From positions 124,001 through 188,000 of the forward strand of contig NZ_WVIE01000005.1 of the NCBI RefSeq assembly GCF_010091945.1: DNA of 64,000 bases. The letters are read 5' to 3'. Numbering within the stretch: the first letter of the stretch is position 1; every line of letters begins with the position of its first letter. Shown one piece after another: positions 1 through 64,000 of the stretch. Source of the DNA: Myxacorys almedinensis A. Its GTDB lineage: Bacteria; Cyanobacteriota; Cyanobacteriia; Leptolyngbyales; Leptolyngbyaceae. The position numbers and the translations under genes are program-made. Under the pieces are notes generated by a model. It was not told where the DNA came from. It saw only the letters and a program-made list of their open reading frames with translations, and did not search any database.

Positions 1-1
1 T

Positions 2-328
2 ATCAACGCTAATTTTGTTGATGATGGTGTGGGTCAGAGAGACATCTGGACTTATGGAGTGGGTCTTGCTCTGCCTGACTTTGGCAAGAGAGGAAACTTG
101 CTCGGCTTTATTGCTGGCGCAGAGCCTTACTTGGGTAACCCGTCTGGTGCTCAGCGGGCAGCAGGTGTGCGAAACGATATTCCTCTGCACTTTGAGGGTT
201 TCTACAAGTATCAGTTGAACGATAACATCTCTATCACTCCGGGTGTGATTTGGATTGTGAATCCTGGTCAAAATGATAATAACGATGATGTTGTTATCGG
301 TACATTAAGAACAACATTCACGTTCTAA
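2..328 (+). CDS. Carbohydrate porin, OprB/SLH-porin family (C-terminal fragment)
   Basis: Only the last ~108 residues are in the window; the gene begins upstream of base 1. The visible part has alternating hydrophobic/polar beta-strand texture, the segments GVGLALPDFGKRGN and YKYQLNDNISITPGVIWI, and ends in ...VIGTLRTTFTF, with the terminal Phe typical of outer-membrane barrels. In cyanobacteria this C-terminal pattern belongs to the OprB-like domain of the large SLH-domain porins, which sit in the outer membrane and pass small solutes. The SLH half is not visible, so the full architecture is inferred. A strong hairpin terminator follows. Confidence 0.8.
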   Translation: MNANFVDDGVGQRDIWTYGVGLALPDFGKRGNLLGFIAGAEPYLGNPSGAQRAAGVRNDIPLHFEGFYKYQLNDNISITPGVIWIVNPGQNDNNDDVVIGTLRTTFTF

Positions 329-368
329 CATCTGTTTCAGTTCGTTGATCTTGTGAATTAATGAAATC

Positions 369-397
369 AGCCCTACTGCGAATGTAGGGCTTTTTTA
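369..397 (+). terminator. Rho-independent terminator after the porin gene
   Basis: An 8-bp perfect stem (AGCCCTAC at 369-376 with GTAGGGCT at 384-391) around a 7-nt loop is followed by a run of six T. It lies 40 nt after the porin stop. Confidence 0.9.
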
Positions 398-846
398 GTT
401 AAATTTTAGTTAAATTCTGGTTGTTTCAAGATAGGCATTTGCCTATGATTTGTGAAATTTAATTGCAGTTGGAGCAAGCGCTATGGCTAGAATACAGTCT
501 ACTGAAGCATAGAAACCCTCTGAAAAGGACATTGACCCTTAAGTTGAGAGACCTAGGGAATAGACGCGATCGCGCAGGATATACAGGGTATAGTCTGTTA
601 GAACACTGAATGGCGTATATCTTTTGAGCCACTTTTGATTTCTTGAAAGCTATCTTGAATTAAACGTGCCTTTTTGCTGAAAAGATAGAGGCGCGATCGC
701 TCAAAAATTTCAGCTTTATTTGTATATACATACGCAGATTTTTCATGCGATCGCTGAGACAAAGCTAAGTTATTTCAATACAAGTCATTATTTTTTCTCA
801 TCTTTTCTTATTATATTCAAACTTAATTCATCGGTTATCAAGAATT
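398..846. other. Intergenic stretch, no gene seen
   Basis: AT-rich spacer with several HIP1-type GCGATCGC octamers and no ORF with coding texture on either strand. The regulatory signals for the downstream STAS gene begin at about 847. Confidence 0.6.
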
Positions 847-889
847 GTATTCCTAAATACGATTAATGGTCTTTAAGCTGATTTAGAAT
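847..889 (+). promoter_or_regulatory. NtcA-type promoter: GTA-N8-TAC box plus -10
   Basis: GTATTCCTAAATAC (847-860) is an exact GTA-N8-TAC with a more extended palindrome (GTATT..AATAC). It is followed after 23 nt by TAGAAT (884-889), a TAN3T -10 element. This spacing (20-24 nt) is the layout of class-II NtcA-activated promoters. The downstream gene is the STAS protein at 1114, which implies a leader of about 220 nt. NtcA binding is inferred; a bare GTA-N8-TAC occurs by chance about once per 4 kb, but the correctly placed -10 makes this one stronger. Confidence 0.5.
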
Positions 890-1113
890 CGCAATGTCTA
901 GATCTAGCTCCTATTAAATAAGTATAGAGTTGAGGCTGATTTCAGTTTCTTTCTATGGGTAGAAGCTTTCAATTTAAGTTAGGTGTTACGGTCTTACAAA
1001 CATTTGAGTCTTCGATTGCCTCATCGTGACTCATTAGTACGATTCATTTATTTTAGGCAAACAAATCATCAATCGTCTAAGTCGCGTTGTTTAGTAATTA
1101 GGTAGTTAATGTT

Positions 1114-1449
1114 ATGGAATTTTCAGTGAAAACTATAGAGTTTCCCGATTCGCTTGACTACAATTCAGTCGATCAATTTTATCAGCAAGCGAACGCTGCG
1201 ATCGCAGTTAATGCCGATGTCATTTTGGTTGACTTTCAGGCTGTTGAATTTATGAGCAGTCCTGGTTTAATGGCGCTGGTGGTTGTTTTCAAGCGGGTTC
1301 GTGAAGCAAGAAAAAAGCTATTCATTTGCTCAATTAATGAGCAAGTTAAAATGTTGTTGGAACTAACAGGGATGGATCGAGTCTTTGAAGTCGTTGAGCG
1401 CTCAACCGAAGCACCAACATTAGCGAATTTACCGGTTACAGCATCCTAA
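1114..1449 (+). CDS. STAS-domain protein (anti-sigma factor antagonist family)
   Basis: A 111-residue single-domain protein. The core VDFQAVEFMSSPGLMAL (from residue 39) matches the STAS signature around the phosphorylatable Ser (normally D-S-S-G; here M-S-S-P-G, Ser48/Ser49), followed by the helix and strand FKRVREARKKLFICSINEQV. Family members bind anti-sigma kinases or transporter partners and are switched by Ser phosphorylation. No RsbW/RsbU-like partner lies nearby, so the partner is unknown. Pro instead of Gly after SS is slightly unusual. A candidate NtcA promoter lies 220 nt upstream, suggesting a link to nitrogen status. Confidence 0.85.
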   Translation: MEFSVKTIEFPDSLDYNSVDQFYQQANAAIAVNADVILVDFQAVEFMSSPGLMALVVVFKRVREARKKLFICSINEQVKMLLELTGMDRVFEVVERSTEAPTLANLPVTAS

Positions 1450-1471
1450 CTGAGCGCTGCTAAAAATCTAA

Positions 1472-1510
1472 ATGGTGACAGCTAGATGGAAAGCATTCAC
1501 CATCTTTACT
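1472..1510. terminator. Hairpin between convergent STAS and hydrolase genes
   Basis: ATGGTGA (1472-1478) pairs with TCACCAT (1497-1503) across an 18-nt loop, followed by CTTTACTTCTG. It lies between two convergent genes and may serve as terminator for the plus-strand gene; the T tract is weak. Confidence 0.45.
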
Positions 1511-1529
1511 TCTGTTTTACCAGCTAGAT

Positions 1530-2405
1530 TTAAGTAGCAATTTTTTCAGACTTAGCTGTTAGAAAATGGCGAATATATTGATTAACCAACTCTGGTTGTT
1601 CCTGTTGAACCCAGTGGCTGCAATTTGGAATATATTGGATCTGAAAATCGTGAACATAGGTCTCGACGCCATCGGTCAATTCTTTGTCTAACGCAATATC
1701 TTCCTCTCCCCAAATCATCAAGGTTGGCACATATAGCGTTTGCCAATTACGCTCAGTCAAAGTTTGCTGGAGCGCGTTACGGTAGTAGTTTAAGGATGCT
1801 GTTAAAGCGCCCCGCTTTGCAAAAGCATCTTTGTAAAAATCAAGGTCTTCTTTGGTAAATGCGCTTTTTCTAACTGCCATTCCTAAGAATGCCATTTCTA
1901 ACGCTTTGAAGTCTCCCAATTGAATCAAAAATTCGGGTAGAAATGGTACCTGAAAAAACAACATATACCAACTCCTCAGCCATTGCCCAGAAGTAAAAAG
2001 CTTTTGAGAGAATAGGGCAGGGTGGGGTGCGTTTAGAATGATTAACTGCTTGAGCATATCAGGATGGGCGTAAGCAAAATGCCACGCAATGATGCCACCC
2101 CAATCATGCCCGACCAGGATACACTGCTCGTAGCCTAAGGCTTTGATCATGCCCTTAATATCCGCGATGAATTCTGGCATTCTATAAGCGGCTTGCCCCT
2201 CAGGCTTGTCGCTATCGTTGTAGCCTCGCAAGTCAACCGCCACCACTTTGTAGGTTTGGGCAAACTCTGGAATTTGATGCCGCCAAGAATACCAACACTC
2301 AGGAAACCCATGCAAAAACAGCATGAGCGATCCTTCTCCCTGAGTGACGTAGTGAAGATTCAGACCATTCGTATGAATGCACTGGTGCTGCCAAGTTTCC
2401 AACAT
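1530..2405 (-). CDS. Alpha/beta hydrolase, epoxide hydrolase/haloalkane dehalogenase-like
   Basis: A 291-residue alpha/beta-hydrolase. HGFPE at 32-36 forms the oxyanion loop; the nucleophile elbow GHDWGG (99-104) carries Asp101, which points to the epoxide hydrolase/dehalogenase branch rather than Ser-esterases. The acid is probably Asp236 (WGEEDIA) and the catalytic His264 (NCSHWVQ). The cap region is Trp/Tyr/Phe-rich (QWLRSWYMLFFQVPFLPEF), as in soluble epoxide hydrolases. The substrate cannot be read from sequence. It stands alone between the STAS gene and uvrA; the spacer to the uvrA 3' end is 64 nt, so co-transcription after uvrA is possible. Confidence 0.85.
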   Translation of the reverse strand: MLETWQHQCIHTNGLNLHYVTQGEGSLMLFLHGFPECWYSWRHQIPEFAQTYKVVAVDLRGYNDSDKPEGQAAYRMPEFIADIKGMIKALGYEQCILVGHDWGGIIAWHFAYAHPDMLKQLIILNAPHPALFSQKLFTSGQWLRSWYMLFFQVPFLPEFLIQLGDFKALEMAFLGMAVRKSAFTKEDLDFYKDAFAKRGALTASLNYYRNALQQTLTERNWQTLYVPTLMIWGEEDIALDKELTDGVETYVHDFQIQYIPNCSHWVQQEQPELVNQYIRHFLTAKSEKIAT

Positions 2406-2469
2406 AATGAGGGCAAAGTGAAAGAGTTCATAGCACCTTACACCCCGCCTTTTGCCGATGACACCCCAC

Positions 2470-5454
2470 CTAAGCAGTAATTGCAGAAGGATAGTGTTGC
2501 AGCACTTGCGCTAAATATTGACCTGTATAGGAGTGGGGATTTTTGGCAATCTCTTCTGGGGTGCCTACTGCCACAATTTCACCGCCGCGATCGCCGCCTT
2601 CGGGACCCAGATCAATAACCCAATCAGAACAGCGAATTACATCTAAATTGTGTTCAATCACAAGCACCGAGTTTCCTTTATCAACCAACCGTTGCACCAC
2701 ATCTAGCAGTTTGTGAACATCGTAGAACGACAGCCCGGTGGTCGGTTCATCAATTAGGTAGAGCGTTTTCCCCGTGGCGCGACGAGACAATTCTGTAGCA
2801 AGCTTTACCCGTTGGGCTTCGCCCCCAGACAGGGTAGGAGCCGTTTGCCCAAGGCGAACATAGCCCAGACCCACATCAAATAGGGTTTGTAAGCGATTTG
2901 CAGCTTGAGGAATATTTTGAAAAAACTCTAGGGCTTCTTCAACCGTCATATTCAGCACATCTGAGATTGATTTCCCCTTAAATTTCACCTGTAAGGTTTC
3001 TCGGTTATATCGCGCACCTTTGCAGACATCGCACTGCACGTAAACATCTGGCAGAAAGTTCATTTCAATCACGTTGACGCCTTGTCCACCGCAGGCTTCG
3101 CAGCGTCCCCCCTTGACGTTGAAAGAAAATTGACCGGGCTTATAGCCTCTAGCTTTGGCTTCAATCGTGGTAGAAAAAACTTCGCGAATCACATCAAAGA
3201 CGCCAGTGTAGGTGGCAGGATTGGAGCGCGGCGTCCGACCGATGGGCGATTGGTCAATCACGATCGCTTTATCCAACGCATCCAAGCCCTTCACGGGTTT
3301 CATGTCTTTGGGCTGCGGGATCTTATGCCCAAAATGATGCTGAATGGCAGGATAGAGCAGTTCATTCACAAGAGTAGATTTCCCTGAACCTGATACTCCG
3401 GTGACGCAAACGAGCCTACCGAGAGGAATATCGGTATCAATGGCTTTGAGATTGTTGCGATCGGCATTCCGAATTTGCAGCGATCGTCCATTCCCCGATC
3501 GCCGCTCTGCCGGAGTGTGAATGCTGCGTCGTCCGGAGAGATAAGCCCCCGTCAGCGAGTCTGGAGCATTGAGTAAGCTGTCTAGATCGCCCTGAGAAAC
3601 CACGCTGCCTCCGTGCACTCCTGCGCCGGGTCCGATATCTACGATATGATCGGCAGCCCGAATCGTCTCTTCATCGTGTTCTACGACAATTAGAGTATTT
3701 CCCAGGTCTCGCAGTTTGGTGAGGGTGTTGAGCAGTCGGGTATTGTCTCGTTGGTGCAGCCCGATGCTGGGTTCATCTAAAACGTACAAAACGCCTGTCA
3801 GACCTGCGCCAATTTGAGTTGCAAGGCGAATGCGCTGGGCTTCTCCGCCAGAAAGGGTCATGGCGGTGCGATCGAGGGTGAGGTAGTCGAGTCCGACATC
3901 TAGCAGAAACTGCAAGCGGGCTTTCACTTCTCGGAGAACGAGATCGGCGATTTGGGCTTGGCGAGCGCTAAGTTCAACCGTTTCCACTCGGTGGAGCGCC
4001 TCGCGAATCGAAACGCTAGTGAAATCGTCAATGTGGTATTGCCCTAGCCGCACGGCCAGGGCTTCTGGTTTGAGGCGTCTGCCCCGGCACTCACTGCACG
4101 GTTCGTCTACCAAATATTGCTCTAACTTCTGCTTATAGGCGTCAGAGCTACTTTCTTGATACTGTCGATCGAGGAGATGAATGGCACCTTCGTAGCGCCG
4201 ATGGTAGCCTTTATTTTCTCGATAGCGAGAATCGACCTCGATCCAGATCGGATCTTTAGACCCGTAGAGGAGGGCGTTTTGTTGCTCGGTGGTCAACTGT
4301 GCCCAGGGCGTTTGAATATCAAACCCAAAGGCTTCAGCCACGCTGCAAATCAGCGAGAGATAGTAGGTGTTGTCTTTGTCTGACCAAGGCGCGATCGCAG
4401 CGTACACCGGAAGCTGCGGATTTGGCACAATCAACTCTGGCGAAAACGTGCGATGGCTGCCCAAGCCGTGGCACTGGGGGCACGCGCCATAGGGAGAGTT
4501 AAACGAAAACAGACGAGGGGATAGCTCTTCCATCACCGCTCCGTGTTCTGGGCAGGCAAAGTTTTCTGAAAAGACAAGCTCTGGCACCTTCTCAGCCTCG
4601 GTTTCTGCCATCAGGTCAATGACTGCGATTCCGGTAGAGTGGCGTAGACAGGTAGTGAGCGAATCGGTCAAGCGTTCTTCGATGCCGTCTTTTTTGACGA
4701 GACGATCTACCACGATTTCGATCGTGTGAGATTGATTTTTATCGAGTTCGATCGAGTCACTTAATTCGCGCACTTCTCCATCAATCCGCACCCTCACGAA
4801 TCCCTCAGAACTGAGGCTAGAAATCAATTTTTTATGGGTTCCTTTTTTGCCCCGAATCACCGGAGCCAGAATCTGAAAGCGGGCGCGATCGGGCAATTCC
4901 ATTACTCGATCGACCATTTGATCGATCGTTTGGGGCGCGATCGAGCGATCGCAGTGGGGACAGTGAGGCATTCCGGCTCGCCCGTAGAGCAACCTCAGAT
5001 AATCGTAAATCTCGGTAACGGTGCCCACGGTAGAGCGAGGATTGTGAGACGTTGATTTTTGGTCGATCGAAATGGCAGGGCTGAGACCTTCGATCGCATC
5101 GACATCGGGTTTATCGACCTGTCCTAAAAACTGTCGCGCATAGGCACTGAGCGACTCAACATAGCGCCGTTGCCCTTCGGCAAAAATGGTATCGAAAGCA
5201 AGAGACGACTTGCCCGACCCAGAGACACCGGTAAATACAATCAAGCGATCGCGGGGCAGTTCTAAATCAATGTTCTTTAAGTTATGTTGCCTGGCACCTC
5301 GAATCCGAATCGAGTTGAGCGACATGGGCTTTGCACGGGGAGTTGGGGGCGGCAAAGCAGGCTGATCGGCGGAGCGAATCTCTTCGTCAATTCCTACATC
5401 GGGACTCAGAACCGGGGATATAGAGCTTTCGGATGATCTGGCACGCTTTGGCAT
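2470..5454 (-). CDS. uvrA: UvrABC excinuclease subunit A
   Basis: Damage-recognition ATPase of nucleotide excision repair. It has two ABC ATPase modules: Walker A GVSGSGKSSLAFDTIFAEG near the N terminus and GVSGSGKSTLVNELLYPA in the second half, each with an LSGGEAQRI/RV signature; zinc-binding Cys pairs CPHCDR, CEACGGQG and CDVCKGARYN are present. Length fits UvrA. The start is uncertain: an upstream GTG at 5541 opens the same frame, the ATG at 5454 gives 994 residues, and the ATG at 5325 begins just before the conserved IRIRGARQHNLKNI block (951 residues). None has a clear ribosome site. uvrB lies in the same window at 47.4-49.4 kb, so the genes are separate, as is usual in cyanobacteria. 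Confidence 0.97.
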   Translation of the reverse strand: MPKRARSSESSISPVLSPDVGIDEEIRSADQPALPPPTPRAKPMSLNSIRIRGARQHNLKNIDLELPRDRLIVFTGVSGSGKSSLAFDTIFAEGQRRYVESLSAYARQFLGQVDKPDVDAIEGLSPAISIDQKSTSHNPRSTVGTVTEIYDYLRLLYGRAGMPHCPHCDRSIAPQTIDQMVDRVMELPDRARFQILAPVIRGKKGTHKKLISSLSSEGFVRVRIDGEVRELSDSIELDKNQSHTIEIVVDRLVKKDGIEERLTDSLTTCLRHSTGIAVIDLMAETEAEKVPELVFSENFACPEHGAVMEELSPRLFSFNSPYGACPQCHGLGSHRTFSPELIVPNPQLPVYAAIAPWSDKDNTYYLSLICSVAEAFGFDIQTPWAQLTTEQQNALLYGSKDPIWIEVDSRYRENKGYHRRYEGAIHLLDRQYQESSSDAYKQKLEQYLVDEPCSECRGRRLKPEALAVRLGQYHIDDFTSVSIREALHRVETVELSARQAQIADLVLREVKARLQFLLDVGLDYLTLDRTAMTLSGGEAQRIRLATQIGAGLTGVLYVLDEPSIGLHQRDNTRLLNTLTKLRDLGNTLIVVEHDEETIRAADHIVDIGPGAGVHGGSVVSQGDLDSLLNAPDSLTGAYLSGRRSIHTPAERRSGNGRSLQIRNADRNNLKAIDTDIPLGRLVCVTGVSGSGKSTLVNELLYPAIQHHFGHKIPQPKDMKPVKGLDALDKAIVIDQSPIGRTPRSNPATYTGVFDVIREVFSTTIEAKARGYKPGQFSFNVKGGRCEACGGQGVNVIEMNFLPDVYVQCDVCKGARYNRETLQVKFKGKSISDVLNMTVEEALEFFQNIPQAANRLQTLFDVGLGYVRLGQTAPTLSGGEAQRVKLATELSRRATGKTLYLIDEPTTGLSFYDVHKLLDVVQRLVDKGNSVLVIEHNLDVIRCSDWVIDLGPEGGDRGGEIVAVGTPEEIAKNPHSYTGQYLAQVLQHYPSAITA

Positions 5455-5685
5455 TGAAAGACGAAAAGAAACAGTCCTCAATGATTCTATCGCTTCCCTC
5501 CACGATCGTAGTTTTTGCGTACTAAAATCCTGCGATCGCACTTAAAGGGCTTAAGTTGCGTTCCGAAAGACGGCTTTTTTTCTAGAGGTGGCAGAGAACG
5601 GGTCAATCTCAGCTTGAGATGCGATCGTAGCCGTCAGATCTTGTGTCAAACTTTATGATCGTTAGAAAAATAAAACTTAACAAAA

Positions 5686-6156
5686 TCACCGATTTTTCAT
5701 AGCACGTTCTATGTCCCGCTTATCTTGCCGCTTCCGCATATCATCCCGCTTATCGTGCAGTTTCTTCCCTCGCACCAGCGCCAAATCTACCTTGACCCAG
5801 CCTCGCTTGAGATACATCTTAAGCGGAACGAGAGTCAATCCTTGCTGCTCTACCTTGCCGATGAGTTTGCGAATCTCTTGGCGATGCAACAGCAGTTTTC
5901 GAGTGCGCGTCGGATCATGATTGAAAAACAGGCTGGAGCTTTGATGGGGCGAGATATGAACATTGCTGAGCAAAACCTCGCCGTTGCGAATCAAAGCATA
6001 GCCGTCTCTGAGGTTTACTTTGCCTGCCCGAATCGACTTCACCTCAGTGCCAACTAGCTCAATTCCTGCCTCGTAGGTCTCTAAAATTTCGTACTGAAAC
6101 CTGGCTTGGCGGTTATCGCTAACAATTTTGAATCCTTGGGTTTTCGTATCGCTCAT
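5686..6156 (-). CDS. smpB: SsrA-binding protein (tmRNA-binding)
   Basis: SmpB binds tmRNA and delivers it to stalled ribosomes for trans-translation. 156 residues with the family hallmarks: ETYEAGIELVGTEVKSIRAGKVNLRDGYA near residues 27-55, the LLLHRQEIRKL helix, and the basic C-terminal tail KLHDKRDDMRKRQDKRDIERAMK that folds in the ribosomal A site. ATG at 6156 is chosen over an in-frame GTG at 6159. The ssrA gene itself was not found in the window. Confidence 0.97.
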   Translation of the reverse strand: MSDTKTQGFKIVSDNRQARFQYEILETYEAGIELVGTEVKSIRAGKVNLRDGYALIRNGEVLLSNVHISPHQSSSLFFNHDPTRTRKLLLHRQEIRKLIGKVEQQGLTLVPLKMYLKRGWVKVDLALVRGKKLHDKRDDMRKRQDKRDIERAMKNR

Positions 6157-6423
6157 CACTCTAGTTTAGCCAAAAAATTGCCCCCAAAAAGTAGATGGGG
6201 GCGTGACTTAAGGAGACGAAGCGAAGCTGATACAAAAGTACTATAAAAGAATTTGTTTTGTCAACCCGATTTGCCAATCAGAAGGTCAATAGCCTTCATA
6301 AAGACCTGATTTAGCCGTTAATTTCTCAGTTTTTTGGTGAGTTTAGATTTTCAGCATTCCTTAGAAGTTTAGGACATTTGAAATCAGAGTTTTGCATTTC
6401 AAACAAGTTGGCGGCGGCAAATT
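6157..6423. other. Intergenic region upstream of smpB, G/C hairpin
   Basis: No gene seen. A GCCCCC/GGGGGC hairpin (6180-6185 with 6197-6202) lies about 25 nt upstream of the smpB start, without a T tract on either strand; it could be an element of the smpB leader. Its role is unknown. Confidence 0.4.
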
Positions 6424-6470
6424 GTATTCTTCAATACAGAATTTACATATGTAGAACTGAAATTCTAATT
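6424..6470 (+). promoter_or_regulatory. NtcA-like box upstream of amt
   Basis: GTATTCTTCAATAC (6424-6437) is an exact GTA-N8-TAC with the same GTATT..AATAC symmetry as the box at 847. The best -10 candidate, TCTAAT at 6464-6469, lies 26 nt downstream, slightly long for the usual 20-24 nt spacing. Cyanobacterial amt genes are classical NtcA targets, which supports the call. It implies a leader of about 360 nt before the amt start; open frames in that leader show no coding character. Confidence 0.55.
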
Positions 6471-6828
6471 AGTACCCAACCGTTCTATTATTTCGTAAAC
6501 AAACAATTTCCTTTGCTGATCTCAAACCTTTTTCTAATTGCCAAATCGTTTCCGCTTATAGACAAAACTGTAAGTCTATCAGTTGGCTACGTTGAGAAAC
6601 TCAAAGCTTCTTATTTTTGTCCTGATTTCCTTGAGGGAATAGGGTTTGACCTGAAGATTCGAGTTGCTCTACTGAGCGCTTTTCTCGGTCAAAAACAGTG
6701 TTATGAAGCGTTGGTTTCGTATTTCTAAAGCCTCTTGCAGAGACACCCTCTGAAATTACCAAGAGTGCATCTAAGTCTAAAACTTTAAGAGCACAGATCT
6801 TTCCGCTTGCGTTGCAAGGAATCCCTTT

Positions 6829-8418
6829 ATGTTGTCGAGAACTAATTTGAAAAAGAAGACAAGGAACCGTCAAAGGATTTCTCCGAATCGAACTTTCATC
6901 ACCCGAAATCCTGTCGTGCGATCGCTGAAGTTTATCGCGACTCAGCTTGCACCCACCTGGCGAACCTGCATTCTGCTCACCAGCGCAATTTTTCTGCTGT
7001 GGAGCTACGCCGCTGCCGCTCAGCAGCCTGCAACGCTCGATAGCGTGGCGCAAACCACAACGGATCTGCGTGTTGGCTTAGACACAATGTGGGTCATGGT
7101 TGCAGGCTTCCTGGTGTTCTTTATGAATGCAGGCTTCTGTATGCTAGAAGCAGGATTTTGCCGTGAAAAGAACTCGGTCAACATCCTGTCGAAAAACTTG
7201 GTTGTGTTCGCCTTGTCTACCGTTGCGTTTTGGGCAATTGGCTTTGGGCTAATGTTTAGTGACGGCAGCCCCTTTGTCGGGTTTGGTGGATTTTTCCTCA
7301 CAGGAGTAGACAATAGCCCTGCTACAGCGGATGCCTACCAAGGTATCTTCTCAGCGTTGAACTGGACGGGAATTCCGCTAGGCGCAAAGTTTTTCTTCCA
7401 GCTTGTCTTTGCTGGAACTGCCGCCACGATCGTGTCTGGTGCAGTAGCTGAGCGCATCAAGTTTGTTGACTTCCTGATCTTTAGCTTGCTGCTAGTGGGC
7501 ATTTCCTACCCGATCACCGGTCACTGGATCTGGGGTGGCGGTTGGCTCGCCGCGGCAGGCTTTTATGACTTTGCAGGCTCGACGGTCGTTCACGCCGTTG
7601 GGGGCTGGGCTGCCCTGATGGGAGCCGCCTTTTTAGGTCCGAGAATCGGGAAGTATGCCACCGATGGGCGTTCTAATGCCATCCCCGGTCACAACATGGG
7701 TATTGCCACCTTAGGAGCCTTGATTCTGTGGTTGGGCTGGTTTGGGTTTAACCCCGGTTCTACCATGGGAGTAGGTAATGGGTCTTTGATTGCTCACATT
7801 GCGTTGACAACCAATACAGCGGGTGCTTTTGGGGCACTGGCTGCCACGATTACCGCTTGGGTCGTGTTGGGTAAGCCTGATTTGTCAATGATTATCAATG
7901 GCTTGCTAGCCGGGTTGGTGGCAGTGACTGCGCCTTGCGCGTTTGTTAGTGTTCCATCGGCGGCATTGATTGGTGCGATCGGGGGTATCATCGTTGTCTT
8001 TGCGGTTGGCTTTTTCGACTCCATCAAAATTGACGATCCGGTTGGCGCAGTATCGGTACACCTCGTCAACGGCATCTGGGGTACGTTGGCACTCGGTTTG
8101 TTTAGCCAAGGTGACCTGTTTGGCGCTGATCCCGCCCCTGCGCTCGGCTTGCTCTTCGGCGGTGGTATTGGTCAGCTTTGGATTCAGTTGATTGGAACGC
8201 TCTCGGTTGGGGGGATGACCGTTCTCATCTCCAGCATTTTCTGGATTGCGCTGAAAGCGATTTTGGGCATCCGAGTTACGGCTGAAGAAGAAATGGTTGG
8301 ACTGGATATTTCGGAACATGGAATGGAAGGCTATGCTGGCTTTGCCAAAGAGACAACGCTTGGCAGTGCTACCCAACATGACTTTCCCAGCGACATTGTT
8401 GGGAAGACCTACCAGTAG
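6829..8418 (+). CDS. amt: Ammonium transporter, Amt family
   Basis: Inner-membrane trimeric ammonium/ammonia channel. 529 residues: a basic N terminus, a hydrophobic segment at about 46-62 ending in AAAAQQ (signal-peptide-like, as in other Amt proteins), then eleven membrane helices. Diagnostic segments are FMNAGFCMLEAGFCREKNS, PITGHWIWGGGW, the family signature GSTVVHAVGGWAALMGA with the first pore His, LILWLGWFGFNPGS, and VHLVNGIWGTLALGLF carrying the second. The C-terminal tail GLDISEHGMEGYAGF is the conserved regulatory region contacted by PII proteins. Nitrogen control is suggested by the upstream NtcA-like box. It is single, with no glnB next to it. Confidence 0.96.
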   Translation: MLSRTNLKKKTRNRQRISPNRTFITRNPVVRSLKFIATQLAPTWRTCILLTSAIFLLWSYAAAAQQPATLDSVAQTTTDLRVGLDTMWVMVAGFLVFFMNAGFCMLEAGFCREKNSVNILSKNLVVFALSTVAFWAIGFGLMFSDGSPFVGFGGFFLTGVDNSPATADAYQGIFSALNWTGIPLGAKFFFQLVFAGTAATIVSGAVAERIKFVDFLIFSLLLVGISYPITGHWIWGGGWLAAAGFYDFAGSTVVHAVGGWAALMGAAFLGPRIGKYATDGRSNAIPGHNMGIATLGALILWLGWFGFNPGSTMGVGNGSLIAHIALTTNTAGAFGALAATITAWVVLGKPDLSMIINGLLAGLVAVTAPCAFVSVPSAALIGAIGGIIVVFAVGFFDSIKIDDPVGAVSVHLVNGIWGTLALGLFSQGDLFGADPAPALGLLFGGGIGQLWIQLIGTLSVGGMTVLISSIFWIALKAILGIRVTAEEEMVGLDISEHGMEGYAGFAKETTLGSATQHDFPSDIVGKTYQ

Positions 8419-8466
8419 CTGAGGTAGTAGCTGCGATCGCGCCTTCTACCTCGTTAGTCCTGCTTC

Positions 8467-8506
8467 AAAAGAGCGTTCTTGGGAAAAAACTAAGGGCGCT
8501 CTTTTG
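8467..8506 (+). terminator. Terminator of amt
   Basis: AAAAGAGCG (8467-8475) pairs with CGCTCTTTT (8497-8505), a 9-bp stem with a 21-nt loop ending in a T run, 50 nt after the amt stop. Confidence 0.8.
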
Positions 8507-8576
8507 TGTCATCTGTTAAGAACCCTACTGAACGCTTGATTTTGTCTGAATACGATTTTGTCTCAACATGAGCAAA

Positions 8577-8601
8577 GCTCCAAAACTTCTAATTTTGGAG
8601 C
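8577..8601 (-). terminator. Hairpin between amt and the petN-side genes, probable minus-strand terminator
   Basis: A perfect 9-bp stem GCTCCAAAA (8577-8585)/TTTTGGAGC (8593-8601) with a 7-nt loop, 39 nt beyond the stop of the minus-strand 48-residue gene. Read on the minus strand it is followed by TTTGCTC. It could act in both directions. Confidence 0.6.
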
Positions 8602-8639
8602 CTTGATCGTGGATGATTAGATAAAGGTAAAACCGTAAA

Positions 8640-8786
8640 TTAACGACGATTTGCTTGCTTGTCGTTATCGCGACGGCGGCGATCGCGCCAATCAGCCAGA
8701 GTTAGGTAAATTACGCCACCCGTGACCAAGACCAAAAGACCAAACGCGACCAAAACCAAAATGCTAAAGAGGCTTTGCACTTCCAT
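8640..8786 (-). CDS. Small single-pass membrane protein next to petN (48 residues)
   Basis: Not recognised with certainty. An ATG-initiated 48-residue ORF with one strongly hydrophobic helix (about residues 6-29, LFSILVLVAFGLLVLVTGG...) followed by a very basic, Arg-rich tail (ADWRDRRRRDNDKQANRR). This is the form of small thylakoid subunits of NDH-1, PSII or b6f; the ...YLT-x2-WRDRRR tail made me think of NdhP, but I cannot confirm that without a search. It lies 79 nt downstream of petN on the same strand, with a stem-loop between them and a terminator after it, so the two are probably co-transcribed. Confidence 0.6.
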   Translation of the reverse strand: MEVQSLFSILVLVAFGLLVLVTGGVIYLTLADWRDRRRRDNDKQANRR

Positions 8787-8819
8787 AGAGCCAGGGTTTT
8801 AAACTAAGTTAAGGTTCAG

Positions 8820-8854
8820 AGTCCGTAGCGGCGGCAAAGGCTAAACTACGGACT
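8820..8854 (-). other. Stem-loop in the petN - small-ORF spacer
   Basis: A perfect 9-bp inverted repeat AGTCCGTAG (8820-8828)/CTACGGACT (8846-8854) with a 17-nt loop, starting 11 nt after the petN stop on the minus strand. There is no T run, so it looks more like a processing, stability or partial-attenuation element than a terminator. Confidence 0.5.
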
Positions 8855-8865
8855 AAGCAGAACAA

Positions 8866-8955
8866 CTAGAAGCCGTTGCGACCCCAAACCACCATCGAGA
8901 TTGAGAATGTAAACACTGCTAATAGCGCGATCCAACCCAGCGACAAAATATCCAT
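8866..8955 (-). CDS. petN: Cytochrome b6f complex subunit PetN (VIII)
   Basis: A 29-residue protein: starts [19 protein letters not shown] and ends [10 protein letters not shown], which matches the PetN pattern (MDIL.LGW...[14 protein letters not shown]) over its whole length. It is the single-helix small subunit essential for assembly and function of cytochrome b6f in thylakoids. The large b6f genes petB and petD lie about 17 kb away in this window. The gene is easily missed because of its size; identity is clear from the motif. Confidence 0.95.
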
Positions 8956-9098
8956 AGTTACACTGTCCAACCAAACGTTACACAAAAATGCTCTATCTCA
9001 TCATAAGTCAAAGATGGGACGCTAGGGCTGTAGGATTAAACGCTGAAGGCAAGAGATTGGACAAGACTTAGATCCTGATTTAGATGATGATTTAGACC

Positions 9099-9527
9099 AT
9101 GATGTGGGAAGAACGAGTTGAATCGATCAAGGCAGGCATCGTCTCAGCCAGCGCAGTAGGACTAGTTTTTCCGGTTGCATGGTCGATGAACAATGGTGTG
9201 TTTCAACAGGCAGACGAGCTAGCAGCCCTGCAAACTGGATATTTGGCTGGATCACTCAGTGGTGCGATCGCACTGTTTACAGGGTTTCTATTTGGCATCA
9301 CTTACCGTTACGTGATTCGCCAAGACCCAAATCTACATCTCCGTTCTGGCGCGGTTTTAGCCTTTGGGCTGGTGCGAGGGCTGGCTCAAATCGATGTCGG
9401 CTTCACCACACAAGAGAGCGTTTTCCCGTTTCTTGTGCTGGCGGGGGAAAGCCTGATGTTGTTTGCGATCGCACGGCTTGTGCTCGATTGGGCAATGGGG
9501 CAAAAGTGGGTAAAACCGTTTCCCTAA
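9099..9527 (+). CDS. Conserved cyanobacterial membrane protein, unknown function
   Basis: 142 residues (a second Met follows at 9102). Predicted helices: about 11-30 (AGIVSASAVGLVFPVAW), 46-70 (GYLAGSLSGAIALFTGFLFGITYRYVI), 81-97 and 108-130. The N terminus (EERVESIKAGIVSAS) is acidic/amphipathic. It resembles small hypothetical membrane proteins found throughout cyanobacteria; I know no assigned function. No clear ribosome site precedes either Met. It diverges from petN, with about 140 nt between the starts. Confidence 0.75.
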   Translation: MMWEERVESIKAGIVSASAVGLVFPVAWSMNNGVFQQADELAALQTGYLAGSLSGAIALFTGFLFGITYRYVIRQDPNLHLRSGAVLAFGLVRGLAQIDVGFTTQESVFPFLVLAGESLMLFAIARLVLDWAMGQKWVKPFP

Positions 9528-9866
9528 GCCAATCTGGTGGCTAGTCGCTTGACGGCTTAGGTTGACCTATCTCCTCCCAAACCCGATCTTCTTTGGGCAG
9601 CGGCAGTCTTGTTTAACACTCATTAAACTTTGCCGATTTTTAGTCCGTCTTCTAGGCGATCTCTTATCGTTTAGGTACCCTCTGATCTTCAGTCCTCATT
9701 TGCCCTGATCATCGGCATAATCTTATCTTTCAGCCCATCAGAGCGCCTTAGGATGGACAAGCAGTACGGCAACCAGGTCTGTTTCAGTCGCAAAAGCCGC
9801 CCCCGCGATCAGGGTAGTGTTTGATTAGATAGAAATAGACTCGACGATTTCACTCAGGAGAAGCCT
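9528..9866. other. Intergenic stretch, nothing convincing seen
   Basis: About 340 nt with no coding frame. The last 15 nt contain CAGGAG, the ribosome site of the next gene (GTG start at 9867). Confidence 0.5.
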
Positions 9867-10247
9867 GTGAACCAGAACAACCTTCAAGCCCTGCAATTTG
9901 GCTTGACTAGTCTCGGACGTTTACTAACGTTAATTGGCATTGTGTGGCTGTTGGCTGCCCTGGGATTGGGCTGGCTAGTCAAGTCGTTTTTTGTCTTGTT
10001 GGTGTTGCTGCTGCTGGCTCCGGTAGTCGCGATCGTTGGGCTGCGCTGGTGGCTGCAAAAAAATCTGGTGCAAGCGCCTTGTCCTGTTTGTGACTTTGAG
10101 ATCACAAGTTTAAACCATGCAGAAGTTCAGTGCCCTAGCTGTGGCGAGCCGCTTGCAGCAGAGCATGGCAAGTTTAAGCGGTTGACGCCAGTCGGCACGA
10201 TCGACGTAGACGCGGTAGAGGTGTCGGCTCAAGTCTTAGAAGATTAA
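9867..10247 (+). CDS. Membrane protein with C-terminal zinc ribbon, unknown function
   Basis: 126 residues from a GTG start preceded by CAGGAG at good spacing. Two adjacent hydrophobic helices (about 16-38 and 41-60) form a hairpin, followed by a cytosolic zinc ribbon with CPVC at about 72-75 and CPSC at about 91-94. The topology suggests a small membrane-anchored zinc-ribbon protein. No function is known to me for this cyanobacterial family. It stands alone, convergent with the methyltransferase gene. Confidence 0.8.
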   Translation: MNQNNLQALQFGLTSLGRLLTLIGIVWLLAALGLGWLVKSFFVLLVLLLLAPVVAIVGLRWWLQKNLVQAPCPVCDFEITSLNHAEVQCPSCGEPLAAEHGKFKRLTPVGTIDVDAVEVSAQVLED

Positions 10248-10313
10248 CGCTGAGACGGTTCATCTGGTCTCGGAAAACCAATCCGGTCTCACTCCTCGTA
10301 ACAAATGAACCGT

Positions 10314-11273
10314 TCATTCCGGCGTTTCCTCCTTATCTGGGTCTCGTTTTTGCATGGCTAGCGTGTTGCGTTCCCAAAATACGCCGTCTGTAAATCCTTG
10401 AATTGTTGGGTCAGAGTCTGCTAGCTCTAGCCGCCGCTCGGTTAGCAAACAGTATTCTTCATTCACGTCGATTCCTAAATAGCTTCTGCCCAGTTTTTTT
10501 GCCACGACCGAAGAAGTTCCACTCCCAACAAACGGATCAAACACCAGGTCGTCAACATTAGAACTGGCAAGAATGAGCTTGGCAATCAACTTTTCGCTCT
10601 TTTGGGTCGGATGATCCGTATTTTCTGCCATCGACCAAAACGGAATTGTGATGTCTGTCCAGCAGTTAGAGGGGTGAGTATCGCGAAAATTTCCGCTCCC
10701 CGTTTTTTCCCAATCTTTGGGTGTGCCGTCTTGGGTGCGGTAAGGCGCTTTTACCTGGCGGCGCAACTTGACAGTCTCTATATTGAACGTGTAGTGATTG
10801 GAAACCGTGCAAAACCAGATATCTTCGCTGGCGTTTTTCCAGTTCGCTTTTGCGCCCCGTCCTTTCTCTCGCTCCCATGTGATGCGGTTTCGCACGATGA
10901 AATGACGGGCAGCAACCGTGAAGATAGAGGTAGACGACAACCAATCTCCGCAGATATAGAGCGAAGCCGTGGGTTTGAGCAATGGCTTGAGAGCGATCAG
11001 CAGGTGGTCTAGCCATGCTGTGTAATCTTCGACTGCCCGTTTAGCAAACTTCAATCCATCAAAGTCTTTGGTTAAGTTGTAGGGCGGGTCAAGAATGAGG
11101 AGATCCACAAATGCTGATGGCAAGTGCTGAATCAGGTCTAGGCAATTGCCCTGCATGGTGCCGATCGCAGCATTATGAGCAGAAAGCCGCGATCGCAGCC
11201 GTGCCCGATCGGCATCGGTCAACCTTAAGCTTCGATTTCGGGGCGATCGCAATTTATCAGGAATGGCAGGCAA
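10314..11273 (-). CDS. Site-specific DNA methyltransferase, beta class (N6-A or N4-C), orphan
   Basis: 319 residues. Catalytic motif IV LDPPYN is at 61-66 and the SAM-binding motif DPFVGSGTSS lies in the C-terminal third, so the motif order is that of beta-class amino-methyltransferases; HPTQKSEKLIAKLI just before motif I is also typical. DPPY fits N6-adenine or N4-cytosine methylation. No restriction enzyme gene is next to it, so it is an orphan. Cyanobacteria keep conserved orphan methyltransferases (GATC, CGATCG and GGCC types), and the HIP1 octamer here contains GATC and CGATCG, but which site this enzyme recognises cannot be read from the sequence. Confidence 0.9.
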   Translation of the reverse strand: MPAIPDKLRSPRNRSLRLTDADRARLRSRLSAHNAAIGTMQGNCLDLIQHLPSAFVDLLILDPPYNLTKDFDGLKFAKRAVEDYTAWLDHLLIALKPLLKPTASLYICGDWLSSTSIFTVAARHFIVRNRITWEREKGRGAKANWKNASEDIWFCTVSNHYTFNIETVKLRRQVKAPYRTQDGTPKDWEKTGSGNFRDTHPSNCWTDITIPFWSMAENTDHPTQKSEKLIAKLILASSNVDDLVFDPFVGSGTSSVVAKKLGRSYLGIDVNEEYCLLTERRLELADSDPTIQGFTDGVFWERNTLAMQKRDPDKEETPE

Positions 11274-11429
11274 CTCTAAGTCAACTCCTATCTACTTAGT
11301 TATTTTCAAATGTGCGCCGCTATTTGCGACACCGCTTTAGCATTTTTACTTACGGGCATCGAAAAAACTTAGAATTTACTCAATTTTTCGGAAAGCATAT
11401 TCCGTTGCATTGAATAAAGTAGTAGTGTC

Positions 11430-11472
11430 GCACCTCGTTAAGGGGTGCAGCGCCATCGCCCACTCAATGGGC
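11430..11472 (+). promoter_or_regulatory. Two hairpins in the leader of a 27-codon ORF
   Basis: GCACC/GGTGC (11430-11434 with 11444-11448) and GCCCA/TGGGC (11458-11462 with 11468-11472, 5-nt loop) follow each other ahead of the ribosome site of the small ORF at 11507. This looks like a structured 5' leader; I do not recognise a known riboswitch class. Confidence 0.45.
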
Positions 11473-11506
11473 AAACTCAGATTGAACTACAGAGGATTAA
11501 CTTGTC

Positions 11507-11590
11507 ATGAAAAATTTAGCTTTGCCCATTACTTACGTATATATACGTAAACATTTGAGGAGATATTCGGCTAAACCTATGCAGGAATGA
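11507..11590 (+). CDS. 27-residue leader-type ORF with internal palindrome
   Basis: ATG at 11507, preceded by AGAGGA (11491-11496, 10 nt before the ATG), stop TGA at 11588-11590. The peptide begins MKNLALPITYVY and is basic and Tyr/Arg-rich in its second half. An 18-bp perfect palindrome (11533-11550, TTACGTATATATACGTAA) lies within it. The stop codon is the first three bases of a 10-nt inverted-repeat arm whose partner lies immediately before the ribosome site of the next gene. I do not recognise the peptide; the arrangement suggests a leader peptide that controls the downstream secreted-protein gene, but it may also be fortuitous. Confidence 0.45.
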   Translation: MKNLALPITYVYIRKHLRRYSAKPMQE

Positions 11591-11676
11591 TAAAGCAACC
11601 GCAAATTTGCTGGATTTTCGCCTTCTACTTGACGTAACATCGTGTTGTAGGGGTCATTCAACAAGCTGCTTTATCA
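11588..11676 (+). promoter_or_regulatory. Long-range inverted repeat linking leader-ORF stop to next ribosome site
   Basis: TGATAAAGCA (11588-11597) and TGCTTTATCA (11667-11676) are perfect 10-nt complements separated by 69 nt. The left arm contains the stop of the 27-codon ORF; the right arm ends one base before GAGG (11678-11681), the likely Shine-Dalgarno of the secreted-protein gene. A ribosome at the upstream stop would open the stem. An alternative reading is an 89-bp MITE with 10-bp terminal repeats. Confidence 0.45.
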
Positions 11677-11690
11677 TGAGGTTGCCGCGT

Positions 11691-11951
11691 ATGAGTACCT
11701 TCTCGAAGACCGCATTTGTAGCAACTTTGGCTTTGGGTGCATTGATGGGATTGAATATGAGTCAGGTTAGCGGAGCACCATTCCGCCAATTGGCTGATCT
11801 ATTCTTAGAACAAGCTTCTCACGGTTTTCGTGATCCCATGCGTTCTACCGCTACCAAATCCTTTGGGTCTGCATCTGATTCACTTTATGCCACATTTGAA
11901 CCCGATCCGAACGATCCGCCGACGACAACTGGCGGTTCTGGAACCCGATGA
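11691..11951 (+). CDS. Small exported protein with GSGTR C terminus, unknown function
   Basis: The ATG at 11691 is preferred: GAGG lies 9 nt upstream and the protein then begins with a standard signal peptide (MSTFSKTAFVATLALGALMG...SQVSGAP; cleavage likely after SGA at about residue 28). The frame is open further up to 11607, with another ATG at 11676. The mature part is about 58 residues, with a Ser/Thr-rich middle and an acidic Pro-rich tail (FEPDPNDPPTTT) ending GGSGTR. The C terminus recalls the RGSGR-type peptide signals of heterocyst inhibitors, but the order differs, so that is only a loose resemblance. A terminator follows. Confidence 0.7.
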   Translation: MSTFSKTAFVATLALGALMGLNMSQVSGAPFRQLADLFLEQASHGFRDPMRSTATKSFGSASDSLYATFEPDPNDPPTTTGGSGTR

Positions 11952-11981
11952 GCTTCGACTGATGTTAGATTGAGTAACTCA

Positions 11982-12012
11982 AAAGCCCATGGATACCTTC
12001 TCCGTGGGCTTT
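11982..12012 (+). terminator. Terminator after the secreted-protein gene
   Basis: A 12-nt stem AAAGCCCATGGA (11982-11993)/TCCGTGGGCTTT (12001-12012), with a single mismatch, a 7-nt loop and a T-ending right arm, 30 nt after the stop. Confidence 0.85.
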
Positions 12013-12131
12013 CGACTGTTTAGGTATAGGGTTAAAAGGGTTGAGGATAGGCTCTAAAATAAATGTGAACCTCCGTTAGCCTGTTTACCGAATCTTTTGC
12101 TATAAACCCCTTGAGTTATTTATAACGGATA

Positions 12132-12800
12132 ATGAACTATTCCGAGATTGATATTGCTCCTTTAATTGATCATTCGCTCTTGGGCGCGATCGCAACTTCG
12201 CAGCAGGTTGAGCAGTGGTGTGATGAAGCCGATCGCTACGGATTTGCAACGGTTTGTGTGAATCCTACGCATGTGCAGAAAGCGGTGGAGTTGTTACACA
12301 ATAAAAAACCCAAGGTTTGCACGGTGATCGGGTTTCCGCTCGGCGCAACGACTTCTGCCGTCAAACTCTACGAAGCGCAAGAAGCATCAGAACACGGCGC
12401 GACCGAGCTAGATGTTGTGATCAACCTGGGATGGCTTAGGTCTGGAATGACCAGCGAAGTCCATCGAGAATTAGCAGAGATTCGGGAATCCACCGGGCAG
12501 TCTATCAAAGCCATTCTAGAAATGACGCTTTTGACGGATGCTGAGAAACGTTTAGCTGCTGAAATTTGTTTAGATGCTGGAGTGGCGTTTCTCAAGACCA
12601 GCACGGGCTGGAACGGCAGTGCAACGGTAAGCGATGTGCGGTTGCTGAAAGACCTTGCTCAAGACCGGATTGGTGTTAAGGCGGCGGGGGGAATCCGTAC
12701 CCTCGATCAAGCTTTAGAGCTCGTGCTGGCGGGGGCAACCCGTCTCGGCACGTCTCGCGGTGTTGATCTGCTGCGTCAGCGCGATACCCTAGAAATGTGA
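12132..12800 (+). CDS. deoC: Deoxyribose-phosphate aldolase
   Basis: Cleaves 2-deoxyribose 5-phosphate to glyceraldehyde 3-phosphate and acetaldehyde. 222 residues, the usual bacterial class-I length. DHSLL at 13-17, Asp94 in ATELDVVIN, the Schiff-base Lys155 in [10 protein letters not shown] and the second active-site Lys183 in [10 protein letters not shown] are all present. First gene of a plus-strand run deoC-recO-MFS; 33 nt separate it from recO. Confidence 0.96.
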
Positions 12801-12833
12801 CGCTTGCGACACGCTCCGAAACGAGGATGAGGG

Positions 12834-13730
12834 ATGAGTCGAACTTATAAGGCGATCGGCATTAATTTGAAGGCAACGCTGCTGGGAGAAGCGGATCGGG
12901 TGCTGACCATTCTCACTAAAGAGCATGGCTTGATCCGGGCGGTGGCGATGGGGGCACGCAAACAAAACTCTAAAATGGGTGGGCGAAGCGGCTTGTTTGT
13001 CGTGAATAATTTACTGATTGCCCAGGGAAAAACGCTGGATAAAATTACCCAAGCTGAAACCTTAGAGTCGTATCCGGGGCTAGGACGCACGCTCAAAAAG
13101 CTGACGGCTGGGCAGTATTTGGCAGAACTGGTCTTGAACCAAGCCTTGAGTGAGCAGCCCCAGGAAGACTTGTTCTATCTGCTAAACGAGCATTTAGGAC
13201 GAATCGAGCGATCGCACGACACCCATGTGTTGGCTCACCTCACCCATGCTATCTTTCAACTGCTGGCGATCGCAGGGGTTGCCCCCCAAGTGCATCAGTG
13301 CTGCCTGACGCAAGCCCTTCTCAAGCCTGATGTCAGCGATCCCCACTGGCAGGCAGGCTTTAGCGCGATCGCTGGAGGAGCCGTTACCCTCGAAGCGCTT
13401 GAACACATGCAGGCACAGGATCTGCTACTTTCGGCACGAGTTCGCTCTACAGGGGGAGAATACCGGGCGACGCTTGCCCCAACCGCTGCGATCGCGGCGG
13501 CACCACCGCACCGTTCACCTTCTCCAAACATGACGATCAACGCCGTTGAACTCGCTGTATTTCAGCAGCTAGCGCATGCCGAACTGTCTCAACCGTCCAT
13601 TTCATCCCCTGTGTGGTTGGCATTAGAGAGGCTGCTGCGCCAATATGCTCAATACTATTTCGATCGTCCCATTCGGTCTGCTGCGCTCATTGATACGTGT
13701 TTTGCTCCTGAACTGTCTGAATCGCCATGA
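12834..13730 (+). CDS. recO: DNA repair protein RecO
   Basis: RecO loads RecA onto SSB-coated DNA with RecR in gap repair. 298 residues; N-terminal OB fold with YKAIGINLKATLLGEADRVLTILTKEHGLIRAVAMGARK, then the helical domain with GQYLAELVLNQAL and LLNEHLGRIE. The zinc-finger region is reduced (VHQCCLTQ only), as in many cyanobacterial RecO proteins. The start at 12834 has GGATGAGGG close upstream. The stop overlaps the following MFS start by 4 nt (ATGA). Confidence 0.93.
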   Translation: MSRTYKAIGINLKATLLGEADRVLTILTKEHGLIRAVAMGARKQNSKMGGRSGLFVVNNLLIAQGKTLDKITQAETLESYPGLGRTLKKLTAGQYLAELVLNQALSEQPQEDLFYLLNEHLGRIERSHDTHVLAHLTHAIFQLLAIAGVAPQVHQCCLTQALLKPDVSDPHWQAGFSAIAGGAVTLEALEHMQAQDLLLSARVRSTGGEYRATLAPTAAIAAAPPHRSPSPNMTINAVELAVFQQLAHAELSQPSISSPVWLALERLLRQYAQYYFDRPIRSAALIDTCFAPELSESP

Positions 13731-15376
13731 TCCGATCCTGCCATCCTGATGACCTTTCGCTTTCGTCCATCTTTGCACACAGCCCCAATGGTAAACTTGG
13801 GAGCGAGCCGTGCGAAGTGTATTCGGGTGAGGAGCGCGTTCCGTCCATGTTACGAACTCAGGAAGATCCTCCTGGCAGTTCTGAAGAATTGTCGGCAAAT
13901 GGGCATGAAACATCAAACGGGCATGAATCACCGGCGAATTCTGATGGGAAAGCGCCTTCATCTGGTAAACATTTATCCGAAGATACGGGCGGAGAGTTAG
14001 TGTCAGTTGCAGATTTACCCAATCCTCCGCCTGAGCAAAATCATCCGTTGCCCCCGTTGCCAGAGCCAGATGACGCCGATCGCGGGTTTGCACCGGTTCT
14101 AAAAAATCGCAACTTTCTGACGCTGTGGGCGGGGCAAGTGTTCTCGCAGTTGTCAGACAAAGTGTATTTAGTCTTGATGATTGCGCTGATTGCCAGCCGC
14201 TTTCAGTCGCCCGGTCAAACGATCAGTGGGTGGGTATCGTCGATTATGATTGCGTTTACCATCCCGGCGGTGCTGTTTGGGTCGATCGCGGGGGTGTTTG
14301 TCGATCGCTGGTCTAAAAAAGGGATATTGGTCGCCACAAACCTGTTGCGCGGTGCGTTAGTATTCGCCATTCCTTCGCTGATCTGGGTTTCCCACGGGTG
14401 GAAAACGTTTTATGGCTTACCCGTAGGATTTTGTCTGCTCCTCGTGGTGACGCTCTTGGTTTCGACGCTGACTCAATTTTTTGCCCCCGCCGAACAATCG
14501 ATCATTCCGCTGGTGGTAGAGCGGCGGCATTTGTTGTCTGCCAACTCGCTCTACACCACGACAATGATGGCATCGGTGATTATTGGGTTTGCGGTGGGTG
14601 AGCCGTTGTTGGGCTTAGCCGATACGCTGGTCGAGCGGCTGGGCGGCTTCCCCGACTTGGGGAAAGAATTGTTGGTGGGGGGAGGCTATGCGATCGCAGG
14701 GACGTTGCTCTTATTGATGAAAACTGGGGAAAAAAATAAAGACGATAACTCCCCAGAAGAGTATCCCCATGTGTTGGAAGACATTAAAGACGGGTTGCGC
14801 TATCTCAAAGAACAACCCCATGTTCGGGGCGCGTTGATTCAACTGGTGATTCTCTTCTCGATTTTTGCGGCGCTGGCTGTCTTGTCGGTGCGGCTTGCCG
14901 AAGTGATGCCAGAAATTAAATCGTCGCAGTTTGGCTTTTTACTGGCAGCAGGGGGCGTTGGGATGGCGCTAGGAGCGGCAGCGTTAGGAAGTATTGGACA
15001 GCGATTTGCCCACGCTCGGTTGGGCGTGATTGGATCGAGCGGCATGGCAACATCGCTGATGGGCATCGCCTTTTTTTATCACCATTTGTGGATCACGCTG
15101 CTGCTGATTGCGTCGCTCGGAGCCTTTGCCGCCCTCGTTGGCATTCCGATGCAGACCACCATTCAGCAAGAAACCCCAGAAGACATGCGGGGAAAAGTGT
15201 TTGGCTTGCAGAACAACGCCGTCAATATCGCCCTAAGTTTGCCCTTGGTTTTGGCTGGGGTCTCGGAAACGTTATTTGGATTGCGGATTGTCTTTTTGGC
15301 ACTTGCTGCCCTGACGATCGCAGGAGGAACTCTGACCTGGTATATTTCCCATACGAGGAGATCTTCGGAGGGATGA
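13727..15376 (+). CDS. Major facilitator superfamily transporter with long hydrophilic N terminus
   Basis: 549 residues. The first ~115 are polar, Pro/Ser/Glu-rich and probably cytosolic; then twelve membrane helices, starting FAPVLKNRNFLTLWAGQVFSQLSDKVYLVLM, the N-terminal pattern of the MFS_3/EntS-like subgroup. GVFVDRWSKKGILVATNLLRG is the conserved loop 2-3. The substrate is unknown. Two starts are possible: ATG 13727, which overlaps the recO stop as ATGA (translational coupling), or ATG 13847, which has GGTGAGGAG about 12 nt upstream and would remove 40 residues. The overlap favours coupling with recO. Confidence 0.88.
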   Translation: MIRSCHPDDLSLSSIFAHSPNGKLGSEPCEVYSGEERVPSMLRTQEDPPGSSEELSANGHETSNGHESPANSDGKAPSSGKHLSEDTGGELVSVADLPNPPPEQNHPLPPLPEPDDADRGFAPVLKNRNFLTLWAGQVFSQLSDKVYLVLMIALIASRFQSPGQTISGWVSSIMIAFTIPAVLFGSIAGVFVDRWSKKGILVATNLLRGALVFAIPSLIWVSHGWKTFYGLPVGFCLLLVVTLLVSTLTQFFAPAEQSIIPLVVERRHLLSANSLYTTTMMASVIIGFAVGEPLLGLADTLVERLGGFPDLGKELLVGGGYAIAGTLLLLMKTGEKNKDDNSPEEYPHVLEDIKDGLRYLKEQPHVRGALIQLVILFSIFAALAVLSVRLAEVMPEIKSSQFGFLLAAGGVGMALGAAALGSIGQRFAHARLGVIGSSGMATSLMGIAFFYHHLWITLLLIASLGAFAALVGIPMQTTIQQETPEDMRGKVFGLQNNAVNIALSLPLVLAGVSETLFGLRIVFLALAALTIAGGTLTWYISHTRRSSEG

Positions 15377-15453
15377 AGGTGAGGGACGAGGCATGAAGAG
15401 TAAATCATCCTCCTCCCCGCATCCCATACCCCCTTCATTTAACACCCACTGAA

Positions 15454-16602
15454 ATGCATATAGCTTGGCTTGGAAAGAAAGCACCTTTTTGCGGCAATGT
15501 CACCTATGGTCGAGAGGTTACAAATGCTCTGCTAGACCGAGGGCATCGAGTTAGTTTCTTCCATTTTGCTCAGGAAGATGCCGGACCAGATAATTGGCCA
15601 GACTTTCAGGAGATTCCGATTCCGTTTCTCTACAAGTCGCAAATTTATACGATTCCCACGTTTCGATCGAGCAAGGTTCTCAGCCAGGCGCTACGAGAGG
15701 TGCAGCCCGATTTGGTGCATGCATCGCTGACGCTTTCCCCCCTCGATTTTTTGCTGCCAGAAATTTGTGAAGAATTGGGCATTCCGCTGATTGCCACGTT
15801 TCACCCCCCCTTCGATCGCAAGCGGCGTAACTTTACATCGGGGACACAGCATCTGATGTATCAGCTATATGCGCCGTTTTTGGCAAACTACGATCGCACG
15901 ATCGTGTTTTCGCACATTCAACGGGATTTGCTGACTAAGTTGGGCGTTCCTGCCGAACGGGTGGTGGTGATTCCCAATGGCGTCGATTCTGCCAAATATT
16001 CTCCCGGACGATCGACCTTGAAAGCAGAATTTCAGGCGGAGCGCGTGTTTCTCTACCAAGGGCGTGTGGCTCCTGAGAAAAATGTAGAGTCGCTCTTGCG
16101 GGCGTGGAAAGCGTCGGAGATGCACCCAACGAGTAAGTTGCTGATTGTGGGAAACCATGGCCCGCTTGCTGCCTCATTGATGCCTTTTTATGGCTCTGAA
16201 CACGGAATTTACTGGCTGGGGTTTATTGCTCAAGAGCAGCGTCGGATTGATATTTTAAGGGGGGCAGATGTCTTTATTTTGCCATCGCTGGTAGAGGGGC
16301 TGTCGTTATCGCTGTTAGAAGCCATGTCGTCGGGGTTGGCGTGCATTGCCACGGATGCCGGAGCCGATGGGGAAGTGCTTGAAGATGGCGCGGGTGTGGT
16401 AATGAGTACGCAGCGAGTCTCTACTCAGTTGAAGACGCTTTTACCACTTTTTCAAGATCATCCCGAAATTACAGCACTGTTGGGTCAGAAAGCGAGACAG
16501 CGAGTGCTCGATCGCTACACGTTGAGTCGTAACATTACTCAGGTGGAAGAGTTGTATGAATCGGCGGTGAAATTGCCGCGATTGCCGCTCAGTTTGATTT
16601 GA
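15454..16602 (+). CDS. Glycosyltransferase family 4 (GT-B fold)
   Basis: 382 residues. N-terminal acceptor domain MHIAWLGKKAPFCGNVTYGREVTNALLDRGH; C-terminal donor domain with VVIPNGVDSAKYSPGR, LYQGRVAPEKNVESLLRAW and the EX7E-type segment PSLVEGLSLSLLEAMSSGLACIATD. These are GT4 hallmarks (nucleotide-sugar-dependent retaining transferases acting on lipids or polysaccharide). The acceptor is not deducible. It follows the MFS gene by 77 nt on the same strand and may be part of the same transcript. A second GT4 (sqdX) lies at 62-63 kb. Confidence 0.92.
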   Translation: MHIAWLGKKAPFCGNVTYGREVTNALLDRGHRVSFFHFAQEDAGPDNWPDFQEIPIPFLYKSQIYTIPTFRSSKVLSQALREVQPDLVHASLTLSPLDFLLPEICEELGIPLIATFHPPFDRKRRNFTSGTQHLMYQLYAPFLANYDRTIVFSHIQRDLLTKLGVPAERVVVIPNGVDSAKYSPGRSTLKAEFQAERVFLYQGRVAPEKNVESLLRAWKASEMHPTSKLLIVGNHGPLAASLMPFYGSEHGIYWLGFIAQEQRRIDILRGADVFILPSLVEGLSLSLLEAMSSGLACIATDAGADGEVLEDGAGVVMSTQRVSTQLKTLLPLFQDHPEITALLGQKARQRVLDRYTLSRNITQVEELYESAVKLPRLPLSLI

Positions 16603-16653
16603 GATGACTTGGTTTGAGAGGCTTTGAGGAGACGGGGGCGTTGTGAGAGCGGG

Positions 16654-17250
16654 CTAGGGCAATCGCCAATTGGTGCGGTTCCAGTCATACACCCCTTGAA
16701 TCTCGAATTCGTTGCCGTTGTCGAAGCGAATGGTGCAAGCAATGCTGGCATCTCTGACGCTGGGGGCGTCACTTACCGAGACGACAGTGCAAGCAAACCA
16801 TTCTCGGCTACAGGGCCCGCTGTCTTGTACCCATTCCCATAAGGCATTGCAAACTTCGATGCGATCGCCGACGGTCAGGTGAATGGTGTCTTCGTCGGTG
16901 TATTCGGCAAGATGGGCGGGAGTAATGGATTGCAGCCAGACCATTCCGTAGGATTCACGAATGAATTGAACTGCGCCCGACTCGCGATTTTCTATCCAAT
17001 CGTTGAGTAGGGCAATTTTCCAATCTTGATTTTGCGCCTGTTGGTCTTGAACAAAGCGCAGAAGGAGTTTTAGCTGGTCAGGGGTGAGTTGGGAGAGGGG
17101 ATTTGGGGCTTGTTCGTCGAGGGTTTTGGTCATCCAATTACTGATGACTTGGAAAAGGATATGCTGCTGGGTGTCGTCTAGGGGATGACCGATCGCATTG
17201 CATTCTTGAGCGACATGTTCTAACAATGCTTTGATGTCAGGACTGGTCAT
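16654..17250 (-). CDS. Conserved cyanobacterial hypothetical protein (198 residues)
   Basis: Not assigned to a family I can name. The N-terminal ~75 residues are helical (MTSPDIKALLEHVAQEC..., DQLKLLLRFVQDQQAQN), followed by a beta-rich half with VGDRIEVCNALWEWVQDSGPCSREWFACTVVSV and TIRFDNGNEFEIQGVYDWNRTNWRLP, which looks like a small SH3/Tudor-type barrel. Convergent with the glycosyltransferase gene, 51 nt apart. No membrane segment or signal peptide. Confidence 0.75.
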   Translation of the reverse strand: MTSPDIKALLEHVAQECNAIGHPLDDTQQHILFQVISNWMTKTLDEQAPNPLSQLTPDQLKLLLRFVQDQQAQNQDWKIALLNDWIENRESGAVQFIRESYGMVWLQSITPAHLAEYTDEDTIHLTVGDRIEVCNALWEWVQDSGPCSREWFACTVVSVSDAPSVRDASIACTIRFDNGNEFEIQGVYDWNRTNWRLP

Positions 17251-17355
17251 AGCGGCAATGTTACAGGGATAACATTACGGTAGCAAGATTAGGTGAACTG
17301 CGATCGAACGGACTTTGCGCGGGAATCTCTTTAGAGTTTGGCAACGCCAATTGCG

Positions 17356-17589
17356 CTATCGGCAACCCTCTATTTCTGGTTCACTGTTATAGCGATCGTA
17401 GTCATCAGGGACAAGCACCATCAAACCCAACACGAGTAGATTACGGTTATGCCATAAATTTACTGCTTGAAAGGTAGCTAGAAACAAACTATAGCCAGGA
17501 TTCTGGGGGAAGGGCTGAGCTTGCTGAATTCGGAAGTCAGCGTCAAAATAGGTTCCATGCTTGCGTAAGACTTTGACAAAACAGCATCC
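17356..17589 (-). pseudogene. Start-less coding remnant (about 77 codons)
   Basis: On the minus strand there is an open frame from just after a TAA (17590-17592) to TAG (17356-17358) that lacks a usable start but reads like real protein: segments VLRKHGTYFDADFRIQQAQP, NPGYSLFLATFQAVNLWH and VLVPDDYDRYNSEPE. It looks like the C-terminal part of a gene whose 5' end is lost. I do not recognise the family. It lies just upstream of tandem repeats in a patch with other broken genes. Confidence 0.4.
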
Positions 17590-17663
17590 TTACCGCATAT
17601 CTATTTTTCTGATTCACCATCACGGTTTTATGTTCCAAGTTCTCGTTACTTGATTCGCAGGGT

Positions 17664-17852
17664 GTGGATTTTGATGCCGCGATCGCACTTCCGCATTTTG
17701 CCCATTAAGATCTCGATTCACAACTGGTGGATTCTAATGCCGCGATCGCACTTCCGCATTTTACGCATTCGGATCTTAATGCACAACTCGTAGATCTTAA
17801 TGCCGCGTTGCGTTTCCGTGTTTTGCACATTGGGATCTCAATCAGTGAAGGT
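17664..17852. repeat. 63-bp tandem repeat, three copies
   Basis: Units start at 17664, 17727 and 17790, each 63 nt. Units 1 and 2 are nearly the same in their first half (GTGGATT..AATGCCGCGATCGCAC...); unit 3 is diverged, especially toward its end, and has lost the GCGATCGC octamer. The period is a multiple of three and one frame reads VD.NAAIALPHF.H..L.AQL in unit 2 but is closed by a stop in unit 1, so it is not translated as a whole now. Confidence 0.75.
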
Positions 17853-18018
17853 TAGATGACATGGCACCTCCCTGCACAACTACCGAAACTGCTTCCAACT
17901 CAAGCGCAGAGCATTGGCGAAATTCAGCGATCGCACGCAGGTCTCAAACGCTTTTAAGGCTAGATCAAACGGGCACTCTAAATCTTGCACACCTCAACTC
18001 ATAAAGGAAAAAGCAAGT

Positions 18019-18387
18019 ATGGGTCGCTCAAAACGAAGCTCTCGCACCCTAGAAAAAGCTGACCGTCGGCTGGCGAGTCTAAAATCCATCAACTCCCGCT
18101 TGGATCTTGGTGATGGCGCAACCATTGACTCATTCAAAGTCTTGATCGAACACACCCGCACCCAGATGGAATACTACAACACTCTGCTTTCGAGCATCGA
18201 TGCGGCTAAAACATCTCTTGTAGAAGCCGAAAAGTCATTAGCAGAGCTTTCAGAAAAGATGTTGATTGGCGTTGCCTTTAAATATGGCAAAGACAGCCAA
18301 GAATACCAAATGGCAGGCGGCACTCGGAAGAGCGATCGTAAGCGTGTAGTTCGCCAACCTACGGCTACTGCCAACGCCAGCAGTTAG
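18019..18387 (+). CDS. Small basic coiled-coil protein, unknown function
   Basis: ATG at 18019 is chosen because AAAGGAAAA precedes it and the sequence becomes protein-like there (MGRSKRSSRTLEKADRRLASL); the frame is open back to 17914 with poorer composition. 122 residues: basic N terminus, a long amphipathic helix (about 25-85; EHTRTQMEYYNTLLSSIDAAKTSLVEAEKSLAELSEKM), then a short globular part FKYGKDSQEYQMAGGTRKSDRKR. It resembles small cyanobacterial hypotheticals; no function is known to me. A strong terminator follows. Confidence 0.7.
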   Translation: MGRSKRSSRTLEKADRRLASLKSINSRLDLGDGATIDSFKVLIEHTRTQMEYYNTLLSSIDAAKTSLVEAEKSLAELSEKMLIGVAFKYGKDSQEYQMAGGTRKSDRKRVVRQPTATANASS

Positions 18388-18397
18388 TAACTGAAGT

Positions 18398-18460
18398 GCG
18401 GTTCCTTTTATTTGTCACCGTGCGACGAGCGCTATACGCGACTCTAAAGGAACCGCTTTT
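18398..18460 (+). terminator. Terminator after the coiled-coil gene
   Basis: A perfect 11-bp stem GCGGTTCCTTT (18398-18408)/AAAGGAACCGC (18446-18456) with a 37-nt loop followed by TTTT. Confidence 0.75.
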
Positions 18461-18565
18461 CACAAACTAATTCTGCTTGGGTGGAAATAGAGCGATCGAG
18501 GCTCTTCATACTCTCCAGTATGAGAGGTGTAAACTATGGATAAGCAATGCATACATTAAGCAGCC

Positions 18566-18984
18566 ATGCCTGCCAAAGACCGATTTCATAAAGCCGTAAA
18601 GATTGGACTTCAGAAAGACGGCTGGACAATTAATGATGAGCCGCTCACCCTTGAGATTGAGCGCTTAAGCAGTTTTTATATTGATCTTGGCGCAGAAAAG
18701 CTGATCATCGCCCACCGGAAAAACCAGAAAATTGCCGTTGAGGTGAAAAGCTTCCTCGGAGCTTCCACCCTTTTAGAATTTCATACGGCTCTTGGTCAAT
18801 GCTTAAACTATCGTTATGCCCTAGAAAACAGCGACCTGAGCGCAAACTCTATCTTGCGGTTCCTGACAGCATTTACAAAGACTTTTTCACGGTTCCCTTC
18901 ATTCAATCCGTACTTCAAAGAAGCCAAATCAGCCTCATTGTTTACGATCCTATCCAGGAGGAAATCATCCGATGGCAAAGCTAG
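18566..18984 (+). pseudogene. xisH: XisH family protein, split by a one-base frameshift
   Basis: XisH with XisI is named for control of fdxN-element excision, though most copies are not near such elements and their role is unclear. The first frame gives MPAKDRFHKAVKIGL...FYIDLGAEKLI...IAVEVKSFLGASTLLEFHTALGQCLNYRYALENSD; at about 18835 the homology moves to the next frame and continues PERKLYLAVPDSIYKDFF...LIVYDPIQEEIIRWQS to the stop at 18984. Restoring one base (GACCTGAG to GACCCTGAG) gives a 139-residue protein of normal XisH length. Either a recent mutation or a sequencing error. xisI overlaps its end. Confidence 0.85.
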
Positions 18985-19337
18985 AACATTATCGAGAAAC
19001 CGTCCAAAAAGCTCTGTCAGACTATGCCCAGATGCGCTTTGGATCATCAAGCCGACCCGATCTGGAAATTCAAACCCTGTTCGATTGCCAACACGATCAT
19101 TACTACTTAGCATATGTCGGTTGGCAAAACGATAGCTCCGCTTCACAAAGTGTTCGGCGCGTCTACAGTCCACTACTGCATCTTGACATCAAAAACGAAA
19201 AAATCTGGCTGCAACTCAACACTACCGAAGACGACATCACAGAAGACTTGATCAAACTTGGTGTTCCCAAGGAAGACATCGTACTTGGGTTCCATCCTCC
19301 GCAAATGCGCCAGTTTACAGACTTTGCTGTGGGCTAA
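18972..19337 (+). CDS. xisI: XisI family protein
   Basis: 121 residues, intact. Starts MAKLEHYRETVQKALSDYAQ and carries the family core DCQHDHYYLAYVGWQND, RRVYSPLLHLDIKNEKIWLQ and ITEDLIKLGVPKEDIVLGFHPPQMRQFTDFA. A strong ribosome site (AGGAGGAAA) lies within the end of xisH, and the 13-nt overlap with the reconstructed xisH frame is typical of xisH-xisI pairs. Because XisH is broken in the read, XisI may currently lack its partner. Confidence 0.92.
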   Translation: MAKLEHYRETVQKALSDYAQMRFGSSSRPDLEIQTLFDCQHDHYYLAYVGWQNDSSASQSVRRVYSPLLHLDIKNEKIWLQLNTTEDDITEDLIKLGVPKEDIVLGFHPPQMRQFTDFAVG

Positions 19338-19448
19338 TGACAGTTTTGCGCGATTGGCTACCAAAGTCTATTAGAGTGCGCTTCAGCTTTCGTTGACTCG
19401 TCGCCGCTAAAATAAAGTCACAAAACTGCTGCAAATCCGCGCAAGGCT

Positions 19449-20147
19449 ATGACCACTTCTACCCTGCTTCACATTAGCCAAATCCAGCTTGCTCCCAGAA
19501 GTTCCATTTTGCTTTCTGAGGTGAGTTGGACACAATATCAAGCATGGCTGCTCGAATTGGGAGACAATCGCGCCACTCGGTTTGCCTACAATCAAGGAAC
19601 GCTGACGCTGACAATGCCGAGTCAACTCCACGAACTTGTCAATCGCTTACTGGCAAAAATCATCGTTGCGATCGCTTCGCAAACTCCGAACGATCGCTGA
19701 AGCATTAGATATGCAATTACGAGAGCTAGAATCGACTCGGTTTGAGCGCGAAGACCTCGATCGCGGCATCGAACCCGATAGCTGCTTCTACATTCAGAAC
19801 GCTGATCGCATTGTGGGGCTGAATCCAACCATTCCTAATGACCTCCCTCCAGATCTCGCGATCGAAGTAGACATCACCAGTCGCTCCTCCAACAGCTGAA
19901 GATCTATCAAGCTTTCGGCTTTCCTAAGCTTTGGACGTTTCAATCTGGAACGGTAACGATTCGAGTGCTGCGTGATGCTCAATATGCCAACGTTGCAATC
20001 AGCAAAGCGTTTCCGATCATCACGACAGATAAACTCAATGAATGGGTGCAAATGCTTGAAACAACGGATGATCTCACTGTAGTCAGAGCAGTGCGCCAGT
20101 TTGTAGCGTCTGTAAAAGCAGGGCGCGAGTCCACAGACGAAACATAA
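19449..20147 (+). pseudogene. Uma2 family (DUF820) PD-(D/E)XK protein, two frameshifts
   Basis: A Uma2 gene spread over three frames. Part 1 (from 19449) has MTTSTLLHISQIQLAPRSS...VSWTQYQAWLLELGDN...LTMPSQLHELVNRLLAKI; the frame changes near 19680 to TIAEALDMQL...FEREDLDRGIEPDSCFYIQN...DLPPDLAIEVDITS; then near 19890 to QLKIYQAFGFPKLWTFQSG...RDAQYANVAISKAFPIITTDKLNEWV to the stop. All the pieces are collinear with intact Uma2 proteins, including the nuclease-like core IEVDITS. Intact paralogs are at 25.0 and 35.1 kb. Decay or sequencing errors are both possible. Confidence 0.85.
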
Positions 20148-20153
20148 ATCGGC

Positions 20154-21002
20154 TCACTGGTTGAGATCGTCATCTTTGATTTGGAGAGCGAGTTGGTAAA
20201 TCTGTCTTTTGGGTAAAGCAGTTTGTTGGGCAAGCTGACGACTCGCTTCAGACCGAGACATGCCTTGATTCAGCAAACTGTGTAATTCGGTTTTTAAAGT
20301 CTCTTCGGATAAGGGGACTGTGGTTTGGGATGCGCCCGATAGAATGAGCGTAAATTCGCCTTGAGGATCGCGATCGCTGATCTTGACGATCGCATCTCCA
20401 ACTGTGCCGCGCCAAAATTCTTCATGCAGCTTCGTGAGTTCTCGTGCGATCGTAATGGCGCGATCGCGTCCAATCACCTCTGCCATATCCTGAAGTGTCT
20501 TTAGGACTCGATGGGGAGCTTCATAAAAAATCAGCGTTCGAGGATCAGAGCGTAACACCTCTAGCTGAGCGCGGCGATCTTTTTCTTTCGCAGGCAAGAA
20601 GCCTTCAAAGGCAAAGCGATCGCTGGGCAATCCTGATGCGCTTAATCCTGTGATCACCGCACTTGCTCCTGGAATTGGCACAACTAACACGCCTGCATCT
20701 GCACACACTTTCACCAATTCGTATCCTGGATCAGAAATTCCAGGCATTCCAGCGTCAGTCACAAGGGCAATGGATGTGCCTTGCTGTAAGCGACTTAGTA
20801 ACTCTGGCGTGCGAGTCGTACGGTTGTGATCGTGATAGCTGATCTGCGGCGTTTTGATTTGAAAATGATGTAAAAGCTTTCCAGTGTGACGAGTATCTTC
20901 GGCAGCAATCAGATCGACGGTTTGCAAAATGCGTACCGCTCGGAACGTCATATCTTCTAAGTTGCCGATCGGAGTGCCAACGATGTAAAGTGTGCCAGTC
21001 AT
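20154..21002 (-). CDS. rsmI: 16S rRNA (cytidine1402-2'-O)-methyltransferase
   Basis: SAM-dependent tetrapyrrole-methylase-fold enzyme that 2'-O-methylates C1402 in the 16S decoding centre. 282 residues from ATG 21002 (an upstream in-frame ATG at 21017 adds 5). Landmarks: GTPIGNLEDMTFRAVRIL near the N terminus, AEDTRHTGKLL, VTDAGMPGISDPGYEL, PGASAVITGLSASGLPSDRF, and a C-terminal helix-turn region (MSRSEASRQLAQQTALPKRQIY) typical of RsmI. The start lies 18 nt from the divergent kinase start, so the two promoters overlap. Confidence 0.95.
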   Translation of the reverse strand: MTGTLYIVGTPIGNLEDMTFRAVRILQTVDLIAAEDTRHTGKLLHHFQIKTPQISYHDHNRTTRTPELLSRLQQGTSIALVTDAGMPGISDPGYELVKVCADAGVLVVPIPGASAVITGLSASGLPSDRFAFEGFLPAKEKDRRAQLEVLRSDPRTLIFYEAPHRVLKTLQDMAEVIGRDRAITIARELTKLHEEFWRGTVGDAIVKISDRDPQGEFTLILSGASQTTVPLSEETLKTELHSLLNQGMSRSEASRQLAQQTALPKRQIYQLALQIKDDDLNQ

Positions 21003-21020
21003 TCTAGGATCATACAAGCA

Positions 21021-21932
21021 ATGAGCAAGGGGCTGTTTGTTGGAATGGTGACGCTGGACTTGATTTATTTAGTCGAGCAATTGCCCAATCGAAACCAGAA
21101 GATTGTGGCGATCGATGCCCTAACGTCGGCAGGAGGCCCGGCAACCAATGCGGCGGTGGCGTTTCAACACCTCGAAAACCAGGTAGTGGTGATGGGTGCG
21201 ATCGGAACTCATCCGACTGCTCATTTGATTGTGACAGAATTGCAAGAATGGGGAGTTGCGATCGCAGATCTCGCGCCAACGCGCACCGAATCCCCCCCCG
21301 TCTCATCGATTCTGGTGACGCGATCGACGGGTGAACGAGCCGTGGTATCGATCAATGCGGTCAAGTTTCAGATCGGACGGGAGCAGATTCCGCCCAACGT
21401 TTTAGCAGGCGTTGACGTGGTATTAGTCGATGGACATCAGATGGAGATTGGAGCCGCGATTGCAAAGCAAGCTTCCGGTGGAAGTGCAAAGCAAGCTTCC
21501 GGTGGAAGTGCACAATCGGCGCAGGATCAAAAAATCCCGGTGGTGATGGATGGCGGAAGCTGGAAACCTGGATTTGAAACGGTTCTGCCGTGGGTTGATT
21601 ACGCGATTTGTTCTGCAAATTTCTATCCGCCTGGGTGCAAAACGACGCAAGAGGTGATGAACTATCTTTCCAAGTTTGGAATTGAGCACATTGCGGTGAC
21701 GAATGGAGGAGATGCGATCGCGCTCCTGAGCCATGGCGAAAGCGGATCCATTCAAGTTCCTCACGTTCCTATCATCGATACGTTAGGCGCGGGCGACATC
21801 TTTCACGGTGCATTCTGTCATTTCATCTTGCAAACAAACTTTAAGCAAGCCTTGGTGCAATCTGCTCAAATTGCCGCTCGTGCGTGTCAATTCTTTGGAA
21901 CCCGGCAGTGGATGAGACCAACCTCCGTATAA
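21021..21932 (+). CDS. PfkB-family carbohydrate kinase
   Basis: 303 residues, ribokinase fold. N-terminal GMVTLDLIYLVEQLPNRNQKI and GGPATNAAVAFQHL (substrate side), C-terminal PfkB signature IDTLGAGDIFHGAFCHFIL with the catalytic Asp in GAGD. The exact sugar is not deducible. An odd insertion near residue 150 consists of two exact 24-bp copies giving AKQASGGS twice, between two regular beta-strands, so it is probably a surface loop. Closely followed by a membrane protein gene and cysQ on the same strand. Confidence 0.9.
   Translation: MSKGLFVGMVTLDLIYLVEQLPNRNQKIVAIDALTSAGGPATNAAVAFQHLENQVVVMGAIGTHPTAHLIVTELQEWGVAIADLAPTRTESPPVSSILVTRSTGERAVVSINAVKFQIGREQIPPNVLAGVDVVLVDGHQMEIGAAIAKQASGGSAKQASGGSAQSAQDQKIPVVMDGGSWKPGFETVLPWVDYAICSANFYPPGCKTTQEVMNYLSKFGIEHIAVTNGGDAIALLSHGESGSIQVPHVPIIDTLGAGDIFHGAFCHFILQTNFKQALVQSAQIAARACQFFGTRQWMRPTSV
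21462..21509 (+). repeat. 24-bp in-frame tandem duplication in the PfkB gene
   Basis: Two identical 24-nt copies (21462-21485 and 21486-21509; unit starts GCAAAGCAAGCTTCCGG) encode an 8-residue repeat AKQASGGS. Perfect identity points to a recent duplication or array expansion. Confidence 0.9.
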
Positions 21933-21960
21933 TAGGAAAACTGTGTACCGGCATCCGATT

Positions 21961-22434
21961 ATGGAAAGCACTCCACTCAAGCTTGGTTTAAGCCGTCGTC
22001 AGCACCTCTGGATCGCTGCCGCCATTTGGACACTAGTAGGCACAGGATTGCTCACGATGGGCATGAAATTTTGGTTTCAGTTTCCTTACTTGGGCTTTTT
22101 AGACGCAAAACATTTAGGGGTAGGCGCGATCGCGCTGTCTGTTGGAGTGCTCAAAGGAAAACTCGTGCTTGATAAAACAGCGAGTCGTGTGATTGAAAGA
22201 GTCGATACGTTACACGAGCCAAATCCATTCAAAAGTGTGTTTCAAATGTTTGGCGTGAAAACAATCGGGTTAATTATCCTGATGATGACGATCGGATTGG
22301 CATTGAGGAAAGCAGGCGTGAGTTATGAAATTCGCGGACTGATCTATTTAGCGGTAGGTGCAGCGTTGCTGTGGAGTTGTCGGTGTTATTGGATCGCGGC
22401 TTCTAAAACAGAGCAACTTACGACCGGAGTTTAG
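21961..22434 (+). CDS. Small membrane protein, cyanobacterial, unknown function
   Basis: 157 residues from ATG 21961 (a GTG at 21943 opens the same frame). Predicted helices at about 15-35 (LWIAAAIWTLVGTGLLTMG), 48-62, 100-115 (TIGLIILMMTIGLAL) and 122-142 (GLIYLAVGAALLWSCRCYW). A short basic N terminus precedes the first helix. 28 nt after the kinase stop; 34 nt before the cysQ-like start, so the three genes probably form one transcript. No function is known to me. Confidence 0.75.
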   Translation: MESTPLKLGLSRRQHLWIAAAIWTLVGTGLLTMGMKFWFQFPYLGFLDAKHLGVGAIALSVGVLKGKLVLDKTASRVIERVDTLHEPNPFKSVFQMFGVKTIGLIILMMTIGLALRKAGVSYEIRGLIYLAVGAALLWSCRCYWIAASKTEQLTTGV

Positions 22435-22468
22435 AGCAGAGCCAAGACACCACCGAGGAGAAACATCC

Positions 22469-23323
22469 GTGAGCGTACACGACCGATTGGATGAAATTTT
22501 AGCGATCGCATGTGCGATCGGCTGGGGAACCGCCGACATTTTGCTCAACGCTCAACGCTCCTCGTTTGCGATTGAAACGTCAGGCGATAGTCCAGTTACC
22601 TCTGCCGATCTTGCCGCCAATCATTACATTCTCAACAACTTGCAAGCCACCTTCGGACTCCAAGAGTTTGCTTACCTCAGCGAAGAAACCTTTGCCGCTC
22701 AACCCGCCTCCGATCGCTTAGGCAAACCGTGGGTCTGGATTATTGATCCGCTCGATGGCACAAAAGATTTCATCAATCGTACCGGAGAATATGCGGTTCA
22801 CATAGCATTAACCCATCAAGGTCGTCCGGTGCTGGCGATCGTCGCTTGCCCCGAACTCGATAAACTCTATTACGCCACACGCAACGGCGGGGCATTCGTT
22901 GAAACTCGCCATCAATCCCCAAAACCGCTCCACGTTTCCACCCAATCTCAACCCGAAACACTCACCCTCGTGGCAAGCCGAAGCCACCGAGATCAACGGT
23001 TTGCGAAATTGCTGGAACGCTTTCCCTGCAAGGGGCAAAAACAAATGGGCAGCGTCGGCTGTAAGATTGCCGCGATCGCAGAGCAATCCGCCGATCTATA
23101 CCTGTCTCTGTCTGGAAACTCTGCCCCCAAAGATTGGGACTTTGCAGCACCCGAATTAATTCTCACAGAAGCGGGAGGAAAATTTACCCACTTCGATGGT
23201 TCGCCACTGCAATACAACCGCGAAGAGGTGAGCCAATGGGGCGGCATCTTAGCAAGTAATGGAAAGTGCCACGAAGAATTGTGTGCGATCGCAGAGAACC
23301 TATTAAAAGCTATTCATGTATGA
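22469..23323 (+). CDS. cysQ: 3'(2'),5'-bisphosphate nucleotidase / inositol monophosphatase family
   Basis: Mg-dependent, Li-sensitive phosphatase fold. GTG at 22469 is chosen because GAGGAG (22455-22460) precedes it; the frame is open back to 22358 but that part overlaps the upstream gene. 284 residues: YLSEET (69-74), DPLDGTKD (93-100) and the C-terminal SAPKDWDFAAPELILTEAGG give the full metal site. In this family CysQ removes the 3'-phosphate from PAP, relieving sulfate assimilation; an inositol-phosphatase activity cannot be excluded. Confidence 0.85.
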   Translation: MSVHDRLDEILAIACAIGWGTADILLNAQRSSFAIETSGDSPVTSADLAANHYILNNLQATFGLQEFAYLSEETFAAQPASDRLGKPWVWIIDPLDGTKDFINRTGEYAVHIALTHQGRPVLAIVACPELDKLYYATRNGGAFVETRHQSPKPLHVSTQSQPETLTLVASRSHRDQRFAKLLERFPCKGQKQMGSVGCKIAAIAEQSADLYLSLSGNSAPKDWDFAAPELILTEAGGKFTHFDGSPLQYNREEVSQWGGILASNGKCHEELCAIAENLLKAIHV

Positions 23324-23421
23324 GTTATCTAAAAACGATGGTAGCCCTATGTCTCAACGGTTTATAGCCATAGCTTTTTGTTTGAACAAATAAACTCAAA
23401 CCTTGTAGAAAATTCATACAA

Positions 23422-23583
23422 GAAAAACAGGCGTTGCTGAATGCAAGTAGGATTTGCCCTGCTCCCCAAGGAGAAGAGTTGGTGAGAAGGAAGCTAAAAT
23501 TCTTGTTCCCTCTCCTTTTGCGAGAGGGCTAGGGAGAGGGCAGATCTGCGATGCATACTCAGATTTAGCACCGCCGAAAAACA
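23422..23583. mobile_element. 146-bp MITE with 8-bp target duplication
   Basis: Element at 23430-23575: the left end GGCGTTGCTGAAT (23430-23442) and right end ATTTAGCACCGCC (23563-23575) are inverted repeats with 11/13 matches, extending imperfectly further inward. It is flanked by an exact 8-bp direct repeat GAAAAACA (23422-23429 and 23576-23583), the mark of insertion. The interior holds a CT/AG palindrome CCCTCTCC (23508-23515) that can pair with GAGAGGG at 23522-23528 or with GGAGAGGG at 23533-23540. No ORF, so it is non-autonomous. Confidence 0.8.
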
Positions 23584-23754
23584 ATGTATGTTAAAAAACA
23601 TAAAACACGTTACATTGCTTTAGGCGAATTGAGCTTGTCTGACAGATACGTGTGTGAGCAATTCCTAAACCCATCTCTAAACGTTCGGATTATGGGTGTT
23701 AGTGTTTGAATAAGCTACATGAGAAGTTGAAGTCGTTAGGAGTGAAGTCTCAGC

Positions 23755-24873
23755 ATGTTTGATTGTATTGTCGTCGGAGCCGGGCCTGCCGGAGGAACTG
23801 CTGCTTATCATCTTGCTAAACGGGGTCGCTCAGTGCTAGTGCTAGAAAAGGATGCGCTTCCCCGATACAAGGCGTGCAGTGGTGGAGTATCCCCCGCGAT
23901 CGCGCAATGGTTTGATTTCGATTTCAGTCCTGTGATTTCTCGCAAGGTCAACACCATTCGCTATACCTGGAAACTCGGTGATCCTGTTCATGCAACGCTC
24001 AACACTCCAGAGCCGATGTGGATGGTACGTCGCGACGAATTTGATCACTTCTTAATCAAGCAGGCTCAGCAGATCGGTGCAGAACTGCGTGACAACACGG
24101 CGGTTACTGGCATTGAGTTTAAGGGCGATCACTGGCAAGTCACTACTGCCAATGGAACTCTTGAAGCACGTTACCTGATTGCAGCGGATGGTGCTAAGGG
24201 TCCCATGGCGAAGTGGCTAGGGTTTAAAGAGCGCAAAACCCGCCTGGGAGCCGTAATGGAAGTGCCTCATGCCGACGGGGAATCGGCACAGTTTGACTTT
24301 GGCATGGTTAAAAATGGCTTTATCTGGAATCTTCCCAAAGCAGATGGCTTCTCGGCAGGCACCGCAACCTTTCGGGGCGGAGACGGGGTGGATCTCAAGT
24401 CCGCTCTGCTAACGTATGCCAAGGCGGCAAACATCAACCCGGCTGGGGTGCAAATTCACCAGCACCCGATCGCGTTTTGGGATGGCAATGAAGCGCTCCA
24501 TACTCGGAATGCGCTATTGGCAGGAGAGACGGCTGCGATCGTAGATCCGATGACAGCGGAAGGAATTCGCCCGTCGATGTTTACGGGCATGAAGGCAGCC
24601 GAAGCCATCGATCAAGCGTTGGCTGGCAATGGGAATGCCCTAGCAACCTACACCACCACGATTGGGCAAGAGTGGGGGAGTGATATGGCGTGGGCACAAC
24701 GCTTAGCAGGCGTGTTCTACCGTGTACCAGGAATTGGCTATAAAGTAGGCGTAAAGCGTCCGACTGCAACGGATCGATTGGGCAAAATCATGTGTGGTGA
24801 GTTGCGCTATGCAGATGTTGCGACTCGCGCCCTAAAGCAACTGAGCGGCGGACTGATTCCCGGAATGGGATAG
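23755..24873 (+). CDS. Geranylgeranyl reductase family FAD-dependent oxidoreductase
   Basis: 372 residues. N-terminal dinucleotide-binding GAGPAGGTAAYHLAKRG (8-24), VLEKDALPRYKACSGGVSP (the Cys-containing GGR motif), MVRRDEFDHFLIKQA, YLIADGAKG-type segment (LIAADGAKGPMAKWLG) and the C-terminal FAD motif GETAAIVDPMTAEGIRPSMFTGMKAAEAI. It belongs to the GGR/ChlP superfamily, which reduces prenyl double bonds, but it is shorter than and different at the N terminus from cyanobacterial ChlP, so the substrate may be another prenyl lipid. AGGAGTG lies upstream of the ATG. Confidence 0.88.
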   Translation: MFDCIVVGAGPAGGTAAYHLAKRGRSVLVLEKDALPRYKACSGGVSPAIAQWFDFDFSPVISRKVNTIRYTWKLGDPVHATLNTPEPMWMVRRDEFDHFLIKQAQQIGAELRDNTAVTGIEFKGDHWQVTTANGTLEARYLIAADGAKGPMAKWLGFKERKTRLGAVMEVPHADGESAQFDFGMVKNGFIWNLPKADGFSAGTATFRGGDGVDLKSALLTYAKAANINPAGVQIHQHPIAFWDGNEALHTRNALLAGETAAIVDPMTAEGIRPSMFTGMKAAEAIDQALAGNGNALATYTTTIGQEWGSDMAWAQRLAGVFYRVPGIGYKVGVKRPTATDRLGKIMCGELRYADVATRALKQLSGGLIPGMG

Positions 24874-24927
24874 CAGATCGAGTTAGCCTGCGATCGCAGT
24901 GCCAGACAGATTCAATCCGGTATCCAT

Positions 24928-24960
24928 AAGCGGTTCAGGACGAGATCTTGAACCGCTTTA
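24928..24960. terminator. Shared terminator between convergent genes
   Basis: A perfect 10-bp stem AAGCGGTTCA (24928-24937)/TGAACCGCTT (24949-24958) lies between the plus-strand reductase and the minus-strand uma2, whose stop codon sits in the right arm. Confidence 0.65.
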
Positions 24961-25581
24961 AGCGTTGTTAGCAAAGTCTATTTTTTCGTAAAGATCTGCG
25001 GTTCCTACGGAGTTGCGCTCTGCGCTAATCGCGATCTTCAACGCAAACGACTTCAGCACCAGTTCAGAATCTTGCTTATCGTACTGATCAATCGTCCAGC
25101 GCTTGTGCCCTGTTTTGAAGAATTGATTGATCGCAATTTGATTCTGATCAATCAAAATGTATTCCTGAAACGTTGGAATCGATTGATACAGTGTGAATTT
25201 TCCATTTCGGTCAAAGTCTTCTGTTGAATCAGATAAGACTTCGATAATCACTTGAGGATTCGTGATAGTTGTCTTGCGATCGTTGTAGTATTCAACCTGT
25301 CCAGCCACAACCATAACGTCAGGGTAACGAAACTTTCGAGATTTAGGCAGCCATAATTTCACGTCTGCCATAAAAACAGAATAATCCTGCCCTTTCAACC
25401 CTAAGCTTAAAGCAAGGGCACAATTGAGGGAAAGTCGGTTGTAATTTGTTGTTCCACCTGTCATTGGCGTAATTTTTCCATCGTCATACTCACTTCTAAA
25501 CTCAGCGTTTCTTTCTAACTCTAAATACTCTTCAGGCGTGTAGTAGCCCTGCTCTTGAGCGGAAATCGTTTGGGAAGTCAT
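24958..25581 (-). CDS. Uma2 family endonuclease-like protein (DUF820)
   Basis: 207 residues from ATG 25581 (GGAGAAG upstream; a GTG lies 15 nt before). YYTPEEYLELERNAEFRSEYDDGKITPMTGG at the N terminus, then PDVMVVAGQVEYY and IIEVLSDSTEDFDRNGKFTLYQSIPTFQEYILIDQ, the PD-(D/E)XK core of the family. Biological role unknown; these genes are numerous in cyanobacteria. The C-terminal ...LKIA-DLYEKIDF, normally continuous, is interrupted by ISAERNSVGTA, encoded by a 36-bp repeat also found in frame in the gene at 36.6-38.0 kb. Confidence 0.9.
   Translation of the reverse strand: MTSQTISAQEQGYYTPEEYLELERNAEFRSEYDDGKITPMTGGTTNYNRLSLNCALALSLGLKGQDYSVFMADVKLWLPKSRKFRYPDVMVVAGQVEYYNDRKTTITNPQVIIEVLSDSTEDFDRNGKFTLYQSIPTFQEYILIDQNQIAINQFFKTGHKRWTIDQYDKQDSELVLKSFALKIAISAERNSVGTADLYEKIDFANNA
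24997..25032. repeat. 36-bp dispersed repeat, copy A, in frame inside uma2
   Basis: Starts TGCGGTTCCTACGGAGTTGC and ends GCGCTAATCGC; identical to copy B at 37158-37193 except one base (T/A in the middle of a GCGCTnAGCGC-like near-palindrome). On the coding strand it reads ISAERNSVGTA in the Uma2 protein. Confidence 0.85.
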
Positions 25582-25638
25582 TGAAATCTTCTCCACATCA
25601 TGTAAGTATTTTAACGATCAAAAAAAATAGTAACAATC

Positions 25639-25692
25639 AAAAAAATAGAGCCTGCCAAACACCTTGAACGGCTCAAGATTTTTAGCAGGCAC
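25639..25692 (-). terminator. Terminator of petB-petD
   Basis: On the minus strand GCCTGC (complement of 25685-25690) pairs with GCAGGC (25650-25655), with an inner CTTGA/TCAAG pairing, followed by a run of seven T (complement of 25639-25645). Confidence 0.75.
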
Positions 25693-25716
25693 ACAAATTG
25701 TTTTGCGAAAAAAGAT

Positions 25717-26199
25717 TTAGAACAAACCGAGGGTCAACCCTTGGCTTACCGGGAAGGTTGCGCCAATTCCGAGCCACATTGTAACAGCCGTTCCAAACAG
25801 GAAAGCAGCCATTGCAACCGGACGACGGAACGGGTTTTGGAACTTGTTCACATTCTCAATAAACGGAATCACAATCAACCCTAGCGGCACAGAACCCATC
25901 AGAACCACACCCAGCAACTTGTTTGGCACAAGGCGCAGAATGTTGAACACAGGGTACAAATACCATTCAGGTAAAATTTCGAGGGGGGTCGCAAACGGAT
26001 TGGCAGGCTCACCGATCATCGCAGGATCGAGGACTGCCAAACCAACGCAAAGCGCGATCGTCCCTAAAATCACGACCGGGAAAATGTAGAGCAGGTCGTT
26101 GGGCCAAGCAGGTTCACCATAATAGTTGTGACCCATGCCCTTCGCCAACTTAGCTCTTAACTGCGGATCACTTAGATCCGGCTTCTTAACGGTTGCCAT
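25717..26199 (-). CDS. petD: Cytochrome b6f complex subunit IV
   Basis: 160 residues, the standard length. Starts [43 protein letters not shown], includes the quinol-site PEWY in [20 protein letters not shown] and three membrane helices, the last ending [19 protein letters not shown]. Equivalent to the C-terminal half of cytochrome b in bc1 complexes. 120 nt downstream of petB on the same strand, the usual cyanobacterial petBD order. Confidence 0.98.
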
Positions 26200-26319
26200 C
26201 TGTAAAGGCTCTCCTTAAAGGTCAGAAGTCAGCAGGGGAAAAACAGCAAGCAAGGATTCTTTAGGATAAAACCAAAGAGAAAATTCTTGAACCTGTAACG
26301 CGACGAATACCGTCAAGCA

Positions 26320-26967
26320 TTACAACGGACCAGAAATACCTTGCTTCCGAATCATCAAGAAATGCGCCAGCATAAACACGGCGATCAGCCAAGGTAGCAC
26401 AAAGGTGTGGGCGCTGTAGTAGCGAGTGAGGGTCGATTGACCAACGCTTGCACCCCCTCTGAGCAAATCTGCAATCAGAGTGCCCACAACTGGAATCGCT
26501 TCAGGCACACCCGACACGATTTTGACTGCCCAGTAGCCAACCTGATCCCAAGGTAGAGAGTAGCCCGTTACGCCGAAGGAAACCGTAATTACAGCTAAAA
26601 TGACGCCTGTAACCCAGGTCAACTCACGGGGCTTTTTAAAGCCACCCGTCAGATATACCCGGAAGGTGTGCAGAATCATCATCAGCACCATCATGCTGGC
26701 AGACCATTTGTGAACCGAGCGAATCAGCCAGCCGAAATTGACATCATTCATGATGTACTGAACGGAGGTGAACGCTTCTGCCACAGTAGGCTTGTAATAG
26801 AACGTCATCGCAAATCCAGTGGCGAACTGGATGAGAAAGCAAGTTAGCGTGATTCCGCCCAGGCAGTAAAAGATATTGACATGAGGCGGCACGTACTTGC
26901 TGGTTATGTCTTCCGAAAGCGCTTGAATCTCAAGGCGCTCGTCAAACCAGTCGTACACATTTGCCAT
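26320..26967 (-). CDS. petB: Cytochrome b6
   Basis: 215 residues, four membrane helices. [38 protein letters not shown] carries Cys35, the covalent attachment site of heme c-n(i); b-heme His ligands lie in [23 protein letters not shown] and the third/fourth helices ([26 protein letters not shown]). Redox core of the b6f complex in the thylakoid membrane. Transcribed with petD; divergent from ctpA, with roughly 250 nt between the coding starts. Confidence 0.98.
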
Positions 26968-27215
26968 AAAGCAAGCGTTCCTAAAAATGATTGCTGTTCA
27001 TAAAAAATGTAACACAGGAGTAAAGACGATTACACCTTGGAAAGAGGCAATTGGACGGTAATTGAGAGGTTTGAGACAAAGATTCGAGCCATTCCCAATG
27101 CTTAATGATTTGTGAAGAAAGATTTCCTCTAATTAAAGTTTTGCAAGCGGTGGAAATCTCTGTCAAAGTAAAGCAGATTACACGGCTTAACTATTTCACG
27201 TTACGATCGACTGCT

Positions 27216-28457
27216 ATGGGAAGACGTTTTTCTGGGTTTCGCTTACTGATCATTGGGGTTCTGTCGGTCGCGATCGCGTTTGGAGTGGTGTCTCCAGCCA
27301 ACGCTTTAACCGACGATCAAAAGCTCCTCAACGAAGCGTGGCGAATTATTGATCGTGCCTACGTTGATTCGACATTTAACCATAAAAACTGGTGGGGGCT
27401 GCGAGAAAAGTATCTGAGACAGCCGTTGCCCGATCGCGAGGCGACCTATGCCGCGATCGCGCAAATGCTGGCGGTTTTGGATGACCCCTTTACCCGTCTG
27501 CTAAAGCCCGATCAGTATCGGAGTCTGCAAACAACGACGTCTGGAGAATTAACGGGGGTTGGGTTGCAAATTGCCCTCGACTTAGAGACAAAGCTGCTCA
27601 AGGTGATCGCGCCGATCGAGGGATCTCCGGCGGCGAAGTCTGGGATTCAGGTGGCAGATACGATTCTCAAGATTGATGGCGTTTCGACAGAGGGCTTGAG
27701 CCTTGATGAAGCGGCAGAGCGAATGCGCGGCAAGATCGGCAGTCAGGTGACGCTGACGGTGGCGCGAGAGGGACAGGCAGCGCAGGAGATGGTGCTGGTG
27801 CGCGATCGCATTGCCCTTAATCCTGTTGTTGCAGAACTGCGCCCTCAAGCGAGTGGAAAGAAAGTCGGGTACGTCAAGCTGAGCCAGTTTAACGCCAATG
27901 CCACGATGGAAGTTGCCCACGCGATCGCATCGCTGGAAAAGCAAGGCGCAGAGGCTTATATTCTTGATTTACGAAATAATCCGGGTGGGTTGCTCAACGC
28001 TGGAGTTGAAATTGCTCGGCTTTGGCTCAACGAAGGCACGATCGTGTATACCGTCAATCGCCAGGGCACGATCGGCAGTTTTGAAGCCGTGGGAAGTGCG
28101 TTAACCGACGATCCGCTGGTTGTATTAGTTAATCAGGGAACCGCGAGTGCCAGCGAAATTTTGGCAGGGGCACTGCACGACAACAGACGGGCAACCGTTG
28201 TTGGCGAAAAAACGTTTGGCAAGGGCTTAATCCAATCCCTATTTGACCTGTCGGATGGTGCAGGATTAGCCGTCACGGTGGCTAAATACGAAACGCCTAG
28301 TCATACAGACATCAATAAATTGGGCATCAAGCCCGATCGGGTTGTGGCGCTCGATCATCCCGTTAACCTCGACCAAATTGGAACGGCAGTCGATAATCAG
28401 TATCAAGCGGCAATCGAGACTGTCACCTCAGAGGCTCTTGTTGCCGGAACCACTTGA
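27216..28457 (+). CDS. ctpA: Carboxyl-terminal processing protease CtpA (D1 processing)
   Basis: S41 protease that trims the C terminus of the photosystem II D1 precursor in the lumen. ATG 27216 is chosen because it puts a signal peptide (MGRRFSGFRLLIIGVLSVAIAFGVVSPANA, cleavage after ANA) at the N terminus; the frame is open to 27105 without this logic. 413 residues: PDZ domain about 90-180, then the Ser-Lys dyad in GTASASEILAG (near residue 310) and GEKTFGKGLIQ (near 330). Its position next to petBD is common in cyanobacteria. The HD gene starts 10 nt after its stop. Confidence 0.93.
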   Translation: MGRRFSGFRLLIIGVLSVAIAFGVVSPANALTDDQKLLNEAWRIIDRAYVDSTFNHKNWWGLREKYLRQPLPDREATYAAIAQMLAVLDDPFTRLLKPDQYRSLQTTTSGELTGVGLQIALDLETKLLKVIAPIEGSPAAKSGIQVADTILKIDGVSTEGLSLDEAAERMRGKIGSQVTLTVAREGQAAQEMVLVRDRIALNPVVAELRPQASGKKVGYVKLSQFNANATMEVAHAIASLEKQGAEAYILDLRNNPGGLLNAGVEIARLWLNEGTIVYTVNRQGTIGSFEAVGSALTDDPLVVLVNQGTASASEILAGALHDNRRATVVGEKTFGKGLIQSLFDLSDGAGLAVTVAKYETPSHTDINKLGIKPDRVVALDHPVNLDQIGTAVDNQYQAAIETVTSEALVAGTT

Positions 28458-28467
28458 GGGCTAACCT

Positions 28468-29703
28468 GTGGGATTTGAGCGGGTTTATCACGATCCGTTG
28501 CATGGTGCGATCGCGCTCAACAGCAACGACCCAACCGAAGCGCTGCTGATCAAACTGATCGATACCCCTGCTTTTCAACGATTGCGGCGAATTCGGCAGC
28601 TTGGTCCGGCGAGTCTTACCTTTCATGGGGCAGAAGGATCGCGGTTTACCCATTCCATCGGTGTGATGGCGGTTGCCCGTCGAGCTTTCGATCGCATTGG
28701 GCAAGACTACCCGCAACTGTTGCCTCACCGTCCGGTCGTGTTGTGTGCGGCGATGCTTCACGATATTGGGCACGGTCCGTTTAGTCACACGGCAGAAGAA
28801 ATTTTTGGCTGCGATCACGAGCATTGGTCGCGGCGGATTTTAAGCGAATCTGCCCCGATTCGGCAATTGTTGGATCAGTTTTCGCCAACCTTGCTGCATC
28901 AGATTGAGCAGGTTTATCTGAAAAAATATCCTTTGCCAATTGTCTGGCAGTTGGTGTCGAGTCAGTTAGACTGCGATCGCTTGGATTATTTGATGCGCGA
29001 TAGCTATTTCACCGGCGCATCGTACGGCAAAATTGACCTCGATCGAATCTTGATGGCACTGCGCTACGACTTGGTAAGCCAGCAGCTTGTGGTCGCCCAA
29101 AAAGGCATCGCTGCGATCGAACATTATCTAGTTGTCCGCTATTTTATGTACGCCCAAGTCTACAACCATCACAAAAATATTGCGGCAACGTGGGTGCTGT
29201 CTAAGATTTTTGAACGAGCAAAACACCAATTTCAAACGGGAACATTAGTGGCTGACGAAAACGTTAACGCTTGGCTCGGCAATGAGGCTCCGTCGTTAGA
29301 GCAATATTTGGCGACAGATGATGGAGTATTTGTCTATCATCTTCAGCGCTGGCAACATCAAGATGATCCGGTGCTTTCTGATCTGTGCCGCCGATTTTTG
29401 GATCGCGATTTGCTGAAAGCGCTAGATGTGACACCGTTGGATGAGCGCGATCGCGCCACACTTCTAGAGAAAGCTTGTCATTGGCTGAGTCAAGCAGGAC
29501 TTGACCCTAGCTACTATACGGGTCTCAGAGTGGCGGTCAGTCGCGGCTATACGCTCTATCACAAAGGCATCAACATTCAAACCACAAAGGGATTGCAGGA
29601 AATTAATGAATTATCGCCGTTAGTGCAAACCCTATCGCAACCAACGCAACGAGTCTGGTTAATTTATCCTCGTGAAATTGAATCTCAGTTGATACACAGT
29701 TGA
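28468..29703 (+). CDS. HD-domain phosphohydrolase (dGTPase/SAMHD1-like)
   Basis: 411 residues from a GTG start 10 nt after ctpA, with GAGG upstream. RIRQLGPASLTFHGAEGSRFTHSIGVMAVARRAF gives His62; AAMLHDIGHGPFSHTAEEIF gives His98-Asp99 and the following GHGPF.H; SSQLDCDRLDYLMRDSYFTG supplies the last metal Asp. These define the HD metal phosphohydrolases related to dNTPases. The substrate is unknown; family members act on dNTPs or other nucleotides. Confidence 0.88.
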   Translation: MGFERVYHDPLHGAIALNSNDPTEALLIKLIDTPAFQRLRRIRQLGPASLTFHGAEGSRFTHSIGVMAVARRAFDRIGQDYPQLLPHRPVVLCAAMLHDIGHGPFSHTAEEIFGCDHEHWSRRILSESAPIRQLLDQFSPTLLHQIEQVYLKKYPLPIVWQLVSSQLDCDRLDYLMRDSYFTGASYGKIDLDRILMALRYDLVSQQLVVAQKGIAAIEHYLVVRYFMYAQVYNHHKNIAATWVLSKIFERAKHQFQTGTLVADENVNAWLGNEAPSLEQYLATDDGVFVYHLQRWQHQDDPVLSDLCRRFLDRDLLKALDVTPLDERDRATLLEKACHWLSQAGLDPSYYTGLRVAVSRGYTLYHKGINIQTTKGLQEINELSPLVQTLSQPTQRVWLIYPREIESQLIHS

Positions 29704-29740
29704 TGCACGGTAGATGCACGGTGGATAAACAGTGGATCAA
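29686..29740. repeat. 11-bp tandem repeat, five copies, across the HD gene stop
   Basis: Units of 11 nt from 29686: CAGTTGATACA, CAGTTGATGCA, CGGTAGATGCA, CGGTGGATAAA, CAGTGGATCAA. The first copies overlap the last codons and the TGA of the HD-domain gene. Confidence 0.75.
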
Positions 29741-30172
29741 CTGGGCGGCTAGCTAGCGATCGTTTCGCGAACAACGTTCCGAGCAATCACCGGAGTTGCA
29801 TCGGCAGAGGGTTGCTAATCGTTGCGCCGATGTTTGAGATGAAACTTGGGTTGGCAACGGTGTTGTCTTGTTACGAATTGCAAACAAAGTAGAACTGTTT
29901 TATGTAGCCAAATCTACGGGTATAACGGTTGTGCCGCCCGATCGCTTTAAGCTAAGGGTAAGGGCAAGAAACCTCCTCACACAGTAGCAGTTTAGGCAAC
30001 GGAAATCACCGAGTCGATTAAGATCAGCTAATAGCGCGAGTGCGATCGCAGTTGACTTCGCTTTGCAAATTTCAAAATTCTCTAGAGCTTTGTAGAGCGA
30101 ATCGCATCATTTTCGCGATCTAGCTCTGCCAATCTTGAGTTCATTAACGCCGACCTTTAGATTTGTTTTCTC
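29741..30172. other. Intergenic stretch upstream of menF
   Basis: No coding frame. It contains a GTA-N8-TAC match (29904-29917) without a -10 element at the expected distance, and several GATC-rich HIP1-like sites. No promoter can be assigned. Confidence 0.45.
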
Positions 30173-31639
30173 ATGACAGCTATTCAGTATCAACTCGATC
30201 AACGTCCTACCTATAAAGACCTATATCAGTTTTTACTTACCTGCAAAGAGTCTCTTTCTGACCATCAAGAACAACGCATTGCTAGTATTTCTCTAACTAT
30301 CGAATCAGTCGATTTGCTAGCCGTTTTAAATTCTATTATTAAGCCAAATCAACGCCATTTTTATTTCGAGAAAAGCGGTCACCAAGAAGCAATTTTAGGA
30401 TTTGATATTGCATTGCAGTTAAAGACAGAAGGCGCTCGACGGTTTATTAAAGCCAAAGAGTTTATTGAAACAGCATTAGCAAAAACAACTCAATTTGGAG
30501 ACTTAAACGCGCCATTTTCTGGAGCACATTTCTTCTGCAATTTCTCTTTTTTTGATACTAGTGAAGAAGAGGCATTTCCAGCCGCTTCCGTTTTCCTACC
30601 AGCCTGGCAAATTGCTCGATTCAGCGATTTAGAGAATAGATCAAATTGGTGCCTTCAAGATCCAAACGATCGCTACACAGTAGTTGCAAATGTAGTGATT
30701 GATGCCGATTTTGATCCTGATCTCGCTGTTAGAAAACTCTGGCAAACCTTGCAAAAAATTCAAGCGGTGCGATATGAAGTTGTAAATTTAAGTGATGCCA
30801 CGAAGACCTTTTTTCAACAAAAGTTTGTAGCGCCCCCTGATCAATTTATCGCTTCGGTTTGTTCTGCTTTAGATCTGATTCAAGCAGATCATTTCTATAA
30901 AGTAGTGTTGGCGCAGGCGTTGGATATCTTTTCTCCATTGCCGCTGAATTTAGTTGCTTCGCTGAGCAATCTTCAAAAGCTGTATCCAAACTGCTATATC
31001 TTTTCAACTAGTAATGGCAACGGTTCAACCTTCATTGGGGCTAGCCCTGAGCGGCTTGTGCGGATCGCTGAGGTCTCCGCAACCCGTACGCTGACCACCG
31101 ATGCCCTTGCTGGGTCAGCCCCACGGGGCAAAACTCCTATAGAAGACGCTTGGCTGGCAAACAGTTTGCTCAACAGCCAGAAAGAAATTTATGAGCATCA
31201 GGTGGTGATCGACTCCATCATGCAGCACTTGAAAACGTTAGGATTGTCTCCTCGCCTTGCCCCGGCTCGATTGCTCCAGCTATCCAACATTCAACATTTG
31301 CAAACACCGATTCGGGCGAGGGTGTTGTCAGACGTTCATCTGCTAGATGCTGTGGCAGAGCTTCATCCGACGCCTGCCGTTGCGGGTGCGCCCAGAACGT
31401 TGGCATGTGAGCAGATTCGCCGCTTTGAATCGTTTGAGCGATCGCTGTATGCTGCCCCAATCGGGTGGGTAGATCACCGGGGCAACGGTGAGTTTGCAGT
31501 GGGCATTCGCTCTGCCCTAATCAAGGGATGCCAAGCGCGATTGTTTGCCGGGGCGGGCATTGTAGCAGGCTCGAATCCTAAGAAAGAACTGGCAGAAGTG
31601 CAGTTAAAGTTGCAGGCGTTGCTCAATGCGATCGCATAA
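30173..31639 (+). CDS. menF: Isochorismate synthase
   Basis: Converts chorismate to isochorismate, the first committed step of phylloquinone (menaquinone) synthesis, feeding MenD, which is also in this window. 488 residues. The chorismate-binding C-terminal half shows FIGASPERLVRI, ALAGSAPRGKTPIEDAWLANSLLNSQKEIYEHQVV, LHPTPAVAGAPRTLACEQIR, YAAPIGWVDHRGNGEFAVGIRSALI and LFAGAGIVAGSNPKKELAEVQLKL. These distinguish isochorismate synthase from anthranilate synthase. Monocistronic in this context. Confidence 0.93.
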   Translation: MTAIQYQLDQRPTYKDLYQFLLTCKESLSDHQEQRIASISLTIESVDLLAVLNSIIKPNQRHFYFEKSGHQEAILGFDIALQLKTEGARRFIKAKEFIETALAKTTQFGDLNAPFSGAHFFCNFSFFDTSEEEAFPAASVFLPAWQIARFSDLENRSNWCLQDPNDRYTVVANVVIDADFDPDLAVRKLWQTLQKIQAVRYEVVNLSDATKTFFQQKFVAPPDQFIASVCSALDLIQADHFYKVVLAQALDIFSPLPLNLVASLSNLQKLYPNCYIFSTSNGNGSTFIGASPERLVRIAEVSATRTLTTDALAGSAPRGKTPIEDAWLANSLLNSQKEIYEHQVVIDSIMQHLKTLGLSPRLAPARLLQLSNIQHLQTPIRARVLSDVHLLDAVAELHPTPAVAGAPRTLACEQIRRFESFERSLYAAPIGWVDHRGNGEFAVGIRSALIKGCQARLFAGAGIVAGSNPKKELAEVQLKLQALLNAIA

Positions 31640-31706
31640 GAAAAGCATAAGAAAAGCCGCCAAAGAACGAATCTTGCCTCACGCACAGCAGAGAGCATAA
31701 GATGCT

Positions 31707-32147
31707 TCAGTCGTTTTTCTGTTGGTAAAATCTGCGCCGACGGGTGAGGGTAAAAATTGCCGCAGTTGTGACCAACCCCAACACTACAGACGGCTCAGGA
31801 ATCTCGACTCGCTCAGGTGCTGGCGGCACTTCTGATTTGATGATCACCTCATCATTTAGGCGAGCTTCACGCAACGAATTGACACGGGGTGCTTCGCTAC
31901 TTAGCGTTTGCTGAACAACTAGTAAAGGGCTGATGTCTGCTTGAAGCAGGTGCTGAGGTGAAAATTCTTCCGTCGAAGAGTGAGATTCTTTCTGACGCGC
32001 CACGCTTTGAACGTACTCATCATACGGTGTAGCGTGCTGAACACCAAGACTCGCTAATGTTCCAGCATGAGCGGAAGCAGTTATCCCAGAAACACAGGAA
32101 AAAACTGCCGTCAGGAGGTAAACTTTGGGCAACGATCGTTCTTTCAT
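31707..32147 (-). CDS. PEP-CTERM anchored exported protein
   Basis: 146 residues: signal peptide MKERSLPKVYLLTAVFSCVSGITASAHA, a short Ser/Gln-rich mature part, and the C-terminal sorting signal IPEPSVVLGLVTTAAIFTLTRRRRFYQQ (PEP motif, hydrophobic helix, Arg cluster). Such proteins are cut by exosortase and anchored or released at the surface; no exosortase gene lies in this window. The function of the mature part is unknown. Confidence 0.85.
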   Translation of the reverse strand: MKERSLPKVYLLTAVFSCVSGITASAHAGTLASLGVQHATPYDEYVQSVARQKESHSSTEEFSPQHLLQADISPLLVVQQTLSSEAPRVNSLREARLNDEVIIKSEVPPAPERVEIPEPSVVLGLVTTAAIFTLTRRRRFYQQKND

Positions 32148-32393
32148 AACCGGGGCAGAGACGATGATTAGGCGCGAAAGTGTGTGAGTCTACAGAAATA
32201 CACTGCAAATCGAACTTAAACTTCACACTTTAGAACGGTAGATACCCCAAGATACTGAACCGAATTCTGACTTTAACCGCTCTGTAGAGCTAGGACTGTC
32301 GTCTTTTAGTTTAGACAAGTTGAGTCCAGAAATAACAAAGCCAAGGCTAAGTATTTTCCGAAAGTATCAAGACTGCATGAAGTTCAGCGCAGC

Positions 32394-33557
32394 TTAGAGA
32401 AATGTCGCGATCCGATCAACGGCTTCCTCTAAAATTTTGGGTTCATGAACCAGGGCAAACCGCACATATCCTTCCCCCGATTTTCCAAACCCTGCCCCCG
32501 GCGAAACCGCTACACCCGTTGCCTGTACAAGCTCTGTGCTAAATCGAATCGAATCGGACATCCAAGGGGGCGGTAGTTTTGCCCAAATATACATCGTTGC
32601 TTCTGGAGTTGGAACATGCCACCCAATCTGATCAAGGGCAGCGATGAAGGTGTCACGACGGCGACGAAAGATTTCTACCCCTTGATGGACGCTCGTCTGA
32701 GAGCCAGATAGAGCCGCGATCGCACCGTTCAAAATTCCCAAATACTGGTTAAAGTCTACGGCTGCTTTGACTTGCCGCAATGCCCGGATGAGTTCGCCAT
32801 TGCCGATAGCGTAGCCGACCCGAAACCCGCCCATGTGATAGGACTTCGACATTGTGAAGAATTCGATCGACACCGTTTTTTCAGGGTCAGCTTGCAGCAC
32901 CGATGGAACGGGGGTTTCGCCAAAATATAGGTCAGCGTAGGGAAAATCGTGCACTAAAACGAGATTGTGATGCTGACAAAAGGCAACGGCTTTTTTGAAA
33001 AAGGAAAGGGGCGCGATCGCGCTGGTCGGATTGTGCGGATAGCTCAACACCATCATCCGCGACTGCGCTAAAACCGCCTCTGGAATCTCCTCAAACACTG
33101 GCAGAAAGCCATTTTCAGGCAAAAGCGGCATCGGGTAAATTTGCCCCCCTGCCAAATACACCCCCCCGGCATGAGATGGATAGCCCGGATCTAGCAAGAG
33201 CGCAAAATCTCCGGGATTGAGAACGGCTAACGGTAAATGCGCGGTTCCTTCTTGAGAGCCAATGAGCGCTAGAACTTCGGTTTCTGGATCAACCGGAATG
33301 CCGAATTTATCGCGGTACCAGGTGGCTGCCGCTTGCCGAAACGCTTGAGTGCCGTTGAACAGCAGATAGCCGTGCGTGGTTGGATCGTGAAGCGACACCG
33401 CGATCGCATCGATCACATGTGCCTCAGCAGGGAGATCAGACGATCCCAGCGACAAATCAATGATGTTTCGTCCAGCGGCTTTGGCGTTGGCTTTCGCCCG
33501 ATCCATATCCGCAAACACGTTAGATCGAAGCGACTCTAAGCGGTTGGCAAAGTGCAT
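32394..33557 (-). CDS. PLP-dependent class I/II aminotransferase
   Basis: 387 residues. PLP Lys238 in FFTMSKSYHMGGFRVGYAIG; Asn176 in SYPHNPTSA; Asp204-Tyr207 in LVHDFPYADLYF; C-terminal YVRFALVHEP contains the substrate Arg. It resembles aspartate/LL-diaminopimelate/succinyl-DAP-type aminotransferases, but the exact amino acid cannot be decided. The N-terminal RNIIDLSLGSSDLP is of the LL-DAP/alanine transaminase subgroup. Lies 15 nt after the thioredoxin gene on the same strand. Confidence 0.88.
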   Translation of the reverse strand: MHFANRLESLRSNVFADMDRAKANAKAAGRNIIDLSLGSSDLPAEAHVIDAIAVSLHDPTTHGYLLFNGTQAFRQAAATWYRDKFGIPVDPETEVLALIGSQEGTAHLPLAVLNPGDFALLLDPGYPSHAGGVYLAGGQIYPMPLLPENGFLPVFEEIPEAVLAQSRMMVLSYPHNPTSAIAPLSFFKKAVAFCQHHNLVLVHDFPYADLYFGETPVPSVLQADPEKTVSIEFFTMSKSYHMGGFRVGYAIGNGELIRALRQVKAAVDFNQYLGILNGAIAALSGSQTSVHQGVEIFRRRRDTFIAALDQIGWHVPTPEATMYIWAKLPPPWMSDSIRFSTELVQATGVAVSPGAGFGKSGEGYVRFALVHEPKILEEAVDRIATFL

Positions 33558-33572
33558 AGCTGAGTTCGTAAC

Positions 33573-33905
33573 TTATGCGGTCAGTAGATTTTGGGTCACT
33601 AGCTCTTCGAGTTTTTGTTTACTAATCGCGCCTTCCGTCGATTTCTTGATTTCTCCATTTTGAAACAGTCGGAACGCCGGAACGCCTTCAACTTTATATT
33701 GAGCCACTGTTTCGGGATTTGGATCGACTTCCATTTTGATCACTTTGATGCGATCGCTGTACCGATCGGCAACGGTATCCACCAACGGAGCCATCAACCG
33801 ACACGGACCGCACCACGATGCCCAGAAATACACGAGTACAGGCTGAGCGGCATCGAGAACTTCTGCCTTAAAGTCGGGATCTGTAATGACGCGAACGCTA
33901 CTCAT
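33573..33905 (-). CDS. trxA: Thioredoxin
   Basis: Protein-disulfide reductase. 110 residues from ATG 33905 (an upstream in-frame start at 33926 adds 7). VLVYFWASWCGPCRLMAPLV with Cys32/Cys35, VDPNPETVAQYKVEGVPAFRLF with the cis-Pro. Ends SKQKLEELVTQNL. Canonical single-domain type. First gene of a two-gene unit with the aminotransferase. Confidence 0.95.
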   Translation of the reverse strand: MSSVRVITDPDFKAEVLDAAQPVLVYFWASWCGPCRLMAPLVDTVADRYSDRIKVIKMEVDPNPETVAQYKVEGVPAFRLFQNGEIKKSTEGAISKQKLEELVTQNLLTA

Positions 33906-34018
33906 ACTGCATCCAATACTTAACAACTGCTTTACATAATTTTAAGCCCTAGCTCTCCCCTTCGTAGACGGAAAGCTAAGGCTTGACAAGAAATATTAAC
34001 GAAGAGGATCGGCTGTCT

Positions 34019-34798
34019 CTAGAGATTATCTAGCTGCTTTTTGAGATCTTCGAGTTCAGGATCGACCGCCGCATCCTTGGGTGCTTGAGTCTGAGCTTGC
34101 GGAGCCGCTTCTCCTGGCAACGCAGCTTGCGGCTGAGATGACCCTGCCAGCATCTGTTGCTTCATCGCTTCAAGTTCAAGATCGACATCGCCCGATTCGA
34201 GTTGAGCAAACTGCGCTTCGAGGCTAGACCCCGCCAATTCGCCTGCTGCCTGCGCTCTCGCTTCCGACTGCAACACTTTTTCTTCCATCCGCTCAAAGGC
34301 AGCCATGGCAGAACTCGTGCCCATGTTGCCAACCATGCCTTGCAGTTGCTCTTGGGCTTTGGCAGCGCTAGAACGGGCTTTCAGCATGTCTTTCTTGGTC
34401 TTCGCTTCCGAAATTTTGCCCTCTAGAGCAATCAAGCTCCGCTTTAAGGTCTCAACCTGCGTAGAGTGCTGATCGAGTTGACCTTTGAGAGCATTGGCGG
34501 TTTCGGTGTGGGTCTTCTTGCGCTGTAAGGCTTCGCGGGCAAGAGTTTCATCGCCTTTTTGCAGGGCGAGTTGGGCGCGTTGCTGCCAGTTGTTCGATTC
34601 GGATTGAGCCTGGTTGTGCTGCTGCTGGGTACGTTTTTGGCTTGCGATCGCCGTGGCAACCGCCTGACGCAGTTGCACCAGGTCTTCCTGCATCTCGATC
34701 ACAGCCTGCTCAAGCATCTTCTCTGGATCTTCCGCTTTGCTCACCATGTCATTGACATTCGAGCGAACCACACGGCTGATACGATCAAATAACCCCAT
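34019..34798 (-). CDS. vipp1: PspA/IM30 family, Vipp1-like (with C-terminal extension)
   Basis: 259 residues. MGLFDRISRVVRSNVNDMVSKAEDPEKMLEQAVIEMQEDLVQLRQAVA is the amphipathic first helix plus ESCRT-III-like core; long coiled coils follow to about residue 215. It ends in a linker rich in Ala/Gln/Pro and a last helix DPELEDLKKQLDNL, the C-terminal extension that distinguishes Vipp1/IM30 from PspA. Vipp1 forms rings that maintain and remodel thylakoid membranes. A PspA-like paralog without the extension lies 0.9 kb away on the same strand. Confidence 0.9.
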   Translation of the reverse strand: MGLFDRISRVVRSNVNDMVSKAEDPEKMLEQAVIEMQEDLVQLRQAVATAIASQKRTQQQHNQAQSESNNWQQRAQLALQKGDETLAREALQRKKTHTETANALKGQLDQHSTQVETLKRSLIALEGKISEAKTKKDMLKARSSAAKAQEQLQGMVGNMGTSSAMAAFERMEEKVLQSEARAQAAGELAGSSLEAQFAQLESGDVDLELEAMKQQMLAGSSQPQAALPGEAAPQAQTQAPKDAAVDPELEDLKKQLDNL

Positions 34799-35076
34799 AA
34801 TTTTGTTTTCCTTTTGGCGTTTCTACATTAAGTATGCCGTTGACCCCTACGTTAGCCCACACTTTCTAAATTAAGAACCTATTTAAAAATTTGCAGAAAC
34901 CAGGACGATAACGTAAGGATTGCTATGCTCACCACTACTGGCAGAAATACCGTCGGTAGCTTCAAGACACGCAACTTGAACAAGCTCTCTCCTAGTTTAG
35001 AATTTTCAACTAGGTTCGGGGAACTGAACCAATTTTTTCCCGTAATTAGAGTTCACACTTTAATTTTGACAAAAAT

Positions 35077-35655
35077 TTATTGATAAAGCCGAAGAGCGCT
35101 CCGAAACTCTCTCATTGCTTGAACCTTGGAGTGAATCAAGACAGATCGGGTCAGCAGATCCAGATCCAAGTCTGGCAAGGCTTCGCTTTGAGAGATGCGA
35201 TCGTACCCAGTTGATTGCAATCGGTACAGAGAAAAAAGCCCATCTTCCCAAAACCAAACCTCTGGAACCTCTCTCATCTCGTACTTTTTAAGTTTGTTGA
35301 TGCTACCACTCGAAAAGACGACCTCGATACATAAGTCAGGGATGGGTTTCTTGGTTTGCAAGCAATAGGACAAATCAGACTGAAACTCTACTTTCTCGGC
35401 GACAATTTGCGAGTAGCTGCCGCTAGGGAAAAACTCAATGCCAAATTCTTCAAAGTATATTCCTAGCAGCAGCCCAATGATTGCACTAAATTCTTCATGC
35501 TCTTCTGAAATGGGCAAGATGTTTAGTTCTCCCTGGCAGTAAGACAAACGAACGTTTGGAATCCCTTCAAAGCTGTGTTGAATGGCTTTGAATTTTTCCC
35601 AGCTTATGCCTTGCTGAACAAATGCATGGAGCTTCGTTGTAAGGGTTGTAGTCAT
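35077..35655 (-). CDS. Uma2 family endonuclease-like protein (DUF820)
   Basis: 192 residues from ATG 35655 (the frame opens to 35697 but the N-terminal extension is not family-like). LHAFVQQGISWEKFKAIQ..., GELNILPISEEHEEFSAIIG, PIPDLCIEVVFSSGSINKLKKYEMREVPEVWFWEDG: the PD-(D/E)XK-type core is present. It is placed between the two PspA/IM30 genes, all on the minus strand. Function unknown. Confidence 0.85.
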   Translation of the reverse strand: MTTTLTTKLHAFVQQGISWEKFKAIQHSFEGIPNVRLSYCQGELNILPISEEHEEFSAIIGLLLGIYFEEFGIEFFPSGSYSQIVAEKVEFQSDLSYCLQTKKPIPDLCIEVVFSSGSINKLKKYEMREVPEVWFWEDGLFSLYRLQSTGYDRISQSEALPDLDLDLLTRSVLIHSKVQAMREFRSALRLYQ

Positions 35656-35742
35656 AGCGATCGCTGCCAGCGATAACAATTGAGCGATACCAATCAAAGG
35701 AGTAAAGATTCAAACGATAACAGGTTTTAATTTTGAATTGGA

Positions 35743-36435
35743 CTACTGACCCGGAGGGAGTTGAGTCGATTGCCCACCCGTTAATAGCTGATGCTTCATG
35801 GCGGCAAGTTCTGCATCAATTTCATCGGCTTCGCCCAGCGCCTCGATCCGTTTCTCAAGGTCGGTGCTGCCAAGTTCTGCGATCGCGGCTGAATTTGCCT
35901 CCAGTTGCAGCACTTTATCTTCCATGCGCTCAAAGGCATTCATGGCGCTACCCGTTCCCACCCGACCAAGCGTTTCTTGAATTTGAACCGAGGCTTTTGC
36001 AGACCGTGCCCGGGCGATGTAGAGATCTTTTTTCGTTTTCGCTTCCTGAATTTTGCTCTCTAGTTTCAGCATGTTTTGCTTTAGCCCAGCCACCACGCCA
36101 GATTGCTGACCTAGCTGCGCTTCCATCGCTTCGGCAGTGTCTAGATAAGACTTGCGGCGAGTTAGGGCTTCACGAGCGAGGGCATCATCACCTTTTTGCA
36201 GGGCAAGCTGAGCACGGCGATACCATTCTTCAGAGGTAGAACGGGCTTGAGAGGCTTGGCGTTCCGTGCGTTTTTGGGTTGCGATCGCATGGGCCACCGC
36301 TTGACGAAGCTGAATTAACTCATCCTGCATATCTAACACGGCTTGCTCCAGAATTTTTTCTGGATCTTCCATCTGTCCGATGAAGTCGTTGAGATTGGCA
36401 CGAATGGCACGCCAGATTCGATCAAACAGTCCCAT
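35743..36435 (-). CDS. pspA: PspA/IM30 family protein (no C-terminal extension)
   Basis: 230 residues. MGLFDRIWRAIRANLNDFIGQMEDPEKILEQAVLDMQDELIQLRQAVAHAIATQKR matches the family from the first residue; KGDDALAREALTRRKSY and AMNAFERMEDKVLQLE are further conserved blocks. It ends soon after the coiled coil (QLLTGGQSTQLPPGQ), lacking the terminal helix of Vipp1, hence the PspA-type call: membrane-stress ESCRT-III-like protein. Paralog of the 34.0-34.8 kb gene, probably by duplication. Confidence 0.88.
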   Translation of the reverse strand: MGLFDRIWRAIRANLNDFIGQMEDPEKILEQAVLDMQDELIQLRQAVAHAIATQKRTERQASQARSTSEEWYRRAQLALQKGDDALAREALTRRKSYLDTAEAMEAQLGQQSGVVAGLKQNMLKLESKIQEAKTKKDLYIARARSAKASVQIQETLGRVGTGSAMNAFERMEDKVLQLEANSAAIAELGSTDLEKRIEALGEADEIDAELAAMKHQLLTGGQSTQLPPGQ

Positions 36436-36581
36436 AGCAGATCTCCGGTAGGTGGGGTGGGATAGGGGGGTGGGGTATGGGGTAAAGCGTTGCGCCCCAA
36501 ATATTCCGCTTCCTGTTTCCGCTTGCCGATTATTCTCAATACTACCGTAGGGACACTGATCAGGATACCGATTTGCTTTTT

Positions 36582-37985
36582 CTACCGTTGATTAATATCT
36601 GCTGAAATGCCCTGATCTTGGAAAGCCTGAGCTTTTTGCTGCGCTTCTGCCTGACTTTGCGCCGCCCCAAGCTGAATTTTTCCATCGGGGCGGAGGTAGG
36701 CGTCGGGGGCAACTTTGCGAGCCGCGTCGAGAGAGTGATCGCCCGTAAACGGAATTTCTACTTTATAAGAGTAGCCGCCTGCTCCTGTCCGGCTAACTGA
36801 AGTTGGGGCAACGTCTACAGGCTGAGCGTCAGATCTAGCAGGGGGATCAGGAGGGCTGTAGCTTTTGATGGGCGGCGGATTATACGGTTTAGCCGCCGCA
36901 GGGCGATCGCGGCTCTGCGACGATGATCGACGGTTCGCGGAAGAACTCGCGGCGACTGGTTCTGCCTCGCGGCGGGGGGTTGCCCGTTGAGCAATGCCAG
37001 ACGTAGCCCCACCATTGGTGACTGTAGCTGCCGTTGGGCTTGCGCTCGAAAAACGAGGGGCAGGAAGAGCGGTGACTGTGCCGCCGCTTGGCTGGGTGCC
37101 CGAAGATTTAGACGACTCTGCACTAGGAGCAGCAGAGGGTTGGGGAGAGGGCGAAGGTGCGGTTCCTACGGAGTTGCGCTCAGCGCTAATCGCAGCATTC
37201 CCCCCCCGGGGAGCGCTCTTTAAAGTAGCGAGATTGTTAAGTCCTAAATCCACAAATTCTTGAGAGTCTAGCGGCACAGCGTTTGGCATCTCACTGCTAC
37301 TCGAAGAGCTTGCAGCCGTGGGTTTGGCGACAGGGATCGCCTCGCGTCTCGCAGCAAAGGCGTTCCCAAGATTTCGCAGGCTCGCTGGATTCATAATCAC
37401 GTAACCAAACATCGCGCTAGAGAGCAGCAACGTTAGCATAGAGCCAACCCCAAGCGGAGTCAGCAAACTTTCTAAAAAACTACGCTCGACTTCGACCTGA
37501 GCTTCTTGGCGCGCTAAACTTCGCAGCAATTCTTCAGAAGATTCTAAATAATCATCGGGAGGAGCATCGGTTTCAGGCGGCTCAGATTCAGCCAAATCGG
37601 AATGCCGATCCAAGGAAACCGGAGCGAATGTTTCAATTGTTTCTGGCTGAGGCAGAGTAGTATTTTCTACATCAGATTCTGGAGAAAGCAGCGCTAAGCC
37701 AGCAGAACCGCTTGGCGATGGTCTATCTTGATCTTGAGAAAGTGCCTTGGGGGCAGCGTTAGCACCCGCTAACTGAGGCGTTGAAGCGGTGCCTGCGTTG
37801 AGCAAAAGAAAGTCGGTTGCTTTTCTCGCAGGTTTGGGTTTTGGCGGAGCGACGACCGAGGCGAGAGATTGCCCCGATCGCTGTCGTCGGTATCGAGTTA
37901 ATTCGTCCTCTAATCGAACATCTAGGCAGTCTAACGCCCGGTGGAGCTTGGGATGGATAGACTCACTCGACGCATCGTAATGCAT
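36582..37985 (-). CDS. Single-pass membrane protein with C-terminal SPOR-like domain
   Basis: 467 residues. Polar N terminus (DVRLEDELTRYRRQRSG conserved in cyanobacterial homologs), one membrane helix at about 178-198 (LGVGSMLTLLLSSAMFGYVIM), a long low-complexity Pro/Ser/Ala linker, and a C-terminal ~70 residues YSYKVEIPFTGDHSLDAARKVAPDAYLRPDGKIQLGAAQSQAEAQQKAQAFQDQGI that look like a SPOR domain (peptidoglycan-binding, often at division sites). The linker contains ISAERNSVGTA from the 36-bp dispersed repeat. The SPOR assignment is by motif only. Confidence 0.75.
   Translation of the reverse strand: MHYDASSESIHPKLHRALDCLDVRLEDELTRYRRQRSGQSLASVVAPPKPKPARKATDFLLLNAGTASTPQLAGANAAPKALSQDQDRPSPSGSAGLALLSPESDVENTTLPQPETIETFAPVSLDRHSDLAESEPPETDAPPDDYLESSEELLRSLARQEAQVEVERSFLESLLTPLGVGSMLTLLLSSAMFGYVIMNPASLRNLGNAFAARREAIPVAKPTAASSSSSSEMPNAVPLDSQEFVDLGLNNLATLKSAPRGGNAAISAERNSVGTAPSPSPQPSAAPSAESSKSSGTQPSGGTVTALPAPRFSSASPTAATVTNGGATSGIAQRATPRREAEPVAASSSANRRSSSQSRDRPAAAKPYNPPPIKSYSPPDPPARSDAQPVDVAPTSVSRTGAGGYSYKVEIPFTGDHSLDAARKVAPDAYLRPDGKIQLGAAQSQAEAQQKAQAFQDQGISADINQR
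37158..37193. repeat. 36-bp dispersed repeat, copy B, in frame inside the SPOR-like gene
   Basis: 35 of 36 bases identical to copy A (24997-25032); the differing base is A here. In the protein linker it reads AISAERNSVGTA, the same frame and the same peptide as in the unrelated Uma2 protein. Confidence 0.85.
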
Positions 37986-38127
37986 GTAGCACTCCAGGAT
38001 AATTCGTAGTTCGTAATTCGGAGCTAACGGGAAGTGAATTACGAATTTTTACCAGATAGTTTGCGTATTCAGTGTAGTCCAGGGTTTAGAAAATGAAGCA
38101 GTTGATTTGTGTGATTGATCTGCTTTG

Positions 38128-38161
38128 TTTGTGCCTGCGTCAGATTTGTGCCTGCGTCAGA
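38128..38161. repeat. 17-bp tandem duplication
   Basis: TTTGTGCCTGCGTCAGA occurs twice head to tail (38128-38144, 38145-38161) in the spacer between the SPOR-like gene and the DUF721 gene. Confidence 0.9.
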
Positions 38162-38260
38162 ATGGAGAATGTAGGGAGATGCCTTGGTAAATCCTAGCGG
38201 GGTGAACGCAGGAGTTGGTAAATTACCTTGCACCTCAAGAAAGATTATGGAAGCCAAACT

Positions 38261-38830
38261 ATGCTGAATCTTCGACAGCTTTTCCAGGCATATGAGCTAC
38301 CTCAGAGTCAAGAGCAGCAGCAGTTGCAGCAAATTTTAGGCTATTGGATGCCCTGTGTTGGGGAAGCGGTAAGTTCGCAGGTTTCTGGAAAAGCGATCGC
38401 ACAGCACACCCGTCCGCTTTCTGTACAGCGAGGCATTCTTCAAGTAGCGGTTTCTAGCCCGGTTTGGTCTCATACCCTCCTGTTTGAGCGACCCAAAATT
38501 CTGCAAAAACTGAACGATCGATTGACAACCCCGATCAAAGACATTCGATTTTCGACCGCTCAGTGGCATCAGCAACCCTTACCGGCTCTCCCTGCCGAAT
38601 CAGTGACAGTGTGGAGCGATCACCCCAGCCGGCAAGAGGCAACAGCGTCTTCTCACCTTTCCGCTCAACTGTGTCTCACCCCAGAAACCGCTTTTGAACA
38701 ATGGTTAGAAAAAGTTCGACAGCGTAGTCAGCATTTGCCACCCTGTCCTCAGTGCCAGTGTCCAACTCCGTTAGGAGAGCTAGAGCGTTGGGGGGTGTGT
38801 TCGCTCTGTTCTGCCCAGCGACTATCATGA
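38261..38830 (+). CDS. DUF721/DciA-like protein with C-terminal zinc ribbon
   Basis: 189 residues from ATG 38261 (the frame opens at a TTG at 38228). The N-terminal ~100 residues (LRQLFQAYELPQSQEQQQLQQILGYWMPCVGEAVSSQ..., HTRPLSVQRGILQVAVSSPVWSHTLLFERPKILQKLND) are the DUF721 domain; DUF721 proteins of the DciA type load the replicative helicase DnaB in bacteria lacking DnaC. The C terminus has two Cys pairs, CPQCQCPTPLGELERWGVCSLC, a probable zinc ribbon not found in short DciA proteins. A replication role is inferred from the family. Confidence 0.82.
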   Translation: MLNLRQLFQAYELPQSQEQQQLQQILGYWMPCVGEAVSSQVSGKAIAQHTRPLSVQRGILQVAVSSPVWSHTLLFERPKILQKLNDRLTTPIKDIRFSTAQWHQQPLPALPAESVTVWSDHPSRQEATASSHLSAQLCLTPETAFEQWLEKVRQRSQHLPPCPQCQCPTPLGELERWGVCSLCSAQRLS

Positions 38831-38838
38831 AGAGCACA

Positions 38839-38865
38839 GTTTACAACATCTGTAAACCGTCTTTT
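38839..38865 (+). terminator. Terminator after the DUF721 gene
   Basis: A perfect 7-bp stem GTTTACA (38839-38845)/TGTAAAC (38851-38857), 5-nt loop, followed by CGTCTTTT, 9 nt after the stop. Confidence 0.65.
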
Positions 38866-39417
38866 CAAGGGATTTTATCTCTTCCTTAAACTAGAGGTCT
38901 ATCAAACTCTAGACAAGCATACTTAGGAATATAAAGGAAACAAAGCTCAGCACCTTTTGTAGAAAAAATTGCCTATAAAAATTATTTATTTCTAAATAGT
39001 TAGGTTGAGAAAAATAAGCAAGCGTTTGGCGTTTCTCTTGATCCCCATCCGGTTTACGTCAAACCTTCTTTGTTTTTGTTCGATGCGCTACAAAGCAGTT
39101 TCAAAAATATCTATTTAGAAGACAATTATAAAAAGAATCTAAAGCCGGTCTGTTAGGTTTGAAACCCTGAACTCTTTATACAATAAAGTGTCTAAGTTTT
39201 TTGATGAAGCTATGACAAAAAAAATAGAAGGCAAAATAGAAAGCGGAAATGATGCTCTAGTGGCTGAAGCAAAAATAAGTTAAAAATTGTTGCGACACAT
39301 CCAGACTGTTGGTTTTTATTCTCACCCTGATCGATGGGATCAGTCATAAAAAACGTGAGCCGCCAAGGTCATGAGCTTTGTTTTTAATCCCTCAAATTCT
39401 TTAAAAAATTTTGTACT
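38866..39417. other. Intergenic stretch, AT-rich, no gene supported
   Basis: A possible 23-codon frame from ATG 39211 has no ribosome site and skewed composition, so it is not called. Nothing else with coding character was seen. Confidence 0.45.
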
Positions 39418-39681
39418 ATGCAACGTTCTGACTTTTTCACTTCAGCTTGTCGGCACTGCCGGCACTATGTCCCCCAAGGCAGGCGTGGAGGGCAGTGCGC
39501 TCAGTTAAATGTGCTTGTTCAAGGACAGTGGAAGGCTTGCGCTCTTGCTGCGCCCGTGTTTGAACCTGCCTGGGAATTTGAGGGGCTGCCAATGTGGCAG
39601 CAAGAACGACTGGAGGTACCGCAGTCTCCGGTTACTACAGTTTTGCAGGAAGCAGAAATTGCTGTTTCCCAGCCCGTATAG
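39418..39681 (+). CDS. Small Cys-rich conserved cyanobacterial protein
   Basis: 87 residues. N-terminal cluster TSACRHCRHYVPQGRRGGQCAQLNVLVQGQWKACALA with four spaced Cys and one His suggests a metal-binding knuckle. Related proteins of the same layout are common in cyanobacteria, with no assigned function that I know. The C-terminal third is variable. No ribosome site is obvious before the ATG. Confidence 0.75.
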   Translation: MQRSDFFTSACRHCRHYVPQGRRGGQCAQLNVLVQGQWKACALAAPVFEPAWEFEGLPMWQQERLEVPQSPVTTVLQEAEIAVSQPV

Positions 39682-39787
39682 CGTGACGTCAAGCGCCGCC
39701 ATGAGTTTGCCTCTTAGCGTATTTGGGGTTCTGTCGATTTGTATGAAGTTTTGCTAATCGCATTGTCTTATTGGACGGTGCGATTTT

Positions 39788-40621
39788 TTAGGGCAGCCAC
39801 GGGTATTTACGAAAGTCGGGTGGGCGTTTTTCAAGAAAGGCTTGTTTGCCTTCCGAGCCTTCTTCACTCATGTAGTAGAGCATCGTGGCGTTTCCGGCAA
39901 GTTCTTGCAGCCCGGCTTGTCCGTCGCAGTCGGCGTTGAACGCTGCCTTGAGACAGCGAATTGCGATCGGGCTTTTTTCCAAGATTTCCATGGCCCACTG
40001 AATGCCTTCTGCTTCAAGCTGTGCGATCGCAACGACGCGGTTGATCAGTCCCATTTCCAAGGCTTGGTCGGCAGTGTACTGGCGACAGAGATACCAGATT
40101 TCTCGCGCCTTTTTTTGTCCTACGATGCGTGCCATGTAGCTTGCGCCAAATCCACCATCGAAACTGCCAACTTTCGGTCCGGTTTGCCCAAAAATGGCAT
40201 TGTCCGCAGCGATCGTCAGGTCACAAAGCAGTTGTAGAACGTGCCCACCCCCGATCGCATAGCCCGCGACCAGGGCAATCACAACTTTAGGTATAGAGCG
40301 AATCAGGCGCTGTAAATCCAGCACATTAAGACGGGGAACACCTGCATCATCAATATATCCAGCGTGACCCCGGACGCTCTGATCGCCGCCAGAGCAGAAC
40401 GCATATTTGCCATCTGTGTGCGGACCAGAGCCGGTGAGCAGAATCACGCCGATGCGGCTGTCTTCACGGGCGTTAGCAAAGGCATCGTAGAGTTCTACGA
40501 TCGTTTTGGGGCGAAATGCATTGCGCTTGTGGGGTCGGTTGATCGTAATTTTGGCGATGCCGTCTATTTTGTGATAGAGAATGTCTTCGTAGGTTTTAGC
40601 GGTTTGCCAATCATGGGTCAT
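39788..40621 (-). CDS. menB: 1,4-dihydroxy-2-naphthoyl-CoA synthase
   Basis: Crotonase-fold enzyme closing the naphthoquinone ring in phylloquinone synthesis. 277 residues: [48 protein letters not shown] (oxyanion/bicarbonate-binding loop), [62 protein letters not shown] and the C-terminal [28 protein letters not shown]. All MenB hallmarks. Starts 3 nt after the menD stop. Confidence 0.97.
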
Positions 40622-40624
40622 GGG

Positions 40625-42382
40625 TTAAAACGTTGCGAATGTGCCTAATTTATTTTTGCGCCATTGGGTGTCGTAGTAGCGATCGGTTTTGAGTTCTAAG
40701 ACGCGAATTCCTCCGGTTGGCAACAGATCAAAGCTTTGGGTAAACTGCTCCCAGGTGGAAATGCGCTCGTAGTGCACCCCGTAAGTGTGGCAGAGACTTG
40801 CAAAGTTGATATGTTGAGGGGTGGCAAAAAATTCTTCAAACGGTGGCTCAAATTGGGAGATAGGCAACATGTTGAAGATGCCGCCGCCGTTGTTGTTGAT
40901 CAGCACGATCGTCAGATGCCCGTGCGCCAGCTTCAGCAAAAATCCGTTTGTGTCGTGCAGCAGCGCTAGGTCTCCGGTGAGTAAAACAGCGTGTTGATGA
41001 TGGGCAATGCCCAACGCCGTGGATAGTGTGCCATCGATGCCATTGGCTCCGCGATTGAAAAAGGGTTGAATAGCGCGATCGCTCGGTTTCCAAAACGATT
41101 CAACGTCTCGCACTGGCATACTGTTTGAGATAAATACAGGAGTCTTTTCAGGAAGATATTGCGACAGCAGCCACGCGGCTTTACCCTCGAATAAAGCCTC
41201 TTCGCAGGCTAAGGTCTGATCGATCGCGCATCGAGTTTTAGATTCGGCAGTGAGCCAGAGGTCGAGATAGCCCGATTTGTGCAACGGTAGGGGATCGGGG
41301 ACAGCCCAAGATTCGGTAGCCCAAGATTCGATAGATAAAGGCAGGTGAATCGTTTTGCCATGGAGCGGATCGAGGTTGCGATCGCTTGGATCAAGCACAT
41401 AATGATGCGGTTGGTGCTGAATGAGCCATTGCCGTAATTCTTTGCTCGTTGGCATATCGCCGATCCGAATCACCACCTCTGGGGCTAGTTTCTCGGCGAG
41501 GTCAGCATTTCTAAGAATGGCGTCGTAGGTCGAGATCAGATAAGGATTCAGGCTGGCATAATTTCGGACGGGCGATAACCCTTCAGCGAGGACGGGCATG
41601 TTCAGGGTTTTAGATAGCCATGCGATCGCGCGGCAATAGTGTGTGGGGTTCTCTGGTTGGGCAACTCCTGCGATAATAATTCCTCGCTGCGCTTGCAGAG
41701 GCGTGCTCCATTCTGCCGTCAACGCTGGGGTAGGGTGCACCAGAGTTGTCCCCGATTGGAGGTGATCAAAAAAATCGCGGGGAACGGGGTCGGCGGCTAC
41801 TTCCACGGTGCGCGTTGTGCCTTTTTCCGGTTCGATCGGCGACAATGGCTCGCGAAATGGGACGTTTAAATGCACGACCCCGGCGATAGGATAGTGCGAT
41901 CGCTGCCATGCCTGCGCGATCGTCTGCCGCCAATAGGCCAACATCGATCCATCAGCCGAGGGTAGCGCTACTTCGGCATAGAAGTTGGGATACGAGCCAA
42001 ACAATTTCTGCTGATCGATCGCTTGTCCAGCATTGCAATGGCGCAACTCGGGCGGACGATCTGCGGTCAGCACCATCAGCGATACGCGGCTTTCGCGCGC
42101 CTCGATCACCGCCGGATAAAAGTTTGCACCTGCCGTGCCAGACGTGCAAACTAGCACTACAGGTCGATGGGTACGCTTGGCAATGCCCAAGGCAAAAAAC
42201 GAAGCAGATCGCTCGTCTAAAATGGGAATTGCGTCGATGGTAGGATGCTGAGCAAACGCGATCGCGAGGGGGGTCGATCGCGACCCAGGACAGATCACTG
42301 CCGTTGTGAGACCGAGCCGCGCCAACGTTTCAGCTAAAACAGATGCCCAGAGCGTATTAGTAGTGCGAAAATCGAGCGGCAT
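40625..42382 (-). CDS. menD: 2-succinyl-5-enolpyruvyl-6-hydroxy-3-cyclohexene-1-carboxylate synthase
   Basis: ThDP-dependent enzyme, joins isochorismate and 2-oxoglutarate. 585 residues. VICPGSRSTPLAIAFAQHP at the N terminus, ThDP-binding GDLALLHDTNGFLLKLAHGHLTIVLINNNGGGIFNMLP in the C-terminal domain, FFNRGANGIDGTLSTALGIAHH. A 15-bp tandem duplication (41303-41332) yields ESWATESWAV in a variable loop. First gene of menD-menB; menF is 9 kb away. 2-oxoglutarate use and product follow from the family. Confidence 0.96.
   Translation of the reverse strand: MPLDFRTTNTLWASVLAETLARLGLTTAVICPGSRSTPLAIAFAQHPTIDAIPILDERSASFFALGIAKRTHRPVVLVCTSGTAGANFYPAVIEARESRVSLMVLTADRPPELRHCNAGQAIDQQKLFGSYPNFYAEVALPSADGSMLAYWRQTIAQAWQRSHYPIAGVVHLNVPFREPLSPIEPEKGTTRTVEVAADPVPRDFFDHLQSGTTLVHPTPALTAEWSTPLQAQRGIIIAGVAQPENPTHYCRAIAWLSKTLNMPVLAEGLSPVRNYASLNPYLISTYDAILRNADLAEKLAPEVVIRIGDMPTSKELRQWLIQHQPHHYVLDPSDRNLDPLHGKTIHLPLSIESWATESWAVPDPLPLHKSGYLDLWLTAESKTRCAIDQTLACEEALFEGKAAWLLSQYLPEKTPVFISNSMPVRDVESFWKPSDRAIQPFFNRGANGIDGTLSTALGIAHHQHAVLLTGDLALLHDTNGFLLKLAHGHLTIVLINNNGGGIFNMLPISQFEPPFEEFFATPQHINFASLCHTYGVHYERISTWEQFTQSFDLLPTGGIRVLELKTDRYYDTQWRKNKLGTFATF
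41303..41332 (-). repeat. 15-bp in-frame duplication in menD
   Basis: Two copies of a 15-nt unit (AGCCCAAGATTCGGT and AGCCCAAGATTCGAT on the plus strand) encode ESWAT/ESWAV in the enzyme. Confidence 0.8.
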
Positions 42383-42546
42383 GAACTTAGGAATAAGCGA
42401 TCAGGCGATTTGAAGCGTAGCAGGTCATAGCGGGTTGTGCCACATCGGCTTGAAATAGAATCGGTTTGGAATAGCGATGGCTAATTTGCGCCCAGATTGA
42501 TGATCTAGGAGCATTTTGTAGCCCTGCGATCGCGTTTAGCACCGCG

Positions 42547-44367
42547 CTAAATCGTTGCCTGCAATTGGTCTAACAACGTCTCCACATAAGTTAATGCCCC
42601 CTTAATTGTGGCAGCGTCTTCAATATCGACGCCTACAAATTGCCGTAACGCCTCTACCTGATCAAGGCTGCCTCCAGATGCCAGCAACTCCAAATATCCA
42701 GGAATAAACGCTTTGCCGACCTCAAGATATTTCTGGTAGCATGCCAAACTGACAATATTGGATGCCGTGTACTGATAGCAGTAAAACGGTTTGAAATAGA
42801 TGTGCCCAATGCGTGCCCAGTCGTACTGATGCTCTGGCAGCACGTCTACCGCGCTACCACAGAGCTTTTGGTATAGCTTCATCCATTCTTCATTCACAAA
42901 GCTTTGATCGAAGCTACCTTGGGCGGCGCGATCGTGGATTGCCAACTCCAACCGACTAATGGTACTTTGCCGGAACAGCAGATTTAGCTGATCTTCTAAC
43001 TGCCGGGTGATCAGGGTTTTCGTCAGGGCTTTGTCGTCTGTTGCCTGCTTCAGTAAATAGTCGAGCAGCAGCAACTCATTAAACGTTGACGCAATTTCTG
43101 CCAACACCATCGGCGGGTTGCTGTTGAAATAGGACTGGCGATCGTCGATCCATTCAAAGTGCAACCCGTGACCCATCTCGTGGGCAAGGGTGAAGAGAGA
43201 ATTGTAATCGTCGGTGTACGACATCAGCAGATAGCTGTGCTTGCCGTAGGTGTAAGAGCAGAACGCTCCACCCCGTTTGCCAGGGCGGATTTTGGCATCG
43301 ACCCAGTTCTTCAAAAAGAATTCTTCCGCACGACGGGCATAGTTTGCATCAAATTGATCCAAGGCTGCCAACAGGGTTTCGACGCCGGTTTTGTAGCCGA
43401 TCGTTGCCCTAGAATCAGCATCCGTCTCCCAAGGGGCGTAGAGATCACATGTGCGAATTTTTTGCCCTAACGCTTTTTCTTTTAACTGATAGTAGCGCTG
43501 AAACAGATCAAACCGCGCTCCTGTGCCATCCATAATCGCCCGAAACACTGGCTCAGAGACTTCATCGGCTATCAGTTGCTTGTGCAAGGTGGATGAATAG
43601 CCGCGCATCTGATTTTCTAGCTTGTGATCTTGCGCAACGGTGTTGAGAATGTAGCCATACAGCGAATTGTGCTGCTGCATCACCTGGCGAACCGATTGAT
43701 ATGCTGCGTATCGAGTCTCAGGATGGGGATTGTAAAGTAAGGCGCTGAGTTCGGCTTCGGTGCTGGCGCTTTTGCCATCGATCGTGGTCACAGGTTGGTA
43801 TTCTTGCTCGCCGAGATGCACCGATCGCAGTTGAATAAATGCCTGCCGCCCGGTCAAACTATCTTGATTGCGGGTTTGCTCCACGTCTTCAGAGAGAGTG
43901 TAGGGGCGGGCTTGGGCGATCCGATTGAGGTAGTGCTGATAGGTACTCAGAGCCGTTGCCTGCCGAAACGAATCAAACTGGTTGGCTTCCATCCCTTGCA
44001 GTTCTAAATCAAAAAACAACAGTTGATTCTCGATCGCTGTCAAAGCTTCCATCGCTTTGTCAAGAAACTGCTTTGCTTCGGTGTTGCGAGTATCTGCCGA
44101 AAAAATCAGCGACGGAAAGGCGTAGAGGTAACCCGATTTTTCTGCGATCGCTTCTAAGGTTTTAAAGCACTCTGCCAACTGCTCTGGGAACAGTGCACTC
44201 ACCCGACCCCGAAACTGGTCTCGGAAGGCGGCAGCTTGACGCTGCAACTCTTGCAAATCTTGCGCTAGCTGCGGGTCATCAAATCCCTGATAAAGATCTG
44301 ATAAATCCCACTCCTGCGGATGTTCTGCCCAAACTGTAGCCTGCAAAACGTCTGTAGATTGTGTCAT
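42547..44367 (-). CDS. pepF: Oligoendopeptidase F, M3 family metallopeptidase
   Basis: 606 residues, cytosolic zinc peptidase degrading short oligopeptides. The zinc motif HEMGH occurs in LFTLAHEMGHGLHFEW followed by the third ligand region NPPMVLAEIASTFNELLLLDYLL. N-terminal oligopeptidase F domain WDLSDLYQGFDDPQLAQDL. The length is that of bacterial PepF. Single gene between menD and the FMN reductase; roughly 160 nt to menD. Confidence 0.95.
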   Translation of the reverse strand: MTQSTDVLQATVWAEHPQEWDLSDLYQGFDDPQLAQDLQELQRQAAAFRDQFRGRVSALFPEQLAECFKTLEAIAEKSGYLYAFPSLIFSADTRNTEAKQFLDKAMEALTAIENQLLFFDLELQGMEANQFDSFRQATALSTYQHYLNRIAQARPYTLSEDVEQTRNQDSLTGRQAFIQLRSVHLGEQEYQPVTTIDGKSASTEAELSALLYNPHPETRYAAYQSVRQVMQQHNSLYGYILNTVAQDHKLENQMRGYSSTLHKQLIADEVSEPVFRAIMDGTGARFDLFQRYYQLKEKALGQKIRTCDLYAPWETDADSRATIGYKTGVETLLAALDQFDANYARRAEEFFLKNWVDAKIRPGKRGGAFCSYTYGKHSYLLMSYTDDYNSLFTLAHEMGHGLHFEWIDDRQSYFNSNPPMVLAEIASTFNELLLLDYLLKQATDDKALTKTLITRQLEDQLNLLFRQSTISRLELAIHDRAAQGSFDQSFVNEEWMKLYQKLCGSAVDVLPEHQYDWARIGHIYFKPFYCYQYTASNIVSLACYQKYLEVGKAFIPGYLELLASGGSLDQVEALRQFVGVDIEDAATIKGALTYVETLLDQLQATI

Positions 44368-44442
44368 CGGTTCAAGTCCTTACTCACAACAGTAAATACA
44401 GTAAATGCAGAAATCGGTAAACGCGGTCTCCTGTTAAATCGG

Positions 44443-44982
44443 TTATCCTCTCAATTTCCGAGTGTTATCCAACAAGCTTCGAGCAAATTGATCAAATCGA
44501 GTGGCTAGAGCTTCATCCAGAAGTTTGCCATCTTCTCCAAACGCTTTCCAGGCTTGCCCGATCGCAACTTGTTCTGGAATTACCCAAGCGTGAACCCAAC
44601 GCATGATCAGTCGCAAGTGGTTTAACGCATTGCTGTTGGGCTGCCCGCCCAAAACGCTAATGACTCCGGCTACTTTGCCATCGAGTTGATCAAAGCTCAT
44701 CAGATCCAAGGTGTTTTTTATCACACCGCTTACACTGCCGTGATATTCCGGTGTCGCAAGAATTAAACCGTCTGCCTGTTTCACAGCATCTTGTAATCGT
44801 CGCACATCCGGATGGTCTGGATACTCGTTGCCACCATCACAAAAAGGCAAGTTCATCGTGCGTAGATCTAAGACTTCGACCTCTGCACCCATCGCTGTCA
44901 AACGATCTACGGCGTGGGCAAGGGCTTGGTGAGTGTAGGAGTCGGGGCGCAAACTGCCCGCAATGCCAACAAATTTGACCAT
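44443..44982 (-). CDS. NADPH-dependent FMN reductase family flavoprotein
   Basis: 179 residues, flavodoxin-like fold. FVGIAGSLRPDSYTHQALAHAVDRL (FMN phosphate loop), LILATPEYHGSVSGVIKNTLDLMSF (FMN ring-binding YHGS) and VAGVISVLGGQPNSNALNHLRLIMRWVHAWVIPEQ. Members reduce quinones, chromate or azo compounds with NAD(P)H; the natural substrate is not deducible. ATG 44982 starts the conserved N terminus directly. Confidence 0.9.
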   Translation of the reverse strand: MVKFVGIAGSLRPDSYTHQALAHAVDRLTAMGAEVEVLDLRTMNLPFCDGGNEYPDHPDVRRLQDAVKQADGLILATPEYHGSVSGVIKNTLDLMSFDQLDGKVAGVISVLGGQPNSNALNHLRLIMRWVHAWVIPEQVAIGQAWKAFGEDGKLLDEALATRFDQFARSLLDNTRKLRG

Positions 44983-45249
44983 GAGAGGATGTCCTATAGG
45001 TAGTATGGAAGAGACAAAAATGGGGCGAACCTGAGGTAAGACGTGTTTTCTACGAGGCTACACCTTGCGTTCATCATGCTCACCCCCTGCGAGTTAGAAC
45101 TTAGTTTTCTAAGCTTATACTAAACTCATAACGACTACGTTTAAGATAGCGAAAAAAGCTGACTTCTGTCAAATGTTGAGTAAATACCTGGACGCAAAAA
45201 ATGACCCTGTACAACCTCCTGCTGTCTAAACTTGACCACCCCGCAAGGC

Positions 45250-45287
45250 TTTCAAGCGGTGAAATAAGTTTCAAGCGGTGAAATAAG
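45250..45287. repeat. 19-bp tandem duplication before the panB stop
   Basis: TTTCAAGCGGTGAAATAAG occurs twice head to tail (45250-45268 and 45269-45287), just beyond the panB stop codon in the spacer. The rest of 44983-45290 holds no gene. Confidence 0.85.
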
Positions 45288-45290
45288 TGC

Positions 45291-46088
45291 TTAGGGTTCT
45301 AGAAATTGGCGTGGTTCCTGGATCGCGGCGTTTTGTCGCACCTCACTACAGTAGTCCTGCGCGGCTTGAGTGATTAACTCATACAAATTGAGATAAGACT
45401 TGGCAAACTTTGGCTTCCAGGTTCCCAAGCCCAACACATCAGACGTGACGAGGACTTGACCATCACAGTGATGTCCGGCTCCGATGCCAATAGTGGGAAT
45501 CGTGAGTTTCTCGCTGATCGTTTGGGCAAGATCTGCCGGAATGTGTTCTAACACAATAGAAAACGCGCCGGCTTGTTCAAGCGCGATCGCTTCTGACAAA
45601 ATCCGCTCTTTGTCTTCAGGAGATGTCCCTTGTTGCCGAAACCCTGTTTGCCGGACAGACTGCGGCGTTAGCCCAACATGACCCATCACCGGAATGCCAA
45701 TGTGAACTAGTTTAGAAACGGTTTCTGCCATCGCCGCATGCCCTCCTTCGAGCTTGACGCCGCCTGCGCCCGTTTCTTTGAGCACCCGCCCTGCCGAATG
45801 AATCGCCTGCTGCGGGCTTTCTTGGTAACTCATGAACGGCAAATCCACGATAACTAATGCCTGTTTGACGCCGCGACACACTGCCTTCGCGTGATGCAGC
45901 ATTTCGTCTAGCGTTAGCGGCAGTGTTGTGTCATGCCCTAACGCCACCATCGCTAACGAATCACCCACTAAGATGACATCAACACCGGCGTGATCCAAAA
46001 TTTGGGCAATGGCATAATCCCATGCGGTGAGAACTGCGATCGCACGCCCTTGCTGTTTCCACTGAATCAGTTGTTGGGGAGTAGGCAT
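45291..46088 (-). CDS. panB: 3-methyl-2-oxobutanoate hydroxymethyltransferase
   Basis: First step of pantothenate synthesis: adds a hydroxymethyl group from methylene-THF to 2-oxoisovalerate. 265 residues. [56 protein letters not shown] carries the metal-binding Asp, and [37 protein letters not shown] complete the barrel motifs. 53 nt downstream of the beta-propeller gene on the same strand. Confidence 0.96.
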
Positions 46089-46141
46089 AACGGTAAATCA
46101 TCATTCGGGGTTAAGCGAATGACGAGGAGACTCCCTCTATT

Positions 46142-47179
46142 TTACTCTGCCGCTCCAGGAGAAATACGGCTGAACATCCGATGAGGCTTGGTTTGATAGG
46201 TCGTCATGCTCACCCAGGCAAGCCCTTCGGTGGTGCCGACCCAGAGTTTGTTTCCGGTATCGGGCGAGAGCGTCAGCACACGGCTAGAAGGGAGGTTGGG
46301 AACCTGACCGACGATCGCCCCATTGGCAGGGTTAACGCGAAATAATCCTTGGCTGGTTCCCGCCCAAAGGCTGCCAACTTGGTCAAGCCCGATGGACAAA
46401 ATATTTCGTCCTCGCAATTGGGTGAGCGATCGCACCATTTTCCCGTCTAGAGGATCAACTTCTACCAACCCGCTCGGAGTCCCTGCCCATAGCGAACCGT
46501 CCGCATCTAATGCCAAGGTTTGAACCGCGCCGCCTGCGATCGCACTGACTTCCTGAAGCACTTGGGCGCGGGCAGTATCCACCTGCACTAGCCCTTCAAG
46601 CGTGCCGACCCAAAGCTGCCCTTTGGCATCTAGGCTAAGGGCATTGGCGCTGACTCCGGGCAACTTTTGCAGCGTCGTCATCACCAGTCCTTGATCGGGG
46701 CTGACCAGCACCAAGCCTTGATCGGTGCCGACCCAGAGAAAGCCGCGTCGATCGACCAGCAGAGACAGCACGCGATTAGAAGGAAGCGTAATATTTTGAG
46801 CCGTTACCTCGTTGGTGCGCGGGTCGATGCGCCAGATGCCTTCGTAGGTGCCAACCCAAATGCGCCCGACGCGATCTTGGGCAAGGGCTGCGATCGCAAG
46901 ATTTGGCAGAGGCACCCTCGCCAAGACGCGCCCCGTGTGAGGATCAACGTTCGCAACTTCTTTACCAGTGGCGATCCAAAGGTTGCCTTTATAGTCGCGC
47001 TGGGATGCACTCACCCGAAACTCATCGGTAGCGATCGGTTGAGTTGGGATGGTTGGGACATTGGGAGGCGGAGCGATCGGAACATAAGGCATCGGTTCGG
47101 CTCTGGTGATCGAAGAAATGCTGAGAGCCACCATGAAAGAACTGAGACCCACTCCGATTTGTCGGGGTAAATACGTCAT
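46142..47179 (-). CDS. Exported two-component-regulator-type beta-propeller protein
   Basis: 345 residues. Signal peptide MTYLPRQIGVGLSSFMVALSISSITRAEP, then about seven repeats of the Reg_prop type, with [IL]W[AV]GT..G[LI]..VDP.. recurring every ~42 residues (GRIWVGTYEGIWRIDP, GFLWVGTDQGLVLVSP, GQLWVGTLEGLVQVDT, GSLWAGTPSGLVEVDP, GSLWAGTSQGLFRVNP, KLWVGTTEGLAWVS). It is the sensor-domain module of hybrid kinases standing alone, probably periplasmic. No kinase is adjacent. A partner is unknown. Confidence 0.85.
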   Translation of the reverse strand: MTYLPRQIGVGLSSFMVALSISSITRAEPMPYVPIAPPPNVPTIPTQPIATDEFRVSASQRDYKGNLWIATGKEVANVDPHTGRVLARVPLPNLAIAALAQDRVGRIWVGTYEGIWRIDPRTNEVTAQNITLPSNRVLSLLVDRRGFLWVGTDQGLVLVSPDQGLVMTTLQKLPGVSANALSLDAKGQLWVGTLEGLVQVDTARAQVLQEVSAIAGGAVQTLALDADGSLWAGTPSGLVEVDPLDGKMVRSLTQLRGRNILSIGLDQVGSLWAGTSQGLFRVNPANGAIVGQVPNLPSSRVLTLSPDTGNKLWVGTTEGLAWVSMTTYQTKPHRMFSRISPGAAE

Positions 47180-47378
47180 AATCTACACTCCATCGTCCCT
47201 TAGACCAGGCATATTATGCCCCAAGCCATCGAACTATGTCGCAAATATACTGCCATAACTGGAAGTGCAGATGGAACGGCGATCGCAACCTTTCCAGGTG
47301 CCAAAGAAGGTTGCCCAAACTGGCAGGTATCGAATCGCCTACCCGATTGCGTTCCAACCGTGAGAGAACTACGTTCGG

Positions 47379-49376
47379 TTAACGACCCAGCAGCTTATCG
47401 CGCAGATGCTTGATTTTGTCCCGATACTTCGCGGCGTCCTCAAACTCCATCTTCTTTGCTGCCTCTTTCATCTGAGCTTCTAGCTGAGTAATCAGAGTTG
47501 GAATATTTTCCAGAGGAATATCGCTCGCGTGTTCATAAACCTGGTCAAGCTCTTGGGCATTTAACCGACGAGAAACATCTAAAAAAGACAAGATTGAATT
47601 ACTTGATCGCTTGATAATCGGGGTTGGCACAATGCCGTGCTTCTTGTTGTACGCCATCTGAATCACTCGGCGGCGCTCAGTTGCATCGATCGCTTTCGCC
47701 ATGCTGTCGGTGTAGTTGTCGGCGTAGAGAATGGCTTTGCCTTCGATATGGCGTGCTGCCCGCCCGATGGTTTGAATCAGCGATCGCTCTGCCCGCAAAA
47801 ATCCTTCTTTATCGGCATCCAAAATCGCCACCAGCGACACTTCGGGCAAATCTAGCCCTTCTCGCAGCAAGTTTACGCCAACCAACACGTCGAAAATGCC
47901 TTCGCGCAAATCTTGTAGAATTTCGATCCGTTCAATGGAGGTAATTTCGGAGTGCAAATATCGAACTCGAACCCCGCGCTCTTGAAAATACTCGGTCAAA
48001 TCTTCTGCCATCCGCTTGGTTAGCGTGGTGATCAACGTCCGTTCGTGTTTTGCGACGCGCTCTTGAATTTCGTGCAGCAGATCATCAACTTGCCCACTCG
48101 TCGGGCGCACAAACACTTCTGGATCAAGAACACCCGTCGGGCGGATCACTTGCTCGGCAATTCGATCTTCAGAGATTTCAAGCTCCCAATTTCCAGGGGT
48201 TGCCGACACAAATACACATTGGTTCACCTTGTTCCAAAACTCCTCTGCTTTGAGGGGGCGGTTGTCTGCGGCACTCGGCAGGCGAAACCCGTGTTCGATC
48301 AAGACATTTTTTCGAGACTGGTCGCCGTTGTACATCGCTCGAATCTGAGGCAGGGTGACGTGAGATTCGTCAATCACCAGCAGCCAATCTTTTGGAAAAT
48401 AGTCGATCAAACATTCGGGGGACTCTCCGGCTGACCGCCCGGCTAGGTGACGAGAATAGTTTTCGACGCCGTTGCAAAATCCGACTTCTCGGAGCACTTC
48501 TAAGTCATACCGTGTTCGTTGTTCTAACCGTTGGGCTTCTAGTAATTTTCCGTTGGTTTCTAGTTCGACCAGGCGTTGCTTTAGCTCTAGCTCGATCGCA
48601 TCACAAGCCGATTGCAGCCGATCTTCTGGAGTGACAAAGTGACGAGCCGGATAGACATTCACAGCCTCCATACTTTGCAATGTTGCGCCTGTGACGGGAT
48701 CAACATATCGAATGGCATCAATTTCATCACCAAAGAATTCCACTCGGATGATGCGATCTTCGTAGGCAGGTCCAATTTCTAAGACATCGCCCTTGACGCG
48801 AAACTTACCGCGACCTAAATCTAAGTCGTTGCGGGAATATTGCACTGATGCCAGGTCGCGAAGAATCTGACGCTGATTGACTTCTTCTCCCACCCGCAGG
48901 GGAATCGACGCATTCAAATATTCCGACGGAATGCCCAACCCGTAAATGCAGCTAATCGATGCGACCACAATCACATCGTTGCGCTCGAACAGCGATCGCG
49001 TTGCGGAGTGCCGCAGCATATCAATTTCTTCGTTGATCGACGCGGTTTTCTCGATGTAGGTATCGCTCACCGGAACGTAGGCTTCAGGCTGATAGTAGTC
49101 GTAATAGCTGATGAAATATTCCACCGCATTATCTGGAAAAAACTCTCGTAACTCGTTGCACAGTTGAGCCGCGAGGGTTTTGTTGTGGGCTAACAGCAGC
49201 GTCGGTTTACTAACGTTATCAATCACCCGCGCGATCGTATGGGTTTTTCCGGTTCCGGTGGCACCCAGCAGGGTTTGGTAGCGGTTGCCAGCGTTGAGCG
49301 ATTGGGTCAGGGCTGCGATCGCGGTTGGCTGATCGCCCATCGGGGTAAACGGCGCTTGAATATTGAAGTCTGCCAT
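47379..49376 (-). CDS. uvrB: UvrABC excinuclease subunit B
   Basis: 665 residues. Walker [13 protein letters not shown], beta-hairpin [12 protein letters not shown], helicase motifs [48 protein letters not shown], and the C-terminal UVR domain [23 protein letters not shown] that contacts UvrC. Acts with UvrA (at 2.5-5.5 kb) to verify damage and position UvrC. No neighbour in an obvious operon. Confidence 0.98.
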
Positions 49377-49733
49377 AGGGATGAAACAGAAGAGGTGAAG
49401 GGGCGATCGCCTTCTAGTGTAACGAGTTTCACGGGAAGCAGGAGGGGAGACAACTATCGATTTTGAGGGAGATTGCCGTACTAAATGGCGAACCGTTAAG
49501 CCCAGCCGAAGGGCTTGAGTTGGGCATCAGGCTGATCCCAGCACCGATTTTAGAACGGGCGCGTTTTAGAACAGATTGAGCGATCGCAACCTTTGGCAAA
49601 GGCAGCTTTTTGATCATCGCAAGTGATCATGGCAAGATACAGCGATCGCAAGCAGCACTAACTTTCATTCATCTTAGTGTTTCAGATTTCGCATTTCTAG
49701 CAATCATTTAGAAATTATCCAGCAATCACAGTT
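49377..49733. other. Intergenic stretch between uvrB and the histidine kinase
   Basis: One short minus frame (62 codons, 49429-49617) has low-complexity composition and no homologous character; not called. No repeats or terminators of strength seen. Confidence 0.45.
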
Positions 49734-50858
49734 CTATTTTTGGAATTTACAAGGGATTGTCACCGTGAATGTGCTGCCAACGTTAACTTCACTATTTACG
49801 ATGATGGTTCCTTGGTAAGCGCGGACGAGTTGATCTGCGATCGCAAGCCCCAATCCTGTGCCACCAATCGTGCCTACGTTAGAGCCTCGATAAAATGGCG
49901 TAAATAACTCTGCGAGTTCGCTTTGAGGGATACCAATTCCTTGGTCTTGAATCCGAAACGCGATCGCACCAGAGTCATACTGCAACTCAAACCGAATTTC
50001 ACCTTTAGACGAATACTTGATGGCGTTAGACAGCAAATTGCTGAGAATATGCCGTAGCAGCGTAGGATCGAGAACGAGCGTTTGTGTCTCAAATACGTCA
50101 TTTGCAGAGAAGCGGATCGTGATCTCGTGATCCAATTCTCTCAACTCATCGATCAGCACTCGACAAAACACCAAAAGATTTAACGCAACGGGACGAAATG
50201 AAATATCTCCCGATCGGCTCTGACAGAGCAAAGAGGAGTAATCGAGCAATTGCCCCATGCGCCGTACAGACGATCGCGCCCGATCTAAACATGTGAGTTT
50301 CTGCAACGATCGCGACGAATAATCTTCTTGCTCTAATTCCTCGATCCAATCAAACGTCACCAAAAGGGTGCTCAACGGGGTGCGTAACTCATGGTCAACC
50401 GATCGCATAAACTGAGTTTGCCGCCGCCGATGGGCAATTTCTTGATGCAGGGTTTCTTGCAGCGTTGTTTGCGTCTGTTTAGCGTGGGTTTGGGTTTGGT
50501 GATGAGAGAGAGCCGTTGCGATCGCAGCCCTCAAGGCTTCCGTCTCCCACGGGTTGGCAAGATACACCCTGTTCCATCGCTCCAGCACCGGGTCAGCCAA
50601 ACGAAGTCCCTGAACGCCAAAGATCACAATCGGCAGGTTCATCTCTGCCCCGATTGCCTCTACTAGCCCCGGTTGAACAGATGCAGCAATTCGCGCATCC
50701 AGCATCACAAGCTCAGGCTGCACCTGCCAAACCCTCTCGCGCAGGGCGCTCAAGCACGATGCGATCGCAACGTCATAGCCTAATCTGATCAGACGATGCT
50801 TTAGATCCAACTTAACCCATGGTTCTTGTGCAATCACCAAGATGCTGCTGATTATCAT
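49734..50858 (-). CDS. Sensor histidine kinase with N-terminal pseudo-receiver
   Basis: 374 residues from ATG 50858 (an upstream TTG at 50882 is disregarded). The N-terminal ~115 residues are receiver-like (SSILVIAQEPWVKLDLKHRLIRLGYDVAI..., Asp54 in ELVMLDARI), but the acidic pair and conserved Lys are lost, so phosphotransfer there is doubtful. After a Gln/His-rich linker come the H-box FMRSVDHELRTPLSTLLV (His156), N-box LLSNAIKYSS and G-boxes IQDQGIGIP, GTGLGLAIADQL. Cytosolic, no membrane helix. Divergent from the response regulator, 57 nt apart. Confidence 0.9.
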   Translation of the reverse strand: MIISSILVIAQEPWVKLDLKHRLIRLGYDVAIASCLSALRERVWQVQPELVMLDARIAASVQPGLVEAIGAEMNLPIVIFGVQGLRLADPVLERWNRVYLANPWETEALRAAIATALSHHQTQTHAKQTQTTLQETLHQEIAHRRRQTQFMRSVDHELRTPLSTLLVTFDWIEELEQEDYSSRSLQKLTCLDRARSSVRRMGQLLDYSSLLCQSRSGDISFRPVALNLLVFCRVLIDELRELDHEITIRFSANDVFETQTLVLDPTLLRHILSNLLSNAIKYSSKGEIRFELQYDSGAIAFRIQDQGIGIPQSELAELFTPFYRGSNVGTIGGTGLGLAIADQLVRAYQGTIIVNSEVNVGSTFTVTIPCKFQK

Positions 50859-50915
50859 ATGATTTATCTCGCAGAGTCCCAACTTTTATGGGCAAGATCA
50901 TACGCTATTGCACGC

Positions 50916-52136
50916 ATGAGACTTTTATTTGTGGAAGATGATTCAGAATTTGCCGCACAACTGAGCGGCGCGCTGATGCAGCAGCACTATATTGTCGATA
51001 TTGCCACAGATGGAGAAACCGCTTGGAGTCTGCTGCAAACCGTGCCCTATGATCTGATTTTGCTAGATCTGATGCTGCCAAAACTGAATGGCTTGGAGCT
51101 ATGTCAGCGCATTCGCAGTCAAGGATCGTCTATGCCCATTTTGTTTCTCACCGCAAAAAACACGATCGATGACAAAGTTTTGGGTCTTGATGCCGGAGCA
51201 GACGACTACCTAACAAAGCCGGTCGGGGTGCGAGAAGTGACAGCCCGCCTTCGAGCGTTGTTGCGTCGCCGCGCAGTGCCCATCGTTCCGGCTCTCACAT
51301 GGGGGCTGTTGCAACTTGATCTCGGCTGCCACGAAGCCACTTATGGCGGCACCCCTCTTTCTCTGACGCCCAAAGAATATATGTTGCTAGAACTCTTGCT
51401 GCGGCGGGGAGATTGGGTGCACAAGCACGCGGCTATTTTAGAGCAGCTATGGGCATTTGATCGCGATCCGCCTAGTGAAGATGCGGTGCGATCGCACATT
51501 AAAGGGTTGCGTCGCAAACTCAAAGCGGTTGGTGCCGCCGATTTAATTGAAACCGTGTATGGCGTAGGCTATCGGCTAAATCCGATCTACCTAACGTCTT
51601 CTGTGCAGAACGAAGCGCTCCTGCGATCGCGTCCGTCGGATTCAATGGCGACAGACGATCGCGCAGATCAGAAACGACCCTGCATTGCCTCGAAAATTCT
51701 GGTCGTCGATCGCAATGCCCCGCACCTTGAGTTGATTCAACACACGCTAGAACCTTTTGGGTTAGAAGTCGTATTATCAAATGATCCGATGACCCTTTGG
51801 CAAGCCTTAGATACTCACCGTCCTGATGTTTTGGTGTTGGGGGCGGATATGCCAGCGGTCGATCGGCTTACCCTATGCCGTGTGCTACGGAAAGACCTGC
51901 GCTGGAACTGGCTGCCAACGCTGATTTTGACCTCTGAAACTGACCCAGAAACCATTCATCAGATTTTTGAGGCGGGCGCAGATGATTTTGCCCACCAGCC
52001 CATTGTGGCGTCGGAACTGGTGACCCGAATTCTTAACCGATTGGAACGGGTACGAATGATTTACAGTTCCTTCGAGATGAAGCAAAGCACTTGCAACAAT
52101 CCTCATCAACAAGCTGAGAAATTGGTTCTTGAATGA
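50916..52136 (+). CDS. OmpR-type response regulator with extra C-terminal receiver (REC-wHTH-REC)
   Basis: 406 residues from ATG 50916 (the frame is open to 50826, but conserved sequence begins MRLLFVEDD). REC 1 is canonical: acidic pair VEDD, phospho-Asp51 (LLDLMLP), Thr in FLTAK, Lys in YLTKP. A winged-helix DNA-binding domain at about 120-225 includes LTPKEYMLLELLLRRGDWV and VRSHIKGLRRKLK...TVYGVGYRL. A second receiver follows (VVDRN..., VLVLGAD, ILTSE) whose conserved Lys is replaced (FAHQP), so it is probably a pseudo-receiver. Paired divergently with the kinase. Confidence 0.9.
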   Translation: MRLLFVEDDSEFAAQLSGALMQQHYIVDIATDGETAWSLLQTVPYDLILLDLMLPKLNGLELCQRIRSQGSSMPILFLTAKNTIDDKVLGLDAGADDYLTKPVGVREVTARLRALLRRRAVPIVPALTWGLLQLDLGCHEATYGGTPLSLTPKEYMLLELLLRRGDWVHKHAAILEQLWAFDRDPPSEDAVRSHIKGLRRKLKAVGAADLIETVYGVGYRLNPIYLTSSVQNEALLRSRPSDSMATDDRADQKRPCIASKILVVDRNAPHLELIQHTLEPFGLEVVLSNDPMTLWQALDTHRPDVLVLGADMPAVDRLTLCRVLRKDLRWNWLPTLILTSETDPETIHQIFEAGADDFAHQPIVASELVTRILNRLERVRMIYSSFEMKQSTCNNPHQQAEKLVLE

Positions 52137-52302
52137 ATACTGCTCAACCGTTGGTTACTCACCAGAAGCACAATGGGTAATAAAAATCGGTAGCAGAATT
52201 ACATTGTGTGTTTAAACTGTATCAAGAAGTACAAAGCCTTTTGGACTCGCTTTACTTATATTGATCAGCTTAATCAACAAATATTGATTAAAAGTTCTTG
52301 CG

Positions 52303-52758
52303 ATGAATGCAGACACGCTAGCGGCAATAGACTCTACGGCTGAGACATTTCATATTTTATTAGTTGAAGCAAATGAAGATGATGCTAATTTGCTCCGTCG
52401 AGTTTTTTTTCGGGCAGGGCGAGACCTCTGGAACGTGGTGCAGGTTGAGCAACTCGAAGAAGCGATCGAGTTAGTGTTTGAGTCAAGCTGCTGCTTTAAG
52501 TTTGATGCCGTTCTGCTCGACCTCGATTTATCCGATTCTACTGGGCTGGCAACCCTAACTCGGTTTCGCGCCGAAATCCCCGACCTCCCGGTGATTATTT
52601 TGACCACCCTGGATGATGATGACCTTGCCGTGCGCGCTATTCAAGCAGGCGCTCAAGACTATTTACTCAAAGATGAAACGACGATTCGACAACTGATTGG
52701 CGCGATTCATTATGCGATCGCCCGTCACAACGTTATTAATTTCTCAAAAAATAATTAA
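52303..52758 (+). CDS. Single-domain response regulator (receiver only)
   Basis: 151 residues: HILLVEANEDDANLL (acidic cluster), AVLLDLDLSDSTG with phospho-Asp73, VIILTTLDDDD, and Lys in DYLLKDET. No output domain, so a CheY-like shuttle. About 170 nt downstream of the REC-wHTH-REC gene on the same strand, and may belong to the same phosphorelay. The receiver lies within residues 15-140. Confidence 0.88.
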   Translation: MNADTLAAIDSTAETFHILLVEANEDDANLLRRVFFRAGRDLWNVVQVEQLEEAIELVFESSCCFKFDAVLLDLDLSDSTGLATLTRFRAEIPDLPVIILTTLDDDDLAVRAIQAGAQDYLLKDETTIRQLIGAIHYAIARHNVINFSKNN

Positions 52759-52827
52759 TTGACTATCCGCACCGCTAATTAAATCGTAATTTCTAAAAGG
52801 TGGAGAACTTGGGAATTTAGCACGCCG

Positions 52828-52854
52828 CCGTTTCAAACTCAGCTTTTGAAACGG
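52828..52854 (+). terminator. Hairpin terminator-like element
   Basis: A perfect 10-bp stem CCGTTTCAAA (52828-52837)/TTTGAAACGG (52845-52854), 7-nt loop, then TTCTTGCC. 70 nt after the receiver gene. Confidence 0.6.
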
Positions 52855-53096
52855 TTCTTGCCTAGGTGCGATCGCAATTTTCCCCTCGGTTTGGTTCCCA
52901 AATCTACCAATTTTCTCCTCATCTTTTTCATATTTAGGACTTAACCTATTAAGGCAATGTGCTCAATTCCACTCATACCCTTTCACTCATACTGTATGGT
53001 TCGTAGTTTTCCCCTGTTCCCCAAAGCGCCTCGCCGCTCCCCTTGTATCTTCTACCGTTCTGCCAAAACTGTGCCCCCCGTTTTTGGAGAAGCCAG

Positions 53097-53468
53097 ATGA
53101 GAATACAAGATATTTATCACTTTTTTCAGTCCCCGCAGCCGGTTTTTCTAAACCAAGAACTAGCGGTGTGCTACATCGCAGAAGTTCTTGCTGAACATCA
53201 ATCTTACGGAACCGAACTGATTCAGCACCTAGAAGCCCGATACCCAAAGTTTCGGCTTTCAGACACCGTATTGTGCGCCGCGCTTAAATTTTTAGAACGG
53301 GAAGAGATGGTAACGTCTTACTGGAAAAAGGTAGAAGGGCGGGGGCGTCCACGCCGGATGTATGAGCTAAATACCGACAAGCGCCAGATGGCTCAAAACC
53401 TAGCTCACCTGTGGCAACAATATGCTACAAAGCTGGAGGTAGGTCGCCAACCCGTCGAACAACACTAG
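53097..53468 (+). CDS. PadR-family transcriptional regulator (Pex-like)
   Basis: 123 residues from ATG 53097 with TGGAGAAG upstream (the frame opens at 53043). LNQELAVCYIAEVLAEHQSYGTELIQHLEARYPKFRLSDTVLCAALKFLEREEMVTSYWKKVEGRGRPRRMYELN is a PadR winged helix with the conserved basic GRGRPRR wing. In cyanobacteria PadR proteins of this size include the circadian regulator Pex; whether this is its ortholog is unknown. Its stop codon lies inside the end of a dispersed repeat (see 53465). Confidence 0.85.
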   Translation: MRIQDIYHFFQSPQPVFLNQELAVCYIAEVLAEHQSYGTELIQHLEARYPKFRLSDTVLCAALKFLEREEMVTSYWKKVEGRGRPRRMYELNTDKRQMAQNLAHLWQQYATKLEVGRQPVEQH

Positions 53469-53490
53469 TGGTCTGTCACGTTTGAAATGA
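53465..53490. repeat. MITE-end-like repeat, solo copy
   Basis: CTAGTGGTCTGTCACGTTTG matches the left end of the element at 55293. It supplies the TAG stop of the PadR gene. No right end is found downstream, so it is a truncated or decayed copy. Confidence 0.6.
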
Positions 53491-53503
53491 TGAACTGGGA
53501 ATT

Positions 53504-53551
53504 GATGAGTGGATGAGTGGATGAGTGGATGGGTGGATGAGTGGATGGGTC
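53504..53551. repeat. 8-bp tandem repeat (GATGAGTG), six copies
   Basis: Units at 53504, 53512, 53520, 53528, 53536 and 53544 (GATGAGTG or GATGGGTG, the last one ending in C), followed by a long C/T-rich tract. Likely length-variable. Confidence 0.85.
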
Positions 53552-53704
53552 ATCTCCCTCCACCCTCTCACCCCTCTCCCCTCACCCCTCTCTCCTGCAC
53601 CCCCCAACCTCAAGCCTTCGTAAGAAGAAATCAAATTAGAATGAGGTCATGAGCCACACCAAAATCGGTCAGTCGGCTTTTTTGACTATGAATGGCACAT
53701 CATC

Positions 53705-54709
53705 ATGAAGCTTTCTAAGAAGAATCTCGAAGGGCGGCTTGACCATGTTTACGATGCGATCGTCGTAGGTGGCGGGGCAGGAGGTCTATCTGCTGCCGTT
53801 TATCTACAGCGCTATCGTCTATCCTCCCTAGTCGTAGAAAAAGGACGGGGGCGATCGTTCTGGATGCAAGAGCTTCGCAACTATTTAGGATTGCCGCCCG
53901 AAACACCCGGAAGAACCCTCTTACAGCAAGGACAATCTCACCTCCAATCAGTGGGTGGAGATTACCTGTCCGGCTTTGTCGAAGCCGTTGAAGACGAAGG
54001 CGAGACCTTTGCTGTCACCGTCAAAATCGGCAAAACCGACCCGATTTACCCCGTCTTCCGCTCAAAATATCTCGTGTCTGCCAGTGGCATTATCGATCAT
54101 CTGCCGCAACTCGAAGATCAGCAAAACGTGTTTGACTACGCAGGCTACAATCTGCACGTCTGCATGATTTGCGATGGCTACGACATGGCAGACCAAAAAT
54201 GCGGGTTGTTCGTCAACTCTGAAGCGGCAATTCATACTGCCTTTGTCTTAAATTGGTTTACGCCTTACATCACCGTATTTACCCAAGGGCTATGCGAAGT
54301 TGGGCAGGACATGCGAGACAAACTCAAGGCGCACGGCTATCCCCTGATCGAAACGCCGTTAAAGCGATTTGTCGGACAAAACCACCACATGAGCGGGGTT
54401 GAACTCACAGACGGAACCACCGTAGACTTAGAGACGGGTCTCATCTCAATGGGTTCGCATTATTACAACCAATACCTGAAAGGGCTTGACCTAGACTGGA
54501 AAGGTGGCAATTTAGTCACAGACGGCATGTGCCGCACCTCTCACCCGCGAATTTTTGCCCTAGGCGACCTCAAAGAAGGTCTAAATCAAGTTTCAATTGC
54601 GGTTGCAGATGGTACATTGGCTGCAACCGCAATTTGGCGAGATATTCGGCGATCGGCTCCTCCCCGGTTGTGGGAAGAACACGTCTCTCTCGCCCAACAC
54701 CAAACTTAG
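53705..54709 (+). CDS. Thioredoxin-reductase-like flavoprotein, probably diflavin-linked disulfide oxidoreductase (DDOR-like)
   Basis: 334 residues. FAD site VVGGGAGGLSAAVYLQRY (20-37), VVEKGRGRSFWMQELRNYLGLP, redox-active Cys153-Cys156 in HVCMICDGYD, C-terminal FAD motif IFALGDLKEGLNQVSIAVADG. The NADPH-binding half lacks the normal GGGxSA loop (only KCGLFVNSEAAIHTAF), so NADPH use is doubtful. This fits the cyanobacterial DDOR group, where a second FAD occupies the NADPH site; the electron donor is not known from sequence. The coiled-coil gene follows after 33 nt. Confidence 0.85.
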   Translation: MKLSKKNLEGRLDHVYDAIVVGGGAGGLSAAVYLQRYRLSSLVVEKGRGRSFWMQELRNYLGLPPETPGRTLLQQGQSHLQSVGGDYLSGFVEAVEDEGETFAVTVKIGKTDPIYPVFRSKYLVSASGIIDHLPQLEDQQNVFDYAGYNLHVCMICDGYDMADQKCGLFVNSEAAIHTAFVLNWFTPYITVFTQGLCEVGQDMRDKLKAHGYPLIETPLKRFVGQNHHMSGVELTDGTTVDLETGLISMGSHYYNQYLKGLDLDWKGGNLVTDGMCRTSHPRIFALGDLKEGLNQVSIAVADGTLAATAIWRDIRRSAPPRLWEEHVSLAQHQT

Positions 54710-54742
54710 ATAAACCCCCTTAGATAACGGAGTAACTCAATC

Positions 54743-55297
54743 GTGACTGACACCCCCCGTCTGCAAGAATTTCAGGCTGAAGTTGTGCGTCTGCAAGAAG
54801 AATTGCAAATGCGCGATCAGCTAGTGCAACAACTGTCTCAAGAATTGTTCCGCTTGGTGAAAGGCAACGTCAATACAACGGCGGCGGCGGTTCCTAGCCA
54901 GCATGAACCCTCAGAACGGCACCTCGACGAGATGCGGGCACTGCGCGAGCAACTCCACGGGATCGAAGAGCAAGTAACGTTTTATCAAGGGCAGATCGAA
55001 GATCGAACTGTCGAGGTTCGCGACCTTAAACAATCGGTTGAAGAACTAACTGAGCGTTCGAGAATGCTGGAGCAAGTGGTGCAAGAACTACCGAAGATTT
55101 ATCGGCAGAAGTTTGCGGAGCGGATGGCACCGGTGAAAGAAAAGGTGGCCATGATTCAGCGCGAAAACCGCCAGCTTCATGCAGAGCTACAGAGTGTGAG
55201 CTACCGTCTAGCTGTGAAAAATCGTCGGGCGTCGGATTTAGATTTACCCAGTTTTGCACGGGGTGATTTGTCGCTGCCTAGTTTTGGCAATGCCTAG
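54743..55297 (+). CDS. Coiled-coil protein, conserved in cyanobacteria, unknown function
   Basis: 184 residues from a GTG with GGAGTAA upstream. Largely one long coiled coil: LQEFQAEVVRLQEELQMRDQLVQQLSQELFRLVKGN (1-45) and REQLHGIEEQVTFYQGQIEDRTVEVRDLKQSVEELTERSRMLEQVVQELPKIYRQKFAERM (about 70-130), with a short tail LDLPSFARGDLSLPSFGNA. The repeated LP-S-F tail motif may be a binding peptide. The stop TAG is provided by the end of a MITE. Confidence 0.75.
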   Translation: MTDTPRLQEFQAEVVRLQEELQMRDQLVQQLSQELFRLVKGNVNTTAAAVPSQHEPSERHLDEMRALREQLHGIEEQVTFYQGQIEDRTVEVRDLKQSVEELTERSRMLEQVVQELPKIYRQKFAERMAPVKEKVAMIQRENRQLHAELQSVSYRLAVKNRRASDLDLPSFARGDLSLPSFGNA

Positions 55298-55401
55298 TGG
55301 TCTGTCAAGATTGAAATGGGGGGACTAGGAGGAGAGGAGGAGCCTCGTAATCGGAACCCTCCACCCCTCTACCCCTCCACTCAACGTTGACACTCTACTA
55401 G
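55293..55401. mobile_element. 109-bp MITE with CTAG ends
   Basis: The left end CTAGTGGTCTGTCAAGATTGA (55293-55313) and the right end, read inverted from 55401, CTAGTAGAGTGTCAACGTTGA match at 16 of 21 positions. Interior G/A-rich then C/T-rich, no ORF. Inner TA at each end would fit TA-targeting IS630/Tc1-type elements; a longer target duplication was not seen. The same left end occurs at 53465. Confidence 0.6.
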
Positions 55402-55526
55402 AGCGGTTTGGCAAATAGCGCAATTAGTCAGGGCAATAATCGCGCTGGTCGAGAGAAGAAGCAAAGGCTCACGATTTGTTAACCTATCTTAAGAAACGAT
55501 AGTTTGACCTCTTGATTTAGTCTCTT

Positions 55527-56180
55527 ATGTTGCTTCGCCCTGATCAACGCCACAAACTCGATAGTTCTGACGATCAACAGTTTTACGATGATCCGCGCTT
55601 TGTCACCCATGTGGATGAAGGATTTATCCAAAGATTGACCGATCTATATCGCAATTCTCTCTCTCCCAATACTCGGATCTTTGACATGATGAGTAGCTGG
55701 GTGTCTCATCTGCCCGATGAGATGGAATTTGAGCATGTCGAAGGGCATGGCATGAATGAAGCAGAACTTGCCAAGAATCCTCGATTGGATCATTACTTTG
55801 TGCAAAATCTGAACGAGAACCCGAAGTTTCCCCTCAACGATCAGTCGTTTGATGCTGTGTTAAACACGGTGTCAATCCAGTATTTGCAGTATCCCGAAGC
55901 GATTTTCGCAGAGATTTATCGGGTTTTGAAACCGGGAGGAATTGCGATCGCGAGTTTCTCCAATCGGATGTTTTATCAAAAAGCGATCGCAGCATGGCGA
56001 GACAATACCGAAGCAGGGCGGGTTGAATTGGTCAAAACTTATTTCAACTCGGTTCCCGGATTTTCTGAACCGAAAGTGATTCAGCATCAGTCTCAAGTTC
56101 CTAGTTTCATGCAAATGCTGGGCATGGGAGGAGGCGACCCGTTTTACGCTGTGATTGGGACTCGCGCAAACACGCAGTGA
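55527..56180 (+). CDS. SAM-dependent methyltransferase-like protein
   Basis: 217 residues. Class-I Rossmann elements are partly altered: TRIFDMMSSWVSHLP in the place of motif I (no GxGxG), ...HVEGHGMNEAEL, DAVLNTVSIQYLQYPEAIFAEIYRVLKPGGIAIASFSNRMFYQKAIAAW for motifs III-IV. Common in cyanobacteria as an uncharacterised methyltransferase-domain protein. The missing glycine-rich loop questions SAM binding. Not in a visible operon; the MITE lies 125 nt upstream. Confidence 0.8.
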   Translation: MLLRPDQRHKLDSSDDQQFYDDPRFVTHVDEGFIQRLTDLYRNSLSPNTRIFDMMSSWVSHLPDEMEFEHVEGHGMNEAELAKNPRLDHYFVQNLNENPKFPLNDQSFDAVLNTVSIQYLQYPEAIFAEIYRVLKPGGIAIASFSNRMFYQKAIAAWRDNTEAGRVELVKTYFNSVPGFSEPKVIQHQSQVPSFMQMLGMGGGDPFYAVIGTRANTQ

Positions 56181-56260
56181 CCGCTATAATCACTACCCAG
56201 TCATTTCACTAGATTGAGGAAAGATACTGATGAATTCCAGTGAAAAATCAATTTAGTATT

Positions 56261-56407
56261 ATGCCTCAATCTAACGGCATGACGGACACACAAAATGACA
56301 GAGACATAGACGACTTTATCGACAAGATTCATTGCGGAGATTGCTTAACTATACTGAGTTCAATGCCAAGTCAATCCATTGATTTAGTTGCGGCTTCTCC
56401 TCCTTAG
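56261..56407 (+). pseudogene. Truncated DNA methyltransferase (stops at the SPPY motif)
   Basis: A 48-codon frame begins ATG 56261 (MPQSNGMTDTQNDRD...) and shows the opening of an N4-C/N6-A DNA methyltransferase: DKIHCGDCLTILSSMPSQSIDLVAASPP, then TAG where the Tyr of SPPY is expected, followed by an AKKRN-like read-through. The nonsense codon sits exactly at the catalytic Tyr; no further homologous sequence is seen before the next gene. A remnant of a horizontally acquired enzyme, or a sequencing error at one base. Confidence 0.7.
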
Positions 56408-56453
56408 GCAAAGAAAAGGAATCGCATAAAACCTTAAAGATTAAAGATTTTTT

Positions 56454-57809
56454 CTACTTTCCATCCTTCTCTAGCCAAGCCCGCATCTTCCCTGGATTCA
56501 ACAATCCGTAAGGGTCAACTTTCTGTTTAAATTGAAGTTGAGCCGTGTCTACCATTTTCATACCGCCGTCTTCAATCAAATACGTATGGGGATTGAAAAT
56601 ATAAGCCCCTTTAGACTCGTGATATTTAATAATCTCATTGAGGCGTTCTTCGGTAGAATAGCGAACTAATTGAAGGGAGGCAGGGCGTGCTGTTCCGCCA
56701 TAGCGCAAAAACTCTAAATGCATCATCACTTCATCTCCAAAATGATGATACATATGCTCAAGAAGTTGTAAATTCTTGTCATCTGGAAATAGGGTTTGTA
56801 GATAGGTAATCGTTGGGTCAACGCTGCGAGCATGAAGTGTCGTATGATTCCAAGAATATTCTGCGATCGCGGCTCCTCTACTCGCATCTTGGGCGCTTTT
56901 TTGATACACAATTGTGCCCTTAAAATCTTTTACAAATTCATTTAATGGTTCTAAACAGGTTTCAGAAATCATGAGGAAAGCACAATGCGTTCCCTCAGGA
57001 AGGTAGCTTTTGAGGGCAGCAAAATACTTTGGGATCGGATCAGGACAAATACACACTAATTTCTTGATCATTCCATCTGCATCACTCAGCGTTTGACCAA
57101 ATTGCGCCGCGCTCATGAAATCGGAAAACGACACAATGATTTCTGTCCAAGGATATGCCGGAGCCAAGGGAATTTCTAGTTCGGTAATAATGCCATTGGT
57201 GCCGTAGGCGTGCGCCACTTTGTAAACGTCATCGCCTCGCAGTTCGATCGCGCGGGGCTGATCTTCCATCGTCACCACTCGAACAGCTAAAAGATTGCCG
57301 CGATCGCGCAGTTGTCCGTACGTTACCGAGCCAATTCCACCACTGCCGCCACCAACAAAGCCACCGATCGTTGCCGTTCGATAGGTCGAAGGAGCCATGC
57401 GAATTTCCCAGCCGATGTCTCGCGTTTGCTTGTCGATCGCAGCTAACTTTGCTCCAGGCTCCACACAGGCTAAACCGGGTTTCATCCACTTCACGGCGCT
57501 CATTCTCGTCATATCCAAAATGACGCCCCCTGCAAGCGGAATGCACTGTCCGTAATTTCCGGTTCCTGCACCTCGCACCGTTAGCGGAATTTTGTAGTTC
57601 ACACATGCCTGAGCCACACGCAACACCTCGGCTTCGTTCGCTGGGCGGATCACGACATCGCCTACCTTGTCTTTGAGTTGAGGCGTGAGGACAGGGCTGA
57701 AGTGATAGTAATCCTGCGATAGTTTGGCGACTTGGTTCGGTTCGGTGATGAGGTCGAGTCCGTTAAGGTCGCTCAAAAGCGCGTCTAAATTGGTGGTAGG
57801 TAAGGTCAT
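56454..57809 (-). CDS. FAD-binding oxidase/dehydrogenase (GlcD/VAO-type)
   Basis: 451 residues. N-terminal FAD PP-loop: VRGAGTGNYGQCIPLAGGVILDMTRMSAVKW, ...ATIGGFVGGGSGGIGSVTYGQLRDRGNLLAVRVVT; C terminus YLIEDGGMKMVDTAQLQFKQKVDPYGLLNPGKMRAWL is the standard ending of GlcD-type 2-hydroxyacid dehydrogenases. Substrate unknown. Last gene of a minus-strand run: amidohydrolase, two DUF29 genes, this gene; 37 nt from the DUF29 gene before it. Confidence 0.9.
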   Translation of the reverse strand: MTLPTTNLDALLSDLNGLDLITEPNQVAKLSQDYYHFSPVLTPQLKDKVGDVVIRPANEAEVLRVAQACVNYKIPLTVRGAGTGNYGQCIPLAGGVILDMTRMSAVKWMKPGLACVEPGAKLAAIDKQTRDIGWEIRMAPSTYRTATIGGFVGGGSGGIGSVTYGQLRDRGNLLAVRVVTMEDQPRAIELRGDDVYKVAHAYGTNGIITELEIPLAPAYPWTEIIVSFSDFMSAAQFGQTLSDADGMIKKLVCICPDPIPKYFAALKSYLPEGTHCAFLMISETCLEPLNEFVKDFKGTIVYQKSAQDASRGAAIAEYSWNHTTLHARSVDPTITYLQTLFPDDKNLQLLEHMYHHFGDEVMMHLEFLRYGGTARPASLQLVRYSTEERLNEIIKYHESKGAYIFNPHTYLIEDGGMKMVDTAQLQFKQKVDPYGLLNPGKMRAWLEKDGK

Positions 57810-57846
57810 GATGCTGATGAAGCCTTAGTATGTCTAAACTATAAGG

Positions 57847-58302
57847 CTATTCAGGGAGAAATTTAGTATCTAAAACCTCTGAAATCGAGTAAGGGCAAGC
57901 TTGGGGAAAGGTTTCAGGAGATAAACCGGTTTCTGCTGCGGCTTGGGCAACAGCGTTTCGATAGCATTTCTCAAGCACCGCACTTGGATAAGCGTTGAGA
58001 CTGGGAGAATCTTCGATGATGTCTTCAATTCGCTGACGATGCTCGACGATGCTACCTTTCCAACTACCGCTTCTCCTGTTAGGTTGATGGTGCCATTTCA
58101 GGAGGTGCACTAAAAGAACGATGAGATTACTTCTCAACCGTTGGCGTTCTCGGCGTGCCATTCCTTCTAGTTCCTCGATCACATTTTTCCAATCTACGGA
58201 CGAATAATCGTGATGCTTTAGTTTTTGGATTGTGCTTTCAATCCACTGAAAATAGTCTGCTTCGTAGACATCTGATTGACGGGATTCTAAATCTGTATTC
58301 AT
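57847..58302 (-). CDS. DUF29 family protein (second of a tandem pair)
   Basis: 151 residues. YEADYFQWIESTIQKLKHHDYSSVDWKNVIEELEGMARRERQRLRSNLIVLLVHLLKWHHQPNRRSGSWKGSIVEHRQRIEDIIEDSPSL and ETFPQACPYSISEVLDTKFLPE are the DUF29 hallmarks. All-helical, function unknown. 12 nt downstream of its paralog; the two share roughly half of their visible residues, indicating tandem duplication. Confidence 0.92.
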   Translation of the reverse strand: MNTDLESRQSDVYEADYFQWIESTIQKLKHHDYSSVDWKNVIEELEGMARRERQRLRSNLIVLLVHLLKWHHQPNRRSGSWKGSIVEHRQRIEDIIEDSPSLNAYPSAVLEKCYRNAVAQAAAETGLSPETFPQACPYSISEVLDTKFLPE

Positions 58303-58314
58303 GATTGAATTACC

Positions 58315-58785
58315 TTATTTATGTGTTTGATTAGAGGATGATTCAGGGAGGAAGCTGGAGTCTAAAATCTTGATCACTGAGTAAGGGCAAACCGGAGGAA
58401 AGGTTTCAGGTGACAGACGTGTTTGGATCGCGGCTTGTTCGATTGCATCTGTATAGCTCTCAGGGATGATCTCTTCTAAAAATGGCTGCAAGCTGGGTGA
58501 ATCTCTCAATGCTTTTCGGATTCGTCTGCGATGTTCGGCAATGCTGTTTTGCCAACTGATACTTCTTTTTTCGGGCTGGTAGTGCCACTTGAGTAGATGG
58601 ATCAAAACAATCGTGAGATTGCTCTCAAATCCTCTACGCTCACCCCGTCCCAGATCTTCAATTTCCTCGATTAAGTTGTCCCAATCTATATTGGTGTAGT
58701 CGCGATCTTTTAAGTTGGAGACCGTCGTTTCAATCCACTTCAAATAGTCAGTTTCATATAGCTTGGTTTGTAGATGTATGTTCAT
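58315..58785 (-). CDS. DUF29 family protein (first of a tandem pair)
   Basis: 156 residues. YETDYLKWIETTVSNLKDRDYTNIDWDNLIEEIEDLGRGERRGFESNLTIVLIHLLKWHYQPEKRSISWQNSIAEHRRRIRKALRDSPSL and ETFPPVCPYSVIKILDSSFLPE match the neighbour block by block. 18 nt after the amidohydrolase gene. Function unknown. Confidence 0.92.
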   Translation of the reverse strand: MNIHLQTKLYETDYLKWIETTVSNLKDRDYTNIDWDNLIEEIEDLGRGERRGFESNLTIVLIHLLKWHYQPEKRSISWQNSIAEHRRRIRKALRDSPSLQPFLEEIIPESYTDAIEQAAIQTRLSPETFPPVCPYSVIKILDSSFLPESSSNQTHK

Positions 58786-58803
58786 TGCAAACGACTCCTA
58801 AAA

Positions 58804-60138
58804 CTACTTCACAAATAGGTCATCTAACTCAGCATAATCGGGTAATGCCGTATCGATCGCGGTTCCGTTTCTGAGAACGATTCGATCGTGCTGCGATCGC
58901 GACAAGAGTTCACTGTAGTTTCGCGCTTTGAATAAAATTAAATCCGCAGGCAGACCAACGCCAATCCGCCCCACATCAGGTAACCCCATCAGATCTGCTG
59001 GAGTTGACGTAATAGAGTTGACCCAATCTCCATAAGGATGATCGAGGTGAGCAATGCGAACAGACATGTTAAAAACTTCAAGCCCATCATGATCACCAAA
59101 TGCAAAAAATGGATCTCGGCAATTATCAGATGCGATCGCAACCGGAACCTTAGCTTGCTTAAGTTCGTGCAATAACGTCACGCCTCGCCAACGGGGAGTT
59201 TGTTTCGGCATTCGACCCTGCAAATATAGATTGCACATCGGTAAGCTTACTACTCCAATTCCAGCTTTTTTTACAAGTTGAATTGTTTTATTTGCCTCAG
59301 CATTTTCCTGAACTGCCAAACTACAGCAATGCCCGCACACCACGTTACCTTTGTATTTATGACGGATAATGGCTTGTGCAATATGTCGCAAAGTTATTGA
59401 ATTTGAATCATTCGTTTCATCGCTATGAAAATCAAGATTGAGATTGCGATCTTTTGCCAACGCAAACACTCGATCTAATTGTTGATCAATGTCAGGATTC
59501 ATGTAAGCAACACCGCCTAAAATACCCTCTGATTCGGCAACTAAATCAGCTAATTTATCACCTTCAGGTGCAAGAAAATAATCTAACGGTACAAGCGAAA
59601 CGGCTTGAAGAATCATGCGATTAGCACAAGGCGCAACTCCGGAGGAACCATGCCACTGTCGCCTCAATTCTCGAAACACACTGAAGCTCATCTCGCCCTG
59701 TTTTCCAAATGCATCAATATGTGTGCGAATTGCGGCGGTGCCGTGGGCATAACTGCACTTTAACCCAAATTCCATTCGGCGATAAACCTCGTCCGCATTC
59801 CACTTTTTAGCGTCAGATTGTGCGGTTTTGAGGGCGCTATCAAACGTGCCATCCGGGTTTGGCGTGCGCGGCGAACTGTGCCCTTTGTCTAAATGCGTGT
59901 GCAAATCCACAAAGCACGCCAGCACCATGCCTCCTTTTAGATCTAACGATGGATAGGTGTAACTATCAAAGGTTCCGGCCGCTAAAATCGTTGAAATTGA
60001 CCCATCGGCAATCTCTAAATCCACAAGCAGTAAGCCATCGTTTGCGGCTTTGCGGCTTGTCCATTTATTGCCGCTCACAATCAGCGACGATGGGATGTGG
60101 GCATTTCGGAGCCAGTAATGGGTTGCATCAAAAATCAT
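58804..60138 (-). CDS. Amidohydrolase, cytosine-deaminase-like
   Basis: 444 residues from ATG 60138 (a TTG at 60165 opens the frame). Metal site: first HxH in FVDLHTHLDKGH, His in VVCGHCCSLA, Asp in IASDNCRDPF, all as in the cytosine deaminase/isoguanine deaminase branch of amidohydrolases. DVGRIGVGLPADLILFKARNYSELL near the C terminus is also typical. The substrate is not certain (cytosine, isoguanine or related). It opens the minus-strand unit followed by DUF29 x2 and the FAD oxidase. Confidence 0.88.
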   Translation of the reverse strand: MIFDATHYWLRNAHIPSSLIVSGNKWTSRKAANDGLLLVDLEIADGSISTILAAGTFDSYTYPSLDLKGGMVLACFVDLHTHLDKGHSSPRTPNPDGTFDSALKTAQSDAKKWNADEVYRRMEFGLKCSYAHGTAAIRTHIDAFGKQGEMSFSVFRELRRQWHGSSGVAPCANRMILQAVSLVPLDYFLAPEGDKLADLVAESEGILGGVAYMNPDIDQQLDRVFALAKDRNLNLDFHSDETNDSNSITLRHIAQAIIRHKYKGNVVCGHCCSLAVQENAEANKTIQLVKKAGIGVVSLPMCNLYLQGRMPKQTPRWRGVTLLHELKQAKVPVAIASDNCRDPFFAFGDHDGLEVFNMSVRIAHLDHPYGDWVNSITSTPADLMGLPDVGRIGVGLPADLILFKARNYSELLSRSQHDRIVLRNGTAIDTALPDYAELDDLFVK

Positions 60139-60403
60139 AGGAGGCAAGTAGCTGTAAGGACTCAAATATGTATTATTTTCAGCGATCGCGGCTAAGAATC
60201 GTTTGGTCGGTTCATTCTAAACGAGAGTTGCCCTCTGATTTCTCTGCCCTGCTTCATCGAGCCAACGTAAACCCCACTGTAAAACTAAGACAACCTCAGC
60301 ATTTTTATCGGGCTTTATCTAAATTTGGTTTCTTTTCCCGCCTCGCTCTTCTCATCTCTTGAAGATCGACTAAGATTGGCTTGAGAGATCCCAGGTATGT
60401 CTT

Positions 60404-61420
60404 ATGCGTCGTCGCTCTTCTTCAGTTTCGAGTCGGTATTTCCTAGCTCGGTTGCGCCCGTTGGGGCGTCCCATGGTTTGGGGCCCTGCGATCGCGCTAT
60501 TGCTGCTCACGTTGTTCACTTGGGATTGGTGGACTCGCCCCGAATGGTCAGCCTATTTTAGTGAAAGCCCCAACCGTGAAGAACCTGTCTCGCGAGAAGA
60601 TCAAGCGATCGGGGCAGACATTGATTCGCTGCCCGTTTTGCTCAATGACATTGGCATCCGGTCAGGCAGCAATCAAGCCAAGCCAGCAGAACAACCCGCG
60701 CTGGGTCAACCGGGGGGAACCACCGCACCCCAAAGTTTAGGAAGTAATGCAGCGAGTTTGGCAACTGCGTTTCCTGAAACCACTCCCGCTCAACCCGGAA
60801 TTTTTGGCGCGCTCAATAATGGTCTAGCAAATCAATATGGTCAGGCAGTTTCACCAAATAGTGGACAAAGCGACTCTGCTGCCCAACCGAGTGTAGCAGG
60901 CGAAAATCTCTTCGGCTTGGCTCCCCTTTCGCCGACCGTTCCTACAAAAAGCCCCTTACAAGAGGCGATGACTCGTCTTGATGCAACACCTGCCTCAACT
61001 CCATCAGGGGGAAATCTGCCCACCAGACTTGCTGATCAGCCGCCCATGCCGGTTGAAGGAACAACCCGCTTGGACAGTCCGGGCATTGATGCGACGAAGC
61101 CAACTCAACCGGCTAGCAATTCCTACACCACTCTAGTTGAAGGGTCTCAACCCTACGCTCCGCCAGCAAACTATCCTGCTACGGTAGCGCCCCCAGTTGC
61201 GTCGCCGTCCATCGGTCCAAACAGCAACTTGCCGCCGCTAAACTTGGCAGATCCGGTCGGGCAACCTGTCGCGCCAACACCCGCCAACCCGTTTGGAACC
61301 TCTGTTTACGGCTCTCCCTCTTCTACCCTAGATGCGCCAGCACAGCCCTTTTCAGCACCTCGCCAAATTCCAGGACGAACGATCGGCGGCGGGAAAATTA
61401 ACACGTTCTCAAATCCTTAG
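60404..61420 (+). CDS. Single-pass membrane protein with Pro/Ser/Ala-rich exterior, unknown function
   Basis: 338 residues. Basic N terminus MRRRSSSVSSRYFLARLRPLGRP, one hydrophobic helix at about 24-46 (GRPMVWGPAIALLLLTLFTWDWW), then ~290 residues of disordered, Pro-, Ser- and Ala-rich sequence with GTTRLDSPG-like motifs and a C-terminal PGRTIGGGKINTFSNP. Looks like a cell-envelope protein anchored by its N terminus (type II orientation). I know no function. Confidence 0.7.
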   Translation: MRRRSSSVSSRYFLARLRPLGRPMVWGPAIALLLLTLFTWDWWTRPEWSAYFSESPNREEPVSREDQAIGADIDSLPVLLNDIGIRSGSNQAKPAEQPALGQPGGTTAPQSLGSNAASLATAFPETTPAQPGIFGALNNGLANQYGQAVSPNSGQSDSAAQPSVAGENLFGLAPLSPTVPTKSPLQEAMTRLDATPASTPSGGNLPTRLADQPPMPVEGTTRLDSPGIDATKPTQPASNSYTTLVEGSQPYAPPANYPATVAPPVASPSIGPNSNLPPLNLADPVGQPVAPTPANPFGTSVYGSPSSTLDAPAQPFSAPRQIPGRTIGGGKINTFSNP

Positions 61421-61487
61421 CAACGATTTCTCCTGCTTTAGCGAGGCGAAGCTAGCGACGTTGGACATAGTGCAATTTTGGGATATT

Positions 61488-61517
61488 GGGTTAACATTTG
61501 GTTAAGTTAGAGTTAAG
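61488..61517 (-). promoter_or_regulatory. Pho-box-like triple direct repeat
   Basis: Read on the minus strand: CTTAACTC-TAA-CTTAACCA-AAT-GTTAACCC, three 8-bp units with exactly 3-bp spacing, the layout of cyanobacterial SphR (PhoB) boxes (consensus YTTAAYYW). The middle unit fits the consensus fully, the outer ones partly. It lies 134 nt upstream of the gene at 61651, which is on the opposite strand to the repeat orientation. Possible phosphate control; not certain. Confidence 0.4.
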
Positions 61518-61650
61518 CTAAGAAACTACTCCCGATCTAAATAGCGATCGCGGGAATTCTAGGTCATCCATGTTCGCCAGTTTCGGCAAGCGATGGCATT
61601 TTTTGTGAACTGAAATGGAGAAAGCTCTTTAAATGAGGAGATAAGAAAAG

Positions 61651-61902
61651 ATGTCGGATCAATATAACTTTTTGTACCCTCGCAGTCGCTATCGCGGCGC
61701 GGTTAAGCCTGAAAACTTGGTCTTCAATGCCAATTTGCAAGAATTTTCTCAGCGCGTGAGCTATATTTCCTGTCTGGAAACAGGCGGTAAGCTGTCGCCG
61801 GAAGAATCTTATCGAGAGATTCGATCGCTTTGGAAACAGCTTAAAAAAAGCCGGAAACAGCTAGGCATTGGGACTAACAATCCGAATTCAGATAATTCTT
61901 AG
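61651..61902 (+). CDS. Small conserved cyanobacterial protein (83 residues)
   Basis: MSDQYNFLYPRSRYRGAVKPENLVFNANLQEFSQRVSYISCLETGGKLSPEESYREIRSLWKQLKKSRKQL: a helical, basic protein with a highly conserved YPRSRYRG start. AGGAG-like GAGGAG at 61633-61640 precedes the ATG. Small hypotheticals of this form are common in cyanobacteria; no function known to me. Possible Pho-box upstream. Confidence 0.8.
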   Translation: MSDQYNFLYPRSRYRGAVKPENLVFNANLQEFSQRVSYISCLETGGKLSPEESYREIRSLWKQLKKSRKQLGIGTNNPNSDNS

Positions 61903-62044
61903 TCAAGATGGCAGCTACGGCTCAGCAGTGCTGCGCTGTTCTCAGATCTGTATTCTGATAAACGTCTGAATTTTGATAATCGTTTAGACTTGTTGTTAGC
62001 AAAAGGGCTACCAAACAAACACTACACTGTCATGACAAACACTG

Positions 62045-63178
62045 TCATGCGACAGAAGAAAGGGGTTGTCTGGCGGCAACACGCTGATAGTACTGTTGCA
62101 ACTGCTTCGTCGCGGCTGCCCAACTCCAGCGTTCTGCCTCTTGCCGTGCATTACGGCGCAATGTTTCTCGCTCTTCTGTTTGAGACAAAAGATAACGGGT
62201 GGCTACGATCGCACCTCCATCATCGTTTGGATCAAACAAAAATCCGTTTACCCCGTCTTCCACAATGTCGGGAATTCCCCCCGATCGCGCTGCCACCACC
62301 GGGCAACCCGCCGCCATCGCTTCCAGCAACACTAGCCCCAACGTCTCCGTGCGAGAGGGAAACACAAAAGCATCGGCAGAGGCAAAGGCAGACGCCAATT
62401 CCTGCCCTCCAAGATAGCCCACAAAATGGGTTGGCGTGTTGGCAAAATGCTTCTCCAACGCTTGCCGATTAGGTCCATCTCCCACCAAGGCTAAGCGGGC
62501 ATTGGGAATCGCATCGAGAATCGGTTTGATGCGATCGATTTCTTTTTCGGCAGAAAGACGACCCACATAAAGCAGTAATGGGGCTTCGGGATGCCCTTGG
62601 CTCAAGCGATTCCGCATGGCTAAGCTAGCGAGATGGGGCTGAAAGGTTTCGGTATCCACTCCTCTTTGCCACAAATTTACCCGCTCGATGCCGTGTTCTG
62701 ACAGAGCGTGCAGCATTGCTGTAGACGTACACAAATTTATCGCCGCTTGGTTATGTCCAGCCTTTAGGAGTTCCCACAGCACCCCTTCTAACATGCCCAA
62801 GCCGTAATGGTGGAGATATTCGGGCAGATGGGTATGGTAAGACGCGATTAATGGAATGTTTAGAGACTTGCTATAGAATAAGCCAGCCAATCCAAGAACA
62901 GCAGGATTCACAATGTGAACAAGGTCGGGTTTGAAGTTGGATAATTCATACCCGATCGCAGGTCGTGGCAACGACATCTTCAATTCTGGATATAACGGTA
63001 ACGGAAATCCAGACACGCCATAAATTCTTGCGCCTTTATATTCAGTCAATCCCCCGTCGGGCGAGAAAATCAAGACTTCATCACCCAGGCGTTGGAGGTG
63101 ATCAACCGTGTGCCGCAACCGAGTAACAATGCCATCAACTTTTGGGAGAAACGTCTCAGTAAACAAAGCGATTCGCAT
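62045..63178 (-). CDS. sqdX: Sulfoquinovosyltransferase (sulfolipid synthase)
   Basis: Transfers sulfoquinovose from UDP-sulfoquinovose to diacylglycerol, giving the thylakoid lipid SQDG. 377 residues, GT4 type: MRIALFTETFLPKVDGIVTRLRHTVDHLQRLGDEVLIFSPDGG, IVNPAVLGLAGLFYSKSLNIPLIASYHTHLPEYLHHYGLG, LLYVGRLSAEKEIDRIKP and FPSRTETLGLVLLEAMAAGCPVVAARSGGIPDIVEDGVNG. Placed after sqdB with one small ORF between them, the common cyanobacterial order. Translation start 3 nt after that ORF. Confidence 0.95.
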   Translation of the reverse strand: MRIALFTETFLPKVDGIVTRLRHTVDHLQRLGDEVLIFSPDGGLTEYKGARIYGVSGFPLPLYPELKMSLPRPAIGYELSNFKPDLVHIVNPAVLGLAGLFYSKSLNIPLIASYHTHLPEYLHHYGLGMLEGVLWELLKAGHNQAAINLCTSTAMLHALSEHGIERVNLWQRGVDTETFQPHLASLAMRNRLSQGHPEAPLLLYVGRLSAEKEIDRIKPILDAIPNARLALVGDGPNRQALEKHFANTPTHFVGYLGGQELASAFASADAFVFPSRTETLGLVLLEAMAAGCPVVAARSGGIPDIVEDGVNGFLFDPNDDGGAIVATRYLLSQTEERETLRRNARQEAERWSWAAATKQLQQYYQRVAARQPLSSVA

Positions 63179-63181
63179 AAA

Positions 63182-63496
63182 TCAAGAGATGAACAACAAG
63201 ATTACTGACGAGGGTGAGGCAGAGCGCACAGCCTGTGGATGCCGATTGCAACTATCACACCCCCCAGCAAACCACCGACTCTTTACTGCAAAACAGTTGA
63301 GCCGATGGCGCAATTCTGCCCACTTGCCGATGGATAGCTCTTGCACAGGTGCGCCTGCAACGGCGAGGGTTGCATACTTTTGATGCCTCTGCTCTAGCGC
63401 CGCCCAATCGGCAACTAGATAAAAAGCGCTGAGCGCCATCGCTCCGAATCCGGGCAATGCGGTTGTGAGCAACAGGATCAAAACCCGAACCTTCAT
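63182..63496 (-). CDS. Small membrane protein between sqdB and sqdX, probably frameshifted at its C terminus
   Basis: 104 residues as read. The N-terminal helix MKVRVLILLLTTALPGFGAMALSAFYLVADWAALEQRHQKYATL resembles the small protein found at this place in other cyanobacteria. The read C terminus (RWFAGGCDSCNRHPQAVRSASPSS) looks wrong, while the neighbouring frame gives GGLLGGVIVAIGIHRLCALPHPRQ with a plausible second helix and a stop at 63202. A one-base shift near 63285-63295 would restore a two-helix protein. Role in sulfolipid synthesis unknown. Confidence 0.7.
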   Translation of the reverse strand: MKVRVLILLLTTALPGFGAMALSAFYLVADWAALEQRHQKYATLAVAGAPVQELSIGKWAELRHRLNCFAVKSRWFAGGCDSCNRHPQAVRSASPSSVILLFIS

Positions 63497-63499
63497 GAG

Positions 63500-64000
<501 letters not shown>

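Follow-up and report, generated by a model that had tools for sequence, protein, structure and literature searches.

The cyanobacterium Myxacorys almedinensis A carries a short open reading frame (ORF) upstream of the gene for a small exported protein, and the stop codon of this ORF lies in a segment complementary to the region just in front of the ribosome site of that gene. The question raised by the locus is whether this arrangement is a switch operated by translation of the leader ORF, as was originally predicted from the sequence, or whether the complementary segments have another role, in RNA, in DNA or as the ends of a mobile element. We considered this question using a window, that is, the whole analysed stretch of 64,000 nucleotides (contig NZ_WVIE01000005.1, positions 124,001 to 188,000), and genomes of the same family. 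The features of the locus are listed in Table 1.

Table 1. Features of the leader region and the exported-protein gene (positions in the window).
Feature	Position	Strand	Description
Distal promoter-like element P1	11389..11420	+	CGGAAA 11389-11394, 20 nt, TAAAGT 11415-11420
Conserved block CTCAGATT	11476..11483	+	5' of the leader ribosome site; invariant in 8/8 leader-bearing genomes
Leader ribosome-site region GAGGATTAACTTGTC	11492..11506	+	AGGnTnnCTTGTC kept in leader-bearing genomes, eroded in L005/L015
Putative leader ORF	11507..11590	+	27 codons plus TGA, peptide MKNLALPITYVYIRKHLRRYSAKPMQE; stop TGA 11588-11590
18-bp palindrome TTACGTATATATACGTAA (TTACGTATA/TATACGTAA)	11533..11550	+	within the leader ORF
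Outer left arm AACCT	11574..11578	+	complement of AGGTT 11679-11683
Inner left arm ATGATAAAGCA	11587..11597	+	includes the leader stop; perfectly complementary to 11667-11677 over 11 bp; in minimum-energy folds
Proximal promoter-like element P2, between the arms	11599..11640	+	dyad CCGCAAATTTGCTGG 11599-11613, TGGATT 11611-11616, 18 nt, TAACAT 11635-11640
Right arm TGCTTTATCAT	11667..11683	+	with ribosome site GAGG 11678-11681 and outer AGGTT; TATC and GGTTGC invariant in 10 relatives
Small exported protein	11691..11951	+	86 aa; N-terminal signal-like segment; C-terminal FxPxPNxPPxxTGGSGTR

Genomic setting and the exported protein

The exported-protein gene is flanked by genes for a DNA methyltransferase (10314-11273, minus strand) and deoC (12132-12800), the latter followed by a recO-like gene (12834-13730). 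We compared ten genomes, the window strain included, from the genus of the window and a second genus of the family; the relatives are labelled L003, L004, L005, L011, L012, L014, L015, L016 and L017. L003 belongs to the same genus as the window and is Myxacorys californica WJT36-NPBG1, as follows from a named copy (L033), and the second genus takes in Phormidium tanganyikae FI6-MK23, LEGE 13415, Leptolyngbya sp. Prado105 and FACHB-63. The order of the methyltransferase, the exported-protein gene and deoC is kept in these relatives. Two hairpins seen by eye in front of the leader (11430-11448 and 11458-11472) are present in the window, but are not conserved in the same-genus relative. A 15-nt inverted repeat (87%) at 11979-12015, 3' of the exported-protein gene, is likely a terminator hairpin lacking a T run.

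The small exported protein ending in GGSGTR, as described in the original prediction, was confirmed. Its homologs were found in 21 of the 42 family genomes and are rare outside the family; searches found nothing in Pfam, and in NCBIfam nothing above the cut-off. It represents a cyanobacterial family that has not been described so far and whose C-terminal motif is conserved. One genome (G049) has extra short paralogs (L027, L030, L032), two of them of 42 aa, barely more than the signal-like segment plus SFDPSPNDPPRRTGGSGTR, which gives them the look of exported peptide precursors. In L004, L005, L011, L012, L014, L015 and L017, an in-frame ATG (MLYLHRLLHMSTF...) is situated 27 nt upstream of the conserved start and is preceded by a purine-rich ribosome site, AGGAGG in most cases; this frame is lost in the window genus, and the true start of the protein in the second genus is uncertain.

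The leader ORF

The 27-codon ORF has its own ribosome site, GAGGA at 11492-11496, and contains the perfect 18-bp palindrome, both as originally described. The palindrome is imperfect in L003, and in the second genus the region is not palindromic, the TTACGTA part alone remaining. The leader itself is found in eight of the ten genomes (the window, L003, L004, L011, L012, L014, L016 and L017), where it begins as AGG...CTTGTC...ATG and continues as a frame of 24-28 codons. An AGG-type ribosome site, an ATG and an open frame thus occur together in all eight, as would be expected of a leader ORF with its own ribosome site.

In each of the eight genomes the leader frame is free of stops before the arm, and the other two frames usually carry stops. 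The chance of such an open frame, estimated by dinucleotide shuffles, is 0.13-0.47 per sequence; the product of the eight values is 3e-5 if they are independent, which holds only in part because the genomes are related. The leader stop begins 4, 12, 15 or 16 nt downstream of where the CCTATG segment or left arm begins (8/8), in two registers relative to the arm, and TAA, TAG and TGA are all used.

The encoded peptide drifts almost neutrally, with no clear selection (pN/pS 0.53-1.02), a ratio near 1 being equally expected of an untranslated region. The leaders of L014, L016 and L017 have indels and a changed frame relative to the arm, and TYVxxR-like residues recur in the leaders of the window, L004, L011 and L012. 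Among the leaders we found no conserved peptide that would point to a specific stalling peptide or codon. As the leader peptide is not clearly selected, simple passage or termination of a ribosome, or stalling that does not depend on the peptide, is a better fit than a dedicated stalling sequence.

Searches of the 42 family genomes with a model of the leader and a model of the ribosome-site arm returned this locus alone at convincing E-values; therefore, there is no regulon of such leaders. A possible leader remnant whose frame is very short, TCTTACGTATAAATAC...AAACCTAT, occurs in a more distant genus (L019, genome G020), approximately 200-140 nt before the gene.

Computed masking of the ribosome site

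The perfect inverted repeat just upstream of GAGG is present as originally described, except that its length is 11 bp (11587-11597 with 11667-11677) rather than 10. Other 10-bp inverted repeats are present within these 860 bp, and the region as a whole has an unremarkable folding energy (z about -0.8 to -0.9), but only 0.3% of mononucleotide shuffles have a stem of 10 bp or more linking these two particular zones. The computed probability of pairing between the ribosome site and the leader end is 0.91 in the window, a value reached in none of 150 dinucleotide shuffles, and 0.61-0.92 in the other seven leader-bearing genomes, versus shuffle means of 0.09-0.19. In the two genomes without the leader it is 0.00 and 0.22, and the corresponding mean over 47 other window genes is 0.09, with one gene at 0.76 and none at 0.77 or above. 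In silico, the ribosome site is thus predicted to be sequestered in a stem with the leader end.

In its exact form, the 11-bp stem occurs only in the window strain. The two genera use different arms to mask the ribosome site, namely ATGATAAAGCA in the window and CCTATG-based arms of 7-12 bp in the second genus, where the main arm, ACCTATGAAGA, occupies the position of the outer left arm and pairs with TCTTCATAGGT. The arms comprise 12 bp in L012 (ACCTATGAAGAT/ATCTTCATAGGT), 11 bp in L011, 10 bp in L004, 9 bp in both L014 and L016, and 7 bp in L017; by eye, the helix of L016 and L017 is lengthened by AAGA/TCTT across a one-base bulge. When the second genus is folded alone with RNAalifold, the CCTATG-arm helix is the central one, and the window keeps a five-base remnant of this outer helix, AACCT/AGGTT. 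In L003 the perfect stem is broken, and its pairing of 0.61 corresponds to a shuffle fraction of 0.067. The broken stem of L003 and the promoter-like element between the arms had led us to consider the leader and the stem as incidental, a reading dropped in view of the 9-12 bp arms in most relatives.

Covariation, proposed as a check of the stem, was not found: compensatory double changes occur at none of the 11 pairs of the window stem, and both arms are nearly invariant in the second genus. Classical covariation is absent because the arms that cover this ribosome site in the relatives are shifted or extended.

We also computed how a ribosome on the leader would affect access to the exported-protein start. 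In six of the eight leader-bearing genomes, a footprint at the leader end decreases the cost of exposing the Shine-Dalgarno (SD) sequence and start codon by about 3-12 kcal/mol. With a ribosome at the last leader codons, the cost falls from 13.8 to 7.6-8.3 kcal/mol in the window; with a footprint at the leader end, it falls from 15.2 to 4.4-8.6 in L004, from 12.8 to about 6 in L011, from 18.6 to 6.3-14.7 in L012, from 12.2 to about 8 in L016, and from 11.4 to 7-8 kcal/mol in L017. In the same six genomes, a footprint at codon 1 yields no decrease, and one at codon 9 at most about 4 kcal/mol. In L003 and L014, the computed opening cost is not lowered by a ribosome at the leader end.

Leader and pairing lost together in one clade

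L005 and L015 make up one clade that branches from within the leader-bearing genomes (bootstrap values of 93 and 95 at the two nodes around it). Missing from both are the leader start and frame, the CTCAGATT block and the pairing; what corresponds to P1 is degenerate in them, while the proximal element P2 and the gene are retained. Given its place in the tree, this absence is a single derived loss of the leader, the pairing and the distal element. Such a joint loss suggests that the leader, the stem and the distal promoter constitute one device, falling short of proof because it is one event only.

The device is carried by only two genera, and homologs of the exported protein lacking both the leader and the stem, which the original prediction had named as evidence against it, do exist (L005, L015 and more distant genera). 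Yet the joint loss is what would be expected of a coupled device: the leader and the pairing are present together in eight genomes and absent together in two, in agreement with the predicted coupling between the leader ORF and the stem.

Promoter-like elements

P1 can be aligned in all eight leader-bearing genomes and is degenerate in the two leaderless ones. It gave no match to the sigma-70 consensus; its putative role is to start the leader-bearing transcript. The pattern of P2, ACCGnnnAAnnnnCnGGAnT, 17-18 nt and TAnnAT, has nearly all columns conserved across the ten genomes; its ACCG, GA and TAnnAT are kept in 10/10, the leaderless two included, and its dyad has compensatory changes between the genera. 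P2 looks like a promoter with an operator, the dyad over the -35-like box being the candidate operator. A transcript starting at P2 would lack the leader and the left arm, so that part of the transcripts may bypass the switch. Since P2 lies between the arms and is conserved even where the leader is absent, the main transcript may not contain the leader.

Both P1 and P2 have a CGGA- or TGGA-like core near -35. This recalls the DIF1 motif, TCCGGA, found in the promoters of patS, patX and hetR (PMC7377430), and is noted as a lead only.

Proposed mechanism and alternatives

That two genera have retained both the frame and the pairing, and that one branch has lost both, is suggestive of a switch operated by translation. 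The best reading, and in our judgement a rather probable one, is a leader of the erm/toiL/iraD type, acting as a translational attenuator or by coupling. On a transcript from the upstream promoter, the leader ORF of 24-28 codons would reach with its final codons and its stop into the left arm of a long-range stem, the right arm of which would hold or adjoin the ribosome site of the exported protein. With no ribosome at the leader end, the stem would hide this site; a ribosome translating, pausing or terminating there would displace the left arm, and the exported protein would be made. The output would then track translation of the leader and not the sequence of its peptide, whatever the signal may be. 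Compared with the coupling device first proposed, this reading is amended in that the exact 11-bp stem is confined to the window, the peptide is not clearly selected, and P2 suggests a partial bypass.

If only DNA-level control were operating, the conserved blocks would be promoter and operator sites, transcription would start mainly from P2 (dyad CCGnnnAAnnnnCTGG over the -35 box, TAnnAT as the -10 box), past the leader and the left arm, and the ORF and the complementarity would be incidental or reflect paired protein-binding sites. The conservation of the P2 blocks in all ten genomes irrespective of the leader, together with the compensatory changes in the dyad, is the strongest ground for this explanation, and the nearly neutral pN/pS of the leader agrees with it. 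However, it predicts neither the open frame ending at the arm in 8/8 genomes, nor the use of different arms for pairing with the ribosome site in two genera, nor the joint loss of the leader and the pairing; an RNA stem can accommodate the left-arm bulge of L016 and L017, which would cut a protein-binding site in two. We consider control at the DNA level alone unlikely, and if the P2 promoter and the leader switch are both right, P2 would be the bypass.

The stem could also control translation with the ORF as a bystander, being an RNA thermometer, a small-RNA target, a protein-bound switch or a means of lowering expression. The strong masking computed for free RNA is compatible with this, and comparable long-range stems exist in thermometers and small-RNA-controlled leaders; nevertheless, the open frame, the stop at the arm and the conserved SD and ATG in 8/8 genomes would be superfluous, and no Rfam covariance model matches positions 10000-13000 of the window up to E 5, which makes a stem acting without leader translation quite improbable. 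Still less credence is due to a leader encoding a small functional peptide, with the stem being secondary: the recurring TYVxxR-like residues would agree with it, but their common element may be the TTACGTA nucleotides rather than the residues, the leader is missing from L005 and L015, and we rejected this reading on the pN/pS values and the indels with the frame change in three genomes. Finally, the 11-bp terminal inverted repeat resembles that of a MITE, the main alternative in the original prediction; the 89-bp unit, however, occurs once in its own genome, neither half has another copy in the 42 family genomes, and the relatives have the region in the orthologous position, so that a MITE has practically no probability left.

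Within the preferred reading of a leader-operated switch, a more specific version is conceivable, to which we assign a low probability: a translational gate independent of the peptide sequence, with two promoters serving one gene for an exported, possibly signalling, peptide, where the distal transcript would be silent unless ribosomes reach the leader end and the proximal one bypasses the gate. If so, the cell would signal its translational state through the peptide that it releases.

Comparison with known systems

In hok/mok and other type I toxin mRNAs, a small secreted or membrane product, an upstream ORF and long-range pairing of the ribosome site are combined. The locus described here shares these three traits, but its product has a conserved hydrophilic C-terminus. 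The exported protein also resembles PatX, likewise a small exported cyanobacterial protein with a short Gly/Ser/Arg C-terminal motif (PMC7761841, PMC11298460). The motif of PatX, however, is RG(S/T)GR as opposed to GGSGTR here; in the window and close relatives the C-terminus is TGGSGTR and not this pentapeptide, and there is no association with hetR, the locus being situated between the DNA methyltransferase and deoC in both the window and the relatives.

A survey of leader genes in 2016 reported no reliable data on attenuation in cyanobacteria and no peak of leader-gene distances there (PMC4833913), and our literature search for cyanobacterial attenuation by upstream ORFs (uORFs), with most subscription journals outside its range, yielded no matching described case. 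The locus would hence represent a known kind of device in a phylum where this kind is not securely documented. As it is conserved and has both device-bearing and device-free orthologs, it amounts to a natural experiment and supplies a construct that can be tested directly. Coupling leaders that have no conserved peptide could be recognized along the same lines, by a frame that stays open, stops at the arm and is lost together with the stem.

The attenuators of erm and cat genes, for example ermB (PMC8274638), likewise have a short leader ORF with its own ribosome site and a stem over the ribosome site of the next gene; in them, a leader ribosome rearranges this stem, as is proposed here. In erm, stalling is drug-induced and occurs at a specific codon of a specific peptide, whereas here the peptide is not conserved and the downstream gene encodes an exported protein; we do not place the locus in the drug-stalling subclass, because it has no conserved stalling peptide and no known inducer. 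The toiL uORF of E. coli topAI-yjhQ, a proposed sensor of several translation stresses, resembles the proposed device in that stalled uORF ribosomes unmask an occluded ribosome site, and differs in phylum and gene (PMC12121999). In the E. coli iraD leader, as is proposed here, a masked SD is relieved by translation of a short upstream ORF, but the stop of that ORF overlaps the next start codon and the ORF is controlled by CsrA (PMC5574718); here, about 100 nt separate the leader stop and the next start, and hence the unmasking would occur at a distance. By this comparison, the device would work like the translational attenuators of ermB and toiL and like the uORF coupling of iraD.
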